Source: Ruegeria sp. TM1040 | GTDB lineage: Bacteria > Pseudomonadota > Alphaproteobacteria > Rhodobacterales > Rhodobacteraceae | Length of the DNA stretch: 64,000 nucleotides | Reading direction: 5' to 3' | Assembly (NCBI RefSeq): GCF_000014065.1 | Contig: NC_008044.1 | Coordinates: 953,501 to 1,017,500 of the forward strand | Shown: positions 1 through 64,000 of the stretch, piece after piece | How positions within the stretch are numbered: the first letter of the stretch is position 1 | How the letters are laid out: each line of letters opens with the position of its first letter | The notes under the pieces: model-generated | Told to the model about the DNA's origin: nothing | The model's input: only the letters and a program-made list of their open reading frames with translations | Database searches by the model: none | Made by a program: the position numbers and the translations under genes

Positions 1-2
1 GG

Positions 3-1451
3 TCAGCGACGCCGGGAAGGACCGGCTGCGGCAACCTCACGCGGCGTCATCGCGATGACCGCGCCCGGACCATTGCCATAGAGTGCCCATCCGGCACTCT
101 CTGCGCGCAGGGCGGTCGCGCGGCGACGGTCGCCGCGGCTCTCGGCGATATGCGCCTTCAGGGTCAAAAGCGTGGCCATCAGGGCGGCGTTCTGGCTGGT
201 TTGCGCAGCGCCATAGGCGGTATCGATCAACTGTTCGGCGCGCGCGATATTGCCCGCGCGCAGCGCATAGGCAGCAAGGCGGGACTGGTTGAGGGCGCGA
301 TGCGGCGCGGTGTCCGGCCCGGTGCCGAGGTAATTGAGCGCGGTGCGAAAATGCGCTTCGGCCTGCTCGGGGGCAGATGTTTCCAGCGTCCGCCCGATCA
401 GGAAATGCCCAAAGGCGCGGCGGTGATCCTGCCAGCCCTGCGCCTCGGCGATATGGGCAGCCGTATGGGCGGCGCGCACGCGCTGGGCGCGTGTTGCGGA
501 GCCACCGAGCGCAGTCTCGACCGCCGAAGTCCAGGCGCTGGGGGTCTGGGGCAGCGGGGCTGGGGCGCGGCGGGCGCCGGCAGGGTTGAGCCGCGAAAGG
601 ATCGCGGGCAGGCGCGCGGCGACCTCTTCGCGAGTCATGCCGGTTTTGAGGGAGGGGTCGTAGGTTGCGCGCAGCATCAGCATGTCAAAGCCGGTCAGCA
701 CCGCATGTACATTGTCGTCGTTAAAGACCGAATCTCGCAGGCGATAGAGGTCATTGAGCGGCCCCAGCGCCTGCGCCAGTTCCTCGTGCAGGCAGTCGCG
801 CAGCTCTTGCGGGTTCACATCATTGGGCACAAAGATCGCCAGCCGCTCGCGGTTGCGCAGGTTTTTCCAGTCGGTTTGCGGCAGGCGGCGCGCGCGGCGG
901 TATTCCTCGATCGAGCTGACATTTGGTACCACGAAACAGGCGGCATGCGGCAAAAGACGTTGAATGCGCGCGCGGCTCACGGCCTCGATGGTCACGGAGG
1001 CGGGCACCTCGCCTTGCGTGCGCAGGCGGACGTTGATCCCGGCCTCGCGGCGCAGGCGCGTCAGCAGTGCCTCAAGATCCATGCGCAGCGTGGCGGGGGC
1101 GGTGCCGGTGACCGCGACGCTCACCGGGCCTTCGAAACGGGTGAAGACCGGCATGGTGGTGCCGCCCTCAAGACGAAAATGCAGATCGAGAAAATCCCGC
1201 GCCATATCCGCATTGGAGCGCAGCGGCGGCGAAGCCGCGCGGGTGGCAAAGGTGCGGATGGGGGGCAGGTCCATCGCCAGTGAGGCCGACGCGCGCGAGG
1301 GCGGCGTCTCGGCGGGGGTGCAGGCCAGCAGGAGCGCGCAGCCCAGAAAAACCGTCTTGAGGCGCAGCGCCCGGAGCGAAGGCAAGACGCGTTCGAGCGC
1401 GCCCCAGGGGGAAGAAAAGGTCACATGCACGTCTCTGGTCCGCCTTGGCAA
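3..1451 (-). CDS. DUF2927 family lipoprotein
   Basis: A predicted envelope lipoprotein of up to 482 residues. A basic N-terminus leads into a hydrophobic stretch ending in the lipobox LLAC, with Cys44 as the expected lipidated residue. The middle carries a region with HEELAQALG followed by a YRLRDSVFNDDN segment, which I associate with the DUF2927 family (function unknown, common in Rhodobacteraceae). The last third is helical and looks TPR-like, with Ala/Arg-rich repeats around residues 310-450. The start is uncertain: the ATG has no clear Shine-Dalgarno, and a downstream GTG or TTG would give a more typical signal peptide. It lies 123 bases downstream of the MoxR gene on the same strand, so co-transcription is possible. 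Confidence 0.7.
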   Translation of the reverse strand: MPRRTRDVHVTFSSPWGALERVLPSLRALRLKTVFLGCALLLACTPAETPPSRASASLAMDLPPIRTFATRAASPPLRSNADMARDFLDLHFRLEGGTTMPVFTRFEGPVSVAVTGTAPATLRMDLEALLTRLRREAGINVRLRTQGEVPASVTIEAVSRARIQRLLPHAACFVVPNVSSIEEYRRARRLPQTDWKNLRNRERLAIFVPNDVNPQELRDCLHEELAQALGPLNDLYRLRDSVFNDDNVHAVLTGFDMLMLRATYDPSLKTGMTREEVAARLPAILSRLNPAGARRAPAPLPQTPSAWTSAVETALGGSATRAQRVRAAHTAAHIAEAQGWQDHRRAFGHFLIGRTLETSAPEQAEAHFRTALNYLGTGPDTAPHRALNQSRLAAYALRAGNIARAEQLIDTAYGAAQTSQNAALMATLLTLKAHIAESRGDRRRATALRAESAGWALYGNGPGAVIAMTPREVAAAGPSRRR

Positions 1452-1574
1452 GATCCGGGATCATCTCCCGGCCAAGACACCCAGTATGAACATGATTTGG
1501 GCAAAAATTTGAAGTCGGGTCCGATTTTGATGGCAGATAGGGCCGGTGTGCAGCCGGCCCGCATCAGATCATCA

Positions 1575-2414
1575 TCAGCGCCCACGTCGCGCCATAAAGG
1601 CGAGGCGTTCAAACAAATGCACATCCTGTTCGTTCTTGAGCAAGGCACCGTGCAGTTTTGGCAGCGCATTTGCTCCGTCGCGTTTCAGATCCTCGGGGCT
1701 CAGGTCTTCGGCCAACAGGAGTTTCAGCCAGTCGATCACCTCCGAGGTGGAGGGTTTTTTCTTGAGCCCCTGTGTGTCGCGGATTTCGTAGAATTGCGTG
1801 AGCGCCGCCGACAAGAGGTCGGGTTTGATGTCGGGGTGATGCACTTCGACGATTTTCTTCATCGTCTCGGCATCGGGGAAGCGGATGTAATGGAAGAAAC
1901 AGCGCCGCAAAAACGCGTCGGGCAGCTCTTTTTCGTTATTGGAGGTGATGATCATCACGGGGCGATGTTTGGCGCGGATGGTTTCGCCGGTCTCGTAGAC
2001 GTGAAACTCCATCTTATCGAGTTCCTGCAAGAGATCGTTGGGAAACTCGATATCGGCCTTGTCGATTTCATCAATCAGGAGCACGACTTTCTCGTCGGCC
2101 TCAAAGGCCTCCCAGAGCTTGCCTTTCTTGATGTAGTTCTTGACGTCATGCACGCGCTCTTCGCCGAGCTGGCTGTCACGCAGACGTGACACCGCATCGT
2201 ATTCATAGAGCCCCTGCTGCGCGCGGGTGGTGGATTTGACGTTCCACTCGATCATGCGCAACCCAAGGGCGTCTGCCACCTGTTTGGCGAGCTCGGTCTT
2301 GCCGGTGCCCGGCTCGCCCTTGACCAGCAAGGGGCGCTCCAGAGTGACCGCAGCATTCACTGCAACTTTCAGGTCTTCGGTTGCCACATAGTCCTTAGTG
2401 CCCTGAAATAACAT
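1575..2414 (-). CDS. MoxR-family AAA+ ATPase
   Basis: A 279-residue AAA+ ATPase of the MoxR type, thought to act as a chaperone-like activator of metalloenzymes, usually with a VWA-domain partner. Walker A GEPGTGKT is at residues 33-40 and Walker B LLIDEID at 112-118, followed by a sensor segment ITSNNEKELPDAFLRRC. The frame is open further upstream, but the start at MLFQGTKDYV is preferred because GGAGGGAGAG sits directly before it. The expected VWA partner is not visible next door; the following gene is a DUF2927 lipoprotein. The family assignment is firm, the substrate unknown. Confidence 0.92.
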   Translation of the reverse strand: MLFQGTKDYVATEDLKVAVNAAVTLERPLLVKGEPGTGKTELAKQVADALGLRMIEWNVKSTTRAQQGLYEYDAVSRLRDSQLGEERVHDVKNYIKKGKLWEAFEADEKVVLLIDEIDKADIEFPNDLLQELDKMEFHVYETGETIRAKHRPVMIITSNNEKELPDAFLRRCFFHYIRFPDAETMKKIVEVHHPDIKPDLLSAALTQFYEIRDTQGLKKKPSTSEVIDWLKLLLAEDLSPEDLKRDGANALPKLHGALLKNEQDVHLFERLAFMARRGR

Positions 2415-2590
2415 GAACTCTCCCTCCGGTTGCGCCTTAGTATTGCCGAATTGGCATGTCAGGCTCCGGTATAAGCACAGCGAGTGACTATTGTGTAGTG
2501 ACATTCGCGGCACTTGGGATTAAACGCTGCGGCATGGGGGAGCCAGAATGCTTGGAAAATTTGAAGAGACCAAGATGATGGGCCAGACCG

Positions 2591-2596
2591 AAGGAG
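2591..2596 (+). promoter_or_regulatory. Shine-Dalgarno that sets the dksA start
   Basis: AAGGAG lies five bases before the ATG at 2602. The longer in-frame start at 2548 has no comparable site, and the family N-terminus begins at MKQDVFLPEDY, so the internal ATG is chosen. Confidence 0.7.
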
Positions 2597-2601
2597 CCGA
2601 A

Positions 2602-3024
2602 ATGAAGCAGGACGTGTTTCTGCCGGAGGACTATCGCCCGGCCGAAGACGAGCCGTTTATGAATGAACGGCAAATGGAGTATTTTCGACGCAAGTTGTTG
2701 AATTGGAAAGCCGAGCTTTTGGATGAAAGCCGGGATACCATCGAGGGCCTGCAGGAAAATACGCGCAACATTCCCGATGTGGCAGATCGTGCCAGCGAAG
2801 AGACCGACCGGGCCCTGGAGCTGCGGACGCGCGACCGTCAGCGCAAGCTGGTGGCCAAGATCGACGCTGCGATCCGCCGGATCGACGAAGGGGAATATGG
2901 CTATTGTGACGTGACCGGAGAGCCGATCTCCCTGAAGCGTCTCGATGCCCGACCGATCGCCACCATGAGCCTTGAGGCCCAGGAGCGGCACGAGCGGCGC
3001 GAGAAGGTCCATCGCGACGACTAA
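2602..3024 (+). CDS. dksA: DksA-family RNA polymerase regulator
   Basis: A 140-residue DksA/TraR protein that binds in the RNA polymerase secondary channel and works with ppGpp in the stringent response. The coiled coil spans roughly residues 20-95. Its tip carries D59-x-x-D62-x-A64, matching the functional DxxDxA tip of E. coli DksA. The C-terminal globular part aligns with the zinc finger with correct spacing, but the four ligand positions read C102, T105, S123, A126, so only one Cys remains and zinc binding is unlikely. Non-zinc DksA variants are known, including as I recall in Rhodobacter sphaeroides. A strong terminator follows, so the gene is probably monocistronic. See the separate Shine-Dalgarno entry for the start choice. 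Confidence 0.93.
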   Translation: MKQDVFLPEDYRPAEDEPFMNERQMEYFRRKLLNWKAELLDESRDTIEGLQENTRNIPDVADRASEETDRALELRTRDRQRKLVAKIDAAIRRIDEGEYGYCDVTGEPISLKRLDARPIATMSLEAQERHERREKVHRDD

Positions 3025-3046
3025 TTTCAGTCATCCACAAGATTAT

Positions 3047-3079
3047 AAAGCGCCGGGTCTTTTGATCCGGCGCTTTTTT
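3047..3079 (+). terminator. Rho-independent terminator of dksA
   Basis: A perfect 10-bp stem (AAAGCGCCGG with CCGGCGCTTT, 10-base loop) continues into a run of T. It starts 22 bases after the dksA stop codon. Confidence 0.92.
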
Positions 3080-3116
3080 GTTATGAGCTAGTTAACGGGG
3101 TTCGGGCATTGGGCGC

Positions 3117-4286
3117 ATGAAGTTAGATAAACTCAGAGTAACGGTCGTTGGCGCCGGGATTGGCGGTCTGGCTGCGGCCTACCTGTTGCAACGCGCGGGC
3201 GCGCAGGTGACGGTGCTGGAGCAGGCCGAGGAAATCTCCGAGGTTGGCGCGGGCCTGCAGGTGACGCCCAACGGGGTGGCCGTGATGCGCGCGATGGGGC
3301 TCGCAGATGACCTGGCCTGGTGTGCGCAGCGTGCCCGTGCCGTGGTTCTGCGCCATCACCGTGAAGGGCGCGAGGTACTGCGGCTCGATCTTGATCAATA
3401 CGCCCATGACCTGCGCTATTACTTTGTGCATCGTGCGGATCTCATCACCCTCCTGGCGGATGCGGTGCGCCGGTCAGGTGTTCAAGTGCGTCTGCTGCAA
3501 AAAGTGAACGCCGTGGTGCCGGGCGCACGTCCCAAGGTGCAACTGGCCAATGGCGATACCTGCTGCGCCGATCTGGTGGTCGGGGCCGATGGGCTGCATT
3601 CGCGTGTGCGACCTGCGCTCAATTCCGTGGCAGCGCCAAAATTCACGGGTCAGGTGGCCTGGCGGGCAACAATCCCCAACCGGCTGGATCTGGCCGCAGA
3701 GGCGCAGGTCTTTATGGGGCCTGGGCGGCATCTGGTGGCCTATCCGCTCAAGGATGGCTCCTTGGTCAATCTTGTCGCGGCACAGGAGCGGCGACAATGG
3801 GCAGAAGAAAGCTGGAGCCACGGAGACGATCCCGAGAACCTGCGTCGGGCGTTTTCCATGTTTGGTGGCGCTGCAGCAGAGCTGCTTGCGGATGTGCGTG
3901 ACGTCAAGCTCTGGGGGCTGTTTCGTCATCCGGTGGCGCAAAGCTGGGGCCGCGACGGTGTGGCCTTGCTGGGGGATGCGGCGCATCCGACGCTGCCCTT
4001 TATGGCGCAGGGGGCCAATATGGCGCTCGAGGATGCCTACGCCCTGGTGCAGAGCCTTTTGGGGGCAGAGGGTTTTGAGGCGGGGCTTTCGGCCTATCAG
4101 GCGCGCCGGCACCAGCGGGTGTCAAAGGTGGTTGAGGCGGCAAATGGCAATGCGTGGAAATACCATCTGCGTTCCCCGCTGAGCTGGCCAGCGCATCAGA
4201 TCCTGCGAGTAGCCGGGGCGCTGGCACCACAACGGATGGTCAGCCAGTTCGATTGGATCTATCGCCACGACGAGACGGCGGTTTGA
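3117..4286 (+). CDS. FAD-dependent monooxygenase (UbiH/salicylate hydroxylase-like)
   Basis: A 389-residue class A flavoprotein monooxygenase that should use FAD, NAD(P)H and oxygen to hydroxylate a ring or similar substrate. The Rossmann motif GAGIGG is at residues 12-17, the DG motif VGADG at 155-159, and the GD motif GDAAHP at 286-291 followed by a QGANMALEDA stretch typical of the family. Length is normal. The closest recognisable subgroup is salicylate 1-monooxygenase-like/3-hydroxybenzoate-6-hydroxylase-like proteins, but the true substrate cannot be read from the sequence. It stands alone between dksA and the convergent xthA, so there is no pathway context. Confidence 0.88.
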   Translation: MKLDKLRVTVVGAGIGGLAAAYLLQRAGAQVTVLEQAEEISEVGAGLQVTPNGVAVMRAMGLADDLAWCAQRARAVVLRHHREGREVLRLDLDQYAHDLRYYFVHRADLITLLADAVRRSGVQVRLLQKVNAVVPGARPKVQLANGDTCCADLVVGADGLHSRVRPALNSVAAPKFTGQVAWRATIPNRLDLAAEAQVFMGPGRHLVAYPLKDGSLVNLVAAQERRQWAEESWSHGDDPENLRRAFSMFGGAAAELLADVRDVKLWGLFRHPVAQSWGRDGVALLGDAAHPTLPFMAQGANMALEDAYALVQSLLGAEGFEAGLSAYQARRHQRVSKVVEAANGNAWKYHLRSPLSWPAHQILRVAGALAPQRMVSQFDWIYRHDETAV

Positions 4287-4366
4287 GCGGGTGATCCTGA
4301 GCGGTCGAGTTTGACCGGGTTCGGTAAGTCCCTGATAGTTATTTTTTAATGTGCATGTCCATGTAT

Positions 4367-4483
4367 GAGGTGTTTCGCTTTGGGCTTTGCCCAAAGCGAC
4401 CCGCGCCGCGCAGGCACGCCTGCGCGGCGCTTGGCCCAATGGGAGCGCGCGCATCTTGATGCGGGCAGGGACGGGCGGGAGTT
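4367..4483 (+). repeat. Structured intergenic repeat, family A, copy 1
   Basis: Begins with GAGGTGTTTCGCTT and folds into three consecutive hairpins. Hairpin 1 is 10 bp (CGCTTTGGGC, loop TTT, GCCCAAAGCG). Hairpin 2 is 13 bp (GCGCCGCGCAGGC, loop AC, GCCTGCGCGGCGC). Hairpin 3 is short (GCATC, TT, GATGC). It ends with GACGGGCGGGAG. Related copies are at 29110-29236, 33952-34076 and, partly, 49631-49688. It occupies the roughly 300-base gap between the FAD monooxygenase and the convergent xthA. The rest of that gap shows no gene. Confidence 0.8.
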
Positions 4484-4588
4484 CATCCAGCAGGAAGACG
4501 CGGGCGCGCGTGCACGGCGCGGTCGTGCCGGTGCGACAGGGCGCATCGCCTGACGACCTGTCAGGCCGCCTGCGGCGCAGCTCAGGGT

Positions 4589-5395
4589 TCAGAGATCGAG
4601 ATCCACCCAGATTGGGACATGATCGGAGGGTTTCTCGCGCCCGCGAATATCCTTGTCGATCTGGCAGTCCCGCAGCAGGTCTGCCGCCTGCGGTGTAAGC
4701 AGGAAATGGTCGATGCGGATGCCATCGTCCCGGTTCCATGCACCCGCCTGGTAGTCCCAGAACGTATAGTGCCCCGGGCCGCGTGTGCGCGTACGAAACG
4801 CTTCGGTGAAGCCAAGGTTCACAATGCGCTGGAAGGCGGCGCGGCTCTCTGGGCGGTGCAGTGCATCCTCCCGCCAGGCTTCGGGGCGCTTGGCATCTTC
4901 GGCCTGCGGGATGATGTTGTAATCCCCCGCCATCAGCGCAGGCATCTCTTCTGCCATCAACTCCGCGGCGCGCGCCTTCAGGCGTTCCATCCAACCGAGT
5001 TTATAGGCGTATTTGCCACCCTCAACCGGCGTGCCGTCGTCGTTCAGTTCGACCGGGTTGCCATTGGGCAGGTAGAGACCACAGATCCGGAGCGCTTGTT
5101 TGCCCACCACCGTGGCTTCAATCCAGCGCGCCTGCTCGTCGCTCTCGTCCCCGGGCAGGCCCCGGCGCACATCCTCAAGCGGCAGTTTCGACAGGATCGC
5201 CACACCATTGAAGCTTTTCTGGCCGTGGGTTTCCACGTTGTAGCCGCGCTCTTCGAAGAGCTCGCGCGGGAACGCCTCATCCACCGATTTGATTTCCTGC
5301 AGCACTGCCACATCGGGCTGGGCCTCGTCGAGCCAGTCGGTCAGGGCGTTCACACGGGCCTTGATGCCGTTGATGTTGAAACTGGCGATCTTCAT
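4589..5395 (-). CDS. xthA: Exodeoxyribonuclease III
   Basis: A 268-residue AP endonuclease/3'-5' exonuclease of the ExoIII (EEP) family, acting in base excision repair in the cytoplasm. It begins with the family signature MKIASFNINGIKAR, has the metal-binding glutamate in VLQEIKS (E34), the catalytic GDYNI segment, and the C-terminal SDHVPIWVDL with the catalytic histidine. The annotated start follows GGAG eight bases upstream; the frame is open further but the extra residues do not resemble the family. It stands alone, convergent with the FAD monooxygenase across a family-A repeat. Confidence 0.96.
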   Translation of the reverse strand: MKIASFNINGIKARVNALTDWLDEAQPDVAVLQEIKSVDEAFPRELFEERGYNVETHGQKSFNGVAILSKLPLEDVRRGLPGDESDEQARWIEATVVGKQALRICGLYLPNGNPVELNDDGTPVEGGKYAYKLGWMERLKARAAELMAEEMPALMAGDYNIIPQAEDAKRPEAWREDALHRPESRAAFQRIVNLGFTEAFRTRTRGPGHYTFWDYQAGAWNRDDGIRIDHFLLTPQAADLLRDCQIDKDIRGREKPSDHVPIWVDLDL

Positions 5396-5848
5396 GGCGG
5401 TCTCCGTTCTGTGCGTCCACCTGTCTATCGCCGAATTCGCCCGCTCCCGCAAGCAACAGGGCATGTGTTGCACGTCATCCACGAGGCGCAGTGTTCCGAC
5501 CAGCGCCCTCCGGAAAAAAGGGTCCGAACGCTTGCGACTCGCTTGATGGATCAGGGTGCGGGTCGAGGCGAAGAATCAGCGTAGAGATCCGCCTCCAGAC
5601 CCCGGCGCCGCAAGTTTTCCTGTGCAACCAAGGGTATACATCATTTCGCTTTGCAATACTGCGCGTGTGAATAAACCTGTGCAAATATTGTGGGTAACTG
5701 AAATTGCATTTTTGAATCAATTAGATGTTAATAAAAATTAATGAAGAGTGAATGCGTTTTTATCCGCATGGTGTTGGAATTCTCTTGTTTTATTTTTTTC
5801 AGGTGGCAGGTTTTGGGTGTCTATTACTTTGAATGAAGGAGAAGTCCC
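5396..5848. other. Gene-free, AT-rich leader region
   Basis: About 450 bases without a supportable gene. The first half is ordinary G+C-rich sequence upstream of xthA. From about 5640 composition shifts sharply: by hand count 5701-5820 is about 31% G+C, far below the rest of the window. This part holds a candidate promoter (5704-5733) and a leader of about 100 bases for the SSTC peptide gene. A short open frame here (5556-5741) has no ribosome binding site and no plausible protein character. Confidence 0.6.
5704..5733 (+). promoter_or_regulatory. Candidate sigma-70 promoter for the SSTC-peptide operon
   Basis: TTGCAT (5704-5709) and TTAATA (5728-5733) resemble -35 and -10 elements with an 18-base spacer, in a very AT-rich stretch. 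Transcription would begin near 5740, leaving a leader of about 105 bases. Only the match to consensus supports this. Confidence 0.4.
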
Positions 5849-6064
5849 GTGAGCGCTCTGAAGAAAACCGTTGCCGATATTGCAGAAAATACAGGTGCAT
5901 TTGCCGGTGAAAGCGTGGGTCTCGTCAGCTCCACCTGTTTCGATCAAAAGCACGCAGGTGCTCAGATATCGCTTTACAGTTCCACATGTATTTCCGAAGC
6001 CGCCACCGATGCGCTGGTAGGGGATGCAACCCATATGGTCTCTTCGACCTGCATTGAGAGCTGA
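5849..6064 (+). CDS. Small peptide with three SSTC motifs
   Basis: A 71-residue protein starting at GTG, with a strong AAGGAG six to seven bases upstream. I do not recognise the family. Residues 1-24 (MSALKKTVADIAENTGAF...) look like an amphipathic leader. The rest contains three near-identical motifs, [LM][VY]SSTC[FI], with SSTC at residues 27-30, 44-47 and 65-68. The only three cysteines are in these motifs, and the last motif is almost at the C-terminus. The codons differ between copies (AGC TCC ACC TGT, AGT TCC ACA TGT, TCT TCG ACC TGC), so the motif seems kept by selection on protein rather than by recent duplication. The layout of leader plus repeated Cys/Ser/Thr core resembles a modified-peptide precursor, which is inference. 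A hairpin and a larger unknown gene follow. Confidence 0.75.
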   Translation: MSALKKTVADIAENTGAFAGESVGLVSSTCFDQKHAGAQISLYSSTCISEAATDALVGDATHMVSSTCIES

Positions 6065-6092
6065 GTTTTACTCCGTCTCGATTGAAATGCGT

Positions 6093-6123
6093 TTCGGTGA
6101 CCCAATTGTGTTGGGTTGCCGAA
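6093..6123 (+). promoter_or_regulatory. Intercistronic hairpin after the SSTC peptide
   Basis: An 11-bp stem interrupted by one symmetric TG/TG mismatch: TTCGG-tg-ACCCAA, loop TTGTG, TTGGGT-tg-CCGAA. It lies in the 88-base gap before the 354-residue gene and has no T run. It could protect the 3' end of a short peptide mRNA or attenuate transcription, so that the peptide is made in excess over the downstream protein. Confidence 0.55.
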
Positions 6124-6152
6124 GATCAATTTAATGATCTTGAGGTCTATTC

Positions 6153-7217
6153 ATGGGGCAGGTGCTTTCATTTCGCAATGCGCAAGAGAAAAAAATCCGT
6201 GAAGGAGCGCCTTTTCTTTTGAATTCATTTGGCTCTTTTCGCAAAGATCCACTGGATGTTTTGTGGATGAAGGAAAATGCAGAGCTGCTCAATGTGTTGG
6301 AAACCACAGGTTGCACTTTAAATGAGGGTGCATTGGAGCCGCTTTTGCCATTTTACGAAGGCAGCCTGCGGCACCTGAATTTCTTCCGCCAGTATTATCG
6401 TTTCATCCTGTCGATCTGCCTCGATCTGGAGGATCTCGGGGTGCCGGGTCAACGAGCCGAGATCATGTCCGATTGGATCATGCGTCAAGACGTGGCGGCG
6501 GCTGAACTTTCGGATTTGCAGCGGGCCGAGGCGCGACGCCTTTTGGCGCGGCGCGGGTTCGAATTGCCCGACGTCGAAGGGCTGGATGACCGGCTGCGGG
6601 CCTTTATGCAGCGCTCTGGCGGATTTGCGGTGCCCAATCGCAAGGCTGCCTATGAGTTGACCCATATTGTCTTTTACCTCACCGAATACGGTCGCGCGCC
6701 CCTCGAACTGGAAGAAACAGAGCGTCAAAGCCTGTTGTTTGCCGGGTTGATCGCCTTTCTCGATCAGGATGCGGATCTTCTAGCGGAAATCTGCATCGCG
6801 CTTCGTTTCTGCAATGAGGCCCCTCCACAGGAATGGAGCCGTTGGCTGGAGCAACACACAGGGAAATTTACCCTGCGCGCGGCGCCCGGACGAGTGGGGC
6901 AGGACGACTACCATCCCTACCTTATGTGCAATTGGTTTCAACTTCTGGTTGGACGGACTGGGTTTTCTGAGGCACAGTGCGAGGGTTCAGTTGTGATTGA
7001 AGGGCCGGGGCGTCCCGGCGCGTTACGAGGCATGTCGATGGCACTCTATACCCTGCTTGATCAGGCGCCCGGGACCTGGGCGCGGGTGCGCGCGCCTCTA
7101 TTGCAGTCGCTCAGTTCCGAAGAGGGGGAGGTTCTGCGCCGCGCTGAGGAAAGCACGCCCTTGTTCGAGCCCTTTTTCGAGACATTTTCGCGCTTTGGCC
7201 AGGTGAGTAGCGCATGA
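6153..7217 (+). CDS. Unrecognised 354-residue protein of the SSTC-peptide operon
   Basis: Not recognised. The 354 residues appear mainly alpha-helical and soluble, with no signal peptide or membrane segment. Visible features are an N-terminal Lys/Arg-rich stretch, an acidic middle part, and a conserved-looking segment near residues 250-290 rich in aromatic residues (YHPYLMCNWFQLL). I see no nucleotide-binding loop, radical-SAM CxxxCxxC, YcaO, LanM or protease motif, so a modifying role is only suggested by position. It starts at ATG with GAGG upstream, 88 bases after the SSTC peptide, and overlaps the following exporter by ATGA, which implies coupled translation. The first 150 bases share the lower G+C of the leader. 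Confidence 0.8.
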   Translation: MGQVLSFRNAQEKKIREGAPFLLNSFGSFRKDPLDVLWMKENAELLNVLETTGCTLNEGALEPLLPFYEGSLRHLNFFRQYYRFILSICLDLEDLGVPGQRAEIMSDWIMRQDVAAAELSDLQRAEARRLLARRGFELPDVEGLDDRLRAFMQRSGGFAVPNRKAAYELTHIVFYLTEYGRAPLELEETERQSLLFAGLIAFLDQDADLLAEICIALRFCNEAPPQEWSRWLEQHTGKFTLRAAPGRVGQDDYHPYLMCNWFQLLVGRTGFSEAQCEGSVVIEGPGRPGALRGMSMALYTLLDQAPGTWARVRAPLLQSLSSEEGEVLRRAEESTPLFEPFFETFSRFGQVSSA

Positions 7218-8215
7218 GCCCTGTCGCCACAGGGGTCCTGGCCGTCTTGCTCTATACGGGGCTGATCGCGGCGGCGGATGGGATCGTGAAACTGATGGCT
7301 GGGGGATTTGCTCCGGCGCAGCTTTTTGCTTTGTCGGGTCTTTTGGTGGCGGGGTTCTGTGTTATCGCGGGGCGGCTGCAGGGGCATCCTGACGGTCTGC
7401 GCACCAACTGCAAACGGGCGATGTTGCTGCGATCGGGCGCAACTGTGCTGTCCTGCACTTCCTTCTTTTTTGCGTTTCGCTATCTGGCATTGGCCGAGGT
7501 GTTTGTCTTTATCGCGCTGATGCCGCTGATGGCGGCGATGATGTCGGGGCTGATCCTCAAGGAGCGCATCCGCCCCGTTGTCTGGCTGGCGCTGAGCCTT
7601 GGGGTGATCGGCATTCTGGTGATGCGTCCCACGGTGCAGGTCGGAGGGGCTCTTGGGTCGGCGCTGGCGTTGAGCGGGGTTGGGTTTGGGACGCTGTCGA
7701 TCATCATGGCGCGCTACATCAGCCGATACGAGAGCAACGTGCTGGCGCAGGTCTTCTATCCGAACCTGACGCTTGGGCTGGTGATGCTCTGTGTGTTGCC
7801 ACTGGTCTGGCGACCGATGACGGCAGCTGATCTGGCGCTGGTCGGGGCCTATGCGGTCCTGCTGTTTGGGGCGCGTTGGCTGTTGGTATTAGCGCTGCGG
7901 CAGCTGCCGGCCTATACGGTGACACCGCTTCTCAATCTGCAATTTGTCTGGATGGCGCTGATCGGATTGATGTTCTTTGGTGAAGTGCCATTTGTATCAA
8001 CCTATTTGGGCATGGCGGTTGTTGCGGCATCGGGTCTCTTTTTGGTCTGGGATCAGGCTCAAACTCAAACACCCGTCCGCACTGAGGCGCCTATGGCGAC
8101 GATTGCCTCGGACAAATATCGTCGTGGGAACAGGGCGCCTGCACGCGGCGTTCGGCGCAATGACCGGCGCAGTGGCGCTTGGCGCACGCGGCGCCGGGTG
8201 CAGTCCGGCCGCTAA
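7214..8215 (+). CDS. EamA/DMT-family transporter with Arg-rich tail
   Basis: A 333-residue inner-membrane protein with about ten hydrophobic segments arranged as two EamA repeats (residues about 5-140 and 150-280), as in drug/metabolite exporters. Substrate unknown. It overlaps the preceding gene by four bases (ATGA), so it belongs to the SSTC-peptide operon and could export its product. The last 45-50 residues are odd: after the final membrane segment the protein continues into a hydrophilic stretch with many arginines (RRNDRRSGAWRTRRR) instead of ending as most family members do. This may be a read-through into former non-coding DNA or a real cytoplasmic tail. Confidence 0.85.
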   Translation: MSPVATGVLAVLLYTGLIAAADGIVKLMAGGFAPAQLFALSGLLVAGFCVIAGRLQGHPDGLRTNCKRAMLLRSGATVLSCTSFFFAFRYLALAEVFVFIALMPLMAAMMSGLILKERIRPVVWLALSLGVIGILVMRPTVQVGGALGSALALSGVGFGTLSIIMARYISRYESNVLAQVFYPNLTLGLVMLCVLPLVWRPMTAADLALVGAYAVLLFGARWLLVLALRQLPAYTVTPLLNLQFVWMALIGLMFFGEVPFVSTYLGMAVVAASGLFLVWDQAQTQTPVRTEAPMATIASDKYRRGNRAPARGVRRNDRRSGAWRTRRRVQSGR

Positions 8216-8408
8216 GTGCGTCGCGCGCGCGAGTGATGTGCGAGATTGTGTGCGCTGGCCGGGGGGGGCAGCGCGTAACTTCAATTCTTCGTAGGTCCGA
8301 TGCCCAAGAGGGAACGCGCCCTGGGAGACATCAGACTCAAGATTCAGGCTGAGCGATCACATCAAGCACCCGCGAACGGGTTCGGGATGAACGCACGCCG
8401 AACGGGGG

Positions 8409-8732
8409 TCACATGGAAAACGAGGTGCCGCAGCCACAGCTGGAGGTGGCATTGGGGTTTTCGATCGTAAAGCGCGCGCCGATCAGCTCTTCGGTGAAGT
8501 CGATCACGGCATTCTCGAGAAACGGCAGCGAGATTTCATCGACCACGACTTTCTGGCCTTTGCCCTCAAGCACCAGGTCGTCGGATTTGGGCGTGTCGAG
8601 CGCAATCTCATATTGAAAGCCCGAGCAACCGCCGCCTTCGACCGCGATGCGCAGGGCCTGGCCTTGATCTGCAGCGCCGATTTCGGCGAGCCGGTCAAAG
8701 GCGCGATCCGTCACTTTTGGGGGCAGTTGCAT
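8409..8732 (-). CDS. erpA: ErpA/IscA-type iron-sulfur carrier
   Basis: A 107-residue A-type carrier that receives Fe-S clusters from the scaffold and passes them to target enzymes. The three ligand cysteines are in place: C36 in GGGCSGFQ, and C99 and C101 in the C-terminal SCGCGTSF. Length is typical. ErpA and IscA are hard to separate by sequence alone; the single-gene context without isc or suf genes favours ErpA. It is divergent from dgt with 90 bases between starts, so the two probably share a promoter region. Confidence 0.93.
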   Translation of the reverse strand: MQLPPKVTDRAFDRLAEIGAADQGQALRIAVEGGGCSGFQYEIALDTPKSDDLVLEGKGQKVVVDEISLPFLENAVIDFTEELIGARFTIENPNATSSCGCGTSFSM

Positions 8733-8822
8733 GTTGGTTTTCTCCGATGGCGTGTTGCAGCGTCAGTGCAAATATAGAAAGGTGCGCGCGAGGCGACAAG
8801 ATTTGCCGGAGAAAAGAAACAC

Positions 8823-9965
8823 ATGTACGCGCCCTATGCCACCATGCCCGACCGTTCGCGCGGGCGGGCTGTTCCCGAAGAAGAGAGCAGTTTTCGGTCT
8901 CCCTTTCAGCGCGATAGGGACCGGATCATCCATGCCAGCGCCTTTCGGCGCCTGAAGCACAAGACGCAAGTGTTTGTGGAGCATGAGGGCGACAATTATC
9001 GCACCCGGCTTACCCACTCCATCGAAGTAGGACAGGTGGCGCGCACCATTGCAGGCGCGCTGGGGCTCAATCAGGAGCTCACCGAGGCCGTCGCGCTGGC
9101 GCATGATCTTGGTCATACGCCCTTTGGCCACACCGGCGAGGACGCGCTGCATGAGATGATGGCGCCCTATGGCGGATTTGACCACAACGCGCAGGCCATT
9201 CGCATCGTGACGGCGCTGGAGCGTCACTATGCAGAGTTTGATGGTCTGAACCTCACCTGGGAGACGCTGGAGGCGATTGCCAAGCACAATGGCCCGGTTG
9301 TGGGGGAGCTGCCCTGGGCCTTGGCGGCCTGCAACCGGGGCATCGATCTGGAGCTGCACACCCACGCCAGCGCCGAGGCGCAGGTGGCGGCCCTGGCGGA
9401 TGACATCGCCTACAATCACCACGATCTGCACGACGGTTTGCGGGCCGGGCTTTTCACGGATGACGATGTGTGCAGCTTGTCGATCATCGCGCCCGCTTAC
9501 GCGGAGGTGGATGAGATCTATCCGGGGCTGGATCATAATCGCCGTCGCCACGAGGCGCTGCGGCGGTTCTTTGGGGTTATGGTCAGTGATGTGATCGAGA
9601 CCTCGCGGCGTAAGATTGCGGCCTCTGGTGCGCAGTCGGTGGAGGAGATCCGGGCGCTGGATCATGCGGTTGTGACCTTTTCGGATGAGATCTGGACCCA
9701 GCTCAGAGAGCTGCGGGCCTTCATGTTCACCCGCATGTACCGCGCTCCTTCGGTGATGGTGGTGCGCGAGCGTGTCGCCGTCGTGGTGAAGGCGCTGTTT
9801 GCCTATTACCTCGAAAACACCATGGCGATGCCCGAGCGCTGGCATGGCGACATTCGCAAGGCCGAAACAGAGACTGACCGGGCGCGGATCGTATCGGACT
9901 ATATCGCCGGGATGACGGATCGTTTTGCGCTGCAGCTCTATGATCGCTTGGCGCTTGGGGCTTGA
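8823..9965 (+). CDS. dgt: dGTP triphosphohydrolase-like HD protein
   Basis: A 380-residue HD-domain deoxynucleoside triphosphate triphosphohydrolase that splits dNTPs to nucleoside and triphosphate. The metal-binding HD signature is visible as H65 in RLTHSIEVGQ, H94-D95 in ALAHDLGHTPFGH, and a later DDIAYNHHD. The N-terminal SPFQRDRDRIIHASAFRRL is typical of the type 2 (shorter) subfamily. GGAG lies upstream of the ATG. It is followed by a family-B repeat and then argS. Confidence 0.95.
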   Translation: MYAPYATMPDRSRGRAVPEEESSFRSPFQRDRDRIIHASAFRRLKHKTQVFVEHEGDNYRTRLTHSIEVGQVARTIAGALGLNQELTEAVALAHDLGHTPFGHTGEDALHEMMAPYGGFDHNAQAIRIVTALERHYAEFDGLNLTWETLEAIAKHNGPVVGELPWALAACNRGIDLELHTHASAEAQVAALADDIAYNHHDLHDGLRAGLFTDDDVCSLSIIAPAYAEVDEIYPGLDHNRRRHEALRRFFGVMVSDVIETSRRKIAASGAQSVEEIRALDHAVVTFSDEIWTQLRELRAFMFTRMYRAPSVMVVRERVAVVVKALFAYYLENTMAMPERWHGDIRKAETETDRARIVSDYIAGMTDRFALQLYDRLALGA

Positions 9966-9993
9966 ACGGCGATCTGTGAGCGCGGCCGGGGAT

Positions 9994-10038
9994 GCGAGGC
10001 TCTGCCTCGCGCTCCGGGATATTTGGGGTTAGAAGAAG
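9994..10038 (+). repeat. Hairpin-tail repeat, family B, copy 1
   Basis: A 7-bp hairpin (GCGAGGC, TCT, GCCTCGC at 9994-10010) followed by CCGGGATATTTGG and GGTTAGAAGAAG. It lies 29 bases after the dgt stop. Other copies are at 31310, 43062, 54044, 62920 and 63119. Confidence 0.8.
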
Positions 10039-10139
10039 GGGTGCGGTCGCGTGGCCTTTGGGGCGCGTAGGGCTTAGGCGGTTGACCCTGAGCGCGCCCC
10101 TCGGTATCCGCTGTGGCTGATACCTATGGGACGCCAGAT

Positions 10140-11882
10140 ATGAACCTCTTTACCGATATCCGTACGCTTGTGATCGACAGTCTTGCGGCCATGACGGCCG
10201 AAGGGGCCCTGCCGGAGGGGCTCGACTTTGCCAATGTCACCGTGGAGCCGCCGCGCGATGCGGCGCATGGGGATATGGCGACCAATGCGGCGATGGTGCT
10301 GGCCAAACCCGCCAAGATGAAGCCGCGCGATATTGCCGAGGCGCTGGCCGCGAAGCTGGCGCAGGACAAGCGCATCACCTCTGCGGAGGTGGCCGGGCCG
10401 GGGTTCCTGAACCTGCGTCTGGATCTGTCGGTCTGGCAGGACGTGCTGGGCAAGGCGCTCAATGCAGAAGAGGCCTATGGCCGCTCTGACATGGGGCAGG
10501 GCAAGCGGGTCAACGTTGAATATGTCTCGGCCAACCCGACAGGGCCGCTGCACGTGGGACACACGCGCGGTGCCGTCTTTGGTGATGCGCTGGCGAGCCT
10601 TCTGGATTTTGCAGGCTATGATGTGACCCGCGAGTATTACATCAACGATGGCGGTGCGCAGGTCGATGTGCTCGCGCGGTCGGCCTATCTGCGCTACCTC
10701 GAGGCCCATGGGCAGAGTGTGGAATTCCCCGATGGCACCTATCCGGGCGAGTACCTCAAGGATGTGGGCGCTGCTTTAAAGGACAAATTCGGCGATCGTT
10801 TTGTCGGCCAGCCCGAAGAGACCTGGCTTGAGGAGGTGCGCAACTTTGCCACCGACATGATGATGGATCTGATCCGCGAGGATCTGGCACTTCTGGGCGT
10901 GGAGATGGATGTTTTCTATTCGGAAAAATCCCTCTACGGCACCGGGCGCATCGAAGCGGCGCTGGAAAGCCTGGATGCCAAGGGGCTGATCTATGAAGGC
11001 GTGCTGGAGCCGCCGAAGGGCAAGAAGCCTGACGATTGGGAGCCGCGCATCCAGACCCTGTTCAAATCTACCGAACATGGTGATGACGTGGATCGTCCGG
11101 TGAAGAAATCCGATGGTGCATGGACCTATTTTGCCCCCGATATCGCCTATCACTATGACAAGGTCAGCCGTGGCTTTGACATGTTGATCGACATCTTTGG
11201 GGCTGACCATGGTGGCTATGTCAAACGGATGAAGGCGGCCGTGTCGGCGCTCTCGGATGGCAAGGTGCCGCTGGATGTCAAGCTCTGCCAGTTGGTGAAG
11301 CTTTTCAAGGACGGGCAGGAATTCAAGATGTCCAAGCGGGCAGGAACCTTTGTGACCCTGCGCGACGTGGTGGATGCGGTGGGCGCAGATGTGACCCGCT
11401 TCATGCTGCTGACCCGCAAGAACGATCAGGGGTTCGATTTTGACCTTGATAAGGCGCTGGAGCAGTCCAAGGACAATCCGGTGTTTTATGTACAATATGC
11501 CAATGCGCGCATCCACTCGACCCTGCGCAAGGCGCGCGAGGCGGGGATCGCTTGTGATGAGGCGACGCTGAGTGGTGCGGACCTGAGCCTGCTCACACAT
11601 GACGCACAGCTTGCGGTTGCGCGGAAAGTCGCCGAATGGCCGCGCCAGGTGGAGATCGCCGCGCGCACCAATGAGCCGCATCGGATCGCCTTTTTCCTCT
11701 ATGAGTTGGCGTCAGATCTGCATGGTTTGTACCACCTCGGCAAATCTGAAGAAAGTTTACGATTTGTTAACGAGAGCAGCGAATTGGCAACACATGCCAA
11801 TTTGGCGCTGGCGCGGGCTGTTTCGATTGTCATTTCTGCCGGTCTTGGTATTCTTGGCGTCAAACCGGCGCAGGAGATGTGA
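10140..11882 (+). CDS. argS: Arginyl-tRNA synthetase
   Basis: A 580-residue class I synthetase that charges tRNA-Arg. The N-terminal additional domain covers about residues 1-110, the HIGH motif is HVGH at 138-141 (after NPTGPL), the KMSKS-like motif is KMSKR near 401, and the anticodon-binding DALR domain fills the C-terminus. The frame is open to a GTG at 10113, but [10 protein letters not shown] is the usual family start. It heads a run of same-strand genes (SPOR protein, nagZ, scpA, scpB), a gene order I know from other Rhodobacteraceae. Confidence 0.96.
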
Positions 11883-11941
11883 CACTAAAGTCGCCCGAAC
11901 CGCCGGTCCGAGGCAGATCAAGAGACCCTACGTGCAGATGT

Positions 11942-11961
11942 CCCGCCCTGAATTGGGCGGG
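11942..11961 (+). terminator. Hairpin between argS and the SPOR gene
   Basis: A perfect 7-bp stem (CCCGCCC and GGGCGGG with six bases between) lies in the 110-base gap. There is no T run, so it may be an attenuator or mRNA processing structure rather than a full terminator. Confidence 0.35.
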
Positions 11962-11992
11962 CTGTCTGGCACAAATGGGCAGTGAGGCGGAT

Positions 11993-13327
11993 ATGGCATA
12001 TTTTGCACAGGTGGGCGCAAGCACCCCCTCTTCAAATAGCGATGGCGAACGCGGTGGGACCGCATTCGACCCGTTCTCCTCTCATCAATATTCGCGCGCA
12101 CCCGATCCGGTGCAGAGTGCTCCGGCCGCAGCTGAGGCGGCACCGGAACCATCCTATCCGAGCTTTGGGATCAATCCGACGCAATCGGTAAATGTCGGCA
12201 CGTTTTCGGGTGTTGGCGCCGCGCAAGCGAGCCTGACAGCGACACAGGCGGGCTACGCGGGCGGTATGAGCGCGCCAAGCGTCGCGCCCGAGGCGGGCTA
12301 TGACTATGTGTCCGACTACGGCGATGCCTATGGCGGCGACGAGGATGAAATGTTTGCACCGCCGCCGGGCGGGCGCAGCGAGTTCGGCCGTATGGCCGCG
12401 TTTCTGGGCGCTGCGGCCTCGCTGGCACTGGTGGTGAGCATCTCCATGTGGGGCTACAAGCTGATCATGCGCGATGTCTCCGGCGTGCCGGTGGTCAGCG
12501 CGCTTTCGGGGCCGATGCGCGTGGCGCCGGAAAACCCGGGCGGGGAACTTGCAGACAATCAAGGGCTTGCAGTGAACTCCGTGGCCGCAAACGGGATTGC
12601 CGAAGATCCCGCCGACCGCTTGCAGCTGGCACCGCAGGCGATTTCGCTCACCGAAGACGACCAGCCGATCCCGGTTCTGACAGAGGCCGCCGAAGCCCAG
12701 GCCGCACTGGAGGCCGAAGCGCTGGCCCCGGCGGTTGAGCGGGAAACCGCAGCGATTGAGGCGGGCAATGATGTCTCGCCGCTCGAGCAGCGCAGCAATG
12801 ATATCGACGCGTTGGTGGCATCGCTCACCGAAGGGGCGGTTCCGCTTGAGGATCTGCGTGAGACTTCGGCATCGATCACCCAGCCAGAACCGCTTGCGGC
12901 GGCTGAGGTTGCGGCGATCACCACGGTACCGGCGGCTGTCCGCAATGCGCCCGGCGTGCGCGAAACCCCGCGCCCAATGGTGCGCCCGGCGCGGTTTGCG
13001 CCTGCGCCCGCAGCCAGTGCAGACACCACACAAGCCGCGCGCGCCGCGGTTGATATTGACCCCAAGAGCCTTGAGGTCGGGACCCGTCTGGCACAGCTAG
13101 GCGCCTATGAGAGTGCCGAGGTGGCGCGCAGCGAATGGACCCGCATCAGCGCCAAGTTTGGTGACTTCTTTGACGACAAGGCCCGCGTGGTCCAGCGCGC
13201 CGAGAGCGGTGGGCGAATCTTCTACCGGTTGCGCGCACATGGGTTTGAAGACCTGTCGGACGCGCGCCGCTTCTGCTCGGCGCTGGTGGCGGGCAATGCA
13301 GATTGTATCCCTGTGACGATGCGCTGA
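11993..13327 (+). CDS. SPOR-domain membrane protein
   Basis: A 444-residue protein with a disordered cytoplasmic N-terminus (about 1-125, rich in Ala, Pro, Ser, Tyr), one membrane segment around 131-152, a long acidic Ala/Glu-rich periplasmic linker, and a C-terminal SPOR domain from about 365 that should bind denuded peptidoglycan at the division site. It ends with FCSALVAGNADCIPVTMR, typical of SPOR domains with two cysteines. GAGG lies before the chosen ATG. Its stop overlaps the nagZ start (TGATG), so translation is probably coupled. It fits a role in cell division or wall remodelling. Confidence 0.9.
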   Translation: MAYFAQVGASTPSSNSDGERGGTAFDPFSSHQYSRAPDPVQSAPAAAEAAPEPSYPSFGINPTQSVNVGTFSGVGAAQASLTATQAGYAGGMSAPSVAPEAGYDYVSDYGDAYGGDEDEMFAPPPGGRSEFGRMAAFLGAAASLALVVSISMWGYKLIMRDVSGVPVVSALSGPMRVAPENPGGELADNQGLAVNSVAANGIAEDPADRLQLAPQAISLTEDDQPIPVLTEAAEAQAALEAEALAPAVERETAAIEAGNDVSPLEQRSNDIDALVASLTEGAVPLEDLRETSASITQPEPLAAAEVAAITTVPAAVRNAPGVRETPRPMVRPARFAPAPAASADTTQAARAAVDIDPKSLEVGTRLAQLGAYESAEVARSEWTRISAKFGDFFDDKARVVQRAESGGRIFYRLRAHGFEDLSDARRFCSALVAGNADCIPVTMR

Positions 13328-14388
13328 TGCGGTTCGGGGCGACCATTCTGGACGCAGAAGGACTGCGTCTCACCGCCGATGAAAAGGCGCTGTTTCGCGA
13401 AGCAGCGCCTTTTGGCTTTATTCTCTTTGCGCGCAATATCGAGAGCGGCGATCAGCTGCGCGCGCTGTGCGACGAGTTTCGCGAAGCCGCCGGGCATGAC
13501 TGTCTGATTACGATCGACCAGGAAGGCGGGCGCGTGCAGCGGCTTCGTGCGCCGCTGGCGCGGGAGTTTCGCCCGGCGCTCGATCATGTGGAGGCGGCCT
13601 CGGATCCGGTGAGGGCGATGTATCTGCGTGCGCGCCTCATCGCGGCGGAACTGCGCGACTATGGCATCGACAGCAACTGTGCGCCGCTCGCTGATGTGGC
13701 AACTGCAGAGACCCATCCGTTCCTGCGCAATCGCTGTTACGGATCCAACGTCGAGAGCGTCGCCGCCATTGCCCGCGCCTGTGCCGAAGGACATCTGGAT
13801 GGTGGCGTGGTGCCGGTGATGAAGCACATCCCCGGCCATGGGCGATCAACGATGGACAGCCACCATGATCTGCCCCATGTGACCGCCCCCGCGGACCTTT
13901 TGCGCGCGGAGGATTTCGCGACCTTTGCCAAGCTCCGGGATCTGCCGATGGCGATGACGGCGCATCTGGTCTACGACGCCTTTGATCCGCGCCCGGCGAC
14001 GCTTTCGCCGGTCATGATGGAGATCATCCGCAATGAGCTGGGCTATGATGGTCTGGTGATGACCGACGACATCTCGATGAAGGCCCTATGGCAGGACGCG
14101 GCCCAAGATGAGGCGCGCACCGCTGGCGGGCCATATCCCGACGACGAAGTGACCTGGAGTGCCCGATTGGCGCGTCAGTCCCTTGATGCCGGCTGTGATG
14201 TGGCGCTTTTCTGCAATTCGTCACTGGCGGCACGCGCCGAGGTTGTCGCGTCCGCTGGGCAGATGACTAAGGCCGCTCAACGGCGCGCCGAGGCGGCCCT
14301 GGCCTGCCGCAAGCCCCCTGTCGTGCTTGACACTGAGGCCGTGGAAGCGGAACTATCTGCCCTCATGGGCGGACAGGTTTATGGCTGA
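13327..14388 (+). CDS. nagZ: Beta-N-acetylhexosaminidase
   Basis: A 353-residue GH3 glycosidase that removes N-acetylglucosamine from anhydro-muropeptides in cytoplasmic peptidoglycan recycling. The signature KHIPGHG at about 165-171 and the following STMDSHHDLP loop with the catalytic Asp/His pair are present; the nucleophile region reads MTDDISM. The start overlaps the SPOR stop (TGATG) and the end overlaps scpA by eight bases. The downstream recycling kinase AnmK is encoded separately at 32786. Confidence 0.95.
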   Translation: MRFGATILDAEGLRLTADEKALFREAAPFGFILFARNIESGDQLRALCDEFREAAGHDCLITIDQEGGRVQRLRAPLAREFRPALDHVEAASDPVRAMYLRARLIAAELRDYGIDSNCAPLADVATAETHPFLRNRCYGSNVESVAAIARACAEGHLDGGVVPVMKHIPGHGRSTMDSHHDLPHVTAPADLLRAEDFATFAKLRDLPMAMTAHLVYDAFDPRPATLSPVMMEIIRNELGYDGLVMTDDISMKALWQDAAQDEARTAGGPYPDDEVTWSARLARQSLDAGCDVALFCNSSLAARAEVVASAGQMTKAAQRRAEAALACRKPPVVLDTEAVEAELSALMGGQVYG

Positions 14389-15178
14389 CGAGAACACGCT
14401 TTTTCCAAAAGAGACACAGACGGTCGAGGAGCGGCTTGAGGCCGAGTCCCTGATCGTGGATGTGCAGGGCTTTGAAGGGCCGCTGGATTTGCTGTTGACG
14501 CTCTCGCGCACACAAAAAGTGGATCTGCGCCAGATCTCGGTCTATGAACTCGCGCGCCAGTATCTGACCTTTGTGGAACGCGCCAAGGAGCTGCGCATCG
14601 AGCTTGCCGCCGATTATCTGGTTATGGCCGCGTGGCTGGCGTTTCTGAAGTCCCGTCTGCTGCTCCCCCCCGATCCCGAAGAGGATGGTCCCACGGGCGA
14701 GGAGCTGGCAGCACATCTGGCGTTTCAGCTTGAGCGGTTGCAGGCGATGCGCGATGCGGCCGCCCGGCTAATGGGCCGGGATCGGCTGGGGCGCGATTTC
14801 TTTGCCCGTGGGCAGGCCGAGGACGTGCAGCGCATCAAGACGGTGACCTATACCGCCAACCTTTTGGACCTGATGCAGGGCTATGCGCGCATCCGCACCA
14901 AGGATGAGTTCCGCCCCTTCGTGATGGACCGCGAGAGCGTGTTCACCATGGAAGAAGCGCTCGAACGTATGCGCGGGCTGCTTGGATTTACCGGCAGCTG
15001 GACCGATATGTTGAGTTATTTGCCAGATGGGTGGCACAGCGATCCGGTCAAACGGCGCTCGGCCACGGCCGCAACATTTGCCGCGTCGCTGCAATTGGTT
15101 AAAGAAGGCAAGATGGAGATTCGCCAGACCGACAGTTTCGCCCCGATCCAGCTGCGCAACCGGCCCGAGGATAGCTAA
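14381..15178 (+). CDS. scpA: Segregation and condensation protein A
   Basis: A 265-residue kleisin subunit of the SMC-ScpAB condensin. The N-terminal kleisin signature is clear (GFEGPLDLLLTLSRTQKVDL), followed by ELARQYLTF and KSRLLLP, and a winged-helix-like C-terminus. The chosen ATG at 14381 lies inside the nagZ end; the longer frame has no family similarity. The stop overlaps scpB by one base (TAATG), so kleisin and partner are co-translated. Confidence 0.96.
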   Translation: MADENTLFPKETQTVEERLEAESLIVDVQGFEGPLDLLLTLSRTQKVDLRQISVYELARQYLTFVERAKELRIELAADYLVMAAWLAFLKSRLLLPPDPEEDGPTGEELAAHLAFQLERLQAMRDAAARLMGRDRLGRDFFARGQAEDVQRIKTVTYTANLLDLMQGYARIRTKDEFRPFVMDRESVFTMEEALERMRGLLGFTGSWTDMLSYLPDGWHSDPVKRRSATAATFAASLQLVKEGKMEIRQTDSFAPIQLRNRPEDS

Positions 15179-15858
15179 TGGACGACCACACCCTCAGCGA
15201 TACGGCCTCGCCAGAGCGTTCAGACAGCGACAGCCTGTTTGACGCGCCGCCCATGGCCGAGCAGGAGCGTATGGTGGAGGCGGTGCTCTTTGCCAGCGCC
15301 GAGCCGGTGACGGTGCGCGATCTCATTGCGCGCATGCCGCATGGCTGCAGACCCAGCGAGGCTCTGGAGCATCTGCGCAAACGCTACGAGGGCCGTGGGG
15401 TGCGGGTGGTGCAGGTTGGCGAGGCCTGGGCGATGCGCACGGCGCCTGACCTTGGCTACCTGATGCAAAAGGAAACGGTGGAGACGCGCAAACTCTCGCG
15501 TGCGGCCATCGAGACGCTGGCCATCATTGCCTATCACCAGCCGGTGACGCGAGCAGAAATCGAAGAAATCCGCGGTGTGTCGGTGTCGCGCGGCACCATC
15601 GATCAACTCCTTGAGATGGAGTGGATCCGGCTGGGACGGCGCAAGATGACACCGGGACGGCCAGTGACCTTTGTGGTGACGCCGGTGTTTCTGGATCACT
15701 TCGGCCTCGAAAGCGCGCGTGATCTGCCCGGTCTCAAGGAGCTGCGGGCTGCAGGGCTCCTGGAAAACAGGCCACCGCCGGGGGCCTTCCCGATCGGTCA
15801 GGGCGACAGCGAGGATGAGCGCCGTGATGAAGAGCAGGCGGAGCTGTTCGAGGACTGA
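15178..15858 (+). CDS. scpB: Segregation and condensation protein B
   Basis: A 226-residue ScpB, the winged-helix partner of the ScpA kleisin in the condensin complex. Recognisable segments are EAVLFASAEPVTVRDL near the start, LSRAAIETLAIIAYHQPVTRAEIEEIRGV in the middle (described here in part), and GRPVTFVVTPVFLDHFGL before a charged tail. It directly follows scpA with TAATG overlap. In several relatives tatABC comes next; here a small basic protein does. Confidence 0.96.
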   Translation: MDDHTLSDTASPERSDSDSLFDAPPMAEQERMVEAVLFASAEPVTVRDLIARMPHGCRPSEALEHLRKRYEGRGVRVVQVGEAWAMRTAPDLGYLMQKETVETRKLSRAAIETLAIIAYHQPVTRAEIEEIRGVSVSRGTIDQLLEMEWIRLGRRKMTPGRPVTFVVTPVFLDHFGLESARDLPGLKELRAAGLLENRPPPGAFPIGQGDSEDERRDEEQAELFED

Positions 15859-16025
15859 CCCTGCACGCAAAAGCGCGGTAGAGGACGGTCCAGTGCGCGA
15901 GGGAATGCAGTGCCTCCCACAGCCCGCGCAAGAGACCCCGCACGTCGGAGCCTGTCGCGCGCCCAGAAAACGCCGTACTCCGCCATTATGGACTGCAGAG
16001 GAACCCAAAACTCAGTGAGGATCGG

Positions 16026-16346
16026 ATGGGGTTTGAGCGGATCGCGAACATGGTTCTGCGGCGACTGATTGGACGGGCGGTGAATGCGGGCGTAAGCGCA
16101 GGTATCAAGGCCGTCGCCAAACGCAGTCCAGCCAAGGGAGGTGGACGCCACACCACAGGGGCCCCTGTGGGTCACCGCCCCGGCGCGCCGGTGAAGGCGG
16201 AACCTGATAGAAACCCAGATCCGCAGACCGAAATCCTGACCGAGGCGCAGGTCCGGGCCGCAGCCGACGCAAAGGCCGAGCGCGCGCGGATCCGAGAGAT
16301 CAGGCAGGCGCGTCGGGCGCGCCGGGCTGGGCGGGATCCGTCGTAA
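16026..16346 (+). CDS. Small basic hypothetical protein
   Basis: A 106-residue protein not recognised by family name. It begins with a helical MGFERIANMVLRRLIGRAV segment, then a Gly/Pro-rich hinge, and ends in an Ala/Arg-rich charged helix (RIREIRQARRARRAG). GAGG lies upstream of the ATG, which supports translation. It is 167 bases downstream of scpB on the same strand and its last 47 bases overlap the 3' end of the convergent MFS gene, so at least one 3' end is constrained by both frames. Confidence 0.7.
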   Translation: MGFERIANMVLRRLIGRAVNAGVSAGIKAVAKRSPAKGGGRHTTGAPVGHRPGAPVKAEPDRNPDPQTEILTEAQVRAAADAKAERARIREIRQARRARRAGRDPS

Positions 16347-17499
16347 AGGGCAGGCTGCTGCGCCGAAGGCTCAGTGCCTCGACCGCAGCAAGGGTGGTGA
16401 GCGCCGCCGAAATAAGCACACAGCCCATGATCCCGAGCGCTTGAAAGCCGATACCGCCGACAAAGGGCGCGGCAAAGACGCTGAGGTAGGTTGTGGTCGA
16501 ATAAAGACCCATGATCGCGCCGCGTTGGCGCACATCCAGCACGGTGAGCCGCGCCACAAGAAGATTCAAGCCAAAGTGCTGGAAGATCCCCCACAGGGCT
16601 GCCAGCGCCAGAAAGAGCATATAGCTGGCGCCCAACACGCCCATGGCGAGATAGACAAGGCTCAGCGCGAGGAAAACCGGCGTGGTGGCGCGGGCCATCC
16701 CGATACGGTCCAGAATCGGGTCGAGCAGCACCGCACCGCCAAACCCCAGTCCATAGATCAGTGGCAAAAGCCCAGCCTGACCGGTGCTCAGGCCAAGGCT
16801 TACCGTGGCGTGGGCACCGGTGTAGGAATAGGTGACATAGAAACTGAGCATCAGCCCGACCGAGGCAAAGATGCCGCGCGCCATGCCCGGCACTCGCAGC
16901 GCGCTGAGGGGGGAGCTGGCCGCGCCGCCCGGCTCATCCAGACGCGCAAGCGGGGCGCTTAGGGTCCAGATCAGCGCACAAAGCGCCGCCAAAGCGCCAT
17001 AAACAGCCCGCCAGCCCACAAGCTCTGCGCTCCATGCGGCGAGGCTTACGCCCAGGACCAGCGACAGGGTCCAGCCGGTGAGCACGGCCCCAACCACGCG
17101 GGCTTCGCGCCCCTTTGGGGCAATCACGGCGGCCATCGTGTAGATCGAGGGCAGCGCCGCGCCACCTGCAAGGCCGCAGAGCACTTGCGCCGCGATCAGT
17201 GCCGCTAGTGACGGGGCCAGCGCGCTGGCAACAAAGCCAAGGGTCAGCACCGCCAAGGCCATACGCAGCAGACGCCCCGCGCCGATGCGGTCGCCGATCG
17301 GGGCGATCAGCAGCGCCGCCGCTGCCACCCCAAGCCCATAGCCGCTCGAGGCCCAGAGCACCTGCGCCGGGCTGGCCGCGAGGTCGGCTCCGACGGTTTG
17401 CACCAGAGGCGACAGCAACAGCGCGTTGGTGCCCACGATGGCAATGGCGCACATCAGGGTGGCGATGGAGATCCAGAGCGGTGGGGCAGAAGAGGGCAT
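16300..17499 (-). CDS. MFS transporter
   Basis: A 399-residue major facilitator protein with about twelve membrane segments. The loop between segments 2 and 3 has the family pattern (GDRIGAGRLLRM). Length and layout match drug/arabinose-efflux-like MFS proteins; substrate unknown. It is divergent from an Lrp-family regulator whose start is about 90 bases away, so that regulator is a likely local controller. The 3' end overlaps the convergent small basic gene. Confidence 0.88.
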   Translation of the reverse strand: MPSSAPPLWISIATLMCAIAIVGTNALLLSPLVQTVGADLAASPAQVLWASSGYGLGVAAAALLIAPIGDRIGAGRLLRMALAVLTLGFVASALAPSLAALIAAQVLCGLAGGAALPSIYTMAAVIAPKGREARVVGAVLTGWTLSLVLGVSLAAWSAELVGWRAVYGALAALCALIWTLSAPLARLDEPGGAASSPLSALRVPGMARGIFASVGLMLSFYVTYSYTGAHATVSLGLSTGQAGLLPLIYGLGFGGAVLLDPILDRIGMARATTPVFLALSLVYLAMGVLGASYMLFLALAALWGIFQHFGLNLLVARLTVLDVRQRGAIMGLYSTTTYLSVFAAPFVGGIGFQALGIMGCVLISAALTTLAAVEALSLRRSSLPFTTDPAQPGAPDAPA

Positions 17500-17585
17500 G
17501 ACAGGTCTCGTGAGGGATTGAATTTCATTCGGCAGTTCGGCCTAATTGGTGAAACTCATTCTGTGAAGATATGAAAGGCCACGGT

Positions 17586-18110
17586 ATGGAAAAAACAGAG
17601 ACCATTCGGAGCTCCGCGCGGGCGAGCCGTGGTATTGATGCATTGGACCGAAGAATATTAGGTGCGCTCAGCCGGGATGCCACCCAATCCTATGCCACGA
17701 TCAGTGAACAGGTCGGGCTCTCGGCACCGGCGGTGCATGAACGTGTGAAACGTCTTCGGGCCTCTGGGGCGATCAAGGCCACCGTCGCACAGATCGACGG
17801 CGCGCAAGTGGGAAAGCCGATCCTCGCCTTTATCCATGTCGACACCATTGGCTGGGGTAAAACCCGCGAGATCATGGCGCTCGAAGAGTTTCCCGAGGTG
17901 GAGGAAATCCACTCCACCACCGGCAATACCTGTCTCATAATGAAGGTGCGTGTGGCCAGCCCACATGCGCTCGAGGGGCTCTTGTTCAAGATCTACGATA
18001 TCGAAGGCGTGCGTGGCACCAGCACGTATCTGACGCTTTCGACGGTGCTTGAACGCTCTGCGCAAGCGGATGTCACCGCCGATCTTGAAAGTGTCAGCTA
18101 CCCGCGCTGA
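17586..18110 (+). CDS. Lrp/AsnC-family transcriptional regulator
   Basis: A 174-residue Lrp/AsnC regulator. The N-terminal winged helix-turn-helix covers about residues 17-75 (LDRRILGALSRDA through LSAPAVHERVKRLRASGAI), and the C-terminal RAM ligand-binding domain covers 80-165 with the usual GNTCLIMKVRV strand. The start is taken at the second ATG, which has AAAGG at proper distance; an ATG 15 bases upstream is possible. It is divergent from the MFS transporter, which it may regulate in response to an amino acid. It converges with dcd, leaving only seven bases between stops. Confidence 0.9.
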   Translation: MEKTETIRSSARASRGIDALDRRILGALSRDATQSYATISEQVGLSAPAVHERVKRLRASGAIKATVAQIDGAQVGKPILAFIHVDTIGWGKTREIMALEEFPEVEEIHSTTGNTCLIMKVRVASPHALEGLLFKIYDIEGVRGTSTYLTLSTVLERSAQADVTADLESVSYPR

Positions 18111-18117
18111 CCCATTG

Positions 18118-19197
18118 TCAGCTGGGGCTGCGGAAATGTTTCGAGAGTTTCAGCCCCTGGCCCTGATAGTTTGAGGCAATCCCCGCGCCATAGAGCTGCT
18201 CTGGCAGCTCGGCCATGCGCTCATAGACCAGACGGCCCACCACCTGCCCGTGTTCGAGCACAAAAGGCGCCTCGTGACAGCGCACCTCCAGCACGCCGCG
18301 AGAGCCAGCCCCACCGGCCGCGGCATGGCCAAAACCGGGATCAAAAAAGCCCGCGTAATGCACGCGAAACTCGCCCACCATTGCAAGGTAGGGCGCCATC
18401 TCAGCCGCGTATTCGGGCGGGATATGCACCGCCTCGCGGCTCACGAGGATGTAGAACGCACCCGGATCAAGGATGATCCGGCCCTTGTCGCTGCGCACTT
18501 CCTCCCAATAGTCGCGAGGATCATAAGCGGAGATCCGGTCGAGGTCGATCACGCCGGTGTGCGGTTTGGCGCGGTAGCCCACCAGATCGGTGCCGGGCAG
18601 GCGCAGATCGACAGAAAAGCCAAGCCCATCCTCGATCACGGCCTCGCCATCCACCAGTGGGGTCTTTGCGTGGAGATCCGCGAGCGCCGCGTCATCCAGC
18701 ACGGATTGCCCGTCGCGAAAGCGGATCTGATTGAGCCGCATGCCGGGGCGGGCCAGCACAGAAAAAGAGCGCGGGCAGATCTCGGCATAAAGCGGGCCAG
18801 TGTAACCGGCGCGGATGCGGTCGAACTCCTCCCCCCCATCGGTGATGGTCCGGGTCAGCAGGTCGAGCCGCCCGGTGGAGCTTTTGGCATTGGCTACGGC
18901 GCTTACTGTATCGGGCAGGTCGAGTGCTTCCATCAGCGGCACCACATAGACGCAGCCTTTTTCCAACACGGCACCTTCGCTGAGGTCGATGCGGTGCATC
19001 TCAAACTCTTCGAGGCGCTCGGCCACGGTGCGCCCTTGGCCCGCAAGGAATGACGCGCGCACGCGATAGGCGACCTTGCCCAGACGGAGGTCAAGGCTTG
19101 CGGGCTGGATCTGACCTTCGCTCAGCGGCGCGTCGATTTTGATGTCTGCACGCGCGAGCATGGTTTCGATCGTCTGGCTGGGCAAAACACCGGTCAT
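18118..19197 (-). CDS. dcd: dCTP deaminase, double-domain form
   Basis: A 359-residue 2'-deoxycytidine 5'-triphosphate deaminase supplying dUTP for thymidylate synthesis. The family-typical GQIQPASLDLRLG is near the N-terminus and SSTGRLDLLTRT lies in the first domain; the second half repeats the fold (HYAGFFDPGFGH, EVRCHEAPFVLEHGQ). Classical Dcd has about 190 residues; the roughly 360-residue fused form is common in alphaproteobacteria. The chosen ATG (MTGVLPSQTI) has AGGGAA upstream, better than the longer frame. Confidence 0.92.
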   Translation of the reverse strand: MTGVLPSQTIETMLARADIKIDAPLSEGQIQPASLDLRLGKVAYRVRASFLAGQGRTVAERLEEFEMHRIDLSEGAVLEKGCVYVVPLMEALDLPDTVSAVANAKSSTGRLDLLTRTITDGGEEFDRIRAGYTGPLYAEICPRSFSVLARPGMRLNQIRFRDGQSVLDDAALADLHAKTPLVDGEAVIEDGLGFSVDLRLPGTDLVGYRAKPHTGVIDLDRISAYDPRDYWEEVRSDKGRIILDPGAFYILVSREAVHIPPEYAAEMAPYLAMVGEFRVHYAGFFDPGFGHAAAGGAGSRGVLEVRCHEAPFVLEHGQVVGRLVYERMAELPEQLYGAGIASNYQGQGLKLSKHFRSPS

Positions 19198-19325
19198 AGC
19201 TGCGGTTCCCTGATGGCGTCCCTGTCCCGAGGGATGCTGACGCATATTCTGTCATGCCACAATACGCAGAATGCGCGTTGCGAATTCTTTTGGAAAACCA
19301 ACGGCAAAGCAGGCGGCGGATACAC

Positions 19326-19357
19326 AAACGCCCGAGCGTTTGACCGCTCGGGCGTTT
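19326..19357 (-). terminator. Terminator downstream of tRNA-Pro
   Basis: An 11-bp stem (ACGCCCGAGCG with CGCTCGGGCGT, six-base loop) lies just 3' of tRNA-Pro on the minus strand, followed on that strand by TTTGTG. The plus side also has TTTT, so it may work both ways. Confidence 0.85.
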
Positions 19358-19362
19358 TGTTA

Positions 19363-19439
19363 TGGTCGGGCTAGCAGGACTCGAACCTGCGACCTTCCGT
19401 CCCCCAGACGGACGCGCTACCAGGCTGCGCCATAGCCCG
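19363..19439 (-). tRNA. tRNA-Pro (anticodon GGG)
   Basis: A 77-base tRNA with encoded CCA. The acceptor stem pairs CGGGCTA with TAGCCCG. The anticodon arm is TCCGT-CTGGGGG-ACGGA, giving anticodon GGG. The T arm is GCAGG-TTCGAGT-CCTGC. It lies between the MerR gene and dcd on the same strand, with a terminator after it. Confidence 0.97.
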
Positions 19440-19540
19440 TTGTGGGAGCTTTCTACTGCTTTTTGCGGCAGGGGCAAGAGGCGAAATTTATTTTTTCTCG
19501 CTTTTTCAATGCGCCTCTCATTGGACCCAATGCTCCCCGA

Positions 19541-22021
19541 TCAGTGCCGGGAGGCGATCTCGCGCAAAGCGGTTGCAATCTCGCGCAACGCGCCTTGTTG
19601 CGCTGCCGTCAGTGTACCGAGGCGCGAGAGGCGCTGAAGAGGTCCGGCGGCAAAGCTGCCCTCAGGGGTGTCGGAAACCTCGATCACCCGCGGGCGCGGC
19701 GACTCCGCTGTGGGCGTCGAGTCAGCCGCCAAAGGTGTGCGCTCTGTCTCTGGGAACTGATCCAGGGCTGCGGCGTCTTCGGCCTCATCTGTGACCGGGG
19801 CAGCGGCGTCACGTTCTTCGGCGGTCTCCGCATTGTCCTCAAAGGGGCCTGCATCAGGCGCGGACTGCGGGTCTGCCTCTGGTGCGGCCTCGGCTGCGGT
19901 GTCCGTCATCGCATCGGTCACATCCAATGCGGGGGCGGGATCCTGATCCGAGGTTTCGGTATGCGAATCGGACGCCTCGACCTCGGCGTGAGGCATCTCA
20001 GACGCGGGTTCTTCTACTGCGGACACATCGCTATCGTCCGCGCCCGTGATGTCGACATCTGAGGGAGCGGATTCGGTGGTCTCAGCCACGGGAGCGGTGG
20101 CCTCTGCCAGGGCGCTGGCCATCTGCGCTGCCGGATCGGCGTTTGTTTCCTCTATGGCCGCCAAGTCCGAAGACACTGGCTCGTCGGAGACAGGTTGAAC
20201 AGGCGCGGGTTCGTCGGCGGGCGGGTGTTGAGAGCCCGGCGAGTCGAATGCGGGCGCGTCCAGTGCGGGCTCAGAACTGGGGTCGTCCGAGGCAAGAGAT
20301 TGGATCGCCGTCTCGTCGACGCCTGCACTGCCCTCAATGGGTTGCAAGGCCTCGGGGGTTTCAGTCACAGAATCAGATGCTTGAACCGTATCGGGTTCTT
20401 GCGTCGTCCCGGCGAAGAGAGCATCTGGCGCTGACGCCTGAGCCGCCATCTGCTGCGGTGCTTCTCCTGTAAAAGAGACCTCGGTTGAAATCTGGTCAGA
20501 CGTAAGGTTGGCGGGGCGCGCGTCTGCAACCGGCGCGGTTGATCCCTTAGAAACAGCCTCTGTCGACTCCGCATCGGTTGCAGATCCGTGAACTGTCTCC
20601 GCCTGATCCGCGACGGGATCGCCTGCGAGATCGTCCGCAGGTGCATCCGCAACCGGTGCCTCTGCAACCAGATCCTCGGCAGGGGGCGTCCCGACAGGCG
20701 GCGCGGACATCTGTGACTCTTGTTGCGCCAGTGGATCAGGCTGCGCCGGGGCGGGCTGAGTTGGGTTAGGCGCAGGCGGATCGGAGGCAACAGCTGCGCT
20801 GTCGGACGCCGGTGCTTGCCCGGCGTTTTGCGCATCTGCGGCTGCGGCAAAGAAATCCTGCTGGTCGGAATTCGATGCCGAAGAGGGGGCAACAGTGGCA
20901 GAGGAAGGTGTTGTGGCCGCACGCACGGCCTGGGCCTGTGAGGCCATATCCCGTTGCGGTGCGGCGGCATTTGGAAGGTCCATGGGCATCGCCATTTGAC
21001 CTGCGGATGTCTGCGGCGTCTGCGCGCCGCCCACATGGGCGCGCGCGTGATCGCCTTCCTGTGGCGCACTATCCTCAGCAGCGCCTTCCGGTGTGGAAGG
21101 GCTGCGCACGGCTGGCGCAGTATCGCTGGTGGGGGCAAACTCACTCGGTGTTTGGTGCAAAGATGCGGCGGCGGCCTCCGAGGGGGCAGCGGAGGAAGCA
21201 GGAGCGGCAGGCGGCGTTTGCGCGGGCGGCGTGGCTGGTCCTGCGTCAGCGGGCGCAGGCGACGGCGCGGCAGGCGGTACAGAAGGCGGTGTGCCCAGTG
21301 GGGCCGCGTCCGCGTCCTGACCAGCGCCAGCCTCCGCCCCCAGTGAAGGGGATGCCGCAGGAGGAGTCGTAGGCTGGGACGGGGTCTCGGTGGACGCCGG
21401 GCTCTCGGCAGGCCCCGAGGAAGCTACGTTCTCCGCCGGGGCAGATGTTGCCGCGCTGGATGCATTTGCAGAGGCGGCTGCGGGTGTCTGGCCCTGAGGC
21501 GGGGCCATGCTGTCGCCCGGCGCAACGGGGGGCGTAGCCGCTGCAGGCGTCACGGGAGCGGTCGGCGCGGGCGGGGTTGCGGGGTAGGGCGGTGGCGGTG
21601 GCGGAGCCGCTTTGCGCTCCGATTGCTCTTCGGCGCCGGGGGGATCGCGGTCTACCAGCGGGGCCTTGGGCTTTTCGACCTCAGATGGCTCAACCCATTT
21701 GCTCGCTGGTTTGGCCTCAATCGCTGATTCGTCCTCTTGGTCGCCGTCGAGCGGCTTGGAGAGCGACTGCACATGCTGGATGCCCTCTTCGCGCAACAGG
21801 GCTTGTGCCTCTTTGATCGACAGACCTTCTTCGTGCAGGAGGTGCTGAATACCGCCCAGAAGCAACATATCCGTTGGGCGATAGTAGCGCCGTCCACCGG
21901 CGCGTTTGACGGGTTTGACCTGCGTGAACTTACTTTCCCAGAACCGCAGCACATGCGCCGGTACATCCAGCCATTCTGCTACCTCGCTGATGGTGCGAAA
22001 GGCGTCAGGGGACTTGGACAT
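19541..22021 (-). CDS. MerR-family regulator with giant disordered tail
   Basis: An 826-residue protein. Residues about 1-80 form a MerR-type winged helix ([20 protein letters not shown], then [17 protein letters not shown]), followed by a dimerisation-like helix ([13 protein letters not shown]). From about 130 to 790 the sequence is low-complexity Ala, Pro, Ser, Thr, Asp and Glu with very few Lys or aromatic residues, so it should be disordered and strongly acidic. The last 30 residues are structured again ([20 protein letters not shown]). Relatives next to ihfA are normally far shorter. The frame is intact over 2.4 kb. It is the last protein gene of the yceD-to-merR block, 100 bases after ihfA. 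Target genes are unknown. Confidence 0.88.
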
Positions 22022-22122
22022 GGGGCGACCCTTTATTGGCTGCGGCGCATCGGTCTTGCGCATATGGGTATGGCCCCGCAAACGGGGGCCGGTGCTTCAT
22101 TTGGTATGATCGGCGAAGACGG

Positions 22123-22425
22123 TTAACTTTTGTTGCCGTCCGCGACGCGATCTTTCATCAGGTGCGAAGGGCGGAAGGTCAGCACACGGCGGGGCTGGAT
22201 CGGCACTTCTTCACCGGTTTTGGGATTGCGTCCGACACGGGCGGATTTATCGCGCACGCTGAAGGTTCCAAAAGAGGAGATCTTTACCTGTTCGCCGCGC
22301 ACCAAAGCGTCCGACATGTGCTGAAGCATGCTCTCGACGAGCTGCGCGCTTTCGTTGCGTGACAGACCAACTTCGCGAAACACCGCCTCGCTCAGATCCA
22401 TTCTCGTAATCGTTTTTTCAGTCAT
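22123..22425 (-). CDS. ihfA: Integration host factor alpha subunit
   Basis: A 100-residue HU/IHF-family DNA-bending protein, the alpha partner of the IHF heterodimer. The DNA-intercalating arm [12 protein letters not shown] with its proline, and ISSFGTF before it, are diagnostic; [18 protein letters not shown] marks the alpha subunit. GGGG precedes the second in-frame ATG at usable distance, so that start is chosen over the one six bases upstream. It lies between fabH and the MerR gene, a conserved arrangement. Confidence 0.96.
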
Positions 22426-22512
22426 AGCCATCCCCGTTGTTTCTCAAAACAATAGGAGGTCAGGAATTTCCCTGTCAATATCAATGAATTGGAAGGTGCG
22501 GTTTCCCCCGCA

Positions 22513-23484
22513 TTACCACCGCAAAACCACAGCACCCCACGCCAGACCGCCACCAATGGCCTCGGTAACGATGAGATCGCCGGGTTTGATCTGGCCGCGC
22601 TCAACCCCGACGGACAGGGCCAGCGGGATGGAGGCAGCGGAGGTGTTCCCGTGATCCTGAACGGTCACGACCACCTTGTCCATGGGCAGGCCCATTTTCT
22701 TGGCGGTGCCCTGAATGATGCGGATGTTGGCCTGATGGGGGACGATCCAATCCACCTCGTCGGTGCTGGCACCGGCGCGCTCCAGAGCCGTATGGGCTGT
22801 GGAGGCGAGTTTTTCGACTGCGTGGCGGAAGACCTGGTTGCCCTGCATGCGCAGATAGCCCGTCGATTGGGTCGACACGCCACCATCGACATAGAGCAAG
22901 TCCTTGTAACGACCGTCAGAATTCAGATCCGTCGCCAGAATGCCGCGATCCTTGGAGGTGCCTTCGCCCTCCTGCGCCTCCAGCAGAAGCGCGCCCGCGC
23001 CGTCTCCAAAAAGCACGCAGGTCGAACGATCCGTCCAGTCCATGATGCGCGAAAACGTCTCGGCACCAATGACCAGAACGCGATCGGCCTGACCAGAGGC
23101 AATCAGCGCGTTGGCGTTTGAGAGCGCATAGACAAAGCCCGCGCACACCGCCTGCACATCAAAGGCAAACCCCTTGGTCATGCCAAGCTGCGATTGCACC
23201 ATGGTTGCGGCGGAGGGAAAGGTCAGATCTGCCGTCGATGTGGCCAGAACAATGGCGTCGACATCATCTGCGCTGCGTCCTGCGGATTTGAGCGCGGCCT
23301 CGGCGGCACGAGTGGCCATGTGCGAGGTGGTTTCCCCTTCGGCGGCGAAATGGCGGCGTTCGATCCCGGAACGCGAGCGAATCCATTCGTCAGAGGTATC
23401 CAGCGTAGCCTCGAATTCAGCGTTCTCTACAATGCGGTCTGGGAGGTAGTGCCCTGCGCCAATCACAACTGCGCGTCGCGTCAT
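22513..23484 (-). CDS. fabH: Beta-ketoacyl-ACP synthase III
   Basis: A 323-residue KAS III that starts fatty-acid synthesis by condensing acetyl-CoA with malonyl-ACP. The catalytic triad is present: C114 in VQAVCAGF, His in HQANIRI near 250, and Asn in DHGNTSAAS near 280. It lies 15 bases after plsX on the same strand, as in many bacteria, so both are probably co-transcribed. Confidence 0.97.
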   Translation of the reverse strand: MTRRAVVIGAGHYLPDRIVENAEFEATLDTSDEWIRSRSGIERRHFAAEGETTSHMATRAAEAALKSAGRSADDVDAIVLATSTADLTFPSAATMVQSQLGMTKGFAFDVQAVCAGFVYALSNANALIASGQADRVLVIGAETFSRIMDWTDRSTCVLFGDGAGALLLEAQEGEGTSKDRGILATDLNSDGRYKDLLYVDGGVSTQSTGYLRMQGNQVFRHAVEKLASTAHTALERAGASTDEVDWIVPHQANIRIIQGTAKKMGLPMDKVVVTVQDHGNTSAASIPLALSVGVERGQIKPGDLIVTEAIGGGLAWGAVVLRW

Positions 23485-23499
23485 TCGTTTGCCTGCCTT

Positions 23500-24627
23500 C
23501 TAGTTCGTGCTCCCGGTCTCAGAATCGCCGGGTGCGTCCGCGTCTGCGGACGTTGCGTCATCTTGGGCAAGCTCTACGGCGGATGCAACCCGGGCTGCAA
23601 GCTTTTCCGCAAATCCTTGTTCTGCAAGAAGAAACGCAAGTTTCACGGCAGCCGAAACGCCCGTGGCATCGGCGCCGCCATGAGATTTCACAACGGTGCC
23701 ATTGAGGCCGAGGAAAACGCCACCATTGACCCGGCGCGGGTCGATCCGTTTGGCAAGGCGGGACAGCGAGGTATAGGCCAAGAGGGCCGCCAGACGGGAT
23801 AGGATAGAATATTCAAAGGCTTCGCGGATCGCCGAGCGCAACAGGCTGGCGGTGCCTTCGCCGGTTTTGATCGCGACATTGCCGGTAAAGCCGTCGGTGA
23901 CGATCACATCGGCGATGTCTCCGGGGATGTCGCTGCCCTCGACAAAGCCGACGAATTCGAAATTCGCCTTCTCTGCGTTCTGAGAGATCAGCGCGTAGGC
24001 TTCCTTGAGTTCCGCGCGGCCCTTGTGTTCCTCGGTCCCGACGTTCAACAGCCCCACACGCGGGCAGGGCAGATCCATCGAGTTTCGGATGTAGGAGGTG
24101 CCCATCAGGGCGTATTGCAACAGATCCTCTGCATCGGCGCGCACATCGGCGCCCACGTCGAGCATGACGTTAAACCCTTGTGGGTTACGCGAGGGCCAGA
24201 GAATCGCAATGGCCGGGCGATTGACCCCGGGCAGCTTGCGCAGGCGCAGCATCGACAGCGCCATCAAGGCGCCGGTGTTACCGCAGGAGACAACGCCATC
24301 AGCCTCGCCAGAGCGCACGGATTCAAGGGCCGACCACATCGAGGTGCCCTTGCCGTTGCGCATGACTTGGCTTGGCTTGTCTTCCATCGTGACCACATCG
24401 CGTGCGTCACGAATCTCCACGCGGCCCTTCAGGGTTTTCCTGCGGGCCACAAGGGGTTCTAACTCTTCAGCGGGACCATGCAGCAGGAACCCGATATCGG
24501 GGTTCTTGCTCGCGGATTTGGCGATGCCTGCGACCACAACGGCCGGGCCGGCATCGCCACCCATGGCGTCCACCGAAATCACGGTGCGGCGGGCATCTGC
24601 CTGCGATGGAGCGGTGTTACCCGTCAT
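23500..24627 (-). CDS. plsX: Phosphate acyltransferase PlsX
   Basis: A 375-residue enzyme that converts acyl-ACP to acyl-phosphate at the start of phospholipid synthesis. Recognised from VISVDAMGGDAGP near residue 16, SCGNTGALMA, and DGFTGNVAIKTGEG in the C-terminal half. It sits between rpmF and fabH in the standard order. The tail after residue 350 is acidic and variable. Confidence 0.96.
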   Translation of the reverse strand: MTGNTAPSQADARRTVISVDAMGGDAGPAVVVAGIAKSASKNPDIGFLLHGPAEELEPLVARRKTLKGRVEIRDARDVVTMEDKPSQVMRNGKGTSMWSALESVRSGEADGVVSCGNTGALMALSMLRLRKLPGVNRPAIAILWPSRNPQGFNVMLDVGADVRADAEDLLQYALMGTSYIRNSMDLPCPRVGLLNVGTEEHKGRAELKEAYALISQNAEKANFEFVGFVEGSDIPGDIADVIVTDGFTGNVAIKTGEGTASLLRSAIREAFEYSILSRLAALLAYTSLSRLAKRIDPRRVNGGVFLGLNGTVVKSHGGADATGVSAAVKLAFLLAEQGFAEKLAARVASAVELAQDDATSADADAPGDSETGSTN

Positions 24628-24668
24628 ACGACTGCGTGCCTGCCTGGCATACGTGATCCCGTTTCGAC

Positions 24669-24875
24669 TCAGGCCGCGTCTTCGTCCAGGTCGATCTCGT
24701 CGGCCTGTGCTACGATCTCTTTGTCGTCATAGTGGCCGCAGGAGGGGCACACGTGGTGGGGACGACGCAGCTCACCGCAGTTGGAGCATTCGTTCGGGTT
24801 TGCAGCAACCAGAGCATCGTGCGCGCGGCGGTTGTTGCGGCGCGATTTGGATACTTTGTTCTGTTGGACAGCCAT
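24669..24875 (-). CDS. rpmF: Ribosomal protein bL32
   Basis: A 68-residue large-subunit protein starting [20 protein letters not shown]. It keeps all four zinc-ribbon cysteines (C30, C33, C43, C46). The acidic C-terminal extension is typical of alphaproteobacteria. It precedes plsX, with 41 bases between. Confidence 0.97.
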
Positions 24876-25165
24876 GTCTCAACCTTTGTCTAACTAGGGC
24901 CATCAAGCAGCAGAGCCGTCAGGCGCGTTTCATGTTTCCGTGTCAATCGGTGTGACGTCCGGTGTGACCGTGCGTGTAGGCCGCAGTCGCTCCGATGTCC
25001 AACCAAAAATTCCGATGAGCGCGCGAAAATACTGCGAATCTGCGTTTGCGCAAGCGATTTCTTCGTGCTCAGTGGTCGTCAATGCCAGCCTGCCCCCGAG
25101 TCGAGAAAAAATTCTGCCTCTTTCGGGGGGCGCATGCCTCTGTGCAGAGGCGGCGCGGCTGGACC
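24876..25165. other. Gap between yceD and rpmF
   Basis: A 290-base gap in an otherwise compact operon, with no supportable gene. A 16-base palindrome (GCCTCTGTGCAGAGGC at 25136-25151) lies just after the yceD stop without a T run. A separate rpmF promoter in this gap is plausible but I could not fix one. Confidence 0.4.
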
Positions 25166-25714
25166 TCAGGAGTCCTTGTCGCCGGGTTTCAGCAAATCTG
25201 CAAGCCCGGCAAAGGGGCGGGTGTCCTCATCCGTCATCGGCGCTGTGCCGGGTTCGGCGTGAATGTGCTGGCCCAGTTCGGCGCCTTCCTTGCGCGGATA
25301 TTGCGGCAGATGGAGCGCCACGCTTTCGAGCATCACGTCATAGGGAGAGATGAATTCGCCCAGCTCGTCGATATTGTCGTCATCGCTCATCTCGACCTCT
25401 GCTTCGTCGGGAATGGCGATCTCTGCGAGAAACAGGCGCTCCACATCGGTGTCGATGCGGGTGGTGACGGGGTCGAGCGTGACCACGCACGGCTGCGTTA
25501 CCGTAAAGCCGAGTTTGCCCTTCAAAACCCAGTCACGCTTGCCGCGCGCCTTGATCTCGCCCTCGAACCGCAGCTTGCGCAGGGCATCGACGCCGAGTGC
25601 GCTGGCGATCCCGACCAGGGCTTTGGCCTCTGGCGTCAGCGTGAATCGCGTCGGGCGATTCTGGGGCAGATCGGCAACCCGCAGGGCGGCGGTCTCAGAG
25701 GGGGTGGAACTCAC
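25166..25714 (-). CDS. yceD: YceD/DUF177 family protein
   Basis: A 182-residue DUF177 protein, known to be linked with rpmF across bacteria and implicated in 23S rRNA accumulation. Typical segments are FEGEIKARGKRDWVLKGKL and the strand TQPCVVTLDPV; the C-terminal acidic part with LPQYPRKEGAE replaces the Cys motif seen in other lineages. It heads the rpmF-plsX-fabH-ihfA block and is divergent from bamE across 86 bases. Confidence 0.9.
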   Translation of the reverse strand: MSSTPSETAALRVADLPQNRPTRFTLTPEAKALVGIASALGVDALRKLRFEGEIKARGKRDWVLKGKLGFTVTQPCVVTLDPVTTRIDTDVERLFLAEIAIPDEAEVEMSDDDNIDELGEFISPYDVMLESVALHLPQYPRKEGAELGQHIHAEPGTAPMTDEDTRPFAGLADLLKPGDKDS

Positions 25715-25800
25715 GAGCGTACTTTCATTTCTTGAACCATTAGCTCGAGTTAGGTAATCGGGACTTCAGTCTTTATCAACCCGAACCGCAGGGGAAGCGC

Positions 25801-26268
25801 ATGATTGCAAGTCCGAAGACCGTAAAATCCGCAATGCGGAGCGCGCTTCTCGTTGGGGTGTTGGTGGCGGTCACCGCCTGCACGGCCCAATACCGCAAGC
25901 ATGGCTGGGTCCCCGGACCTGATCTTCTCAACGAAGTTGTGGTCGGTGTCGACACGCGTGATTCGGTTTCAGAGACCATCGGCGAGCCCACCATCGACTC
26001 GCTGGTGGACGACAGCGGCTATTATTATGTCAGCTCGCGCATCAAACGCTTTGGCCCCAAAGAGCCGGAGGTTGTCTCGCGCGATCTCGTGGCGATCACC
26101 TTTGATGGGCGCGGCGTTGTCGACAGCGTGCAGCGCTACACACTGGCGGATGGACGCGCCGTCCCGCTCGAGCGCCGCGTCACCGACTCGAATCTCGAGG
26201 ACAAGACGTTCCTGCGCCAGTTGATCGGCAACCTTGGCAACTTCAACCCAAGCAGCTTCCTGCAATAA
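25801..26268 (+). CDS. bamE: Outer membrane assembly lipoprotein BamE
   Basis: A 155-residue lipoprotein of the BAM complex that inserts outer-membrane proteins. The signal peptide ends in the lipobox VTAC (C27). The SmpA/OmlA fold covers about 45-110 (VVVGVDTRDSVSETIGEPT, then YYYVSSRIKRFG). The extension after 115 is common in alphaproteobacteria. Single gene, divergent from yceD. Confidence 0.93.
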   Translation: MIASPKTVKSAMRSALLVGVLVAVTACTAQYRKHGWVPGPDLLNEVVVGVDTRDSVSETIGEPTIDSLVDDSGYYYVSSRIKRFGPKEPEVVSRDLVAITFDGRGVVDSVQRYTLADGRAVPLERRVTDSNLEDKTFLRQLIGNLGNFNPSSFLQ

Positions 26269-26314
26269 CGTCGGTAGCGGTCGCTCCGAGGAGCGGCTAG
26301 CAGTCTAAAAGTGG

Positions 26315-26340
26315 CCCGGGGGATGAATTCGTCACCCGGG
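26315..26340. repeat. Imperfect palindrome after bamE
   Basis: CCCGGG at each end frames a near-symmetric centre around GAATTC, 47 bases after bamE. It could be part of a terminator (TTTT follows about 10 bases later) or a binding site. Confidence 0.3.
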
Positions 26341-26425
26341 TTACACATGTTTTGTGCTAGCAAGAGCCGAGCGTGCCCCAAAAGCGGGGCGCGGCGCACA
26401 GAACAGAGACAGACACGAGCAGGCC

Positions 26426-27202
26426 ATGGCGATCCCTTCCCGGTCCCAATCTTCCGACCCAGCGCCGCGCGCAGGTGATCTTTTGTCCAAGGGGCGCTAT
26501 TGCGCGCGTCTGGCGGCGAATGACGGTGATATCGCCGCCGCGCAGGCCCTGCGCACCTTGTGTTTTGGCACGCTGGATGTGGACCGGGACCATTTTGACG
26601 ACAGCTGTGCCCATGTTCTGGTCGAAGAACGTGCAAGCGGCACGCTGGTCTGCTGCTTTCGCATGTTGGTGCTGGCGGGCGGGGGCGAGGTCGCGCGCAC
26701 CTACTCGGCACAGTACTATGACCTTTCCGCATTGGCCGATTTCGACGGGCGCATGGTGGAGATGGGGCGGTTTTGCATCCACCCGGACTGGAGCGATCCG
26801 GACATCCTGCGGGTTGCATGGGGCGCGATGACCAGCTTTGTGGACCGCGAGGAGATCCAGATGCTCTTTGGATGCTCGTCCTTCGCGGGAACAGAGACGG
26901 CGGTCTATCTGGATGCCTTTGCGATGCTCAAACACCGTCACCTGGCCCCCAAACGTTGGCTGCCCCGCGTCAAGGCCCCCGATGTGTTCCGCTTTGCCGC
27001 ACGGCTGCGGCGCAAGCCTGACGCCAAGAAGGCGATGCTCCGGATGCCGCCCTTGCTGCGCACCTATCTGATGATGGGCGGCTGGGTCAGCGATCACGCG
27101 GTGGTCGACCGGCATATGAACACGCTGCATGTGTTTACAGGGCTGGAAATCGGCGCGATTCCCCCTGCGCGCAAGCGTTTGCTGCGGGCGGTGGCGGGCT
27201 AG
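26426..27202 (+). CDS. olsB: OlsB-like N-acyltransferase
   Basis: A 258-residue GNAT-fold acyltransferase resembling OlsB, which adds a 3-hydroxyacyl chain from ACP to ornithine in the first step of ornithine-lipid synthesis. Family features are AAAQALRTLCFG near residue 45, the MVEMGRFCIHPDW stretch, and LFGCSSFAGTE with DAFAMLKHRHLAPK. The expected partner olsA does not follow; an ABC-F gene does. Assignment to ornithine rather than another acceptor is inference. The start at MAIPSRSQ is chosen because of a GAGCAGG upstream; a longer frame exists. Confidence 0.75.
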   Translation: MAIPSRSQSSDPAPRAGDLLSKGRYCARLAANDGDIAAAQALRTLCFGTLDVDRDHFDDSCAHVLVEERASGTLVCCFRMLVLAGGGEVARTYSAQYYDLSALADFDGRMVEMGRFCIHPDWSDPDILRVAWGAMTSFVDREEIQMLFGCSSFAGTETAVYLDAFAMLKHRHLAPKRWLPRVKAPDVFRFAARLRRKPDAKKAMLRMPPLLRTYLMMGGWVSDHAVVDRHMNTLHVFTGLEIGAIPPARKRLLRAVAG

Positions 27203-27236
27203 GCCGCGCCCCCCGGCGCCATGATACATTGACGAA

Positions 27237-27264
27237 GAGAGCGGCGCGGTTTAGCTCCGCTCTC
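27237..27264 (+). promoter_or_regulatory. Hairpin abutting the ABC-F start codon
   Basis: GAGAGCGG (27237-27244) and CCGCTCTC (27257-27264) form an 8-bp stem with a 12-base loop that ends exactly at the ATG at 27265. The only purine-rich stretch that could serve as Shine-Dalgarno (GAAGAGAG) overlaps the 5' arm, so the fold would hide it. Confidence 0.5.
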
Positions 27265-29079
27265 ATGGCACGTATTCCTCTTTTGCAGATGTCCGGGATT
27301 TCGCTGACCTTTGGTGGCGATCCGGTGTTTTCCGACCTCGACCTCGTGGTGCAGCCCGGCGACCGGGTTGCGCTTGTGGGGCGCAATGGCTCGGGTAAAT
27401 CGACCTTGATGAAAGTCATGGCCGGTCTTGTGGAGGCGGATGCCGGCTCCATCGTGATCCCGCCCGGAAATTCCGCCGGCTACATGGAGCAAGACCCCAA
27501 GATGGAGGGCTTTGCCACGCTGGGGGATTTTGCGGCCTCGGCACTGGAACCCGGCGAGCTTTATAAAGTGGAGCGCGCAGGCGAGGGGCTGAAGTTCGAC
27601 CCCGCCCGCCCGGTGGAAACCGCTTCGGGCGGGGAACGTCGGCGCGCGGCGCTGGCGAAACTCATGGCCGAGGCGCCCGAGCTGATGCTCTTGGACGAGC
27701 CGACCAACCACCTTGATATCGAAGCGATTTCCTGGCTCGAGGGTGAGCTGGCCTCAACCCGTGCAGCCTTTGTGCTGATCTCGCACGACCGCGCGTTTCT
27801 GCGCGCTCTGACCCGCGCGACCCTCTGGGTGGACCGCGGTCAGGTGCGCCGTCAGGACAAGGGGTTCGAGCATTTTGAGGCGTGGCGCGACAAGGTTTGG
27901 GAAGACGAAGACATGCAGCGCCACAAGCTCAACCGCCTGATCAAATCCGAAAGCCGCTGGGCGGTCGAAGGCATCTCGGCCCGGCGCAAACGCAACATGG
28001 GTCGGGTGCGCGCTTTGCAGGATCTGAAATCCGAACGCGCGAGCCAGATCAAACGACAGGGCGCGGCGGCGATGGAGCTGGAGGCGGGGCCAAAGTCCGG
28101 CCGCAAGGTTATCGAGGCCGAAGGTATCACCAAACGCTTTGGCGACAAACAGATCCTCAACCACTTCTCCCTGACGGTGCAGCGCGGTGAGCGCGTCGCC
28201 TTTGTGGGGCCGAACGGCGTGGGCAAGACGACGCTGTTGAAGATGCTTCTCGGGCAGGAAACGCCGGATGAGGGCACAGTCAAACTGGGCACGAATCTGG
28301 AGGTCGCAGTCTTTGATCAGACCCGCGATCAGCTCGATGGCGATTCGAGCCTGTGGGAGAACCTCACCGCGGATCCCTTGATGGGGATTTCTGGCAAGGC
28401 AGATCAGGTGATGGTGCGCGGACAGCCCAAACATGTGGTGGGCTATCTGAAGGAGTTCCTTTTTGATGAGCGCCAAGCCCGCGCACCGGTGCGCTCGCTC
28501 TCGGGTGGGGAAAAGGCCCGGCTTCTGCTCGCGAAACTCATGGCGCGCCCATCGAACATGCTGGTGCTGGACGAGCCGACCAACGACCTCGACGTGGAGA
28601 CGCTTGATCTGTTGCAAGAGCTTCTGGACGCCTATGACGGCACCGTACTGCTGGTAAGTCACGACCGAGATTTCCTCGACCGGGTTGCGACGACCTCGGT
28701 TGCCATGGAAGGGCAGGGGCAGGCCACGGTCTATGCGGGCGGCTGGAGCGACTACCTCGCGCAGCGCTCCCCCAAAGCGGCGCCTGAGAAGGTCGAGAAA
28801 TCAAAACCGGCAAAATCGAAACCAAAACCAGAGGCGCAGGCACCCAAAGAGGCGTTGAGTTTCAAGGAGAAACACCGGCTCGAGGCGCTCCCGGACGAGA
28901 TTGACCGTCTTGAGAAAGAGATCGCCAAACTCGAAGAGCTGATGGCCGATCCCGAGCTTTTCACCCGCGAGCCGGTGAAGTTCAAAAAAGCCACAGAGGC
29001 CCTGGTGGAACGTCAGGAAAAACTCGCTGCTGCCGAGGAAGAATGGCTGACGCTGGAAGAAAAAGCGGCTCAGGCTTGA
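27265..29079 (+). CDS. ABC-F family ATPase (Uup-like)
   Basis: A 604-residue soluble protein with two ABC domains and no membrane part, as in ABC-F translation factors. First domain: Walker A GRNGSGKST at 39-47, signature ASGGERRRAAL, Walker B LMLLDEPTNHLD. Second: GPNGVGKTT, LSGGEKARLL, MLVLDEPTNDLD. The linker is charged (ESRWAVEGISARRKRNMGR), and the C-terminus has a Lys/Pro-rich spacer followed by an anti-parallel coiled coil (ALPDEIDRLEKEIAKLEE), which is typical of Uup. Uup-type proteins act at ribosomes or on DNA structures. A hairpin covers the start region. Confidence 0.93.
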   Translation: MARIPLLQMSGISLTFGGDPVFSDLDLVVQPGDRVALVGRNGSGKSTLMKVMAGLVEADAGSIVIPPGNSAGYMEQDPKMEGFATLGDFAASALEPGELYKVERAGEGLKFDPARPVETASGGERRRAALAKLMAEAPELMLLDEPTNHLDIEAISWLEGELASTRAAFVLISHDRAFLRALTRATLWVDRGQVRRQDKGFEHFEAWRDKVWEDEDMQRHKLNRLIKSESRWAVEGISARRKRNMGRVRALQDLKSERASQIKRQGAAAMELEAGPKSGRKVIEAEGITKRFGDKQILNHFSLTVQRGERVAFVGPNGVGKTTLLKMLLGQETPDEGTVKLGTNLEVAVFDQTRDQLDGDSSLWENLTADPLMGISGKADQVMVRGQPKHVVGYLKEFLFDERQARAPVRSLSGGEKARLLLAKLMARPSNMLVLDEPTNDLDVETLDLLQELLDAYDGTVLLVSHDRDFLDRVATTSVAMEGQGQATVYAGGWSDYLAQRSPKAAPEKVEKSKPAKSKPKPEAQAPKEALSFKEKHRLEALPDEIDRLEKEIAKLEELMADPELFTREPVKFKKATEALVERQEKLAAAEEEWLTLEEKAAQA

Positions 29080-29109
29080 CGCGTCACAGGCATTCTCTGG
29101 TCTGCAGGG

Positions 29110-29236
29110 GAGGTGTTTCGCTTCGGGCAGAGCCCGAAGCGACCCGCGCCGCGCGCACCCCTGCGGGGCGCGCGCGGCGCGCGGCCCAACCGGATCAATC
29201 CGTCCCCTCAGGGGGCGGTGAGCACAGGCGGGAGAG
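29110..29236 (+). repeat. Structured intergenic repeat, family A, copy 2
   Basis: Starts with GAGGTGTTTCGCTT. Hairpin 1 is CGCTTCGGGC, AGA, GCCCGAAGCG. Hairpin 2 is a long GCGCCGCGCGC stem with an inner CCCC-TGC-GGGG extension. Hairpin 3 is CGGAT, CA, ATCCG. It ends with ACAGGCGGGAG. It lies between the convergent ABC-F and SDR genes. Confidence 0.75.
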
Positions 29237-29262
29237 GTCTTAGATCGCAGGCGCAGTTGTCC

Positions 29263-30018
29263 TCAGCGCATCCGCAGCGCGCCATCGAGGCGAATGACCT
29301 CCCCGTTGAGATATCCCATTTCGACAATGAACCCTGCCAGACGTGCGTATTCCTCGGGCTGGCCCAAACGCGCCGGGTTTGGCACATCAGCGGCCAGCTG
29401 CGCCTGTGCCTCCTCTGGCAGTCCCGCCAGCATCGGCGTCATAAAGATCCCCGGTGCGATGGCCATCACGCGGATGCCCGAGGACGCCAGATCGCGGGCC
29501 ATGGGCAGGGTCATGCCCACGATGCCGCCCTTGGAGGCCGCATAGGCCGCCTGGCCCTTTTGGCCGTCAAAGGCTGCGATCGAAGCCGTGTTGATGATGA
29601 CACCGCGCGCGCCATCCGCCTCGGGCGTAGACTTGCTGATTTCTGCTGCGGCGAGGCGCGCCACGTTGAAGCTGCCGACCAGATTGATGTCGACGGTTTT
29701 CTGAAACGCGCCCAGCGGATGCGGACCATCCCGCCCGACGGTTTTGATCGCATGAGCAATGCCTGCGCAATTCACCGCTGCGCTCAACCCGCCCATTTTG
29801 TCGACCGCATAGGCCATCGCCGCCGCAACGCTTTCTTCGCTGGTGACATCGGTCTCGACAAAATGGGCTCCGATTGTCTCCGCGATCTTGGCACCCCGAT
29901 CACCATCGCGATCCAGAATTGTGACCTGAGCGCCAGCGTTACGGAAATGACGGGCGGTGGCCTCGCCGAGACCGGATGCGCCGCCCGTGATCACAGCGCG
30001 CGTGGTTGCGAGTTTCAT
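29263..30018 (-). CDS. SDR-family dehydrogenase (3-hydroxyacyl-CoA dehydrogenase type 2-like)
   Basis: A 251-residue short-chain dehydrogenase. The NAD-binding motif TGGASGLG is at 11-18, the NCAG motif near 90, and the catalytic Ser-Tyr-Lys pattern ends in AYAASKGG near 160. It resembles 3-hydroxy-2-methylbutyryl-CoA/3-hydroxyacyl-CoA dehydrogenases type 2 (HSD10-like), which act in isoleucine and fatty-acid breakdown. No beta-oxidation genes are adjacent, so the substrate is inferred from similarity only. GGAGGAG precedes the chosen ATG. Confidence 0.85.
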   Translation of the reverse strand: MKLATTRAVITGGASGLGEATARHFRNAGAQVTILDRDGDRGAKIAETIGAHFVETDVTSEESVAAAMAYAVDKMGGLSAAVNCAGIAHAIKTVGRDGPHPLGAFQKTVDINLVGSFNVARLAAAEISKSTPEADGARGVIINTASIAAFDGQKGQAAYAASKGGIVGMTLPMARDLASSGIRVMAIAPGIFMTPMLAGLPEEAQAQLAADVPNPARLGQPEEYARLAGFIVEMGYLNGEVIRLDGALRMR

Positions 30019-30169
30019 CTGTCCCGCTCCTCCCATGAAATGAACATACGTTCAAATAACCACGGCAGAGCCATTCTGTCCAGTCCCGCGCCATTGTCAG
30101 TTCTCGACAATGCATGCGGTCTCGATAACACCTCCTGAGGATGCTAAACCACGCAGAAAGGAGCCGCGA

Positions 30170-31093
30170 TCAGCCGCCCATCAGCCTACGATCCAGAGCA
30201 GCCAGAGGAGCGAGGCGGCGTCCAAGCGGGGGCCAATAGAGCCATGTCCCCCCGAGTTGCGAGAGCCGTGCGCCTGTTCCCAGCTTGAACCGTGCAAGCC
30301 CACTTGCGTCCTCGGTGTTGATCACGCCGAGATCCAATCGTCGGATGCCCTTGGCGGCAAGCCAGTCCATCGCATTCCACATCAAGAGATTATGCGCGGA
30401 GAGCCTGCGCCCGCGCTCCGTGCTATGGGCGATATGATAGGTCGCGCCTTCACCATGGGTCAGAACCAGGATACCGGCCACTGTCTCACGCCCCTCATGC
30501 GCTTCAAAGAGTTTTGCCGACCCACGATTTGCTTGCGCATAAGCCAGTGTCAGCGCGGCAGGCCAGCTGCGATAACGACGTTTTTGCTGTTGCGCCGCAT
30601 CGGCGCGTAAAATCCAGTGATCGGGCGCAATCGGCATGTTCTGTCGCGTTACCCGCAAGGCCTGCGCCTCCGCATGCGACAGGCGGTTGCGCCACTTCTG
30701 CGCAAGCCGGTCCCGCTGCGCTGTACGATCTGCAAGAATATCCAAGAGCCCCACGCTGGCCGGCGTCATCAACGGCAAAGCCCCGAGACGGCCAAGTTCG
30801 GGCACAGGATGCTCGGGTGACAGGAGCACCGGGGTCCGCCGTAACCCTTCTTCTTGAAGAATTTCAAGCAAACGCAAAGGTTTAGGCAATTCTGCGCGGT
30901 TGACCATCGCGACCTCGACACCCCAGAATTTGCGCCGCAGCACAAGCATGTCTTGCAGGCGATCCAGATGCAGCGGTGTCTGTCCAACCAGGTTCAATGC
31001 GCGCGAGAACTCGGGCGATTGCGCGAGTGTACGGAGTGAAGCGCTGCGTTGAATAGGGCGGGGCATGGCGGGGGTGGAACCAAGATCAAACAT
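30170..31093 (-). CDS. FemAB/GNAT-like acetyltransferase-fold protein
   Basis: A 307-residue protein whose C-terminal half (about 150-290) looks like the Acetyltransf_6 (FemAB-like) GNAT fold: SAKLFEAHEGRETVAGILVL, HIAHSTERGRRLSAHNLLMW and GIRRLDLGVINTEDASGLARFK (each described in part). The substrate is unknown. The start is uncertain; an ATG nine codons downstream (MPRPIQ) is a candidate. It is divergent from a small membrane-protein frame and 150 bases downstream of the SDR gene's start. Confidence 0.7.
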   Translation of the reverse strand: MFDLGSTPAMPRPIQRSASLRTLAQSPEFSRALNLVGQTPLHLDRLQDMLVLRRKFWGVEVAMVNRAELPKPLRLLEILQEEGLRRTPVLLSPEHPVPELGRLGALPLMTPASVGLLDILADRTAQRDRLAQKWRNRLSHAEAQALRVTRQNMPIAPDHWILRADAAQQQKRRYRSWPAALTLAYAQANRGSAKLFEAHEGRETVAGILVLTHGEGATYHIAHSTERGRRLSAHNLLMWNAMDWLAAKGIRRLDLGVINTEDASGLARFKLGTGARLSQLGGTWLYWPPLGRRLAPLAALDRRLMGG

Positions 31094-31098
31094 ACCGC

Positions 31099-31133
31099 CA
31101 TTAACAAGATGGAAACCTAATTGATGGTTAATG
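31099..31133. promoter_or_regulatory. Inverted repeat between divergent starts
   Basis: CATTAAC and GTTAATG face each other about 20 bases apart in the short region between the GNAT gene and the small membrane-protein frame. Each arm contains TTAAC, which resembles a CtrA half-site. Could be an operator; support is weak. Confidence 0.3.
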
Positions 31134-31276
31134 AAATCATGAAAAAGACCGTTAAAATCTACGGGCGCAGCGCCGCTGGCGCGCGCATGACAAAATGTGC
31201 GGCGCTGTTGATTGCCACCGCCCTGTCGATCCCGACCTTCGTCATTCTCACCGTGATCGAGGTGGTCTTTCTCTAG
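31124..31276 (+). CDS. Small single-pass membrane protein
   Basis: A 50-residue frame starting ATG GTT AAT GAA, or alternatively at ATG AAA AAG 15 bases later. The N-terminus is basic (MKKTVKIYGRSAAGARMTK) and is followed by one strong hydrophobic segment (CAALLIATALSIPTFVILTV) ending in EVVFL. No clear Shine-Dalgarno is seen. The membrane-protein character and codon usage make it more likely real than random, but no family is recognised. Confidence 0.45.
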   Translation: MVNEIMKKTVKIYGRSAAGARMTKCAALLIATALSIPTFVILTVIEVVFL

Positions 31277-31309
31277 GCACGCCTATTGCCCAACAGGACA
31301 GACCGCTGG

Positions 31310-31372
31310 CTTCTTCTAACCCAAAATATCCTGGGGTGAATTGGCCAGGGGCCAAGAGGGGCAAAGCCCCTC
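31310..31372 (-). repeat. Hairpin-tail repeat, family B, copy 2
   Basis: On the minus strand, right after tyrS: hairpin GAGGGGC-TTT-GCCCCTC, then a second hairpin TTGGCC-CCT-GGCCAA, then ATTCACCCC, AGGATATTTTGG and GTTAGAAGAAG. It shares the two-hairpin layout with the copy at 62920. Confidence 0.8.
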
Positions 31373-31388
31373 TCGTCCTCTGTTTCCA

Positions 31389-32642
31389 TCAGCCCTCGAG
31401 CTGCACAAGCGCGTGACGCTTTTTACCTGCCGACAGTTTGATCGGGGAGGCCAGCGCAGCGGCGTCGATCATCAGACCGGCATCCGTCAGCGGCGCATCG
31501 TCAAGCTTGGCGCCATTCTCAGAGATCAGGCGCTTTGCTTCCTTGCCGGATTTTGCGAGCCCGGATTTCACGATCAACTGTACGATCGACATCCCGTCGC
31601 CAAGCTCCGCGGGCGACAGCGACAGGGTCGGCAGGTCATCGCCCACACCGCCCTTTTCGAACACTTCGCGCGCTGTCGCCTCGGCAGCGCGCGCCGCCTC
31701 GGCCCCATGCAGGAGCGTCGTGACCTCATTGGCAAGGATGATCTTGCCCTCGTTGATCTCAGACCCCTGAAGCGCGCCCAGACGGTCGCATTCTTCAACC
31801 GGCAGCTCGGTATAGAGCTTCAGGAACCGCCCCACATCCGCATCGGTGGTGTTGCGCCAGAATTGCCAGAACTCATAGGGGCTCAGCATCTCGTCATTGA
31901 GCCAGATCGCGCCGCCTTGCGATTTGCCCATCTTGCGCCCGTCCGAGGTTGTCAGCAGCGGCGAGGTCAGGCCATAGATCTCATTCTCCAACACCCGGCG
32001 CGTCAGGTCGATCCCGTTGACGATATTGCCCCATTGATCCGAGCCGCCCATCTGCAACACACAGCCATAGCGGCGGTTCAGCTCCAGGAAATCATAGGCC
32101 TGCAGGATCATGTAGTTGAACTCGAGGAAGGACAGCGACTGTTCGCGATCAAGGCGTGATTTCACGCTCTCGAAGGACAGCATCCGGTTCACCGAGAAAT
32201 GCCGCCCGATGTCGCGCAGGAACTCAAGGTAATTGAGCCCATCCAGCCATTCGGCGTTGTTGAGCATCATGGCGCCATTTTTGGCGTCAGAGTAGTCGAG
32301 GTATTTAGCAAACACCTTCTGCATGCCTGCAATGTTGGCGTCGATCTGCTCCGGCCCCAGCAGCGGGCGTTCATCCGAGCGGAACGAAGGATCGCCCACC
32401 TTGGTGGTGCCGCCCCCCATCAGGGTGATCGGGCGGTGGCCGGTTTTTTGCAGCCAGCGCAGCATCATGATGTTCAGAAGGTGCCCCACGTGCAGCGACT
32501 GCGCCGTGGCGTCATAGCCGATATATGCCGTCTGTGTACCGCTCACCAGTGCCTCATCGAGACCCTGATAATCGGTGCAATCCGCCAGGAATCCGCGTTC
32601 CATCATGATGGCGATGAAGTCCGATTTCGGATGGTAGGTCAT
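31389..32642 (-). CDS. tyrS: Tyrosyl-tRNA synthetase
   Basis: A 417-residue class I synthetase for tRNA-Tyr. The HIGH motif is HVGH in SLHVGHLLN near residue 50, the KMSKS motif is KMGKS near 235, and a C-terminal S4 RNA-binding domain (about 350-415) ends in [15 protein letters not shown] precedes the ATG at 32642; the frame extends nine codons further. It is divergent from anmK. Confidence 0.96.
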
Positions 32643-32785
32643 AGCATGCCTCGGCTTTTGAATATGCAAGCGGCTGTATAAATCGCATCGACACCGGTGG
32701 GAACCTGTTTTCGGGACAAAATGTGCGGTGTATCATGTGCCGCAACGGGCGGGACGGCCCGGTTTTCGCAAGGAAGAGTGCAGAG

Positions 32786-33913
32786 ATGGGCAGAGCCATA
32801 TCCAAGTCAGGCCCGGTGCGGGCCTTGGGCGCCATGAGCGGGACATCGCTTGACGGGGTCGACGTCGCAGTTCTGGAAACCGACGGGCGCGACATTCTCG
32901 GCTTTGGAGAGACGGGCTACCGCGCCTATTCGGACGCGGAGCGGGAGGTGTTGCGGGCCGCGCTGGGCCAGTGGACCGGCGATGCAGTCGCGGCGGCGGC
33001 GCGGGTGGTCGAGGCGGCGCATATCGAGGTGATGACGGACCACGCCGATGTGGATCTCATCGGTTTTCATGGCCAGACCGTTGCACATGCCCCGCGTCTT
33101 CAGGGCACGTTGCAGGTTGGCGATGGTGGTGTGCTGGCCGAGGCCTTGGGGCGGCCTGTGGTCTGGGACTTTCGCTCTGATGATGTGTCGATGGGCGGCG
33201 AGGGCGCACCGCTCGCGCCTTTCTTCCATCATGCCTGCGCGCGCTATATCGGCGCGACAGAGCCCTTGTGTTTTCTGAACCTCGGCGGGGTCGGCAACGT
33301 GACCTATGTTGATCCCCGCAAGGCCCGGCCCGAAGACGAAGGGGCGCTTCTGGCGTTCGATACCGGGCCTGCCAATGCGCCGATCAACGACTTTCTTCAG
33401 TCCCGTCTCGGTCTTGCGATGGACGAAGGCGGTAGGATTGCATCCGGGGGCGCGGTGGAAAACGGCGCGCTGGAGCTGTTTCTCGCCGAGCCCTATTTTG
33501 CGCGGATGCCACCCAAATCTCTGGATCGAAACGATTTCCCCGAGATGATCGGACTCGTGACCGAGCTCAGCGATGCGGATGCCACCGCGACACTTACCGC
33601 CATGTGTGCTGCAGCCGTGGCGCAAGGCATGGAGCATTGTCCCAAGGCACCGTCAAAGGTGCTTGTCACCGGCGGTGGGCGGCACAATCCGGTGCTGATG
33701 GAAATGCTGCGGGTGTCGCTTGATTGCCCGGTAGAGCCGGTGGAAACGGTGGGGCTCGATGGGGACATGTTGGAAGCGCAGGCGTTTGCCTACCTCGCGG
33801 TCAGGGTGGCGCGCGGCCTTCCGACCTCAGCGCCCAGCACGACCGGCGTGCGCGCCTGCGTCGGCGGCGGGACGGTGACCGTTCCCGAAGGATGGACAGC
33901 GCGCAAAACCTGA
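32786..33913 (+). CDS. anmK: Anhydro-N-acetylmuramic acid kinase
   Basis: A 375-residue sugar kinase that opens and phosphorylates 1,6-anhydro-MurNAc, giving MurNAc-6-phosphate in peptidoglycan recycling. Diagnostic segments are [17 protein letters not shown] at the N-terminus, [11 protein letters not shown], and [12 protein letters not shown]; the C-terminal [12 protein letters not shown] belongs to the ATP-binding fold. The start with AGGAAGAG upstream is preferred. Divergent from tyrS. It complements nagZ at 13327. Confidence 0.95.
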
Positions 33914-33951
33914 TCGTTTAACTTCGGGGTATACCTGCAATTAGTTTGGCG

Positions 33952-34076
33952 GGCCAGCTCCCGCCCGTCGCGGGCTGCATATGAAATGCACCCGCTCCCG
34001 ATGGGCCAGGCGCCACGCAGCCGGACCAGCTGCGTGGCGCGGGTCGCTTCGGGCTGAGCCCGAAGCGAAACACCTC
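33952..34076 (-). repeat. Structured intergenic repeat, family A, copy 3
   Basis: On the minus strand it begins GAGGTGTTTCGCTT. Hairpin 1 is CGCTTCGGGC, TCA, GCCCGAAGCG. Hairpin 2 is GCGCCACGCAGC, seven-base loop, GCTGCGTGGCGC. Hairpin 3 is TGCAT, TTCAT, ATGCA inside a GCGGG/CCCGC stem. It ends GACGGGCGGGAG. It lies between the convergent anmK and cupin genes, eight bases from the cupin stop. Confidence 0.8.
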
Positions 34077-34084
34077 TCACGCGA

Positions 34085-34543
34085 TCAGGCGCGGGGGATG
34101 TCAAACCCTTCAGTGGCGAGGGTGAAACCGGAAAAATCAAATCCCGGAGACACGGTGCAGCTGACGAGTGTCCAATCCCCCGTGCTGCGCGCCGCCTGCC
34201 AGTGGTCTTTGGGCACGATCAGCTGCGGGCGCCCCTCACGCAGGTTCGGGGTCAGCAGGTGATCCGTTGCCGGCCCCTGATCTGTGGCGGCAAGCGATAG
34301 CACCAGCGGCGCGCCCGCGTGATAGAGCCATATCTCGGTGGCATCGACCCGGTGCCAGTGGCTCTGCTCGCCTGCGCCAAGCAGGAAATAGATGCAGGTA
34401 CCAGACGGGCGTCGGGGTGCGCTCCGACCTGCGTTGCCTCCGGACGCCGCATCCACCGTGTCCTCGACCCAGGTCTGGCGATACCAGCCCCCTTCGGGAT
34501 GACGCTCCAACTGGAGGGTCTCGATGATCTCTTGTGCGTTCAT
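34085..34543 (-). CDS. Cupin-domain protein (DUF985)
   Basis: A 152-residue single-cupin protein. DUF985 features are LERHPEGGWYRQTW near the start, CIYFLLGAGEQSHWHRVDATEIW in the middle (seen in part), and SPGFDFSGFTLA near the end. The SHWHRVDATE stretch supplies probable metal ligands. Function unknown; members are described as small-molecule-binding beta barrels. The start MNAQEI is chosen on family length; upstream ATGs are possible. Divergent from selO with 79 bases between. Confidence 0.85.
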   Translation of the reverse strand: MNAQEIIETLQLERHPEGGWYRQTWVEDTVDAASGGNAGRSAPRRPSGTCIYFLLGAGEQSHWHRVDATEIWLYHAGAPLVLSLAATDQGPATDHLLTPNLREGRPQLIVPKDHWQAARSTGDWTLVSCTVSPGFDFSGFTLATEGFDIPRA

Positions 34544-34622
34544 GTCCTGCATCATGCGGCTGTGCTCCGGTCTGGTTCTGATTGCGGCTGGTAATTCGCG
34601 TGGGTCACCATATGTTTGCCCC

Positions 34623-36041
34623 ATGACCCTCGATATCCCGTTTGACAATACATACGCGCAACTCGCGCCCGAGTTCTACACGCGACAGGCGCCCACGCCG
34701 GTAAAGGCGCCGCGCCTTCTGGCCTTCAACGACGCGCTTGCGACTCTTCTGGGGATCGCGCGAGGCACGGACGCAGAGCTGGCCCAGGTTTTTGGCGGCA
34801 ACGAGCTACCAGAGGGGGCTGACCCGTTGGCGCAGCTTTATGCCGGGCATCAGTTCGGCACCTACAATCCCCAGCTCGGCGACGGGCGCGCGGTGCTCTT
34901 GGGCGAGGTGGTTGGGACCGACGGTCTGCGCCGTGACATTCAGCTCAAGGGCTCTGGCCCCACGCCCTATTCCCGCCGAGGGGATGGGCGCGCTTGGTTG
35001 GGTCCTGTGCTGCGCGAATATGTGGTTTCAGAAGCGATGCATGCGCTGGGCATTCCGACCACCCGCGCCCTTGCAGCGGTTGAGACAGGCGAGACGGTCT
35101 GGCGCGAGGGTGGATTGCCGGGGGCTGTGCTGACGCGGGTGGCCTCCAGTCATCTGCGTGTTGGCACGTTTCAGATCTTTGCGGCGCGGGGCAACACGGA
35201 GGCGCTGCGCAGCCTTACGGAGTATGCCATCGCGCGCCACTACCCAGAGGCCAAGGGGGCGCTTGGTCTGTTGCGGGCCGTGCGGGACGCCCAGGTGGAG
35301 CTCGTCTCGGCGTGGATGAGTGTTGGCTTCATCCACGGGGTGATGAACACGGACAACTCCTCAATTGCGGGAGAGACGATCGATTACGGACCCTGCGCTT
35401 TTATGGACGTGTATCACCCCAATCGGGTGTTTTCCTCGATCGACCGGACAGGGCGCTATGCCTATGGAAACCAACCACAAATCGCGGTGTGGAACCTCGC
35501 ACAGCTTGCGACGGCGCTGATCCAGCTTGAGGACGATCCCGAAAGCGTACTGGAAGAGGCCACCGAGATCGTGCATGCGATGCCGGAGCTGCTGGAGGAC
35601 GCGTGGCTGCGGCGGTTCCGCGCCAAGATCGGCCTTCGGGAGGTCGCAGAGGGCGATCTGGAACTGGTGTCGGATCTCTTGGGGATAATGGCGCAGGGGC
35701 AGGCGGATTTCACCAATACCTTCCGGGGGCTGCTGGACGGCACCGCGCGGGATCAGTTTCTGGAGCCCGAGGCGTTTGATGTCTGGGAGAGCCGCTGGAA
35801 GGACCGCCTGTCGCGGGAAGCGGACCCGGAGGCGCTCATGGCGCGCAGCAACCCGGTTCTGATCCCGCGCAATCACCGGATTGAGCAGATGATCGCTGCA
35901 GCCGTCGGGGGAGATTATGCTTCGTTTGAACGTCTGATGGATGCGCTGTCGCACCCGTTTGAGGCGCGGGAGGACTATGCCGATCTGCGCCGCCCGCCAG
36001 CGGAGGATGAGGTGGTACAGGCGACGTTCTGCGGCACCTAG
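34623..36041 (+). CDS. selO: Protein adenylyltransferase SelO
   Basis: A 472-residue SelO (formerly UPF0061/YdiU) pseudokinase-fold enzyme that AMPylates proteins in redox stress. Visible are AGHQFGTYNPQLGDGRAVLLG, QLKGSGPTPYSRRGDGRAWL (given in parts), the catalytic-loop equivalent GVMNTDN, and the DFG-like DYGPCAFMD. The protein ends FCGT, placing a Cys third from the C-terminus, the position of selenocysteine in eukaryotic SelO. The start MTLDIPFDN fits the family; upstream codons do not. Confidence 0.95.
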   Translation: MTLDIPFDNTYAQLAPEFYTRQAPTPVKAPRLLAFNDALATLLGIARGTDAELAQVFGGNELPEGADPLAQLYAGHQFGTYNPQLGDGRAVLLGEVVGTDGLRRDIQLKGSGPTPYSRRGDGRAWLGPVLREYVVSEAMHALGIPTTRALAAVETGETVWREGGLPGAVLTRVASSHLRVGTFQIFAARGNTEALRSLTEYAIARHYPEAKGALGLLRAVRDAQVELVSAWMSVGFIHGVMNTDNSSIAGETIDYGPCAFMDVYHPNRVFSSIDRTGRYAYGNQPQIAVWNLAQLATALIQLEDDPESVLEEATEIVHAMPELLEDAWLRRFRAKIGLREVAEGDLELVSDLLGIMAQGQADFTNTFRGLLDGTARDQFLEPEAFDVWESRWKDRLSREADPEALMARSNPVLIPRNHRIEQMIAAAVGGDYASFERLMDALSHPFEAREDYADLRRPPAEDEVVQATFCGT

Positions 36042-36176
36042 CCCGCTCAGGTTTTGGCGGTTCAGGGACCAATTCTGTAACAGGAGCGTTTGCGCCGCGT
36101 TGCGCGTCGCCCGGGGCGCAGGCCGTTCTTGATGTTGGCCGAGCAGTACGGAACAAGCGCTGAGACATGCCGGGTT

Positions 36177-36211
36177 AAAAAAACGGGCTCAAGATCGCTG
36201 TCTTGAGCCCG
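36177..36211 (-). terminator. Rho-independent terminator of rhlE
   Basis: An 11-bp perfect stem (CGGGCTCAAGA with TCTTGAGCCCG, six-base loop) followed on the minus strand by seven T. It lies about 85 bases after the rhlE stop. Confidence 0.93.
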
Positions 36212-36295
36212 CGTTGCGATTTCTCATTTGCGATCAACCAGATGTGCTGGCGCCGCCTTTCCCCGACAAAGACAGGTGAGTGGCACCAAGGTCGA

Positions 36296-37633
36296 TCAGG
36301 ACTTGCGCCGCTGCCGTCCACCCGCACCAGCGGCACCACGGGATTCGCCTGCGCCCCCCGAGGGGGCTGCGGATTTGCCACCGCCAAAGCGACGACGACC
36401 GCCGCCAGGCTTGCCACCGCCTTTGCCACGGCCACCGCCGCCGCCGCCGGGGCGACCGCGTCCGCCACCGCGTGCGGGTTTGGCTGCGGGGTCCGGCAGC
36501 TCTTCCCAGGCGCGACCAGAGGCCACGGGGATGGTGATGCCCATGGTTTTCTGGATCGCCTTCAGATCGCCAATCTCATCCGGCGCACAGAAGGCGACGG
36601 CCTGACCGTCTTTGCCTGCACGTGCGGTGCGACCGATGCGGTGCACATAGGCATCCGGCACATTGGGCAGCTCGTAGTTGTAGACGTATTTCACATCGGG
36701 AATATCAAGCCCGCGCGCGGCCACATCGGTGGCCACAAGCACGGTGATTTCGCCCGATTTGAACGCTTTCAGCGCGCGCTCGCGCTGGCCCTGGCTCTTG
36801 TTGCCGTGGATCGCCGCTGCCTTGAAGCCTGCCTTGTCCAGCACCTTCATCAGCTTTTCCATGCCATGTTTGGTGCGGCCAAAGACCAGCGTGCGCTCGC
36901 CATCATGGGCAGAGAGCAGCTCTTTGAGAAGGCTCAGCTTTTCCGCCTTGGCGATGAAATGAACCGATTGTGTGACCTTGGCGGCGGGTTTGCCCGGAGG
37001 GGTCACTTCGATGCGCACGGGGCTCTTGAGATAGGCGTTTGCGATCTCGTTCATCTGCTTGGGCATCGTGGCCGAGAACAGCATGGTCTGGCGCTCTTCG
37101 GGCAGGAGGGCCGCGATCTTGCGCAGGGCGTGGATGAACCCGAGGTCGAGCATTTGATCGGCCTCATCAAGAACAAGAAAGTCGCAAGACCCCAGATCCA
37201 GCGCCTTGCGGTCGAGGATGTCGAGCAGTCGGCCGGGGGTGGCCACCAGAATGTCGGTGCCTTTGGACAGGCGGTGGATCTGCGGGTTGATCGACACGCC
37301 GCCCACGACGAGCCCGGTCTTCAGCGGGCTGCCTTCGGTGAGACCGCGCAGGGTCTCTGCGATCTGATTGGCCAGCTCGCGGGTCGGAGCGAGGATCAGG
37401 CCGCGCACTGTACCGGCCGCAGGCTTGCGACCATATTCGAGCATCTGCGCCACCAGCGGCACGCCAAAGGCCGCGGTCTTGCCGGTGCCGGTCTGGGCCA
37501 GGCCCAACACGTCCTGACCATTCAGCGCATGGGGAATGGCGCGCGCCTGAATCGGGGTGGGTGTATTGAACCCCATCGCTTCCATGCGGGTGTGCAGGTG
37601 CTTGGGAAGGTCCATAGAGGAGAATTCGGTCAT
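36296..37633 (-). CDS. rhlE: DEAD-box RNA helicase (RhlE type)
   Basis: A 445-residue ATP-dependent RNA helicase. Motifs in order: Q motif with TPIQARAIP, motif I AQTGTGKT, Ia PTRELANQI, Ib TPGRL, II DEAD in LVLDEADQM, III SATMP, and the second-domain ARGLDIP and HRIGRTARAG. After about 385 the tail is Gly/Arg-rich (RGGGRGRPGGGGGGRGKGG), an RNA-binding extension common in RhlE. AAAGGAC precedes the ATG. The 430-base gene-free region upstream would allow a long leader, as in cold-induced helicase genes. Confidence 0.94.
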   Translation of the reverse strand: MTEFSSMDLPKHLHTRMEAMGFNTPTPIQARAIPHALNGQDVLGLAQTGTGKTAAFGVPLVAQMLEYGRKPAAGTVRGLILAPTRELANQIAETLRGLTEGSPLKTGLVVGGVSINPQIHRLSKGTDILVATPGRLLDILDRKALDLGSCDFLVLDEADQMLDLGFIHALRKIAALLPEERQTMLFSATMPKQMNEIANAYLKSPVRIEVTPPGKPAAKVTQSVHFIAKAEKLSLLKELLSAHDGERTLVFGRTKHGMEKLMKVLDKAGFKAAAIHGNKSQGQRERALKAFKSGEITVLVATDVAARGLDIPDVKYVYNYELPNVPDAYVHRIGRTARAGKDGQAVAFCAPDEIGDLKAIQKTMGITIPVASGRAWEELPDPAAKPARGGGRGRPGGGGGGRGKGGGKPGGGRRRFGGGKSAAPSGGAGESRGAAGAGGRQRRKS

Positions 37634-38063
37634 TCAAAGTCCTTTCGACGGCTGCAGCCTCGAGGCGCGCAACCGTTTCGGGCAGGGCCAGATGCCGCAT
37701 ACCCGATCATTCAGTGGGGCGGAGACCTCAGACCCAGACGGCCGCATGCCGTTCGGTCGATCTGCCGCAACTAGCCCCACGCGTGATCTTGGAACCATGG
37801 CATCCCCGACAAGATCCGGTGAACATGCCCCGCGCTTGCAAGAGTGCAGCGGCGGTTTGGGGCAGGGTGGCCATGTCGCTTGCGACGGGCCCGCTCGGAT
37901 CTCTGCTCACGCGGCAGAGGGTATGCCTGAGGGGCACATGGCGTGGTGTGGGTGAAATGTCAATGGTGTGCGGGCAAGATGGCTGTTTGCTATGCGTCTT
38001 GCATTCGCTAAAAAGAAACGCCAAGCAAGGGACCCCGCATCGAACGACAGGGACAGATCAGGC
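37634..38063. other. Gene-free region between rhlE and fur
   Basis: A 430-base divergent intergenic region. Open frames here are short and lack ribosome binding sites. It must hold the promoters of both flanking genes. No convincing Fur/Mur operator or riboswitch could be identified by eye. Confidence 0.5.
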
Positions 38064-38480
38064 ATGACCGACACGATAATCTCGCGCTGTGAGGCCCATG
38101 GCCTGCGTATGACCGGCCCGCGCCGCACCATTGCGCGTGTTCTGGAGGAAAGCGACGATCACCCCGATGTCGAAGAGCTGCATGCGCGCGCCAATGCGCA
38201 GGATTCGGGGATCTCGCTGGCGACGGTCTACCGCACCGTCAAACTCTTTGAGGAATCAGGCATTCTGGAACGGCTCGAGTTTGGCGATGGCCGGGCGCGC
38301 TATGAGGATGCCGACCGCGATCATCACGACCATCTCATTGATCTGAACACGGGCGAGGTGATCGAGTTCTGTGATCCGGATATTGAGGAGCTGCAGGAAC
38401 GCATTGCCAAAAAGCTCGGCTATGAGCTGCGCGGTCATAAGCTCGAACTCTATGGCGTGCCGATCAAAAAGGGCAGCTGA
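38064..38480 (+). CDS. fur: Fur/Mur-family metal regulator
   Basis: A 138-residue Fur-superfamily repressor. The winged helix covers about 10-80 (RMTGPRRTIARVLEE, SLATVYRTVKLFEESG). The metal site has HHDHLID near 85-91, but the CxxC structural zinc motif of classical Fur is absent (DLNTGEVIEFCDP), as in alphaproteobacterial Mur/Fur proteins that sense manganese or iron. It is therefore closer to Mur than to enterobacterial Fur. The start MTDTIIS follows AGG. Divergent from rhlE. Confidence 0.92.
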   Translation: MTDTIISRCEAHGLRMTGPRRTIARVLEESDDHPDVEELHARANAQDSGISLATVYRTVKLFEESGILERLEFGDGRARYEDADRDHHDHLIDLNTGEVIEFCDPDIEELQERIAKKLGYELRGHKLELYGVPIKKGS

Positions 38481-38639
38481 GCGGGCGCGGTTCGGGTCGC
38501 AGCCTGAGGGTCTCATCACCATCGTGAATAGAAAACCTCACAACTTCTGCTGAGGCAGGTGCGATTTCACGCTTGCGTCATGTGGTCGCATCGCGCCATG
38601 GCTGGGGTGTATTCAACGCCCCGCCAAGGACGCACGCCC

Positions 38640-39533
38640 ATGGATAATGTCAAAGGTATTTTGCTGCTGCTGGTCGCGATGGTCGGCTTCACAGTCGAGG
38701 ATCTCTTTATCAAGCAGCTCTCCGGTAGCCTGTCGGTGGGGCAGATCCTGGTGTTCATCGGGCTGGGGGCTGGGCTGTTGTTCTATGTGGCGCTGCGCCT
38801 GCAAAAGCAGCGCCTCTGGACCCGGGAGGCCTGGCAGAGCATGCCCGTGCTGCGCGCATTGGCCGAAGGGGGCGCGGCCATGAGCTTTGCCACCGCGCTG
38901 GCGCTGGTGGACATCTCGGTGGTGGCGGCCGTGTTTCAGGCGACGCCGCTGGCGATCACCATGGGGGCTGCGCTGTTTCTGGGAGAACAGGTCGGCTGGC
39001 GGCGCTGGAGCGCGATTTTTGTCGGCTTCATGGGGGTTTTGATCATCATTCGCCCAGGTCTTGACGGGTTTGAGCCCAACGCGCTTCTGGTATTGATCTC
39101 GGTGTTCTTTGTGGCGGCGCGCGATCTGATGACACGGCGGATGCCTGCGAGCATTCCTTCCTCCGTGGTGAGCGTACAGGCCTACCTCGCGGTGGTTGTC
39201 GCCGGCGGGGTGATGCTGATGTTCACACCGCAAACGCTGGTTGCGCCAACGTCCTTTGAATGGGCGATGCTGGCGGGGGGGACGCTTTTTGGGGTGATCG
39301 CCTACTATGGCATCGTCACCGCCACGCGGATTGCAGATGCCGCTGTCATCACGCCGTTTCGCTACTCGCGACTGGTGTTTTCCATGATCGGCGGCGCGAT
39401 TGTGTTTTCGGAGCGCCCTGACGGGATGACGCTGCTCGGCTCCGGGCTGATTATCGCAACCGGGCTCTATACCTTTGTGCGCGAGCGCCGTCTGGCGCGT
39501 CAGGCCGCGCGACTGGCGGCACAGCCCGCCTGA
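38640..39533 (+). CDS. EamA/DMT-family transporter
   Basis: A 297-residue inner-membrane protein with two EamA repeats and about ten membrane segments, ending in a short basic tail (RERRLARQAARLAAQ). AAGGACGC precedes the ATG. Substrate unknown. Same strand as fur, 160 bases downstream, and convergent with an MFS gene two bases beyond its stop. Confidence 0.88.
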   Translation: MDNVKGILLLLVAMVGFTVEDLFIKQLSGSLSVGQILVFIGLGAGLLFYVALRLQKQRLWTREAWQSMPVLRALAEGGAAMSFATALALVDISVVAAVFQATPLAITMGAALFLGEQVGWRRWSAIFVGFMGVLIIIRPGLDGFEPNALLVLISVFFVAARDLMTRRMPASIPSSVVSVQAYLAVVVAGGVMLMFTPQTLVAPTSFEWAMLAGGTLFGVIAYYGIVTATRIADAAVITPFRYSRLVFSMIGGAIVFSERPDGMTLLGSGLIIATGLYTFVRERRLARQAARLAAQPA

Positions 39534-39535
39534 GA

Positions 39536-40774
39536 TCAGGCTGCGCGTGGGGTCAAGCGCTGTCGCGCGCCGCGCACGCCGACCCAGATGCAGAGTGTTG
39601 TTAGCAGGAAGTAGACCGCGATGCCGTAGCCTTGGGCGTCGAAATCAAGCCCGAGGTCGATAAGCGCTCCGGTCAGGCCCGGGCCGATCGCGGTGCCAAA
39701 GACCATCACCGCCATGACCAGCGATTTGATCGCACCGATATAGCGCGTGCCATAGGCCTCGGCCCAGAACGAACTTGGTAGTACCGCATGCGCGCCTACC
39801 GAGAGCGCCATTGCAAGGAAACCCGCTGCCATGCCGATACCGCTGGCGGTGGTGGCAAAGATCGCAAAAGCCGCAACCATTGGCAGCTGATAGAGCGGCA
39901 TCAGCCGCGCCGCGCCCCAGCGATCCAGTGCCCAGCCCGCAACCAGCATGGCAAGAACGGACATCACTGTGAAAAACGGGAAATAGGCCACCAGCTCCAA
40001 CAGGCTCCAGCCTTTGGTGGTGGCGAAATGCAGTTGATGAAAGAAGAAGGCGGTCGAAAAGGCCGCCGGACCCAGAATCGATGGCACCATCAGCCAAAAG
40101 AGCGGCGTGCGCAGCACCTCGCCGCGGGACCAGTGGCGGTTGTCCATGCCGGTGCTGCTCACGTCCTGAGAGGTGGCACGCGGTGTGCGCTCTTGTGACA
40201 ACAGATGCAAGAGCAACGGCGCACCAAGCAGACAGATCGCCGCGCTCAGAAGCCAGAGCATGCGCCAGTCAAAGCGCACCATCAACGCCACAAAGATCAG
40301 CGGCAGGAGCGCCTGACCAAAGGATACGCCCAGAGCCGCAATCGACAGCGCCCGTCCGCGCGTGGCCACAAACCAGCGCGCCATGGCAACCACCGCGAGA
40401 TGAGTGCTCATACCCTGTCCGAAAAAGCGCAACGCAAAGACAGAGAGCGGCAGGACCCAATAGTTGCGATTGAGCGCCATCAGTACGCAGGCCGCCGCCA
40501 GTCCACAGAGCACAAAGGCCCCGAGCTGGCGCACCCGCAGCACATCCGACAGACCACCTGCCGCCACCATCACAAGTGCAGAGGCCGTGGTCCCCACCAT
40601 GTAGATGGCACCCCATCCGGCGTGGCTCAGACCAAACTCTGCCTGAATAGGCCCGGCAAATACCGAAATGAAAAAGGTCTGACCAAAGCTCGACAGGAAC
40701 GTCAGCAAGACCCCTGCCGAAAGATAGGGGGCGTTGCGCAACAGAAATTCGTGGAATCGCAGGGGGGCAGCCAT
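39536..40774 (-). CDS. MFS transporter
   Basis: A 412-residue major facilitator with about twelve membrane segments. The loop after segment 2 has GGLSDVLRVRQLG and the central cytoplasmic loop is hydrophilic (QERTPRATSQDVSSTG). It resembles monocarboxylate/oxalate-type MFS proteins; substrate unknown. The start MAAPLRF is taken because the longer frame adds a non-membrane, unrelated N-terminus. Divergent from eno. Confidence 0.87.
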   Translation of the reverse strand: MAAPLRFHEFLLRNAPYLSAGVLLTFLSSFGQTFFISVFAGPIQAEFGLSHAGWGAIYMVGTTASALVMVAAGGLSDVLRVRQLGAFVLCGLAAACVLMALNRNYWVLPLSVFALRFFGQGMSTHLAVVAMARWFVATRGRALSIAALGVSFGQALLPLIFVALMVRFDWRMLWLLSAAICLLGAPLLLHLLSQERTPRATSQDVSSTGMDNRHWSRGEVLRTPLFWLMVPSILGPAAFSTAFFFHQLHFATTKGWSLLELVAYFPFFTVMSVLAMLVAGWALDRWGAARLMPLYQLPMVAAFAIFATTASGIGMAAGFLAMALSVGAHAVLPSSFWAEAYGTRYIGAIKSLVMAVMVFGTAIGPGLTGALIDLGLDFDAQGYGIAVYFLLTTLCIWVGVRGARQRLTPRAA

Positions 40775-40930
40775 AGCGACAGCTTTACCTGTTAAGGATC
40801 TGACGCAAGGGTGAGCGCTATCATCTTGCGGTATCGCGTGGACGGCGCGTCTTTTTTGTCGCGCCATGAGCCAGGGGGCGAAGGCCTATGCAGAAAAATT
40901 CCCGATGTTAGGGATAAACCTCTCGAATAA

Positions 40931-42298
<1,368 letters not shown>

Positions 42299-42324
42299 GG
42301 CCTTCTCAAAGCCGACCAACCATG

Positions 42325-42355
42325 CGCCCCGGGTCACACCGGGGCGTTTTTCTTT
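42325..42355 (+). terminator. Rho-independent terminator of eno
   Basis: An 8-bp stem CGCCCCGG/CCGGGGCG with a six-base loop, followed by TTTTTCTTT. It lies 27 bases after the eno stop. Confidence 0.92.
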
Positions 42356-42423
42356 GGGGTTGCCGCAAGGAACGGGGCTTCGTAAGGAGGGTGGATTGGA
42401 TACAAAATTATCGGAGGAATGCC

Positions 42424-43035
42424 ATGGTGGCCAACCCAGCCCTGCCGGAGGGTATCAGTGATCTGCCTGCGGGCACGCTGGCCTCTGTTGTGACCTATCT
42501 CGAGATGAAGACACCGCCGCCGATCAAGGGGCTGGAGACGCCGCCTGGGCTGCGTTTGTTGCGCCATGATGCGCCTGACGTGGAGTGGTACTGCAGGCTC
42601 TATCGCCTGGTGGGAGAGGACTACCTGTGGTTCTCGCGTCTGATGTGGGACTATGCGACGCTTGCGGCGCATCTCGCCTCTGATCGGGTCGAGGTTTGGT
42701 CCCTACAGAAACAGGGGGTGGATCTGGGGCTGTTGGAGCTGGAGTGGATGCAGGATGGCGACTGTGAGCTGTCGTTTTTTGGCCTCTCCAAAGAGCTGAT
42801 CGGCGCTGGCGTTGGGCGTTGGTTGATGGAGCATGCCACCGCGCGGGCGTTTTCGCGGGAGATCTCGCGGTTCTTTGTCCATACCTGCACCCTCGATAGC
42901 CCACAGGCGCTTGGATTCTATATGCGCTCGGGATTTGTGCCTTATGGGCGAGCGGTCGAGATTGCAGAGGATCCCCGGCTGACCGGACTGATCCCCAAGA
43001 CCGCAGCGGCGCATGTTCCGCTGATCCAGCGCTAG
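42424..43035 (+). CDS. GNAT-family N-acetyltransferase
   Basis: A 203-residue acetyltransferase with a strong GGAGGA before the ATG. The acetyl-CoA loop region reads FFGLSKELIGAGVGRWLM (about 118-135) and the last strand holds CTLDSPQALGFYMRSGFVPYG, the usual GNAT C-terminal pattern. Substrate unknown. It follows eno after a terminator and is convergent with another GNAT gene across a family-B repeat. Confidence 0.88.
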   Translation: MVANPALPEGISDLPAGTLASVVTYLEMKTPPPIKGLETPPGLRLLRHDAPDVEWYCRLYRLVGEDYLWFSRLMWDYATLAAHLASDRVEVWSLQKQGVDLGLLELEWMQDGDCELSFFGLSKELIGAGVGRWLMEHATARAFSREISRFFVHTCTLDSPQALGFYMRSGFVPYGRAVEIAEDPRLTGLIPKTAAAHVPLIQR

Positions 43036-43061
43036 GCTGATCGACTGCTAGACCGGGCAGT

Positions 43062-43109
43062 CGAGGGGCCAACCCCTCGCACCCCCGAGGTATTTTTGAA
43101 AAGATGAAG
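43062..43109 (+). repeat. Hairpin-tail repeat, family B, divergent copy
   Basis: Hairpin CGAGGGG-CCAA-CCCCTCG (43062-43079), then CACCCCCGAGG and TATTTTTGAAAAGATGAAG. The tail differs from the GGGTTAGAAGAAG form but keeps the layout. It lies between two convergent GNAT genes. Confidence 0.7.
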
Positions 43110-43114
43110 GACGC

Positions 43115-43564
43115 TCAGAGCGTGCGGCTCATCAGGAGGTAGCGGTCGCGTGCGGTAAAACGGGCGCGTTTGTACAGTCTCAGCGCGGCGTCATTGTCGC
43201 GATCTACCTCAAGATGCAGGGCGCGAACGCCCGCTTCGGCCAGGGTGCGGGGCAGGGCGAAGAGCACTTCGGTGGCGATGCCGCGACCACGCACGGCGGG
43301 GCGGATGAAGAATTCGTCGATCATCCCGTCGAGACCGCCAAATTCCACCGACCAGGTGAAGGTGACGATTATGTAGCCGATGGGCGCGCGGGTGGGGCCG
43401 ATGAGGTAGATGGCGCCGTAAGGTATGCCCTCAAGCAGGGGCAGGAGCGCGCCGCGGCGCTGGGCGTCGTCGCTTTGAATGCCTTCTTCGCTGTGAAAAC
43501 CCTGAACCAGCGGCAGGAGTTTCTCCAGGTCCTCGGGGCGGGCCAGATGCAGAGAGGCGCTCAT
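43115..43564 (-). CDS. GNAT-family N-acetyltransferase
   Basis: A 149-residue acetyltransferase. The acetyl-CoA-binding loop is IRPAVRGRGIATEVLFALPR (described in part: RxxGxG/A pattern as RGRGIA near 100), followed by LEVDRDNDAALRLYKRARF. The start MSASLHLARPED overlaps the nucleoside hydrolase stop (ATGA), so the two are translationally coupled. Substrate unknown. Confidence 0.9.
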   Translation of the reverse strand: MSASLHLARPEDLEKLLPLVQGFHSEEGIQSDDAQRRGALLPLLEGIPYGAIYLIGPTRAPIGYIIVTFTWSVEFGGLDGMIDEFFIRPAVRGRGIATEVLFALPRTLAEAGVRALHLEVDRDNDAALRLYKRARFTARDRYLLMSRTL

Positions 43565-44502
43565 AGGCGGGCCAGCCTGTTGGTGAGGAGCGAAAAGAAC
43601 CCATCGGCATCTATGTCGCCGATGAAAAGAGCATTGGCCGGTCGATCGGTCACGCCCCACCAATCGGCCACAGTCATGCCAAGGGTGAGGGCGGAAGCGG
43701 TCTCGATCTCGACGTTGATATGGCGACCACTGAAGAGAGCAGGGTCGATGAGGTAGGCAATCACGCAAGGGTCGTGCAGCGGGCCGCCTTCGGAGCCGTA
43801 TTTCTCCACGTCGAAGCGTTCAAAGAAATCGAGCATATCGGCGGTGAACGCGCCCACGGGGCTTTGCAGCGCGCGAAAGGCTTCGACGCGGGCGCGAGTG
43901 GTCAACGCCTTGTGGGTCACATCAAGCGGCATCATCGTGATCTTGATCCCGGAAGAGAGCACCTCATGCGCAGCTTCGGGGTCGACGTAGATATTGAACT
44001 CGGCGGCGGGGGTGATGTTGCCCACCTCAAAATAGGCGCCGCCCATAAGGACGATTTCCTGCACACGCTCCACCACATCCGGCGCAGCCCGAAAGGCGGC
44101 CGCGATATTTGTAAGCGGGCCAAGTGGGCAGAGGGTGACCGTGCCAGCCGGTTCGCGGCGCAGGGTCTCGATAATGAAATCGACCCCGTTTTGATCCTGC
44201 AGCGGCATCTCGGGATCAAACAGCTCCGGGCCGTCGAGGCCAGTGCCCCCGTGGACATGCTCTGCGGTCACCAGAGGGCGTTCGAGTGGGGCCGCGCGGC
44301 CTGCAAAGACTTTGACATCCTGACGTTTGGCGACCTCGCAGACGATGCGGGCGTTTTTCTGGGTCAGCTCCAGCGGCACGTTTCCGGCAACGGCCGTGAT
44401 GCCCAGAAGGTCGATGTTCTCGGGCGAGGCAAGGGCCAGAAGGATGGCAACCGCATCGTCCTGTCCGGGGTCGGTATCAATGATGATCTTGCGGGCGGGC
44501 AT
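43561..44502 (-). CDS. Nucleoside hydrolase
   Basis: A 313-residue IU-nucleoside hydrolase that splits ribonucleosides into base and ribose. The calcium-binding motif DTDPGQDDA is at the N-terminus (residues 9-17), and the family patterns VTLCPLGPLTNIA and AEFNIYVDPEAAHEVL follow. It may prefer pyrimidine or inosine/uridine; this cannot be decided here. GAGGAG is upstream of the ATG. It is coupled to a GNAT gene. Confidence 0.92.
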   Translation of the reverse strand: MPARKIIIDTDPGQDDAVAILLALASPENIDLLGITAVAGNVPLELTQKNARIVCEVAKRQDVKVFAGRAAPLERPLVTAEHVHGGTGLDGPELFDPEMPLQDQNGVDFIIETLRREPAGTVTLCPLGPLTNIAAAFRAAPDVVERVQEIVLMGGAYFEVGNITPAAEFNIYVDPEAAHEVLSSGIKITMMPLDVTHKALTTRARVEAFRALQSPVGAFTADMLDFFERFDVEKYGSEGGPLHDPCVIAYLIDPALFSGRHINVEIETASALTLGMTVADWWGVTDRPANALFIGDIDADGFFSLLTNRLARL

Positions 44503-44600
44503 GGTATTTGGGCGCTCCTCGAGGTGATGCGCGGACCCTCGCAGCCCCAACCCGGTTTGTCCACCAGCCGATCGGGGAGACAAGTTGGAATGCGCCTGAT

Positions 44601-45515
44601 ATGAGTGAAAAAAATCAACAGAGTGCAGATCTAATGGCGCGGCAGTATTTTCTTCATCTCGGGGCGCATCGCACGGGCAGCAGCTCGTTTCAGCTCTGTT
44701 TGCATGAAAACCGCGCCGCTCTGGCCAACGCGGGCTATGGCGTCGCTTTTCCCGCGCGCGATGGTATCCGGGCCGGGCAGCTTGCATTGCGCCTGCCGCA
44801 GCCGCGCCACGACGCCGAGGCGGAGACCCGGATGGCAGAGACTGCGCGCCAGCACCTGACGCAAGACATTGCCCCGGCGCCGGATCAGAAGGTGCTTTTG
44901 TCGGAAGAGAACATTCTCGGCAGTATGTCTCATTTTCAACAGGCCTTGTTCTATCCCGCCTCCGCCAAGCGGCTGCGTGCGCTGCGTCAGGCGATGGAGG
45001 GGCCTGCAGCCGCGGTGCTGCTGGTGGTGCGCGATTATGGGCCGTTCTTTCGTTCCTGTATTCGCAAACGGATGGAAGAAACGATCGTGACGGATTTCGA
45101 AGGTGCCGTTTCTGCCTATCTGGCGATGGATCGCGGCTGGCTTGAGGTGCTGCGGGAGGTGCGCGACATCCTGGAGCCTGCAAAGCTGATTGTGGCGCGA
45201 CATGAGGACCGCCCGAAGCGGGTCGATCTGTTGCGAGAGCTGGCTCCGGATCTGGCGCAGGTGGCCTTGATGCAGCCCAGCACGTCGTTGAACATCAGTG
45301 CCACGGACCGCGCCCTGAGCGCGTTGCAGGCGCGCTATGCCACCGGTGAGAAACTCTCGCGCAAGGCGTGGCGCGCCACCCTTGCAGAGTGGCGCGATGA
45401 CGCGACACCCATGGGGCTCACTGAGTTTACACCGCGAGAATTGCGCGCCTTCTCAATGCGCTACGAGCGCGATCTGTCAGATATCGCCAAGGAACCGGGG
45501 CTTACTCTGATTTAG
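44601..45515 (+). CDS. Sulfotransferase-like P-loop protein
   Basis: A 304-residue protein whose start MARQYFLHLGAHRTGSSSFQ (after a short leader) resembles the 5'-phosphosulfate-binding loop of sulfotransferases (HLGxHRTGSS). A later segment LLVVRDYGPFFRSCIRKRM resembles the 3'-phosphate motif with R and S. Overall similarity is low, so it is called sulfotransferase-like only; the donor and acceptor are unknown. The start is uncertain between 44601 and 44634. It is divergent from the nucleoside hydrolase, and its last 14 bases overlap the 3' end of convergent mazG. Confidence 0.7.
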   Translation: MSEKNQQSADLMARQYFLHLGAHRTGSSSFQLCLHENRAALANAGYGVAFPARDGIRAGQLALRLPQPRHDAEAETRMAETARQHLTQDIAPAPDQKVLLSEENILGSMSHFQQALFYPASAKRLRALRQAMEGPAAAVLLVVRDYGPFFRSCIRKRMEETIVTDFEGAVSAYLAMDRGWLEVLREVRDILEPAKLIVARHEDRPKRVDLLRELAPDLAQVALMQPSTSLNISATDRALSALQARYATGEKLSRKAWRATLAEWRDDATPMGLTEFTPRELRAFSMRYERDLSDIAKEPGLTLI

Positions 45516-46344
45516 AGTCTTGGCCCTTGCGCGCTTTTTCCTCGGCTTTGACCGCGTTCCAAAGCGCGTCCATTTCCTCAAGGTTGCTGTCTTCGGCGCG
45601 CTTGCCCCGTTCTGCCAGCTTTGCCTCTACCGCCTTGAAGCGGCGGGTGAATTTCGCGTTGGTGCGGCGCAGGGCCGCCTCAGGTTCGACGCCGAGGTGG
45701 CGACCGAGGTTGGCCATCACAAACAGAAGATCGCCGAATTCTTCTTCGACCTCATCCTGAGTGAGCGTGTCGCGCGCCTCGACGAGTTCGGCGGATTCCT
45801 CGGCAATCTTGGCGAGCACATTCTGTGCCGAGGGCCAGTCAAACCCCACCCGCGCCGCGCGTTTTTGCAGCTTGTAGGCGCGCAGCAAGGCCGGCAGGCC
45901 CACCGCGACACCATCCAGCGCGCCAGTCTCGGCCTTTGCGGCGCGCTCGGCGGCCTTGATGGTCTCCCAGTCCTGCGTTTGCTGTTCGGCGGATTTCTCG
46001 CGGCTCTCGTCGCCAAAAACATGCGGGTGCCGCGACACCATCTTGTTGGACATGGTTGTGACCACATCCTGAAAGGTGAAATGCCCGGCTTCGGCAGCCA
46101 TTTGTGCGTGAAAGACGGATTGGAACAAGAGATCGCCCAACTCACCCTTCAGTTCGTCCCATTTCTCACGCTCGATGGCGTCGGCGACCTCATAGGCCTC
46201 TTCGATGGTGTAGGGCGCGATGGAGGCAAAATCCTGCTCGATGTCCCAAGGGCAGCCGCCCTTTGGATCGCGCAGGCGGCGCATGATTTCCAGGAGCCGT
46301 TCGATGCCTGCGGTTTCATCGTGGATCAAGCTGTCGTCGCTCAT
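45502..46344 (-). CDS. mazG: Nucleoside triphosphate pyrophosphohydrolase MazG
   Basis: A 280-residue all-alpha NTP pyrophosphatase that removes non-canonical nucleotides. Two MazG domains are visible: the first with CPWDIEQDF, EEAYEVADAI and GELGDLLFQ; the second with EESAELVEA and EEEFGDLLFV, which supplies the usual ExxE metal sites. AGGTG precedes the ATG. It is divergent from the M20 amidohydrolase. Confidence 0.95.
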   Translation of the reverse strand: MSDDSLIHDETAGIERLLEIMRRLRDPKGGCPWDIEQDFASIAPYTIEEAYEVADAIEREKWDELKGELGDLLFQSVFHAQMAAEAGHFTFQDVVTTMSNKMVSRHPHVFGDESREKSAEQQTQDWETIKAAERAAKAETGALDGVAVGLPALLRAYKLQKRAARVGFDWPSAQNVLAKIAEESAELVEARDTLTQDEVEEEFGDLLFVMANLGRHLGVEPEAALRRTNAKFTRRFKAVEAKLAERGKRAEDSNLEEMDALWNAVKAEEKARKGQDSKSE

Positions 46345-46406
46345 TGCACCTGCCTGCGTTTTCGTGTCTGCTGCATCATCCCGACTATTTGACAGGAGTC
46401 CACCCC

Positions 46407-47570
46407 ATGCCGGTCGTGAACCGCATCGCTGATTTTGCCGAAGACATGAAGACCTGGCGTCGCCACCTGCACCAGATCCCCGAACTGGGGTTGGACACAG
46501 TAAAAACCGCTGCATATGTGACTGAGATCCTTGAGACATTCGGCGTAGATGAGATCCACGGCGGTATTGCGCAGAACGGGATCGTGGCGATCATCAACGG
46601 TCAGGGCGAAGGGCCAACACTTGGGCTTCGCGCCGATATGGACGCGCTGCCGATCACCGAGGTGCGCGACCTCGACTACAAATCCCAGACCCCCGGCAAA
46701 ATGCATGCCTGCGGCCATGACGGGCACACCACCATGTTGCTCGGGGCGGCGAAATATCTGGCGGAAACGCGTAATTTCAAAGGCCGCGTGGCGCTGTTGT
46801 TCCAGCCCGCCGAAGAGATCATCGGCGGCGCCAAGATCATGGTCGAAGAGGGCGTGATGGAGCGCTTTGACATCAAGGAGGTCTACGCGCTGCACAATGC
46901 GCCGGGCTTGCCGGTCGGGCATTTCATGACAACGCCGGGCGCTTTGATGGCGGCGGTGGATGAGTTTACCATCAACATCAAAGGGCTGGGTGGCCATGGC
47001 GCAATGCCGCATGAAACCCGTGATCCGGTGATGGCCGCCTGTGGCATGGCGCAAGCGATCCAGACCATCGTCAGCCGCAACCATCAGGCCACCGAAGATC
47101 TGGTGATCTCCGTCACCCAGATCCACACTGGTACCGTCGACAATGTGATCCCCGAGACCGCCTATGTGAATGGCACCATCCGCACCTTCAATCCCGAGGT
47201 GCAAAAGATGGTCATGGCGCGCTTTGACGAGATCGTGAAAGGCTGCGCCGTGGCCTATGGGGTGGAAGCGGAGCTGGATTACGAGGTCGGCTATCCCGCC
47301 ACGATCAACGACGCGGAAAAGGCGGCTTTTGCCACCGATATCGCGCGCGACATCTCGGGCGAGGCCAATGTGCAGGGCGATGCGGGGCGCGAGATGGGGG
47401 CTGAGGATTTCTCTTATATGCTGGAGGCCCGTCCGGGCGCCTACCTGTTCCTCGGGCAGGGGGATACGGCGGGGCTGCACCACCCTGAGTATGACTTCAA
47501 CGACGAGATCTCGCCTATTGGGGCATCGTTCTTTGCCCGTCTGGTGGAGAAAGCACAGCCAGCGGGTTGA
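46407..47570 (+). CDS. M20-family amidohydrolase
   Basis: A 387-residue metallo-amidohydrolase of the M20D (hippurate hydrolase/IAA-amino-acid hydrolase-like) type. The HLHQIPELG opener, RADMDALPI, the zinc site MHACGHDGHT near 100-110, FQPAEE, and the C-terminal GAEDFSYML are all present. It cleaves an N-acyl amino-acid or similar amide. AGGAG precedes the ATG. Two ureohydrolase genes follow on the same strand, suggesting joint use in breakdown of acylated or guanidino compounds. Confidence 0.9.
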   Translation: MPVVNRIADFAEDMKTWRRHLHQIPELGLDTVKTAAYVTEILETFGVDEIHGGIAQNGIVAIINGQGEGPTLGLRADMDALPITEVRDLDYKSQTPGKMHACGHDGHTTMLLGAAKYLAETRNFKGRVALLFQPAEEIIGGAKIMVEEGVMERFDIKEVYALHNAPGLPVGHFMTTPGALMAAVDEFTINIKGLGGHGAMPHETRDPVMAACGMAQAIQTIVSRNHQATEDLVISVTQIHTGTVDNVIPETAYVNGTIRTFNPEVQKMVMARFDEIVKGCAVAYGVEAELDYEVGYPATINDAEKAAFATDIARDISGEANVQGDAGREMGAEDFSYMLEARPGAYLFLGQGDTAGLHHPEYDFNDEISPIGASFFARLVEKAQPAG

Positions 47571-47659
47571 AATCGCGATGTGGGGCGGGCTTTCGGATGA
47601 CAAGCCCGCCTGCATTGGCTAGGACGTCAGCAGAACCCGAGAACAGGGAGCAGTCCAAA

Positions 47660-48625
47660 ATGGCGCTGGAAGACGCAAAAACGCAGGTAGATCAGGCATT
47701 TACGCGCGAGGACCTTAAGGGTCTCAGCTTTGAGAACACCTTTGGAGGGGCCACGTCGTTTCTGCGGCGTCGCTACACCAAGGATCTGACCCACGCGGAT
47801 ATCGCCGTGACGGGTATTCCGTTTGATCAGGCGGTGACAAACCGCCCCGGCACACGGCTGGGTCCGCGCGCGGTGCGCGAGGCCTCGGCCCTGCAAAGCC
47901 CCGATGCGCCTTATGGCTGGGATATTTGCCCTGCAAGCGAGCTGGCAATCGTGGACTACGGCGATCTGGCCTTTGACTATGCCAATGTCCCGGCGTTTCC
48001 CGACACGCTCACGGATCATATCCGGGGCATTCTGGCCACCGATACAGCATCGGTGGCGATTGGCGGCGACCATTATGTGAGCTTCCCGATCCTCAAGGCC
48101 TATGCCGAGAAATACGGGCCTGTTTCGCTCTTGCATTTCGATGCTCACAGCGACACCTGGGCGGATGATGATTTCAGCCGCGTGGATCATGGCACGATGT
48201 TCTACAAAGCGGTGAAATCCGGCATCATTGACCCGGCTACCTCGGTGCAGGTGGGCATTCGCACCACCAATGAGGACAATCTGGGCGTGCCGACTATCGA
48301 TGCCCCCACGGTGCATGAGATCGGCCCGGTCGAGACCGCGCGCCGCATCCGCGAGGTGCTGGGCGACCGGCCAGTCTATCTGACCTTTGACATTGACTGC
48401 CTCGATCCGGCCTATGCGCCGGGCACTGGCACCCCGGTCTGGGGTGGCCTCACCTCTGCGCAGGCAGAGGCGATCCTCAAGGGGTTGCGCGGCATCAACA
48501 TTCTGGGCGGCGACGTCGTCGAAGTCTCGCCCCCCTTTGACACCACCGGCGCCACCGCCATCGCGGGCGCCCATGTGGCCATGAGTATTATCTGCCTTCT
48601 GGGCTGGAGGATGACAGGACGATGA
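47660..48625 (+). CDS. speB: Agmatinase-family ureohydrolase
   Basis: A 321-residue manganese ureohydrolase. Metal ligands are in GGDHYVSFP, HFDAHSDTW and TFDIDCLDPAYAPGTGTP. It probably hydrolyses agmatine to putrescine and urea, but guanidinobutyrate or a related compound is possible. GGGAG precedes the ATG. The stop overlaps the next ureohydrolase (ATGA), and the upstream M20 gene is 89 bases away. Confidence 0.9.
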   Translation: MALEDAKTQVDQAFTREDLKGLSFENTFGGATSFLRRRYTKDLTHADIAVTGIPFDQAVTNRPGTRLGPRAVREASALQSPDAPYGWDICPASELAIVDYGDLAFDYANVPAFPDTLTDHIRGILATDTASVAIGGDHYVSFPILKAYAEKYGPVSLLHFDAHSDTWADDDFSRVDHGTMFYKAVKSGIIDPATSVQVGIRTTNEDNLGVPTIDAPTVHEIGPVETARRIREVLGDRPVYLTFDIDCLDPAYAPGTGTPVWGGLTSAQAEAILKGLRGINILGGDVVEVSPPFDTTGATAIAGAHVAMSIICLLGWRMTGR

Positions 48626-49569
48626 GCGAGTTCAATCAACCCATCAGCGGCAATGATCTGGCGCGGTTCTCGGGGCCGGGCACCTTTATGCGCCTGCCGC
48701 AGGCCACCTCGCTAGAGGGTCTGGATGTGGCGGTGCTGGGTGTGCCGATGGATATTGGCACCTCCTGGCGTTCCGGGACGCGGTTCGGGCCCAAGCAGAT
48801 CCGCGCCGAGAGCGCGATGATCCGCCCGTACAACATGGCCACCGGGGCTGCGCCTTTTGATGCGCTCAACATTGCCGATATTGGCGATCTGGCGATCAAT
48901 ACGTTCAACCTCGCGGAGTCGCTGCGCATCATCGAAGACAGCTATGACGCGATCCTCGGTTCGGGCGTGCTTCCCTTTGCGATGGGGGGCGATCACTCGA
49001 TCACCCTGCCGATCCTCAGGGCGATGGCGCGCAGGTATGGCCCGGTTGCGGTGATCCATGTGGATGCCCATGCGGACGTCAATGACGAGATGTTTGGCGA
49101 GCGCGAAACCCACGGCACCGTGTTCCGCCGCGCCTATGAAGAGGGGCTTCTGGAGGCGGATAAAGTTTATCAGATTGGTCTGCGCGGTACCGGCTATGGA
49201 CCGGATGATTTCAAAGAGCCGCAGAGCTGGGGCTTTCAGCATTTTGTCGCCTCCGAGCTCTGGAACCGATCGCTGCACAATATGGGGGCGGAAATCCGTC
49301 GCGATATTGGCGGGCGTCCGGTCTATATCTCCTATGATATCGACAGTCTTGATCCCGCCTTCGCGCCGGGCACCGGCACGCCGGAAATTGGCGGGCTGAC
49401 CACCATGCAGGCGCTGGAGCTGATCCGCGCCTTCAAGGGGCTCAATGTCGTGGGATGTGATCTTGTCGAAGTCTCGCCGCCCTACGACCCTTCGGGGAAT
49501 ACGGCGCTTGTAGCAGCCAATCTGATCTATGAGATGCTGTGCATCCTGCCAGGACGGGATAGGGCGTAA
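48622..49569 (+). CDS. Second ureohydrolase (guanidinobutyrase/agmatinase-like)
   Basis: A 315-residue ureohydrolase, clearly different from its neighbour. Metal sites: GGDHSITLP, HVDAHADVND, SYDIDSLDPAFAPGTGTP. The TMQALELIRAFKGLNVVGCD stretch and VSPPYD resemble 4-guanidinobutyrase/3-guanidinopropionase enzymes. It is coupled to the first ureohydrolase by ATGA. Two paralogues in one transcript suggests two related guanidino substrates or a mixed complex. Confidence 0.88.
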   Translation: MSEFNQPISGNDLARFSGPGTFMRLPQATSLEGLDVAVLGVPMDIGTSWRSGTRFGPKQIRAESAMIRPYNMATGAAPFDALNIADIGDLAINTFNLAESLRIIEDSYDAILGSGVLPFAMGGDHSITLPILRAMARRYGPVAVIHVDAHADVNDEMFGERETHGTVFRRAYEEGLLEADKVYQIGLRGTGYGPDDFKEPQSWGFQHFVASELWNRSLHNMGAEIRRDIGGRPVYISYDIDSLDPAFAPGTGTPEIGGLTTMQALELIRAFKGLNVVGCDLVEVSPPYDPSGNTALVAANLIYEMLCILPGRDRA

Positions 49570-49630
49570 CGCGCCAGAGGTCGCGCGTATCATCACCGCT
49601 GGATGAGCCGGGACTAGGTGCGCCGGGCGG

Positions 49631-49688
49631 GGAGGCTCCCGCCTGTTGCTGGATCAGCAGAGCCGATCGGCCTGAGTTGGGCCGCGCG
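49631..49688 (-). repeat. Family A repeat, partial copy 4
   Basis: On the minus strand CGCGCGGCCCAAC is followed by short hairpins (GCCGATCGGC and TGCTG-ATC-CAGCA) and ACAGGCGGGAG. This matches the 3' third of copy 2 in order and sequence edges. The first two hairpins are missing. It lies between the convergent gbuA-like gene and the small secreted protein gene. Confidence 0.5.
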
Positions 49689-49841
49689 TGGGGTGAATGC
49701 CCGCCGGTTGCGCGGTCAGATCTTTCCTGATCATTCGCATTGCAACGGCTTGCAGGCCGTGACGCTGGTTTTCTCGGAAGCAATGGCTTGGGGAATCTGC
49801 GCGCGTGCCCCGGGGCGCCCTGACAGGTGTTGCGAGCGATC

Positions 49842-50171
49842 CTAAAGGCGCGGCATCACCGCGGGCAGCGGGCTCAGGTGGTTTGAGGCCGAAAGGCAGC
49901 CCTCCTGAACCTCACGCCACATGGGTACGTTGAGCGACATCTGGCACTGCGCCATGAACAGGCGCCCATCCACCTGCAGGCAGATGGTTTCCCCAAGCTC
50001 AATCCGCGCGCCCTGTTTGTCGGTGCAATAGCAATCTATGGTCTTGCCGCCGGGGCCGACGACATCCGCGTGGGCGCCACCCCCCGTTGCCACAATCAGC
50101 AGGCTCACCGCTACAGCCGCCGTATGTGCGGCGCGGGCAGCAAATCGGACAAGACCACTGGCATGTTTCAT
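49842..50171 (-). CDS. Small secreted cysteine-containing protein
   Basis: A 109-residue protein with a signal peptide (basic start, hydrophobic 15-30, cleavage likely after GGGAHA at about 35). The mature part of about 74 residues has five cysteines (CYC, ETICLQ, AQCQM, EGCLS) and is probably periplasmic with disulfides. I do not know a function. AGAGG precedes the ATG. Divergent from prfA across 72 bases. Confidence 0.75.
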   Translation of the reverse strand: MKHASGLVRFAARAAHTAAVAVSLLIVATGGGAHADVVGPGGKTIDCYCTDKQGARIELGETICLQVDGRLFMAQCQMSLNVPMWREVQEGCLSASNHLSPLPAVMPRL

Positions 50172-50243
50172 GCCTCTAGCCTATCACAAATGCAGCCCCG
50201 CGCCAAAGCCTGACGCGCGCCCAACAGTGAGACACGCCAAGAC

Positions 50244-51296
50244 ATGATCCCCGAAGACCGGCTGCAACAGATTCTGCAACGCTACCAGTACCTCGAGGCC
50301 GCGATGGCGGATGGGGCAGGGGGTGATATCGCCAAGCTGGCCAAGGAATATTCCGACCTGCGCCCGGTGGTGGAGCAGATCAGCGCCTATCAGCAGCTGT
50401 TGAGCGATCTGGCCGAGGCCGAAGAAATGCTGGCCGACCCGGACATGAAGGCGCTCGCAGAGGAAGAGATCCCGACCCTGAAGGCCGCACTGCCGCAGGC
50501 AGAGCATGCGCTGCAACTCGCGCTTTTGCCCAAGGATGAGGCCGACAGCCGAGCCGCCATTCTCGAGATCCGACCCGGCACGGGCGGTGACGAGGCGGCG
50601 CTCTTTGCTGCGGATCTCTATCGCATGTACAGCCGCTATGCGGAGACGCAGGGCTGGAAAGTGGATGTCATCGAAGAACAGGCCTCCGAGCTCGGCGGGC
50701 TCAAGGAACTGGTGGCGCGGATCAATGGCGACGGGGTTTTCGCGCGGCTCAAGTATGAAAGCGGCGTGCATCGGGTCCAGCGGGTGCCCGTGACCGAGAG
50801 CGGCGGGCGCATCCACACCTCTGCGGCGACAGTGGCGGTGCTGCCAGAGGCCGAGGATGTGGACATCAAGATCGACGCAAACGATCTGCGCATCGACACC
50901 ATGCGGGCCTCGGGCGCGGGGGGGCAGCACGTCAACACCACCGACTCGGCGGTGCGGATCACCCACCTGCCGACCGGGCTGGTGGTCACCAGTTCGGAAA
51001 AATCCCAGCACCGAAACCGCGAGATCGCAATGCAGGTGCTGAAGACCCGGCTCTATGACCTTGAACGCCAGCGGATCGACACGGAACGCTCTGCGGATCG
51101 GGCTTCTCAGGTGGGGTCGGGAGATCGTTCGGAACGTATCCGGACCTATAACTTCCCGCAGGGGCGGATGTCGGACCACCGGATCAACCTCACGCTTTAT
51201 AAGCTCGATCAGATCATGGGCGGCGACTTGGATGAAATCATTGACGCGCTGATATCCGAGCATCAGGCGAAGCTCCTGGCGGAGATGGGGCAATGA
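50244..51296 (+). CDS. prfA: Peptide chain release factor 1
   Basis: A 350-residue class I release factor reading UAA and UAG. The tripeptide anticodon region reads PVT (in [11 protein letters not shown]) as expected for RF1, and the GGQ catalytic motif is in [15 protein letters not shown] near 230. It overlaps prmC by ATGA; PrmC methylates the GGQ glutamine, so the pair is functionally and translationally coupled. Confidence 0.97.
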
Positions 51297-52129
51297 GCAC
51301 CACCGCCGCACAAGCCATGGTGGCGGCAACGGCGCGCCTAAGAGCGGCGGGGGTAGAGGACCCCGCGCGCGATGCGCGGGTGCTTTTGGCGCATGCCGCG
51401 CGGATTGAGGCGGCGCGGGTCACATTGATCGCGCCCGAGGAACTCTCGCATGAGGTTGCCGAACGCTATGACCAGCTGATTTCCCTGCGCGCGATCCGGG
51501 TACCCGTGTCGCATCTCGTGGGCGAGCGGGATTTCTATGGCCGCCGCTTCAAGGTCTCTGGCGATGTTCTGGACCCGCGTCCCGAAACCGAAACCCTGAT
51601 CGAAGCGGCGCTTGCAGAGCCGTTCGAGCGGGTGCTGGATCTTGGGGTGGGGTCGGGCTGCATTCTGGTGACGCTCTTGGCAGAGCAGCAGCGCGCGCGC
51701 GGCCTTGGCGTGGACCTCAGTGAAGCCGCCTGTCTTCAGGCCAGCGCCAATGCGGTGTTGCACCGCGTCGAGGCGCGTGCCGACATCCGCCAGTCGAACT
51801 GGTTTTCCGCTGTTGAAGGGCAGTTTGACCTGATTGTCTCCAACCCGCCTTATATTGCGCTTGAAGAAATGGATGGGCTCTCGGCAGAGGTGCGCGATCA
51901 TGAACCGCAAATGGCGCTCACGGATGGGGCGGATGGCCTCAGCGCGTATCGGCAAATCTGTGCAGGGCTTGCGCCGCATCTCGCAGCAAATGGGCGCGTG
52001 ATGGTAGAAATCGGCCCCACGCAAGGTCCGGCTGTTGCGCAGATGATGCGCGAAACGGGGCTTCGCGATGTTAGCGTGCTGCCGGACCTGGATGGTCGGG
52101 ATCGGGTCGTTTTTGGCCGAAATGCGTGA
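51293..52129 (+). CDS. prmC: Release factor glutamine methyltransferase
   Basis: A 278-residue SAM-dependent methyltransferase acting on the GGQ glutamine of release factors. The SAM loop [10 protein letters not shown] is near 115 and the catalytic NPPY is in VSNPPYIAL near 183. It overlaps prfA by four bases, the standard arrangement. Confidence 0.97.
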
Positions 52130-52350
52130 CGTGCCGCGTCAATAGCGCTCAATTTTGACAAAAAGAGCCAAAAAACTCCCCGTGCCCCCTTGTTTGTGAC
52201 AAAGGAACGTGGTTACTCAAGATGTCGCTGTTGCAAGAGGACGTTAGTCAACCTCTCGGCGACGCCAAGCCCAAAAACGTTCGCAGGCCCATGCGCAGGA
52301 AGCGCGGTACGCGGTCTTCGACAATTAGAACCAAGGCTGACGTTAGGCAT

Positions 52351-53001
52351 ATGAGATCGTCAAAATCACGTTCGCGTTCAAAGTCGAACCGTAATCGTCC
52401 AAATGGGGCCAATGTTGTCAACCGCGTGTTCGACAGCTCGGGACCCGAGGGCAAGGTTCGCGGAACGCCGCAACAAATCATCGACAAATACAACCAGCTT
52501 GCCCGCGACGCGCAACTTGGCAATGACCGTGTTGCGACCGAGAATTTCCAGCAGCACGCGGAGCATTACCTGCGCATGCTGAATGAGGCACAGCGCGAGA
52601 TCGAAGCCAAGCGTGAGGAGCAGGAGCGCCAGAACCGCGAACGCCAGGCCGAACGCGATCGTGAACGTGCAGAGCGTCTGGAACGTCAGGAGCGCGAAGC
52701 CGCCGAGGCCGCAGCAGGAGATGGCCCGCAGCCCGAGATCGCTGACCCGCGTGAGGCCCCGGTCCAGGAAGCACAAGACGACAGCGGACTTGTAGAGACC
52801 CCCGAAGGGAAAACCTCTGAGGGCGAGGCTACGCCCGCCAAGAAAGCCCCCGCTCGCAAGCCGCGCAGCCGCAAGCCTGCCGCACCCAAAGAGGGCGAAA
52901 ACGGCGAGGCGAAACCAGAGGCAGAGGCGAAGCCCAAGCGCAGCCGCGCCAAGCCCAAGCCAAAGCCCAATCCGGACGAGCCGCAGGAAGCGGCGGAATA
53001 A
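52351..53001 (+). CDS. DUF4167 protein
   Basis: A 216-residue protein with the DUF4167 domain at the N-terminus: MRSSKSRSRSKSNRNR followed by NRVFDSSGPEGKVRGTP and a helical region to about 75 (HAEHYLRML). A long charged helix (about 80-135) and a Lys/Pro/Ala-rich tail complete it. The Arg/Ser-rich start suggests RNA binding, but function is unknown. An ATG 129 bases upstream is open; the internal ATG matches the family start. A bidirectional terminator follows. Confidence 0.9.
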   Translation: MRSSKSRSRSKSNRNRPNGANVVNRVFDSSGPEGKVRGTPQQIIDKYNQLARDAQLGNDRVATENFQQHAEHYLRMLNEAQREIEAKREEQERQNRERQAERDRERAERLERQEREAAEAAAGDGPQPEIADPREAPVQEAQDDSGLVETPEGKTSEGEATPAKKAPARKPRSRKPAAPKEGENGEAKPEAEAKPKRSRAKPKPKPNPDEPQEAAE

Positions 53002-53024
53002 GCCGGGATCAATCCAGATCAGAC

Positions 53025-53058
53025 AAAACCCCCACAGCAGGCGCTGCGGGGGTTTTTT
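53025..53058 (+). terminator. Bidirectional terminator
   Basis: A 14-position stem with one mismatch (AAAACCCCCACAGC with GCTGCGGGGGTTTT, loop AGGC). Six T follow on the plus strand for the DUF4167 gene and four T on the minus strand for rsmA. Confidence 0.92.
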
Positions 53059-53103
53059 CATGTCCGGCGCAATGGTCGGGGCGGGCCGTAAGAGTGCGCT
53101 GGA

Positions 53104-53946
53104 TCAGCCCTTCTCCAAACTACGGGCAAGGGCGCAGAAGTCCTCAACGCTGACCTGCTCGGCGCGTTCGGTTGGCGGAATGCCCGCGGCGTTCAAGTGG
53201 TCTTCGATCTGGGGAGAGACGCCTTTGAGAGAGGCGCGCAGCATCTTGCGACGCTGATTGAAAGCGGCGGCAACCACGCGGCTCAGGATCGCGGCATCGG
53301 CTGGGTAGCGGGGCTCTGGCAGGGCCGTCAGATGGACCACGGCGCTCGAGACCTTTGGCGGTGGCGTAAAGGCGCCTGGGGGCAGCGAGAGGGCGATCCT
53401 GGCCTCGGCACGCCACTGCGCAAGGATTGCCAGCCGCCCGTAGGCTTTGGAGCCAGGTTGCGCAACGATGCGCTCGGCCACTTCGCGCTGGAACATCAAA
53501 GTGAGGCTCTGCCAGAACGGGGGCCACTCTTTTGGGGTGAGCCACCGCACCAGAAGTTCGGTGCCGACATTGTAAGGCAGGTTGGCGGCGACGCGGATCG
53601 GCGGCGTCAGATGCGCCAGCGGGTCAATCTCCAGCGCGTCCCCGTTGATGACCTCGAGGCGCCCCGGATAGGCGGCGGCGATGTCCTCCAGGGCGGGCAG
53701 GCAGCGCTGGTCTTTTTCGATGGCGAGGATCTTGCGCGCGCCTTCGCTGAGAAGCCCGCGTGTGAGGCCGCCGGGGCCAGGGCCGATCTCCAAGACGTCG
53801 CAGCCTGTGAGATCACCCGCCTGACGCGCGATCTTGGCGGTCAGGTTCAGATCAAGAAGAAAGTTCTGACCCAGCGATTTGCGGGCCGAGAGCTGGTGGG
53901 TCGCGATGACCTCGCGCAGCGGGGGGAGATTGTCGATAGCGCTCAT
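53104..53946 (-). CDS. rsmA: 16S rRNA dimethyladenosine transferase
   Basis: A 280-residue KsgA-type enzyme that dimethylates two adjacent adenosines near the 3' end of 16S rRNA. The opener [10 protein letters not shown] at 23-32, the SAM motif [14 protein letters not shown], and the catalytic NLPYNVGT near 121 are present. It is last in the lptF-to-rsmA gene order, 149 bases after pdxA with a family-B repeat between them. Confidence 0.97.
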
Positions 53947-54043
53947 GAGGGAGCTTCATAAGGCGCGCGCGGGCATCTGGAAAGCGGGATTTGCATCCGA
54001 AAGGTGCGCAGGGGCTTCCCTGCGCGCAGGTTTGACTTGGGAT

Positions 54044-54092
54044 GAGGGGCGCTGCCCCTCAAACACCCCGGGATATTTGGGGTTAGAAGAAG
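54044..54092 (+). repeat. Hairpin-tail repeat, family B, copy between rsmA and pdxA
   Basis: Hairpin GAGGGGC-GCT-GCCCCTC (54044-54060), then ACACCCCGGGATATTTGG and GGTTAGAAGAAG, ending three bases before the pdxA stop codon. Unlike the other copies it is antisense to the flanking genes. A second hairpin (GCGCAGGG, GCTT, CCCTGCGC) precedes it. Confidence 0.8.
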
Positions 54093-54095
54093 AGA

Positions 54096-55076
54096 TCAGG
54101 GCTGGCGGGTCTTGGCCATGGTTTGCGCCAGACGCAGGGCTTCGATGAGGCTGGAGGGATTGGCAAGACCTTTGCCAGCGATGTCGAACGCGGTGCCGTG
54201 ATCGGGGGATGTGCGGATGAAGGGCAGGCCAAGGGTGACATTGACGCCCTTGTCGAAGTCGAGCGTCTTGATCGGGATGAGCGCCTGATCGTGATACATC
54301 GCGATGGCCGCGTCATAGCGCGCGCGGGCGGCGGCGTGAAACAATGTGTCTGCCGGATGGGGACCGGTGAGCCGGTAGCCTTCGGTCTGCATCTCGCGGA
54401 TCAGTGCTTCGATCCAGTCACCTTCTTCCTGGCCCATGGCCCCGCCTTCGCCTGCATGCGGGTTGAGGCCAGTGACGGCGATGCGCGGGGCGGTGAGACC
54501 GAACTGGTCGCGCAGGCCACGGTCTGTAAGGGTGATGACGCGGCGCAGGTGGTCTGGTGTCAGCACTTCGGGCACGGCGCTCAGCGGAATGTGGATGGTG
54601 GCTGGCACCACCCGAAGAGCGGCGCTGGCCAGCATCATCACCACATGGTCGACCCCTCCAAGGGCTGCGAGGAACTCGGTGTGGCCGGGATAGGCAAAGC
54701 CGGCGCCATCAATCAGCGCTTTTTTGTGGATCGGAGCCGTGCAGAGCGCTGCGGCCTTGCCCGAAGTTACAAGCTCCACACCGGTCTTGATCGATTGGAT
54801 CACACCTGATGCGTTTTGCGGGTCGGCCTCGCCCTTGGTGGTGTTTCCGGCAAATTCCAAGGGCCATACCGGCAGCGCATCTGCGCTGACTTGCAACGCC
54901 TCTGCGGGGGCAGAGACGGGTTGCCAAGGGTGGGATGAGGGCAGGTGACGCGGATCGCCGATCCAGACGAAGGGGCAGTCCGCGCGCAGTTGATCCCATG
55001 CGGCGACAGCGATTTCCGGGCCGATCCCGGCAGGTTCGCCGCAGGAGAGAGCAATGACCTGCGGCGCGCCTGTCAT
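54096..55076 (-). CDS. pdxA: 4-hydroxythreonine-4-phosphate dehydrogenase
   Basis: A 326-residue NAD-dependent enzyme of pyridoxal phosphate synthesis. Recognised from SCGEPAGIGPEIA at the start, TAPIHKKALIDGAGFAYPGHTEFLA in the middle (seen in parts), GLNPHAGEGG, and MYHDQALIPIKTL with metal-binding histidines. It starts inside the surA end (ATGA). Its presence in the LPS operon is a conserved synteny rather than a pathway link. Confidence 0.97.
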   Translation of the reverse strand: MTGAPQVIALSCGEPAGIGPEIAVAAWDQLRADCPFVWIGDPRHLPSSHPWQPVSAPAEALQVSADALPVWPLEFAGNTTKGEADPQNASGVIQSIKTGVELVTSGKAAALCTAPIHKKALIDGAGFAYPGHTEFLAALGGVDHVVMMLASAALRVVPATIHIPLSAVPEVLTPDHLRRVITLTDRGLRDQFGLTAPRIAVTGLNPHAGEGGAMGQEEGDWIEALIREMQTEGYRLTGPHPADTLFHAAARARYDAAIAMYHDQALIPIKTLDFDKGVNVTLGLPFIRTSPDHGTAFDIAGKGLANPSSLIEALRLAQTMAKTRQP

Positions 55077-56347
55077 TGGAAATCGATCCGGGCGTTGGCC
55101 TTCAGCTGTTCGACATGGGCCTCGGCGAGTTCATTCAGGCGCTGTTGCACAAGAGCGTTGGCCACAGCGACACGGGCGTTTTCCTGCGAGGCGACAACTT
55201 CGCTGGTGCGGCCGCAGAGCATCACAAACAGAAGCGTCTGGCCGTTGTCACGGGTCAGCGTCGCGGAGGATTCATTCTCGTCGAAGCGAGAGAGTTCCAG
55301 CGCGATATCCTGTGGGATTGCACCGGGGGCCTCGCTGCCGCGGAACAGACGATCGGGGTCTTGCCCTTTGTTGATGCCATAGAGGTCATCGCAGGTGTCG
55401 ATCTCGTCGCGGATTTCAGTGGCGCGCGCAAGCGCCTCGGGGCTGCGCCCACCGGGGATGCGGTAGGTGGCGTAATCAATCGCGGCGTAGGTCGCGCTGC
55501 GCCCGTCCACCTCGCGTAGACCACGCATGCGGAAGATCGCGATGGCACCCTGCATGGGCAAGGGCTGGGTGATCTCGCCGGGTTCCAGCCCGAGGACCAC
55601 TTCTTGCAGCTGCGGAGGCAGGCGAGAGAGCGACATCCACGGCAGGCGTCCGCCGTCAGTGCGGCTGTCGGCGGCAGAGAATTGTGCCGCGGAGGCGGCG
55701 AAGGCCTCGGCGCGGGTCAGTTCGGAGATCTGGATCGCAAGATCCTGAACCTGTGCGGCGTTTTCTTGCGTGAGGGGAAGGATGATTTCAGACAGCAGCA
55801 CCTGAACGCTGCCGGAGCCAGCGGTGCCCATGGCACGATCAATTTCGGCTTCGGAGGGGCGGGCCTGCGACAGGAACCGGCCGCGGACATACTCGCGCCA
55901 GCCAAGACCTGCTGTGGTGAAATCACGCACGGTTTCCGGGGCGACACCGGCCTGGTTCAGGCTGGCGAGAAACTCCTCGAGCGTCAGATTGGCACGCTGC
56001 GCAAGCTCGCGCATGCCTTCGGTGACTTCTTCTTCACTGAGGGTCAGGCCCACGTCTTTCATGACCTGACGCTTGAGCCGATCCTCGATCAGATCATCGC
56101 GAGCGGTTTCAAACGGATCGCCCTGCACCGAGCCTAGAACGCTCAGGAAAAGGGCACGTTGCTCCAGTTCATAGGTGGTGATCACATCCTCGTTGACGGT
56201 GATCGCGGGCGAGAACAGCCCCTGTGCCTGAAGATCCGCCGGGGCAGCCGCGGCAATGGCAAGCGCCAGACCTGCTGCGTAGCTCGCGCGACGGGTCCAG
56301 TTGATCAGGGCCAGCGAAATCTGGCGGAAGGTTAGGTTTTGCTGCAT
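55073..56347 (-). CDS. surA: SurA-like periplasmic chaperone/prolyl isomerase
   Basis: A 424-residue exported folding factor for outer-membrane proteins. A signal peptide (about 1-42, ending LQAQG) is followed by a SurA N-terminal helical domain (ITVNEDVITTYELEQRALFL) and one parvulin domain around 175-280. The C-terminal helices return to the SurA core fold. The start overlaps lptD by 16 bases and the stop overlaps pdxA. Working next to LptD is fitting, since LptD is a SurA client. Confidence 0.9.
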   Translation of the reverse strand: MQQNLTFRQISLALINWTRRASYAAGLALAIAAAAPADLQAQGLFSPAITVNEDVITTYELEQRALFLSVLGSVQGDPFETARDDLIEDRLKRQVMKDVGLTLSEEEVTEGMRELAQRANLTLEEFLASLNQAGVAPETVRDFTTAGLGWREYVRGRFLSQARPSEAEIDRAMGTAGSGSVQVLLSEIILPLTQENAAQVQDLAIQISELTRAEAFAASAAQFSAADSRTDGGRLPWMSLSRLPPQLQEVVLGLEPGEITQPLPMQGAIAIFRMRGLREVDGRSATYAAIDYATYRIPGGRSPEALARATEIRDEIDTCDDLYGINKGQDPDRLFRGSEAPGAIPQDIALELSRFDENESSATLTRDNGQTLLFVMLCGRTSEVVASQENARVAVANALVQQRLNELAEAHVEQLKANARIDFQ

Positions 56348-58527
56348 GATCGCCTGCTTGTTGTGTTGCCGCTTTTGACGGAAAAGCCGTTGAGCGACAG
56401 TGTAAATCCGAAATCCGTTGATGGCTCAACACTTGTCGTCGAGGTATAGCGACGGCTGAGCGATAGGTCGAGTGTCACGCATTCATTGCTGTAGGTGAGG
56501 CCAAGACCTGCACGGGTCGCGCGCCCATCGGTAATGTCGTAGCGCATGTTGGCGCCCGCGCGCCATGTCTGGTTCAAGTCATAGGTGCCATCGAACCAGA
56601 GTTCCGAGGTTTCTTCCGTGCGGTTCTCGCTCGCGTCGGCCTGCAACCAAAGATAGCTCCCTGCAAGACTGACCCGGTCACGTTCCAGATCGCCGCGAAA
56701 CTCTGCCTTGGTCACCGACCACTCCTCGTCAAAGAGGGTGCGGGCGGTCAGCGTCAGGTCGTTGCGCAGGCCCAGCTGCCCCGCCACCAAGACGTTGGAG
56801 TTGCGGCCATCCAGCCCCGAGGAGGAGGTAAAGCCCGATTGCGCTTGATCGCGGTGGATCTGCGCAATGGTACCTGTTGCAAACCAGCCGGAGGTGTCGA
56901 AATGCGCAAAGTTCACGCCGTAAACAAACGTCTCGCCATCCTCGCGCACGTCGGATTCGGGGAACCGCGAGAGCGCCATCAGGTTGCCCTGATCGAACTC
57001 GGAGATATTGCTGGCCTCATTCGGGGTGTCGTCGCCATTCACATGGGTCCAGCCAAGCTGCACGATGGGCTCGAGCACCTGAACCGCCCCTGATGCGGTC
57101 TGGCGTGTCATCGGGCGGCGCAGGGTCAGCGCCGCCTTGGGCGTGACGCGGGTGGCATCATTGTCAAAGGCTGCATCATCTGACAGCGCAAAACTGTCGA
57201 TCCCGATCCCGGCGGTCCAGACCGATTCAATCCCCCAGGGCAAAATCCAGCTGCGCAGCCAGGTGGCATCGGCGGAAACCCGGCTCATGTCGCGCCCGTT
57301 GGCATCTGTGAGGGTGGCATCAAGCGAGGATTCGCGTCTGAATTGCGAGGCGTTGAGCCGCAGACGGAGCTCGCCGCCAACGGCCTTGGGAAAGAGGCGC
57401 TGCTCGAAGGTGCCGGTCACGATGGTCGAGGGAATGAAGTCCTGGTTCTCGGCGTCGCGCAGGGTTTTGTAGTTGGAGATCTTGCCTTCGATCAGCTGGT
57501 CGCGCCGCACCCGGATCAGCGAGATTTCGGAGCGAATGCGGTCGGTGTCAGAGATGTCATAGTCAGCGTAGTATCCGTCATCCGAGACAGTGTTCAGATC
57601 AAAGCTCAGCTTGAAGTCTCGCGGGATGTCGAAGGCGCCGCGCAGGCTGAGGTAGCCCCGGCCATCATCAGGCTGAATGTCATCGCGGCTGAAGGCGCCG
57701 GTGATCTCGATCTGGCCGTTGCGAAAGGCCTGACGGTAGCGCAGGTCGAGCGTTCTGGTCTTCTCGGACAGGTAGGGCGTGATGGTGAGGTCTCTGTGCG
57801 GGCCGATTGTTTTGAAATAGGGGATCTTCACCCCTACGCCAAGCGTCGAGGAACTGGAGAGAGAGGGCACCAGAAAGCCATCAGCCCGCTCGAGTGTTGG
57901 GTCTGGCAGGCGCAGTGCGGGAAAGTAAAAGACCGGAACATCTTTCACCATCAGCTGCGCACCCTCCAGATAGAGCTGGCGCTCAGCCTGATCATGGGTG
58001 ATGCGCTCGGCGCGGATCTGCCAGAGCGGGGGGCTGCCATCTTCGCAAACATGGCAAGAGGTCACGGCGGTCTTGTAGAGCTGCGAATAGCGCCCCTCGA
58101 CGCGGGTCATCTGCAGGGCTGCGAGCTGCACCTGCTGATCAAAGACCATCCGCGCCCCACGCAGGATGCCATTGCGCAATTCACTGTCCAGCTCGGCGGC
58201 ATTGGCGAGTACCGTGATCGAGCCGCTCTGGTCTATGCGGATCGGCCCCTCCATCTGAAGGATGCCGGTTTGGCGATCATAAGAGATGCGCCGCGCCTGA
58301 AGGCGGATATCGCCCTGAAATGCCTCGACATTTCCTTCGGCTACCAGCTTGCGGTCGGGGGATACAAATACCCGGTCCGCCACCAGCATCGCCGGGGCTG
58401 GGGTTTCCTGTGCAGAGGTCGCGTTTTGCGCCAGGGCGGGCGCTGCCGCAAGCGCCAACCACAGGGGTACCACCGTCCGCAGCAGCGCGCCTCGCCGCCG
58501 TTTCTTCAATTCAACCGTCTTCGGCAT
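56332..58527 (-). CDS. lptD: LPS-assembly outer-membrane protein LptD
   Basis: A 731-residue translocon that inserts LPS into the outer leaflet. Signal peptide 1-34 (ending ALAQ), OstA/LptA-like jellyroll about 45-150, and a beta-barrel to the C-terminus with alternating aromatic strands. Cysteines in TSCHVCED (near 160) and SNECVTL (near 700) are in the places used for LptD disulfides. The end (SRRSCSKT) overlaps surA and the start overlaps lptG by 17 bases. Confidence 0.95.
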   Translation of the reverse strand: MPKTVELKKRRRGALLRTVVPLWLALAAAPALAQNATSAQETPAPAMLVADRVFVSPDRKLVAEGNVEAFQGDIRLQARRISYDRQTGILQMEGPIRIDQSGSITVLANAAELDSELRNGILRGARMVFDQQVQLAALQMTRVEGRYSQLYKTAVTSCHVCEDGSPPLWQIRAERITHDQAERQLYLEGAQLMVKDVPVFYFPALRLPDPTLERADGFLVPSLSSSSTLGVGVKIPYFKTIGPHRDLTITPYLSEKTRTLDLRYRQAFRNGQIEITGAFSRDDIQPDDGRGYLSLRGAFDIPRDFKLSFDLNTVSDDGYYADYDISDTDRIRSEISLIRVRRDQLIEGKISNYKTLRDAENQDFIPSTIVTGTFEQRLFPKAVGGELRLRLNASQFRRESSLDATLTDANGRDMSRVSADATWLRSWILPWGIESVWTAGIGIDSFALSDDAAFDNDATRVTPKAALTLRRPMTRQTASGAVQVLEPIVQLGWTHVNGDDTPNEASNISEFDQGNLMALSRFPESDVREDGETFVYGVNFAHFDTSGWFATGTIAQIHRDQAQSGFTSSSGLDGRNSNVLVAGQLGLRNDLTLTARTLFDEEWSVTKAEFRGDLERDRVSLAGSYLWLQADASENRTEETSELWFDGTYDLNQTWRAGANMRYDITDGRATRAGLGLTYSNECVTLDLSLSRRYTSTTSVEPSTDFGFTLSLNGFSVKSGNTTSRRSCSKT

Positions 58528-59617
58528 GCAGGAGCAATCCCATCGTCAATAGTATCGAGGCCACCGGCGGCGCCCAGGCGGCCAGCAAGATCGGAATCTG
58601 CCCGTTTTCGCCCAATATCCGCGCGAAATTATGGACAAAGTAAAGCGCAAACCCCAGGAGAACCGAGGTCAGCACGGCAACGCCAGTCCCGCCAAGGCGG
58701 GTGTGGCGCATGGTAAAGGCAGCGCCCACCAGCACCATTGCCACCAGAAACAGGGGGCGTGCCAGTTCGACTTGCAGCCAGACCTGGAAACGGGTGGTTG
58801 AAAACCCGGCCTCGGAGAGAGACTGGATCGTCTGGGGCAGGTCATAAATCGAAATCCCCTCCGCATAGCCAAGCGTGTCGCGAATACGCTCATTGGTGAG
58901 CGTGGTGGGCAGGCGCAGCTCGTCATAGCGTTTGGCGCTGCGTTCGGGGTTCACACCAAGGATCAGCTGCCAGACTTTTGCATCGCGCAGCACCCAATCA
59001 TCGCCTTCAAGGCGCGCTTCGGCGGCAACGGTCCGCCGCGTTGGGCCGCCATCGGGCGCGTAGGTCAGGATCGAAACATCGTAGAGATAGAGGTTCTCGG
59101 CATCGCCCCGGTAGTTGGCAGCGTGAATAACCGACTGTCCGTTCTGTCCCCCCTGACGCAGCCAAAGGCCTTCTCCGCTCAGCGAAACTGCGGCGGGGCC
59201 ACCGGTCTGGCGGTAGCTTTCCGAGAGGGTCTCAAACCGGTTTGTGGTCGCCGCGACGATGGGATTGAGCGTGCTGACCGCAAGCCCCCCCAGCACCAGC
59301 GCCACCACCACTGGCGGCACGAGGGCCCGGATCCCCGAGCGCCCGATCGCGCGTGTGACCACCAGCTCGCTGCTGCGTGCCATGCCGACAAAAAGCACAA
59401 TCGTGGTCAGGATCATGATGAGCGGCAGGAACTCGCTAAAGGCTGCGGGCGCATTGAGCAGTGTCAGCTCCAACAACTGCCCAAACCGCAGGTCTTGCGC
59501 GTCAAAGCGGCGGAATTGTTCGCTGAGGTCGATCAGCATCACCAGACTCATGAGGACGGCGGCGATCACCATGAACCATTGCAAGAAGCGGCGGGCATAA
59601 TAGAGATCAAGGATCAT
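58511..59617 (-). CDS. lptG: LPS export permease LptG
   Basis: A 368-residue inner-membrane permease of the LptB2FG exporter. Three N-terminal membrane segments (about 12-32, 55-85, 100-120), a periplasmic jellyroll, and three C-terminal segments. It begins MILDLYYARRFLQWF, typical of the family. The start overlaps lptF by ATGA, which fits equal production of the two permease halves. Confidence 0.95.
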   Translation of the reverse strand: MILDLYYARRFLQWFMVIAAVLMSLVMLIDLSEQFRRFDAQDLRFGQLLELTLLNAPAAFSEFLPLIMILTTIVLFVGMARSSELVVTRAIGRSGIRALVPPVVVALVLGGLAVSTLNPIVAATTNRFETLSESYRQTGGPAAVSLSGEGLWLRQGGQNGQSVIHAANYRGDAENLYLYDVSILTYAPDGGPTRRTVAAEARLEGDDWVLRDAKVWQLILGVNPERSAKRYDELRLPTTLTNERIRDTLGYAEGISIYDLPQTIQSLSEAGFSTTRFQVWLQVELARPLFLVAMVLVGAAFTMRHTRLGGTGVAVLTSVLLGFALYFVHNFARILGENGQIPILLAAWAPPVASILLTMGLLLHAEDG

Positions 59618-60753
59618 GCGTCTGTCTCCTGCGTCTTGCGCCTCGTGAGCCGCATCAGGGCCTGCGGCCGCGTCGCCAGATGCAGAAACAGAACCGAAAT
59701 CATCACGCCCAACGTCGCAGGCAGGTAGATGAGCGGCCACATCGCCGCATTTTCCCGTACCGGGTCGGCGACGACCCCCCGCATGCCTTCGATCAGGATC
59801 AATAGCACAAAGGCCCCAAGCACCTGTTTCCAGATCCCAAAGCGACTGAAGCCCCCCATCAACAGGGTCGAGACCCCGATCATCACCACCGCAAAGGTCA
59901 CCGCCGCCCGCGCAAAACGCAGGTGCAACTCTTCGGCCTGAGCCCCGGCGCTATGGCCTTCCTCTTCGGTGATGCTTGCGCGTTCGCGCAGCAGATCAAG
60001 CGTGGGAATATTGCGCAGCGGGCGCGCGCCTGCAGCGCGTGCGGGCGAAAGATCCCCAAGCGGGTATGAAAAATCCGAGAACGCCGTGGTCGAAAGACGA
60101 TCGTTATGGGCCTCTTTGCGCTGCGCGAGCCCGTCCACGAGGATCAGGTGGGCTTCGTCGTCTTCACGCACCAGATAGGCGCGATCACTGGTGTATGTGA
60201 TTTCCACAGAGGGGTCGCGCTGATCTGTAAGGAATACATTCTGCAACGTTCCATCCGGCTCAATCGAGCCGATGAAAAACGTGATGCCCTCGCTTGGGTG
60301 GAGGAAACTCCCGGCATTCAACAGCTTGGCGCTGACGCTGCGCGAGAGTTCCGCCTCGCGAAACTGCATTTGCGCAAGCGAGGCCGGCAAGAGAAACAGG
60401 CTCAGGGCTGACATCATCGCAGCGCTCAACAGCCCAAAGACCATGGCCGGTCGGGCCAGTTGCCACGGGCTTGAGCCGGTTGCGCGCAATACCGTCAATT
60501 CGCTCTCAGAGTTCAGCCGGTTGGTGACCCAGACCGTCGCCGCAAACGCGGCCAGCGGGAGCACCATGCGCACAAGGTTCGGCAGGCTCAGCGCAGAGAT
60601 CTCGAGGAACGCGAGAACGCTTTGGCCATCGCCAATGAGCCAGTCAAACAGGCTTACGGCCCGGTTGATCCAGAACACGGCCACCAGAATCAAGGCAAAA
60701 AAGCCAAAGAACAAAAGATATTGCGACAGCACATATCTGTCGTAGCGTGACAC
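59614..60753 (-). CDS. lptF: LPS export permease LptF
   Basis: A 379-residue partner of LptG with the same six-segment layout and periplasmic jellyroll. The GTG start (encoding the first residue of MSRYDRYVLSQYLLFF) is chosen because GGGGGGAT lies upstream and the longer frame has no membrane-protein character. It is the first gene of lptF-lptG-lptD-surA-pdxA-rsmA and divergent from pepA, so the main promoter should lie in 60754-60974. Confidence 0.95.
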   Translation of the reverse strand: MSRYDRYVLSQYLLFFGFFALILVAVFWINRAVSLFDWLIGDGQSVLAFLEISALSLPNLVRMVLPLAAFAATVWVTNRLNSESELTVLRATGSSPWQLARPAMVFGLLSAAMMSALSLFLLPASLAQMQFREAELSRSVSAKLLNAGSFLHPSEGITFFIGSIEPDGTLQNVFLTDQRDPSVEITYTSDRAYLVREDDEAHLILVDGLAQRKEAHNDRLSTTAFSDFSYPLGDLSPARAAGARPLRNIPTLDLLRERASITEEEGHSAGAQAEELHLRFARAAVTFAVVMIGVSTLLMGGFSRFGIWKQVLGAFVLLILIEGMRGVVADPVRENAAMWPLIYLPATLGVMISVLFLHLATRPQALMRLTRRKTQETDA

Positions 60754-60974
60754 TCGATCCCCCCATAGATCTTGCGATCGAATTGTTCGCCGGACCTTAG
60801 AGGAATTGTGCGAAGGGGAAAACTGCAATCTTCCGCGCCAGATGTCGGATGGGCAAGGATTGCAATTGACGTGCTGCCGCACTGGTATTCGGGACCACCA
60901 GCCGCTACCTGTTAGGGGACGATCGCCGCGATGTCTGAACGGCGACACGAGCAGATCAACCACAGGAGACCCGA
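60754..60974. promoter_or_regulatory. Divergent promoter region of lptF and pepA
   Basis: 221 bases between divergent starts. It must hold promoters for the LPS operon and for pepA. No clear -35/-10 pair, operator or RNA structure stood out by eye. Confidence 0.4.
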
Positions 60975-62450
60975 ATGAGCGCGCTCACCCCGATCCGTTT
61001 TTCCGCCTTTGATCCCAAATCCCTGGCCGATGTCGAAGGTCATCTGGCTGTGGTGGTCACGCCCGAGGGCACAATGGATCAGGCCGCCCGCAGTGCCAAT
61101 CGGCTGACCAAGGGCGCGCTTGCCCGACTGATCGCCTCCGAGGCCTTTGCCAAAGCCAAGACCGGGCAGGTGATTACGCTGGCCTGGCCGGCCGGTCTTG
61201 CGGTCGAGGCGCTGCATGTCGTTGTCTTGCCGCGTCGCCTCACGCCGATCGAGGCCCGCAAGGCCGGGGCGAAACTTGCCGAGGCAAAAGGGCGCAAGCC
61301 GCTGGTTGTGAAGGCGGGGAACATGGCGCGCGCCGCGGATCTGGCGCTGGGTCTCGCGCTGCGCAGCTACAGCTTTGATGCACATAAATCCGCCGAGACC
61401 GAAAAGGCGGGCACCATCACGATCGGTCACAACAAGCCCGAAGAGATGGAGGCTGCCTTTGCGCCGCTCCTTGCGGTGGCCGAGGGCGTGCATATGACCC
61501 GTGATCTGGTCAGCGAGCCTGCAAACATCCTCACCACAACCGAGTTTGCCAACCGCCTCGAAGAGATGACCGAGCTTGGTCTCGAGGTCGAAGTCCTTGA
61601 GGAAGCCGAACTCGAAAAGCTTGGCATGCGCACGCTGCTCTGCGTGGGGCAGGGGTCTGCCAGCCCGTCCAAAGTGGTCGTGATGAAATGGAACGGCGCC
61701 GATGATAAAGAGGCCGCGCCTCTGGCCTTGGTCGGGAAGGGCGTGGTCTTTGACACTGGTGGCATCTCGTTGAAACCCGCCGCGGGCATGGAAGACATGA
61801 CCATGGATATGGGCGGGGCCGGCGTTGTTGCTGGCACAATGCGCACGCTTGCGCTGCGCAAGGCCAGAGCCAATGTGGTGGGACTTGTGGGGCTTGTTGA
61901 GAACATGCCCTCAAGCACCGCCATCCGCCCCGGTGACGTGGTTAAATCCATGAAGGGCGATACCGTCGAGATCATCAATACCGATGCCGAAGGGCGACTG
62001 GTGCTCTGTGATGTGCTCTGGTACGCGCAAGAGCGTTTCAAGCCCGCCGGGGTGATCGATCTGGCGACTCTGACAGGCGCAATCATCATTGGCCTTGGCC
62101 ATGAAAACGCAGGTGTCTTCTCAAATGACGATGCGCTCTGTGGAGCCTTCCTCAAAGCCGCCGACGCCGAAGGAGAAGGGGCTTGGCGCCTACCGCTCGG
62201 TCAAGCCTATGACGATCAGTTGAAATCCAATGTGGCGGATATGAAAAACGTTGGTGGTCGTCCGGCGGGGTCAATCACTGCGGCGCAGTTCCTCCAGCGT
62301 TTCATCAAGGAAGGCACGCCCTGGATTCATCTCGATATTGCAGGTGTGGCCTCGGTCAAGGCGGCAACGGACTATGCGCCCAAAGGGGCGACCGGCTGGG
62401 GGGTGATGGCACTCAACCGTCTGGTGCAAGATCAGTTCGAGGCCGAGTAA
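60975..62450 (+). CDS. pepA: Leucyl aminopeptidase (PepA/M17)
   Basis: A 491-residue cytosolic metallo-aminopeptidase. The catalytic domain has KGVVFDTGGISLKP near 255 and the M17 signature NTDAEGRLVL near 335; the metal ligands (Lys, Asp, Asp, Asp, Glu) are in place. PepA can also act as a DNA-binding protein in some species. AGGAG precedes the ATG. holC follows after six bases. Confidence 0.96.
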   Translation: MSALTPIRFSAFDPKSLADVEGHLAVVVTPEGTMDQAARSANRLTKGALARLIASEAFAKAKTGQVITLAWPAGLAVEALHVVVLPRRLTPIEARKAGAKLAEAKGRKPLVVKAGNMARAADLALGLALRSYSFDAHKSAETEKAGTITIGHNKPEEMEAAFAPLLAVAEGVHMTRDLVSEPANILTTTEFANRLEEMTELGLEVEVLEEAELEKLGMRTLLCVGQGSASPSKVVVMKWNGADDKEAAPLALVGKGVVFDTGGISLKPAAGMEDMTMDMGGAGVVAGTMRTLALRKARANVVGLVGLVENMPSSTAIRPGDVVKSMKGDTVEIINTDAEGRLVLCDVLWYAQERFKPAGVIDLATLTGAIIIGLGHENAGVFSNDDALCGAFLKAADAEGEGAWRLPLGQAYDDQLKSNVADMKNVGGRPAGSITAAQFLQRFIKEGTPWIHLDIAGVASVKAATDYAPKGATGWGVMALNRLVQDQFEAE

Positions 62451-62456
62451 CGCGCA

Positions 62457-62921
62457 ATGGGGGCCGCCTACTTCTACCATCTGACGCGCAAGCCCTTGCA
62501 GGAAACGCTTCCCGTGCTTCTTGACAAGGCGCGCGGCGCGGGCTGGCGAATTGCCGTGCGCGGCCGCGATCCCGAGCGGCTGGCGTGGCTCGATGATACG
62601 CTTTGGCTTGCGGGGGATGCGTCCTTTCTGCCCCACGGCATTGCAGGCGGCCCTCATGATGCGCTGCAACCGATCCTGCTCACCACTGCGTCGGAGGCTG
62701 CTAATGGCGCCGATTGCGTGATGTCCGTGGATGGTGCTGAGGTGCAGCCAGACGAGGTGGACGCGCTGGAGCGGGTCTGCATCCTCTTTGATGGCACAGA
62801 CCCCGAGGCCGTGCAGCATGCGCGCGGGCAATGGAAAAACCTCACTGCGGCAGGTTGCTTGGCACAGTATTGGTCCGAGGAAAGCGGTCGCTGGGAAAAA
62901 AAGGCTGAAAGCGGAGGCTGA
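62457..62921 (+). CDS. holC: DNA polymerase III chi subunit
   Basis: A 154-residue HolC, linking the clamp loader to single-strand binding protein. The family opener GAAYFYHLTRKPLQETLP and LWLAGDASFLPHG are clear, as is RVCILFDGTDPEAV. The pepA-holC pair is conserved. Its TGA stop overlaps the first bases of a family-B repeat hairpin. Confidence 0.95.
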   Translation: MGAAYFYHLTRKPLQETLPVLLDKARGAGWRIAVRGRDPERLAWLDDTLWLAGDASFLPHGIAGGPHDALQPILLTTASEAANGADCVMSVDGAEVQPDEVDALERVCILFDGTDPEAVQHARGQWKNLTAAGCLAQYWSEESGRWEKKAESGG

Positions 62922-62981
62922 GGGGCGCTGCCCCTCTTGGCCTGCGGCCAATTCACCCCGGGATACTTGGCGTTAGAAGAA
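62920..62981 (+). repeat. Hairpin-tail repeat, family B, copy after holC
   Basis: Hairpin GAGGGGC-GCT-GCCCCTC starts within the holC stop codon, then a second hairpin TTGGCC-TGC-GGCCAA, then ATTCACCCC, GGGATACTTGG and CGTTAGAAGAA. It is the closest match to the copy after tyrS. Confidence 0.8.
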
Positions 62982-63078
62982 CGCAAGATCCGCGGCGCCG
63001 AAGGATTTCGTTAACCGAGATCTGTCCTGATATATGTGCGGTACAGGCTGGGAAGCCGATGGCCGCGTTAGGAGAAGG

Positions 63079-63117
63079 CCTGCTGCAGCGGCGCGCGGCG
63101 TCTGTGCAGCAGGTTTT
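63079..63117 (+). terminator. Stem-loop with T run between the two family-B copies
   Basis: CCTGCTGCA (63079-63087) pairs with TGCAGCAGG (63105-63113), with TTTT following. It could end a holC read-through transcript or an unannotated small RNA beginning near 63040. Confidence 0.45.
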
Positions 63118-63118
63118 G

Positions 63119-63169
63119 CTTCTTCTAACCCAAAATATCCCCGCCGGAGGCACGCGCCCCAAGGCGCGT
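63119..63169 (-). repeat. Hairpin-tail repeat, family B, copy after the retropepsin gene
   Basis: On the minus strand, two bases after the stop codon: hairpin ACGCGCC-TTGG-GGCGCGT, then GTGCCTCCGGCGGGGATA, TTTTGG and GTTAGAAGAAG. It faces the copy at 62920, tail to tail. Confidence 0.75.
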
Positions 63170-63171
63170 TC

Positions 63172-63753
63172 TCAACGGGTCAGGATCAGTTCATTGTTGC
63201 GAATTTCAAACCCCGAGAACCGCTGAAGATATCCCATTCCCAGGAGAGACTGCGCCAACGCGCCCTCGTTGACCCAGGCCGACACATCGCGATCCGTGAT
63301 CGGCCCCAAGGCAACGGTATCGAGAGTCACGCGCGCGGTGCGTACTTCGCCATTTGCCGTCATGGCGCGTCCAAAGTAGCTCAGCGCACTGGGATCGATC
63401 CCGAGGCGCTCAGCGGTGTCGGCATTGAGCACCATATCGCTGGCACCGGTATCGACCAGGAATTGAACCGGCTGATCATTGACCTGCAAAGTGAGGTAAT
63501 AGTGACCATCGCGGGCACGGGGGACGCGGATCTGGCCGTCGTCCGAAAGAACTGCCTGCTGTGGCACCACCGTTGTTCGGATGTCATCCCAAAGCCCATA
63601 GGCCGCAATCACGCCCAGAAAGATCAGGGCCCAGATCATGAGTTGTTGTGCGGTTTTTCCAAGGCTCTGGCGGTTTTGCACAAAGACCCAGGAGCCCACC
63701 ACCAGAAGCAGCAGCACCAGATAGATCAGCTGGCCAATATCGTCTGAATTCAT
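63172..63753 (-). CDS. Membrane-anchored retropepsin-like aspartic protease
   Basis: A 193-residue protein with two N-terminal membrane segments (about 8-25 and 38-55) and a retropepsin-like domain from about 85. The active-site motif DTGASDMVL is near 100-108, in the setting FLVDTGASD typical of the clan AA proteases common in alphaproteobacteria. Only one catalytic Asp motif is present, so it should act as a homodimer. Substrate unknown. It faces the periplasm if the first segment enters from inside. Confidence 0.88.
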   Translation of the reverse strand: MNSDDIGQLIYLVLLLLVVGSWVFVQNRQSLGKTAQQLMIWALIFLGVIAAYGLWDDIRTTVVPQQAVLSDDGQIRVPRARDGHYYLTLQVNDQPVQFLVDTGASDMVLNADTAERLGIDPSALSYFGRAMTANGEVRTARVTLDTVALGPITDRDVSAWVNEGALAQSLLGMGYLQRFSGFEIRNNELILTR

Positions 63754-63802
63754 GGATCAACATCCTCCGTCACAAGGAGGTAGGTGCGGGCGGCGGCTCT
63801 GT

Positions 63803-64000
63803 CTAGCTGGCAAAACCAAAAGCGCTCAGCCCGTCGAGGACAAATTGCACAGAGAGTGCCGCGAGAAGCATCCCCAAAAGGCGTGTCGCGACATTGATGC
63901 CCACGGGGCCGAGCAGGCGTTCCAGTGCGCCGGAGATGGAAAACATCCCAAGCATCAATGCGATGACCGCAACAACGATGGCCATGACCGAGGCAAACCC
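63803..64000 (-). CDS. marC: MarC-family membrane protein, 3' part (cut by window edge)
   Basis: The C-terminal 65 residues of a protein continuing past the window edge; the frame stays open beyond the ATG at 63985, so that is not the start. Two hydrophobic segments and the pattern GPVGINVATRLLGMLLAAL with VQFVLDGL match the C-terminus of MarC/UPF0056 inner-membrane proteins. Function is unproven in the family. It lies upstream of the retropepsin gene on the same strand, 49 bases apart. Confidence 0.8.
   Translation of the reverse strand, partial: GFASVMAIVVAVIALMLGMFSISGALERLLGPVGINVATRLLGMLLAALSVQFVLDGLSAFGFAS

Follow-up and report, generated by a model that had tools for sequence, protein, structure and literature searches.

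Precursors with several like cores parted by spacers are known from the multi-core RiPPs cyanobactins and dikaritins, and from the repeated pheromone precursor of yeast alpha-factor. The locus described here resembles these systems in design, and we know of none among the three that uses a DUF6902 protein. Related by homology is the DUF6895 family, one member of which is reportedly an epimerase acting on a lasso peptide, in the words of a title by Shi et al. in ACS Catal 2026. The DUF6902 protein of our locus is homologous to this family by Pfam, and conserved residues are common to both. It differs in belonging to a separate Pfam family, found above cut-off only in one bacterial family, and in its putative substrates, which are multi-core precursors with Ser/Thr-rich pentapeptides. 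Neither a lasso protease or cyclase nor, with them, a lasso cluster was found among nine flanking genes (window 1.6-14.4 kb, Pfam, E 1e-5). MslH, the lasso peptide epimerase of MS-271, is described as working without radical SAM chemistry, with two His/Asp pairs, a Ca ion and a calcineurin-like fold (PMC10406935). This kind of mechanism resembles the one we propose for DUF6902, whereas the fold differs from that of our protein, which is predicted to be mostly helical and gave no Pfam match to a calcineurin-like fold up to E 10.

We analyzed a stretch of 64,000 nucleotides from Ruegeria sp. TM1040, called the window throughout, together with related loci. An encoded precursor with leader and core lies there beside a dedicated enzyme gene, the arrangement by which RiPP systems are recognized. 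On sequence grounds, the operon very probably encodes a RiPP-type precursor with multiple cores together with the enzyme that modifies it, DUF6902. That DUF6902 modifies the cores through epimerization is a narrower claim, which we favor with moderate assurance.

Organization of the locus

The three ORFs read in an earlier note on this DNA, for a 71-residue peptide, a 354-residue protein and an EamA transporter, were all found in the window sequence (Table 1), and several features that it had placed around them were recovered as well. An ATGA overlap joins the DUF6902-protein and EamA ORFs (7214-7217), the region upstream is low in G+C, and the intercistronic hairpin is real (88 nt, MFE -27.2, z -4.0 from 40 shuffles). 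A Shine-Dalgarno-like GAAGGAGAAG lies directly 5' of the precursor gene.

Table 1. Features of the locus, with positions in the window.
Feature	Position	Strand	Remarks
Three tandem DnaA-box-like 9-mers	5666-5697	+	Seen in the sequence; putative DnaA binding
A+T-rich upstream region	5701-5820		30.8% G+C; probable promoter region
Precursor peptide gene	5849-6064	+	71 aa; GTG start; leader-like start MSALKK; three cores
Core 1, VSSTC	5924-5938	+	Residues 26-30 of precursor
Core 2, YSSTC	5975-5989	+	Residues 43-47 of precursor
Core 3, VSSTC	6038-6052	+	Residues 64-68 of precursor
Strong hairpin, gap between precursor and enzyme genes	6092-6124	+	Possible partial terminator or RNA-processing site
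DUF6902 protein, putative peptide epimerase	6153-7217	+	354 aa; Pfam PF21843; conserved H171, D208, E212, H254
EamA/DMT-family permease, putative exporter (accessory)	7214-8215	+	Pfam PF00892

For comparison, we examined 117 loci, comprising 107 that were fetched, the window and nine named relatives. One of these (L131, genome G293) duplicates the L003 genome, which leaves 116 distinct loci, and L147 came without upstream sequence, which leaves 115 that are assessable; some counts (alignment, core, codon, tree, hairpin and DnaA-box sets) still include the duplicate. The gene order is xthA - precursor - DUF6902 - (EamA) - erpA - dgt. By tblastn on the 116 distinct loci, some of them on cut contigs, 108 had xthA, 103 had erpA and 103 had dgt. 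EamA lies 3' of DUF6902 in 86 of 112 loci (tblastn) and, being absent from the other 26, is accessory. Its presence changes 15 times on the tree, and erpA comes next, within 110 nt, in 21 of the 26 loci that lack it. When RiPP enzymes and peptidases were sought in the operon and among the nine flanking genes tested, none appeared.

The hairpin had z values of -1.6 to -4.8 across nine clade members, the window and its relatives L001-L008, and is weaker family-wide (z < -2 in 31/105 loci). The clade hairpin suggests a kept structure, which may set the precursor:enzyme ratio. In the window (6092-6124) and in L001-L008, the hairpins are of similar strength and differ in sequence.

A plasmid or mobile origin of the operon was also considered and was not supported. 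The enzyme had no match in a plasmid collection, and 19 of 27 DUF6902-negative genomes have erpA no more than 1.5 kb from xthA.

Distribution and co-occurrence

In the Rhodobacteraceae, the family of the window, 394 genomes were surveyed and DUF6902 turned up in 108. Among 289 genomes spread over the class, three carried it above cut-off, all three of the window's family, and one further match, below cut-off, lay in another family. A profile of the repeat peptide matched 100 of the 394 genomes, all of them DUF6902-positive, although these positives are not independent of the profile, whose 30 rows all come from positive genomes (profile A2: 28 precursor ends hand-chosen from 53 of 106, one shortened copy and one stretch of L009). 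It matched none of the 286 DUF6902-negative genomes. With the two surveys taken as covering the same 394 genomes, whose handles agree, both are found in 100, the peptide only in 0, DUF6902 only in 8 and neither in 286. The eight DUF6902 genomes missed by the profile divide into five with a precursor of deviant core (MMCCS, MMSCS, LSPSC, MPTSN and AQSFS), one cut by a contig end and two without a precursor. Considered locus by locus, a precursor lies upstream of DUF6902 in 113 of the 115 assessable distinct loci.

The profile search across Rhodobacteraceae that the earlier note had proposed thus found the peptide always with DUF6902. Of the system of precursor, helper and exporter that it had suggested, precursor and helper are well supported (100/100 genomes, 113/115 loci) and the exporter is accessory, with EamA missing from 26/112. 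The note had also named observations that would speak against its reading, namely peptide homologues without the SSTC motifs or without the two downstream genes. Taken to the letter, such homologues exist, since most carry other cores and some lack EamA; what is kept is the repeated-core design beside DUF6902.

Precursor peptides and their cores

The precursors carry 2-20 cores (median 6). After a short leader, their repeat unit is mostly G-[DE]-[AG]-[VT]-[EGQ]-[MLA]-core, mostly then x-P, and in a broader form the spacer ends in G-[DE]-x-[VT]-x-[MLA] ahead of the core. A full spacer is not always present, given that the precursors of L049, L056, L062 and L075 have close-tandem cores without one (e.g., MFSSCSVELFSSCS, MFTSGLVQMFTSGL). 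The protein end falls exactly on a core in 60 of 113 loci. A loose pattern for a leader-like start, M-x-A-[LQ]-x-[KR], was matched in 88 of 114, with some starts doubtful or truncated. The starts were set by a script, and those wrong or truncated include L044, L076, L078, L134, L135, L066, L085, L086, L119 and L120; masked bases occur in L076 and L083.

We found 48 distinct modal cores, among which FSSGS (22 loci), FTSWS (14) and FTSGS (7) are the commonest single ones. Mean identity at the five core positions was 83-100% within a precursor, a value inflated by gathering core instances within two mismatches of a seed core, versus 28-79% between loci; for 31 loci and L076, the seed core was chosen by hand. 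In 337 pairs of neighboring repeats with at most 3/9 spacer residues alike, core identity was 94%, and different codons encoded 805 of the 1590 core residues that were identical. The likeness of cores within a precursor therefore does not come merely from young repeats. Core type follows the enzyme tree yet switches often. It required 65 changes versus a shuffled mean of 84.8, and Trp at core position 4 required 7 versus 22.6 (111 loci and 100 label shuffles in each case). Two core types are present in each of the precursors of L070 (FCSWS with FSSLS) and L097 (FSTSC with FSSGS), which are possible core-switching intermediates.

The window precursor matched no Pfam family. Its three SSTC motifs, VSSTC, YSSTC and VSSTC, hold all three Cys of the 71 residues and differ synonymously in their codons between copies, both as first read from the sequence. 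The selection on the peptide that had been argued from such differences is borne out by dN/dS values of ~0.09-0.20 against eight relatives (dN 0.17-0.34; dS 0.85-2.87, often near saturation). SSTC is invariant at all three places in 9/9 clade members; the residue preceding the first SSTC varies between F and V, and synonymous codons occur in all SSTC codon columns but two. SSTC is specific to this clade: it occurs in the window, in L001-L008 and in G293, whose genome is that of L003, and in no other precursor seen; the rest have different cores. The nearest named relatives found belong to Tritonibacter, Epibacterium and Phaeobacter. The DUF proteins of L001-L008 are 66-83% identical to that of the window, and that of L009 (Tateyamaria) is 45% identical.

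The DUF6902 protein and its proposed reaction

The 354-residue protein, previously left as unrecognized, was identified as Pfam DUF6902 (PF21843; E 9.6e-128, 426.4 bits, cut-off 27). It also lies above the cut-off of DUF6895 (PF21836; E 2.7e-20, 73.4 bits, cut-off 23.8), in a match that spans its residues 72-236 and profile positions 74-245 of 289. Since DUF6895 is a family with a reported lasso-peptide epimerase, the earlier statement that no known RiPP enzyme is present needs correction. The two families are nonetheless distant: of three DUF6895 proteins, two match DUF6902 below cut-off and one does not match.

Eight positions that match the three DUF6895 proteins are at least 90% conserved across 113 DUF6902 rows (112 distinct): Y167, H171, F174, G180, D208, E212, Y253 and H254. 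The start Met is likewise conserved, and T170, Y175 and Y179 show conservative exchanges in the same alignment. The residues common to the window protein and the three DUF6895 proteins thus take the form Y-x-x-x-H, D-x-x-x-E and YH. H171, D208, E212 and H254 are present in all three aligned DUF6895 proteins and are kept in 111/111 full-length rows (110 distinct) from precursor-bearing loci. L124 and L146 are the only loci without a precursor and also the only ones without H171 (R and Q, respectively) and D208 (S and L). L124 retains E212 and H254; L146, the most divergent member, has lost all four. With just two such precursor-less loci, this pattern is a strong hint, short of proof, that these residues act on the precursor. 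A structure prediction for the protein, which had been proposed as a check, agreed with the helical character read earlier: the model is helical but for two short strands and of middling quality (mean pLDDT 66.7). Compared with solved structures, it gave no confident match, to a known enzyme or otherwise.

A possible but clearly less likely reading keeps the multi-core RiPP and assigns DUF6902 another reaction, such as dehydration, cyclization, Ser/Thr/Cys group transfer or specific proteolysis, so that DUF6895 would share its fold and peptide binding and not its reaction. Ser, Thr and Cys are often modified in RiPPs, and the cores are rich in them, with S, T or C at core position 3 in 110 of 113 modal cores; the distance between the two families is also consistent with different reactions. 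The three exceptions at that position, Ala in YIAGL, Asn in FTNWC and Pro in LSPSC (frame uncertain), indicate that side-chain chemistry at position 3 is not general. The putative active-site residues common to DUF6902 and DUF6895 likewise argue against a change of reaction, and we continue to prefer epimerization.

We consider it improbable that DUF6902 is a peptide receptor or regulator of the Rap/PrgX type that reads a precursor-derived signal. Structural matches of the level obtained are common for helical models, no DNA-binding family in Pfam matched the window protein, and the invariant His/Asp/Glu/His set looks catalytic and is common to a family with a reported enzyme. The former main alternative would make the 71-residue peptide a metal-binding or redox mini-protein by way of its three Cys. 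It draws on their invariance in nine clade members but is now very weak, given that Cys is absent from the core in most family members, that core number ranges from 2 to 20 and that the peptide model has no fold (pLDDT 41.3, nine sequences).

DnaA boxes upstream of the precursor gene

Three box-like 9-mers stand upstream of the window precursor gene, TGTGAATAA at 5666-5674, TGTGCAAAT at 5678-5686 and TGTGGGTAA at 5689-5697, with gaps of 3 and 2 bp. All three are imperfect, and no exact DnaA box was present in the window. Like triple arrangements can be seen by eye upstream in the window's clade; a TTATNCACA-type box occurs in the window, L001 and L008 only, among nine clade members. E. coli DnaA prefers box pairs 2-3 bp apart (PMC11317965).

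Across the family, we sought the E. coli consensus TTATCCACA, an exact box that is also used for Rhodobacteraceae origins in PMC6699656. The 43,042 bp upstream of 108 precursor genes held 90 exact boxes, versus 5 in the rest of these loci (1,034,203 bp), an upstream enrichment of ~430-fold; three of these five lie in loci with wrong or cut-off precursor starts. At least one exact box was found upstream in 57 of 108 loci, and 45 of 109 loci family-wide had no TTATNCACA-type box within 300 nt. Exact boxes favor two positions, ~186 and ~110 nt ahead of the start codon, and are most often 76 bp apart. The enrichment is local, since genome-wide the exact 9-mer is about as frequent as a reversed control (eight genomes). 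These sequences suggest that DnaA control of precursor expression is likely in many family members and possible at the window locus. In the L041-L145 loci, boxes lie about 80-215 nt 5' of the precursor genes, often as a pair spaced 76 bp apart.

Two other explanations of the boxes were rejected. A chromosomal origin, suggested by the boxes and the A+T-rich stretch, does not fit the position of the locus at 0.96 Mb, off the skew-derived origin; the sampled GC skew of contig C3 changes sign at 2.55-2.8 Mb (origin) and 1.2-1.37 Mb (terminus). Nor do the boxes belong to the divergent xthA. Of 30 DUF6902-negative genomes queried, 27 had an xthA match, and none of these 27 upstream regions has a box.

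Proposed pathway and significance

In the pathway that we propose, the operon would give rise to a ribosomally made peptide that carries a five-residue core several times over. DUF6902 would bind the unfolded precursor via its leader or spacers and would invert the C-alpha configuration of one residue per core, by acid/base or metal-assisted chemistry with H171, D208, E212 and H254. The cores would be freed by a protease encoded elsewhere, and the product would be exported by EamA where present. The intercistronic hairpin may hold the precursor in excess over the enzyme, and DnaA may influence expression. The cores vary little within a precursor yet differ from one species to another, a pattern that a species-specific signal or antagonist would be expected to show; the product may be of this sort, or a peptide natural product of a new kind. 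A more specific scenario would be a chromosomally fixed signal of the Rhodobacteraceae, in which a DnaA-timed precursor receives one DUF6902-made D-residue per pentapeptide core, the cores differ between species and the protease-resistant product is linked to the replication cycle; we regard this full combination as speculative and rather unlikely.

The operon represents a probable new RiPP type of very simple make-up, a precursor and one enzyme. Among the 394 genomes sampled from this major, largely marine family, 108 have it, mostly at the same conserved place on the chromosome. With their cognate enzymes, the 48 core types found in nature would offer ready material for asking how a stand-alone peptide epimerase recognizes its substrate and for introducing D-residues into peptides. 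H171 and D208, missing from the two precursor-less loci and from no others, stand out as residues of interest. If the DnaA link is true, a probably exported peptide would be tied to the replication cycle.

DUF6895 loci

Of 398 genomes of the phylum, 11 exceeded the DUF6895 cut-off. Eight belong to the window's family; there, seven matches are at DUF6902 places or presumed so, and the eighth, in G242, is a separate, shorter frame. Two more loci came from a further search, of 194 genomes. Outside the window's family, five DUF6895 loci thus lay above the cut-off, and two further matches fell below it. Read by eye, every one of the five has a small ORF upstream that resembles a precursor, and four of the five have repeated or paralogous aromatic cores. 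One locus has two paralogues with the ends VGRWYVYVGTEE and VGPWFVLAGDQT. The others have GPWYIYKE and GPWFVLKE within one ORF, DWTFVSPNYVYKG and DWTFISHNYVYKG within one ORF, AGYVFVWDKYVYDVA and AGYIYTEDKYTFIVA within one ORF, and an ORF with a single TWSFFFSD. On this by-eye reading, the pairing of a DUF6895/6902 protein with a repeated-core peptide may be wider than the window's family. At L164 (4771-5989), a gene for a papain-like cysteine peptidase (Pfam C70, C39-like) and an unidentified gene lie just 5' of two precursor-like ORFs and the DUF6895 gene, and this peptidase may release the core in the L164 system.
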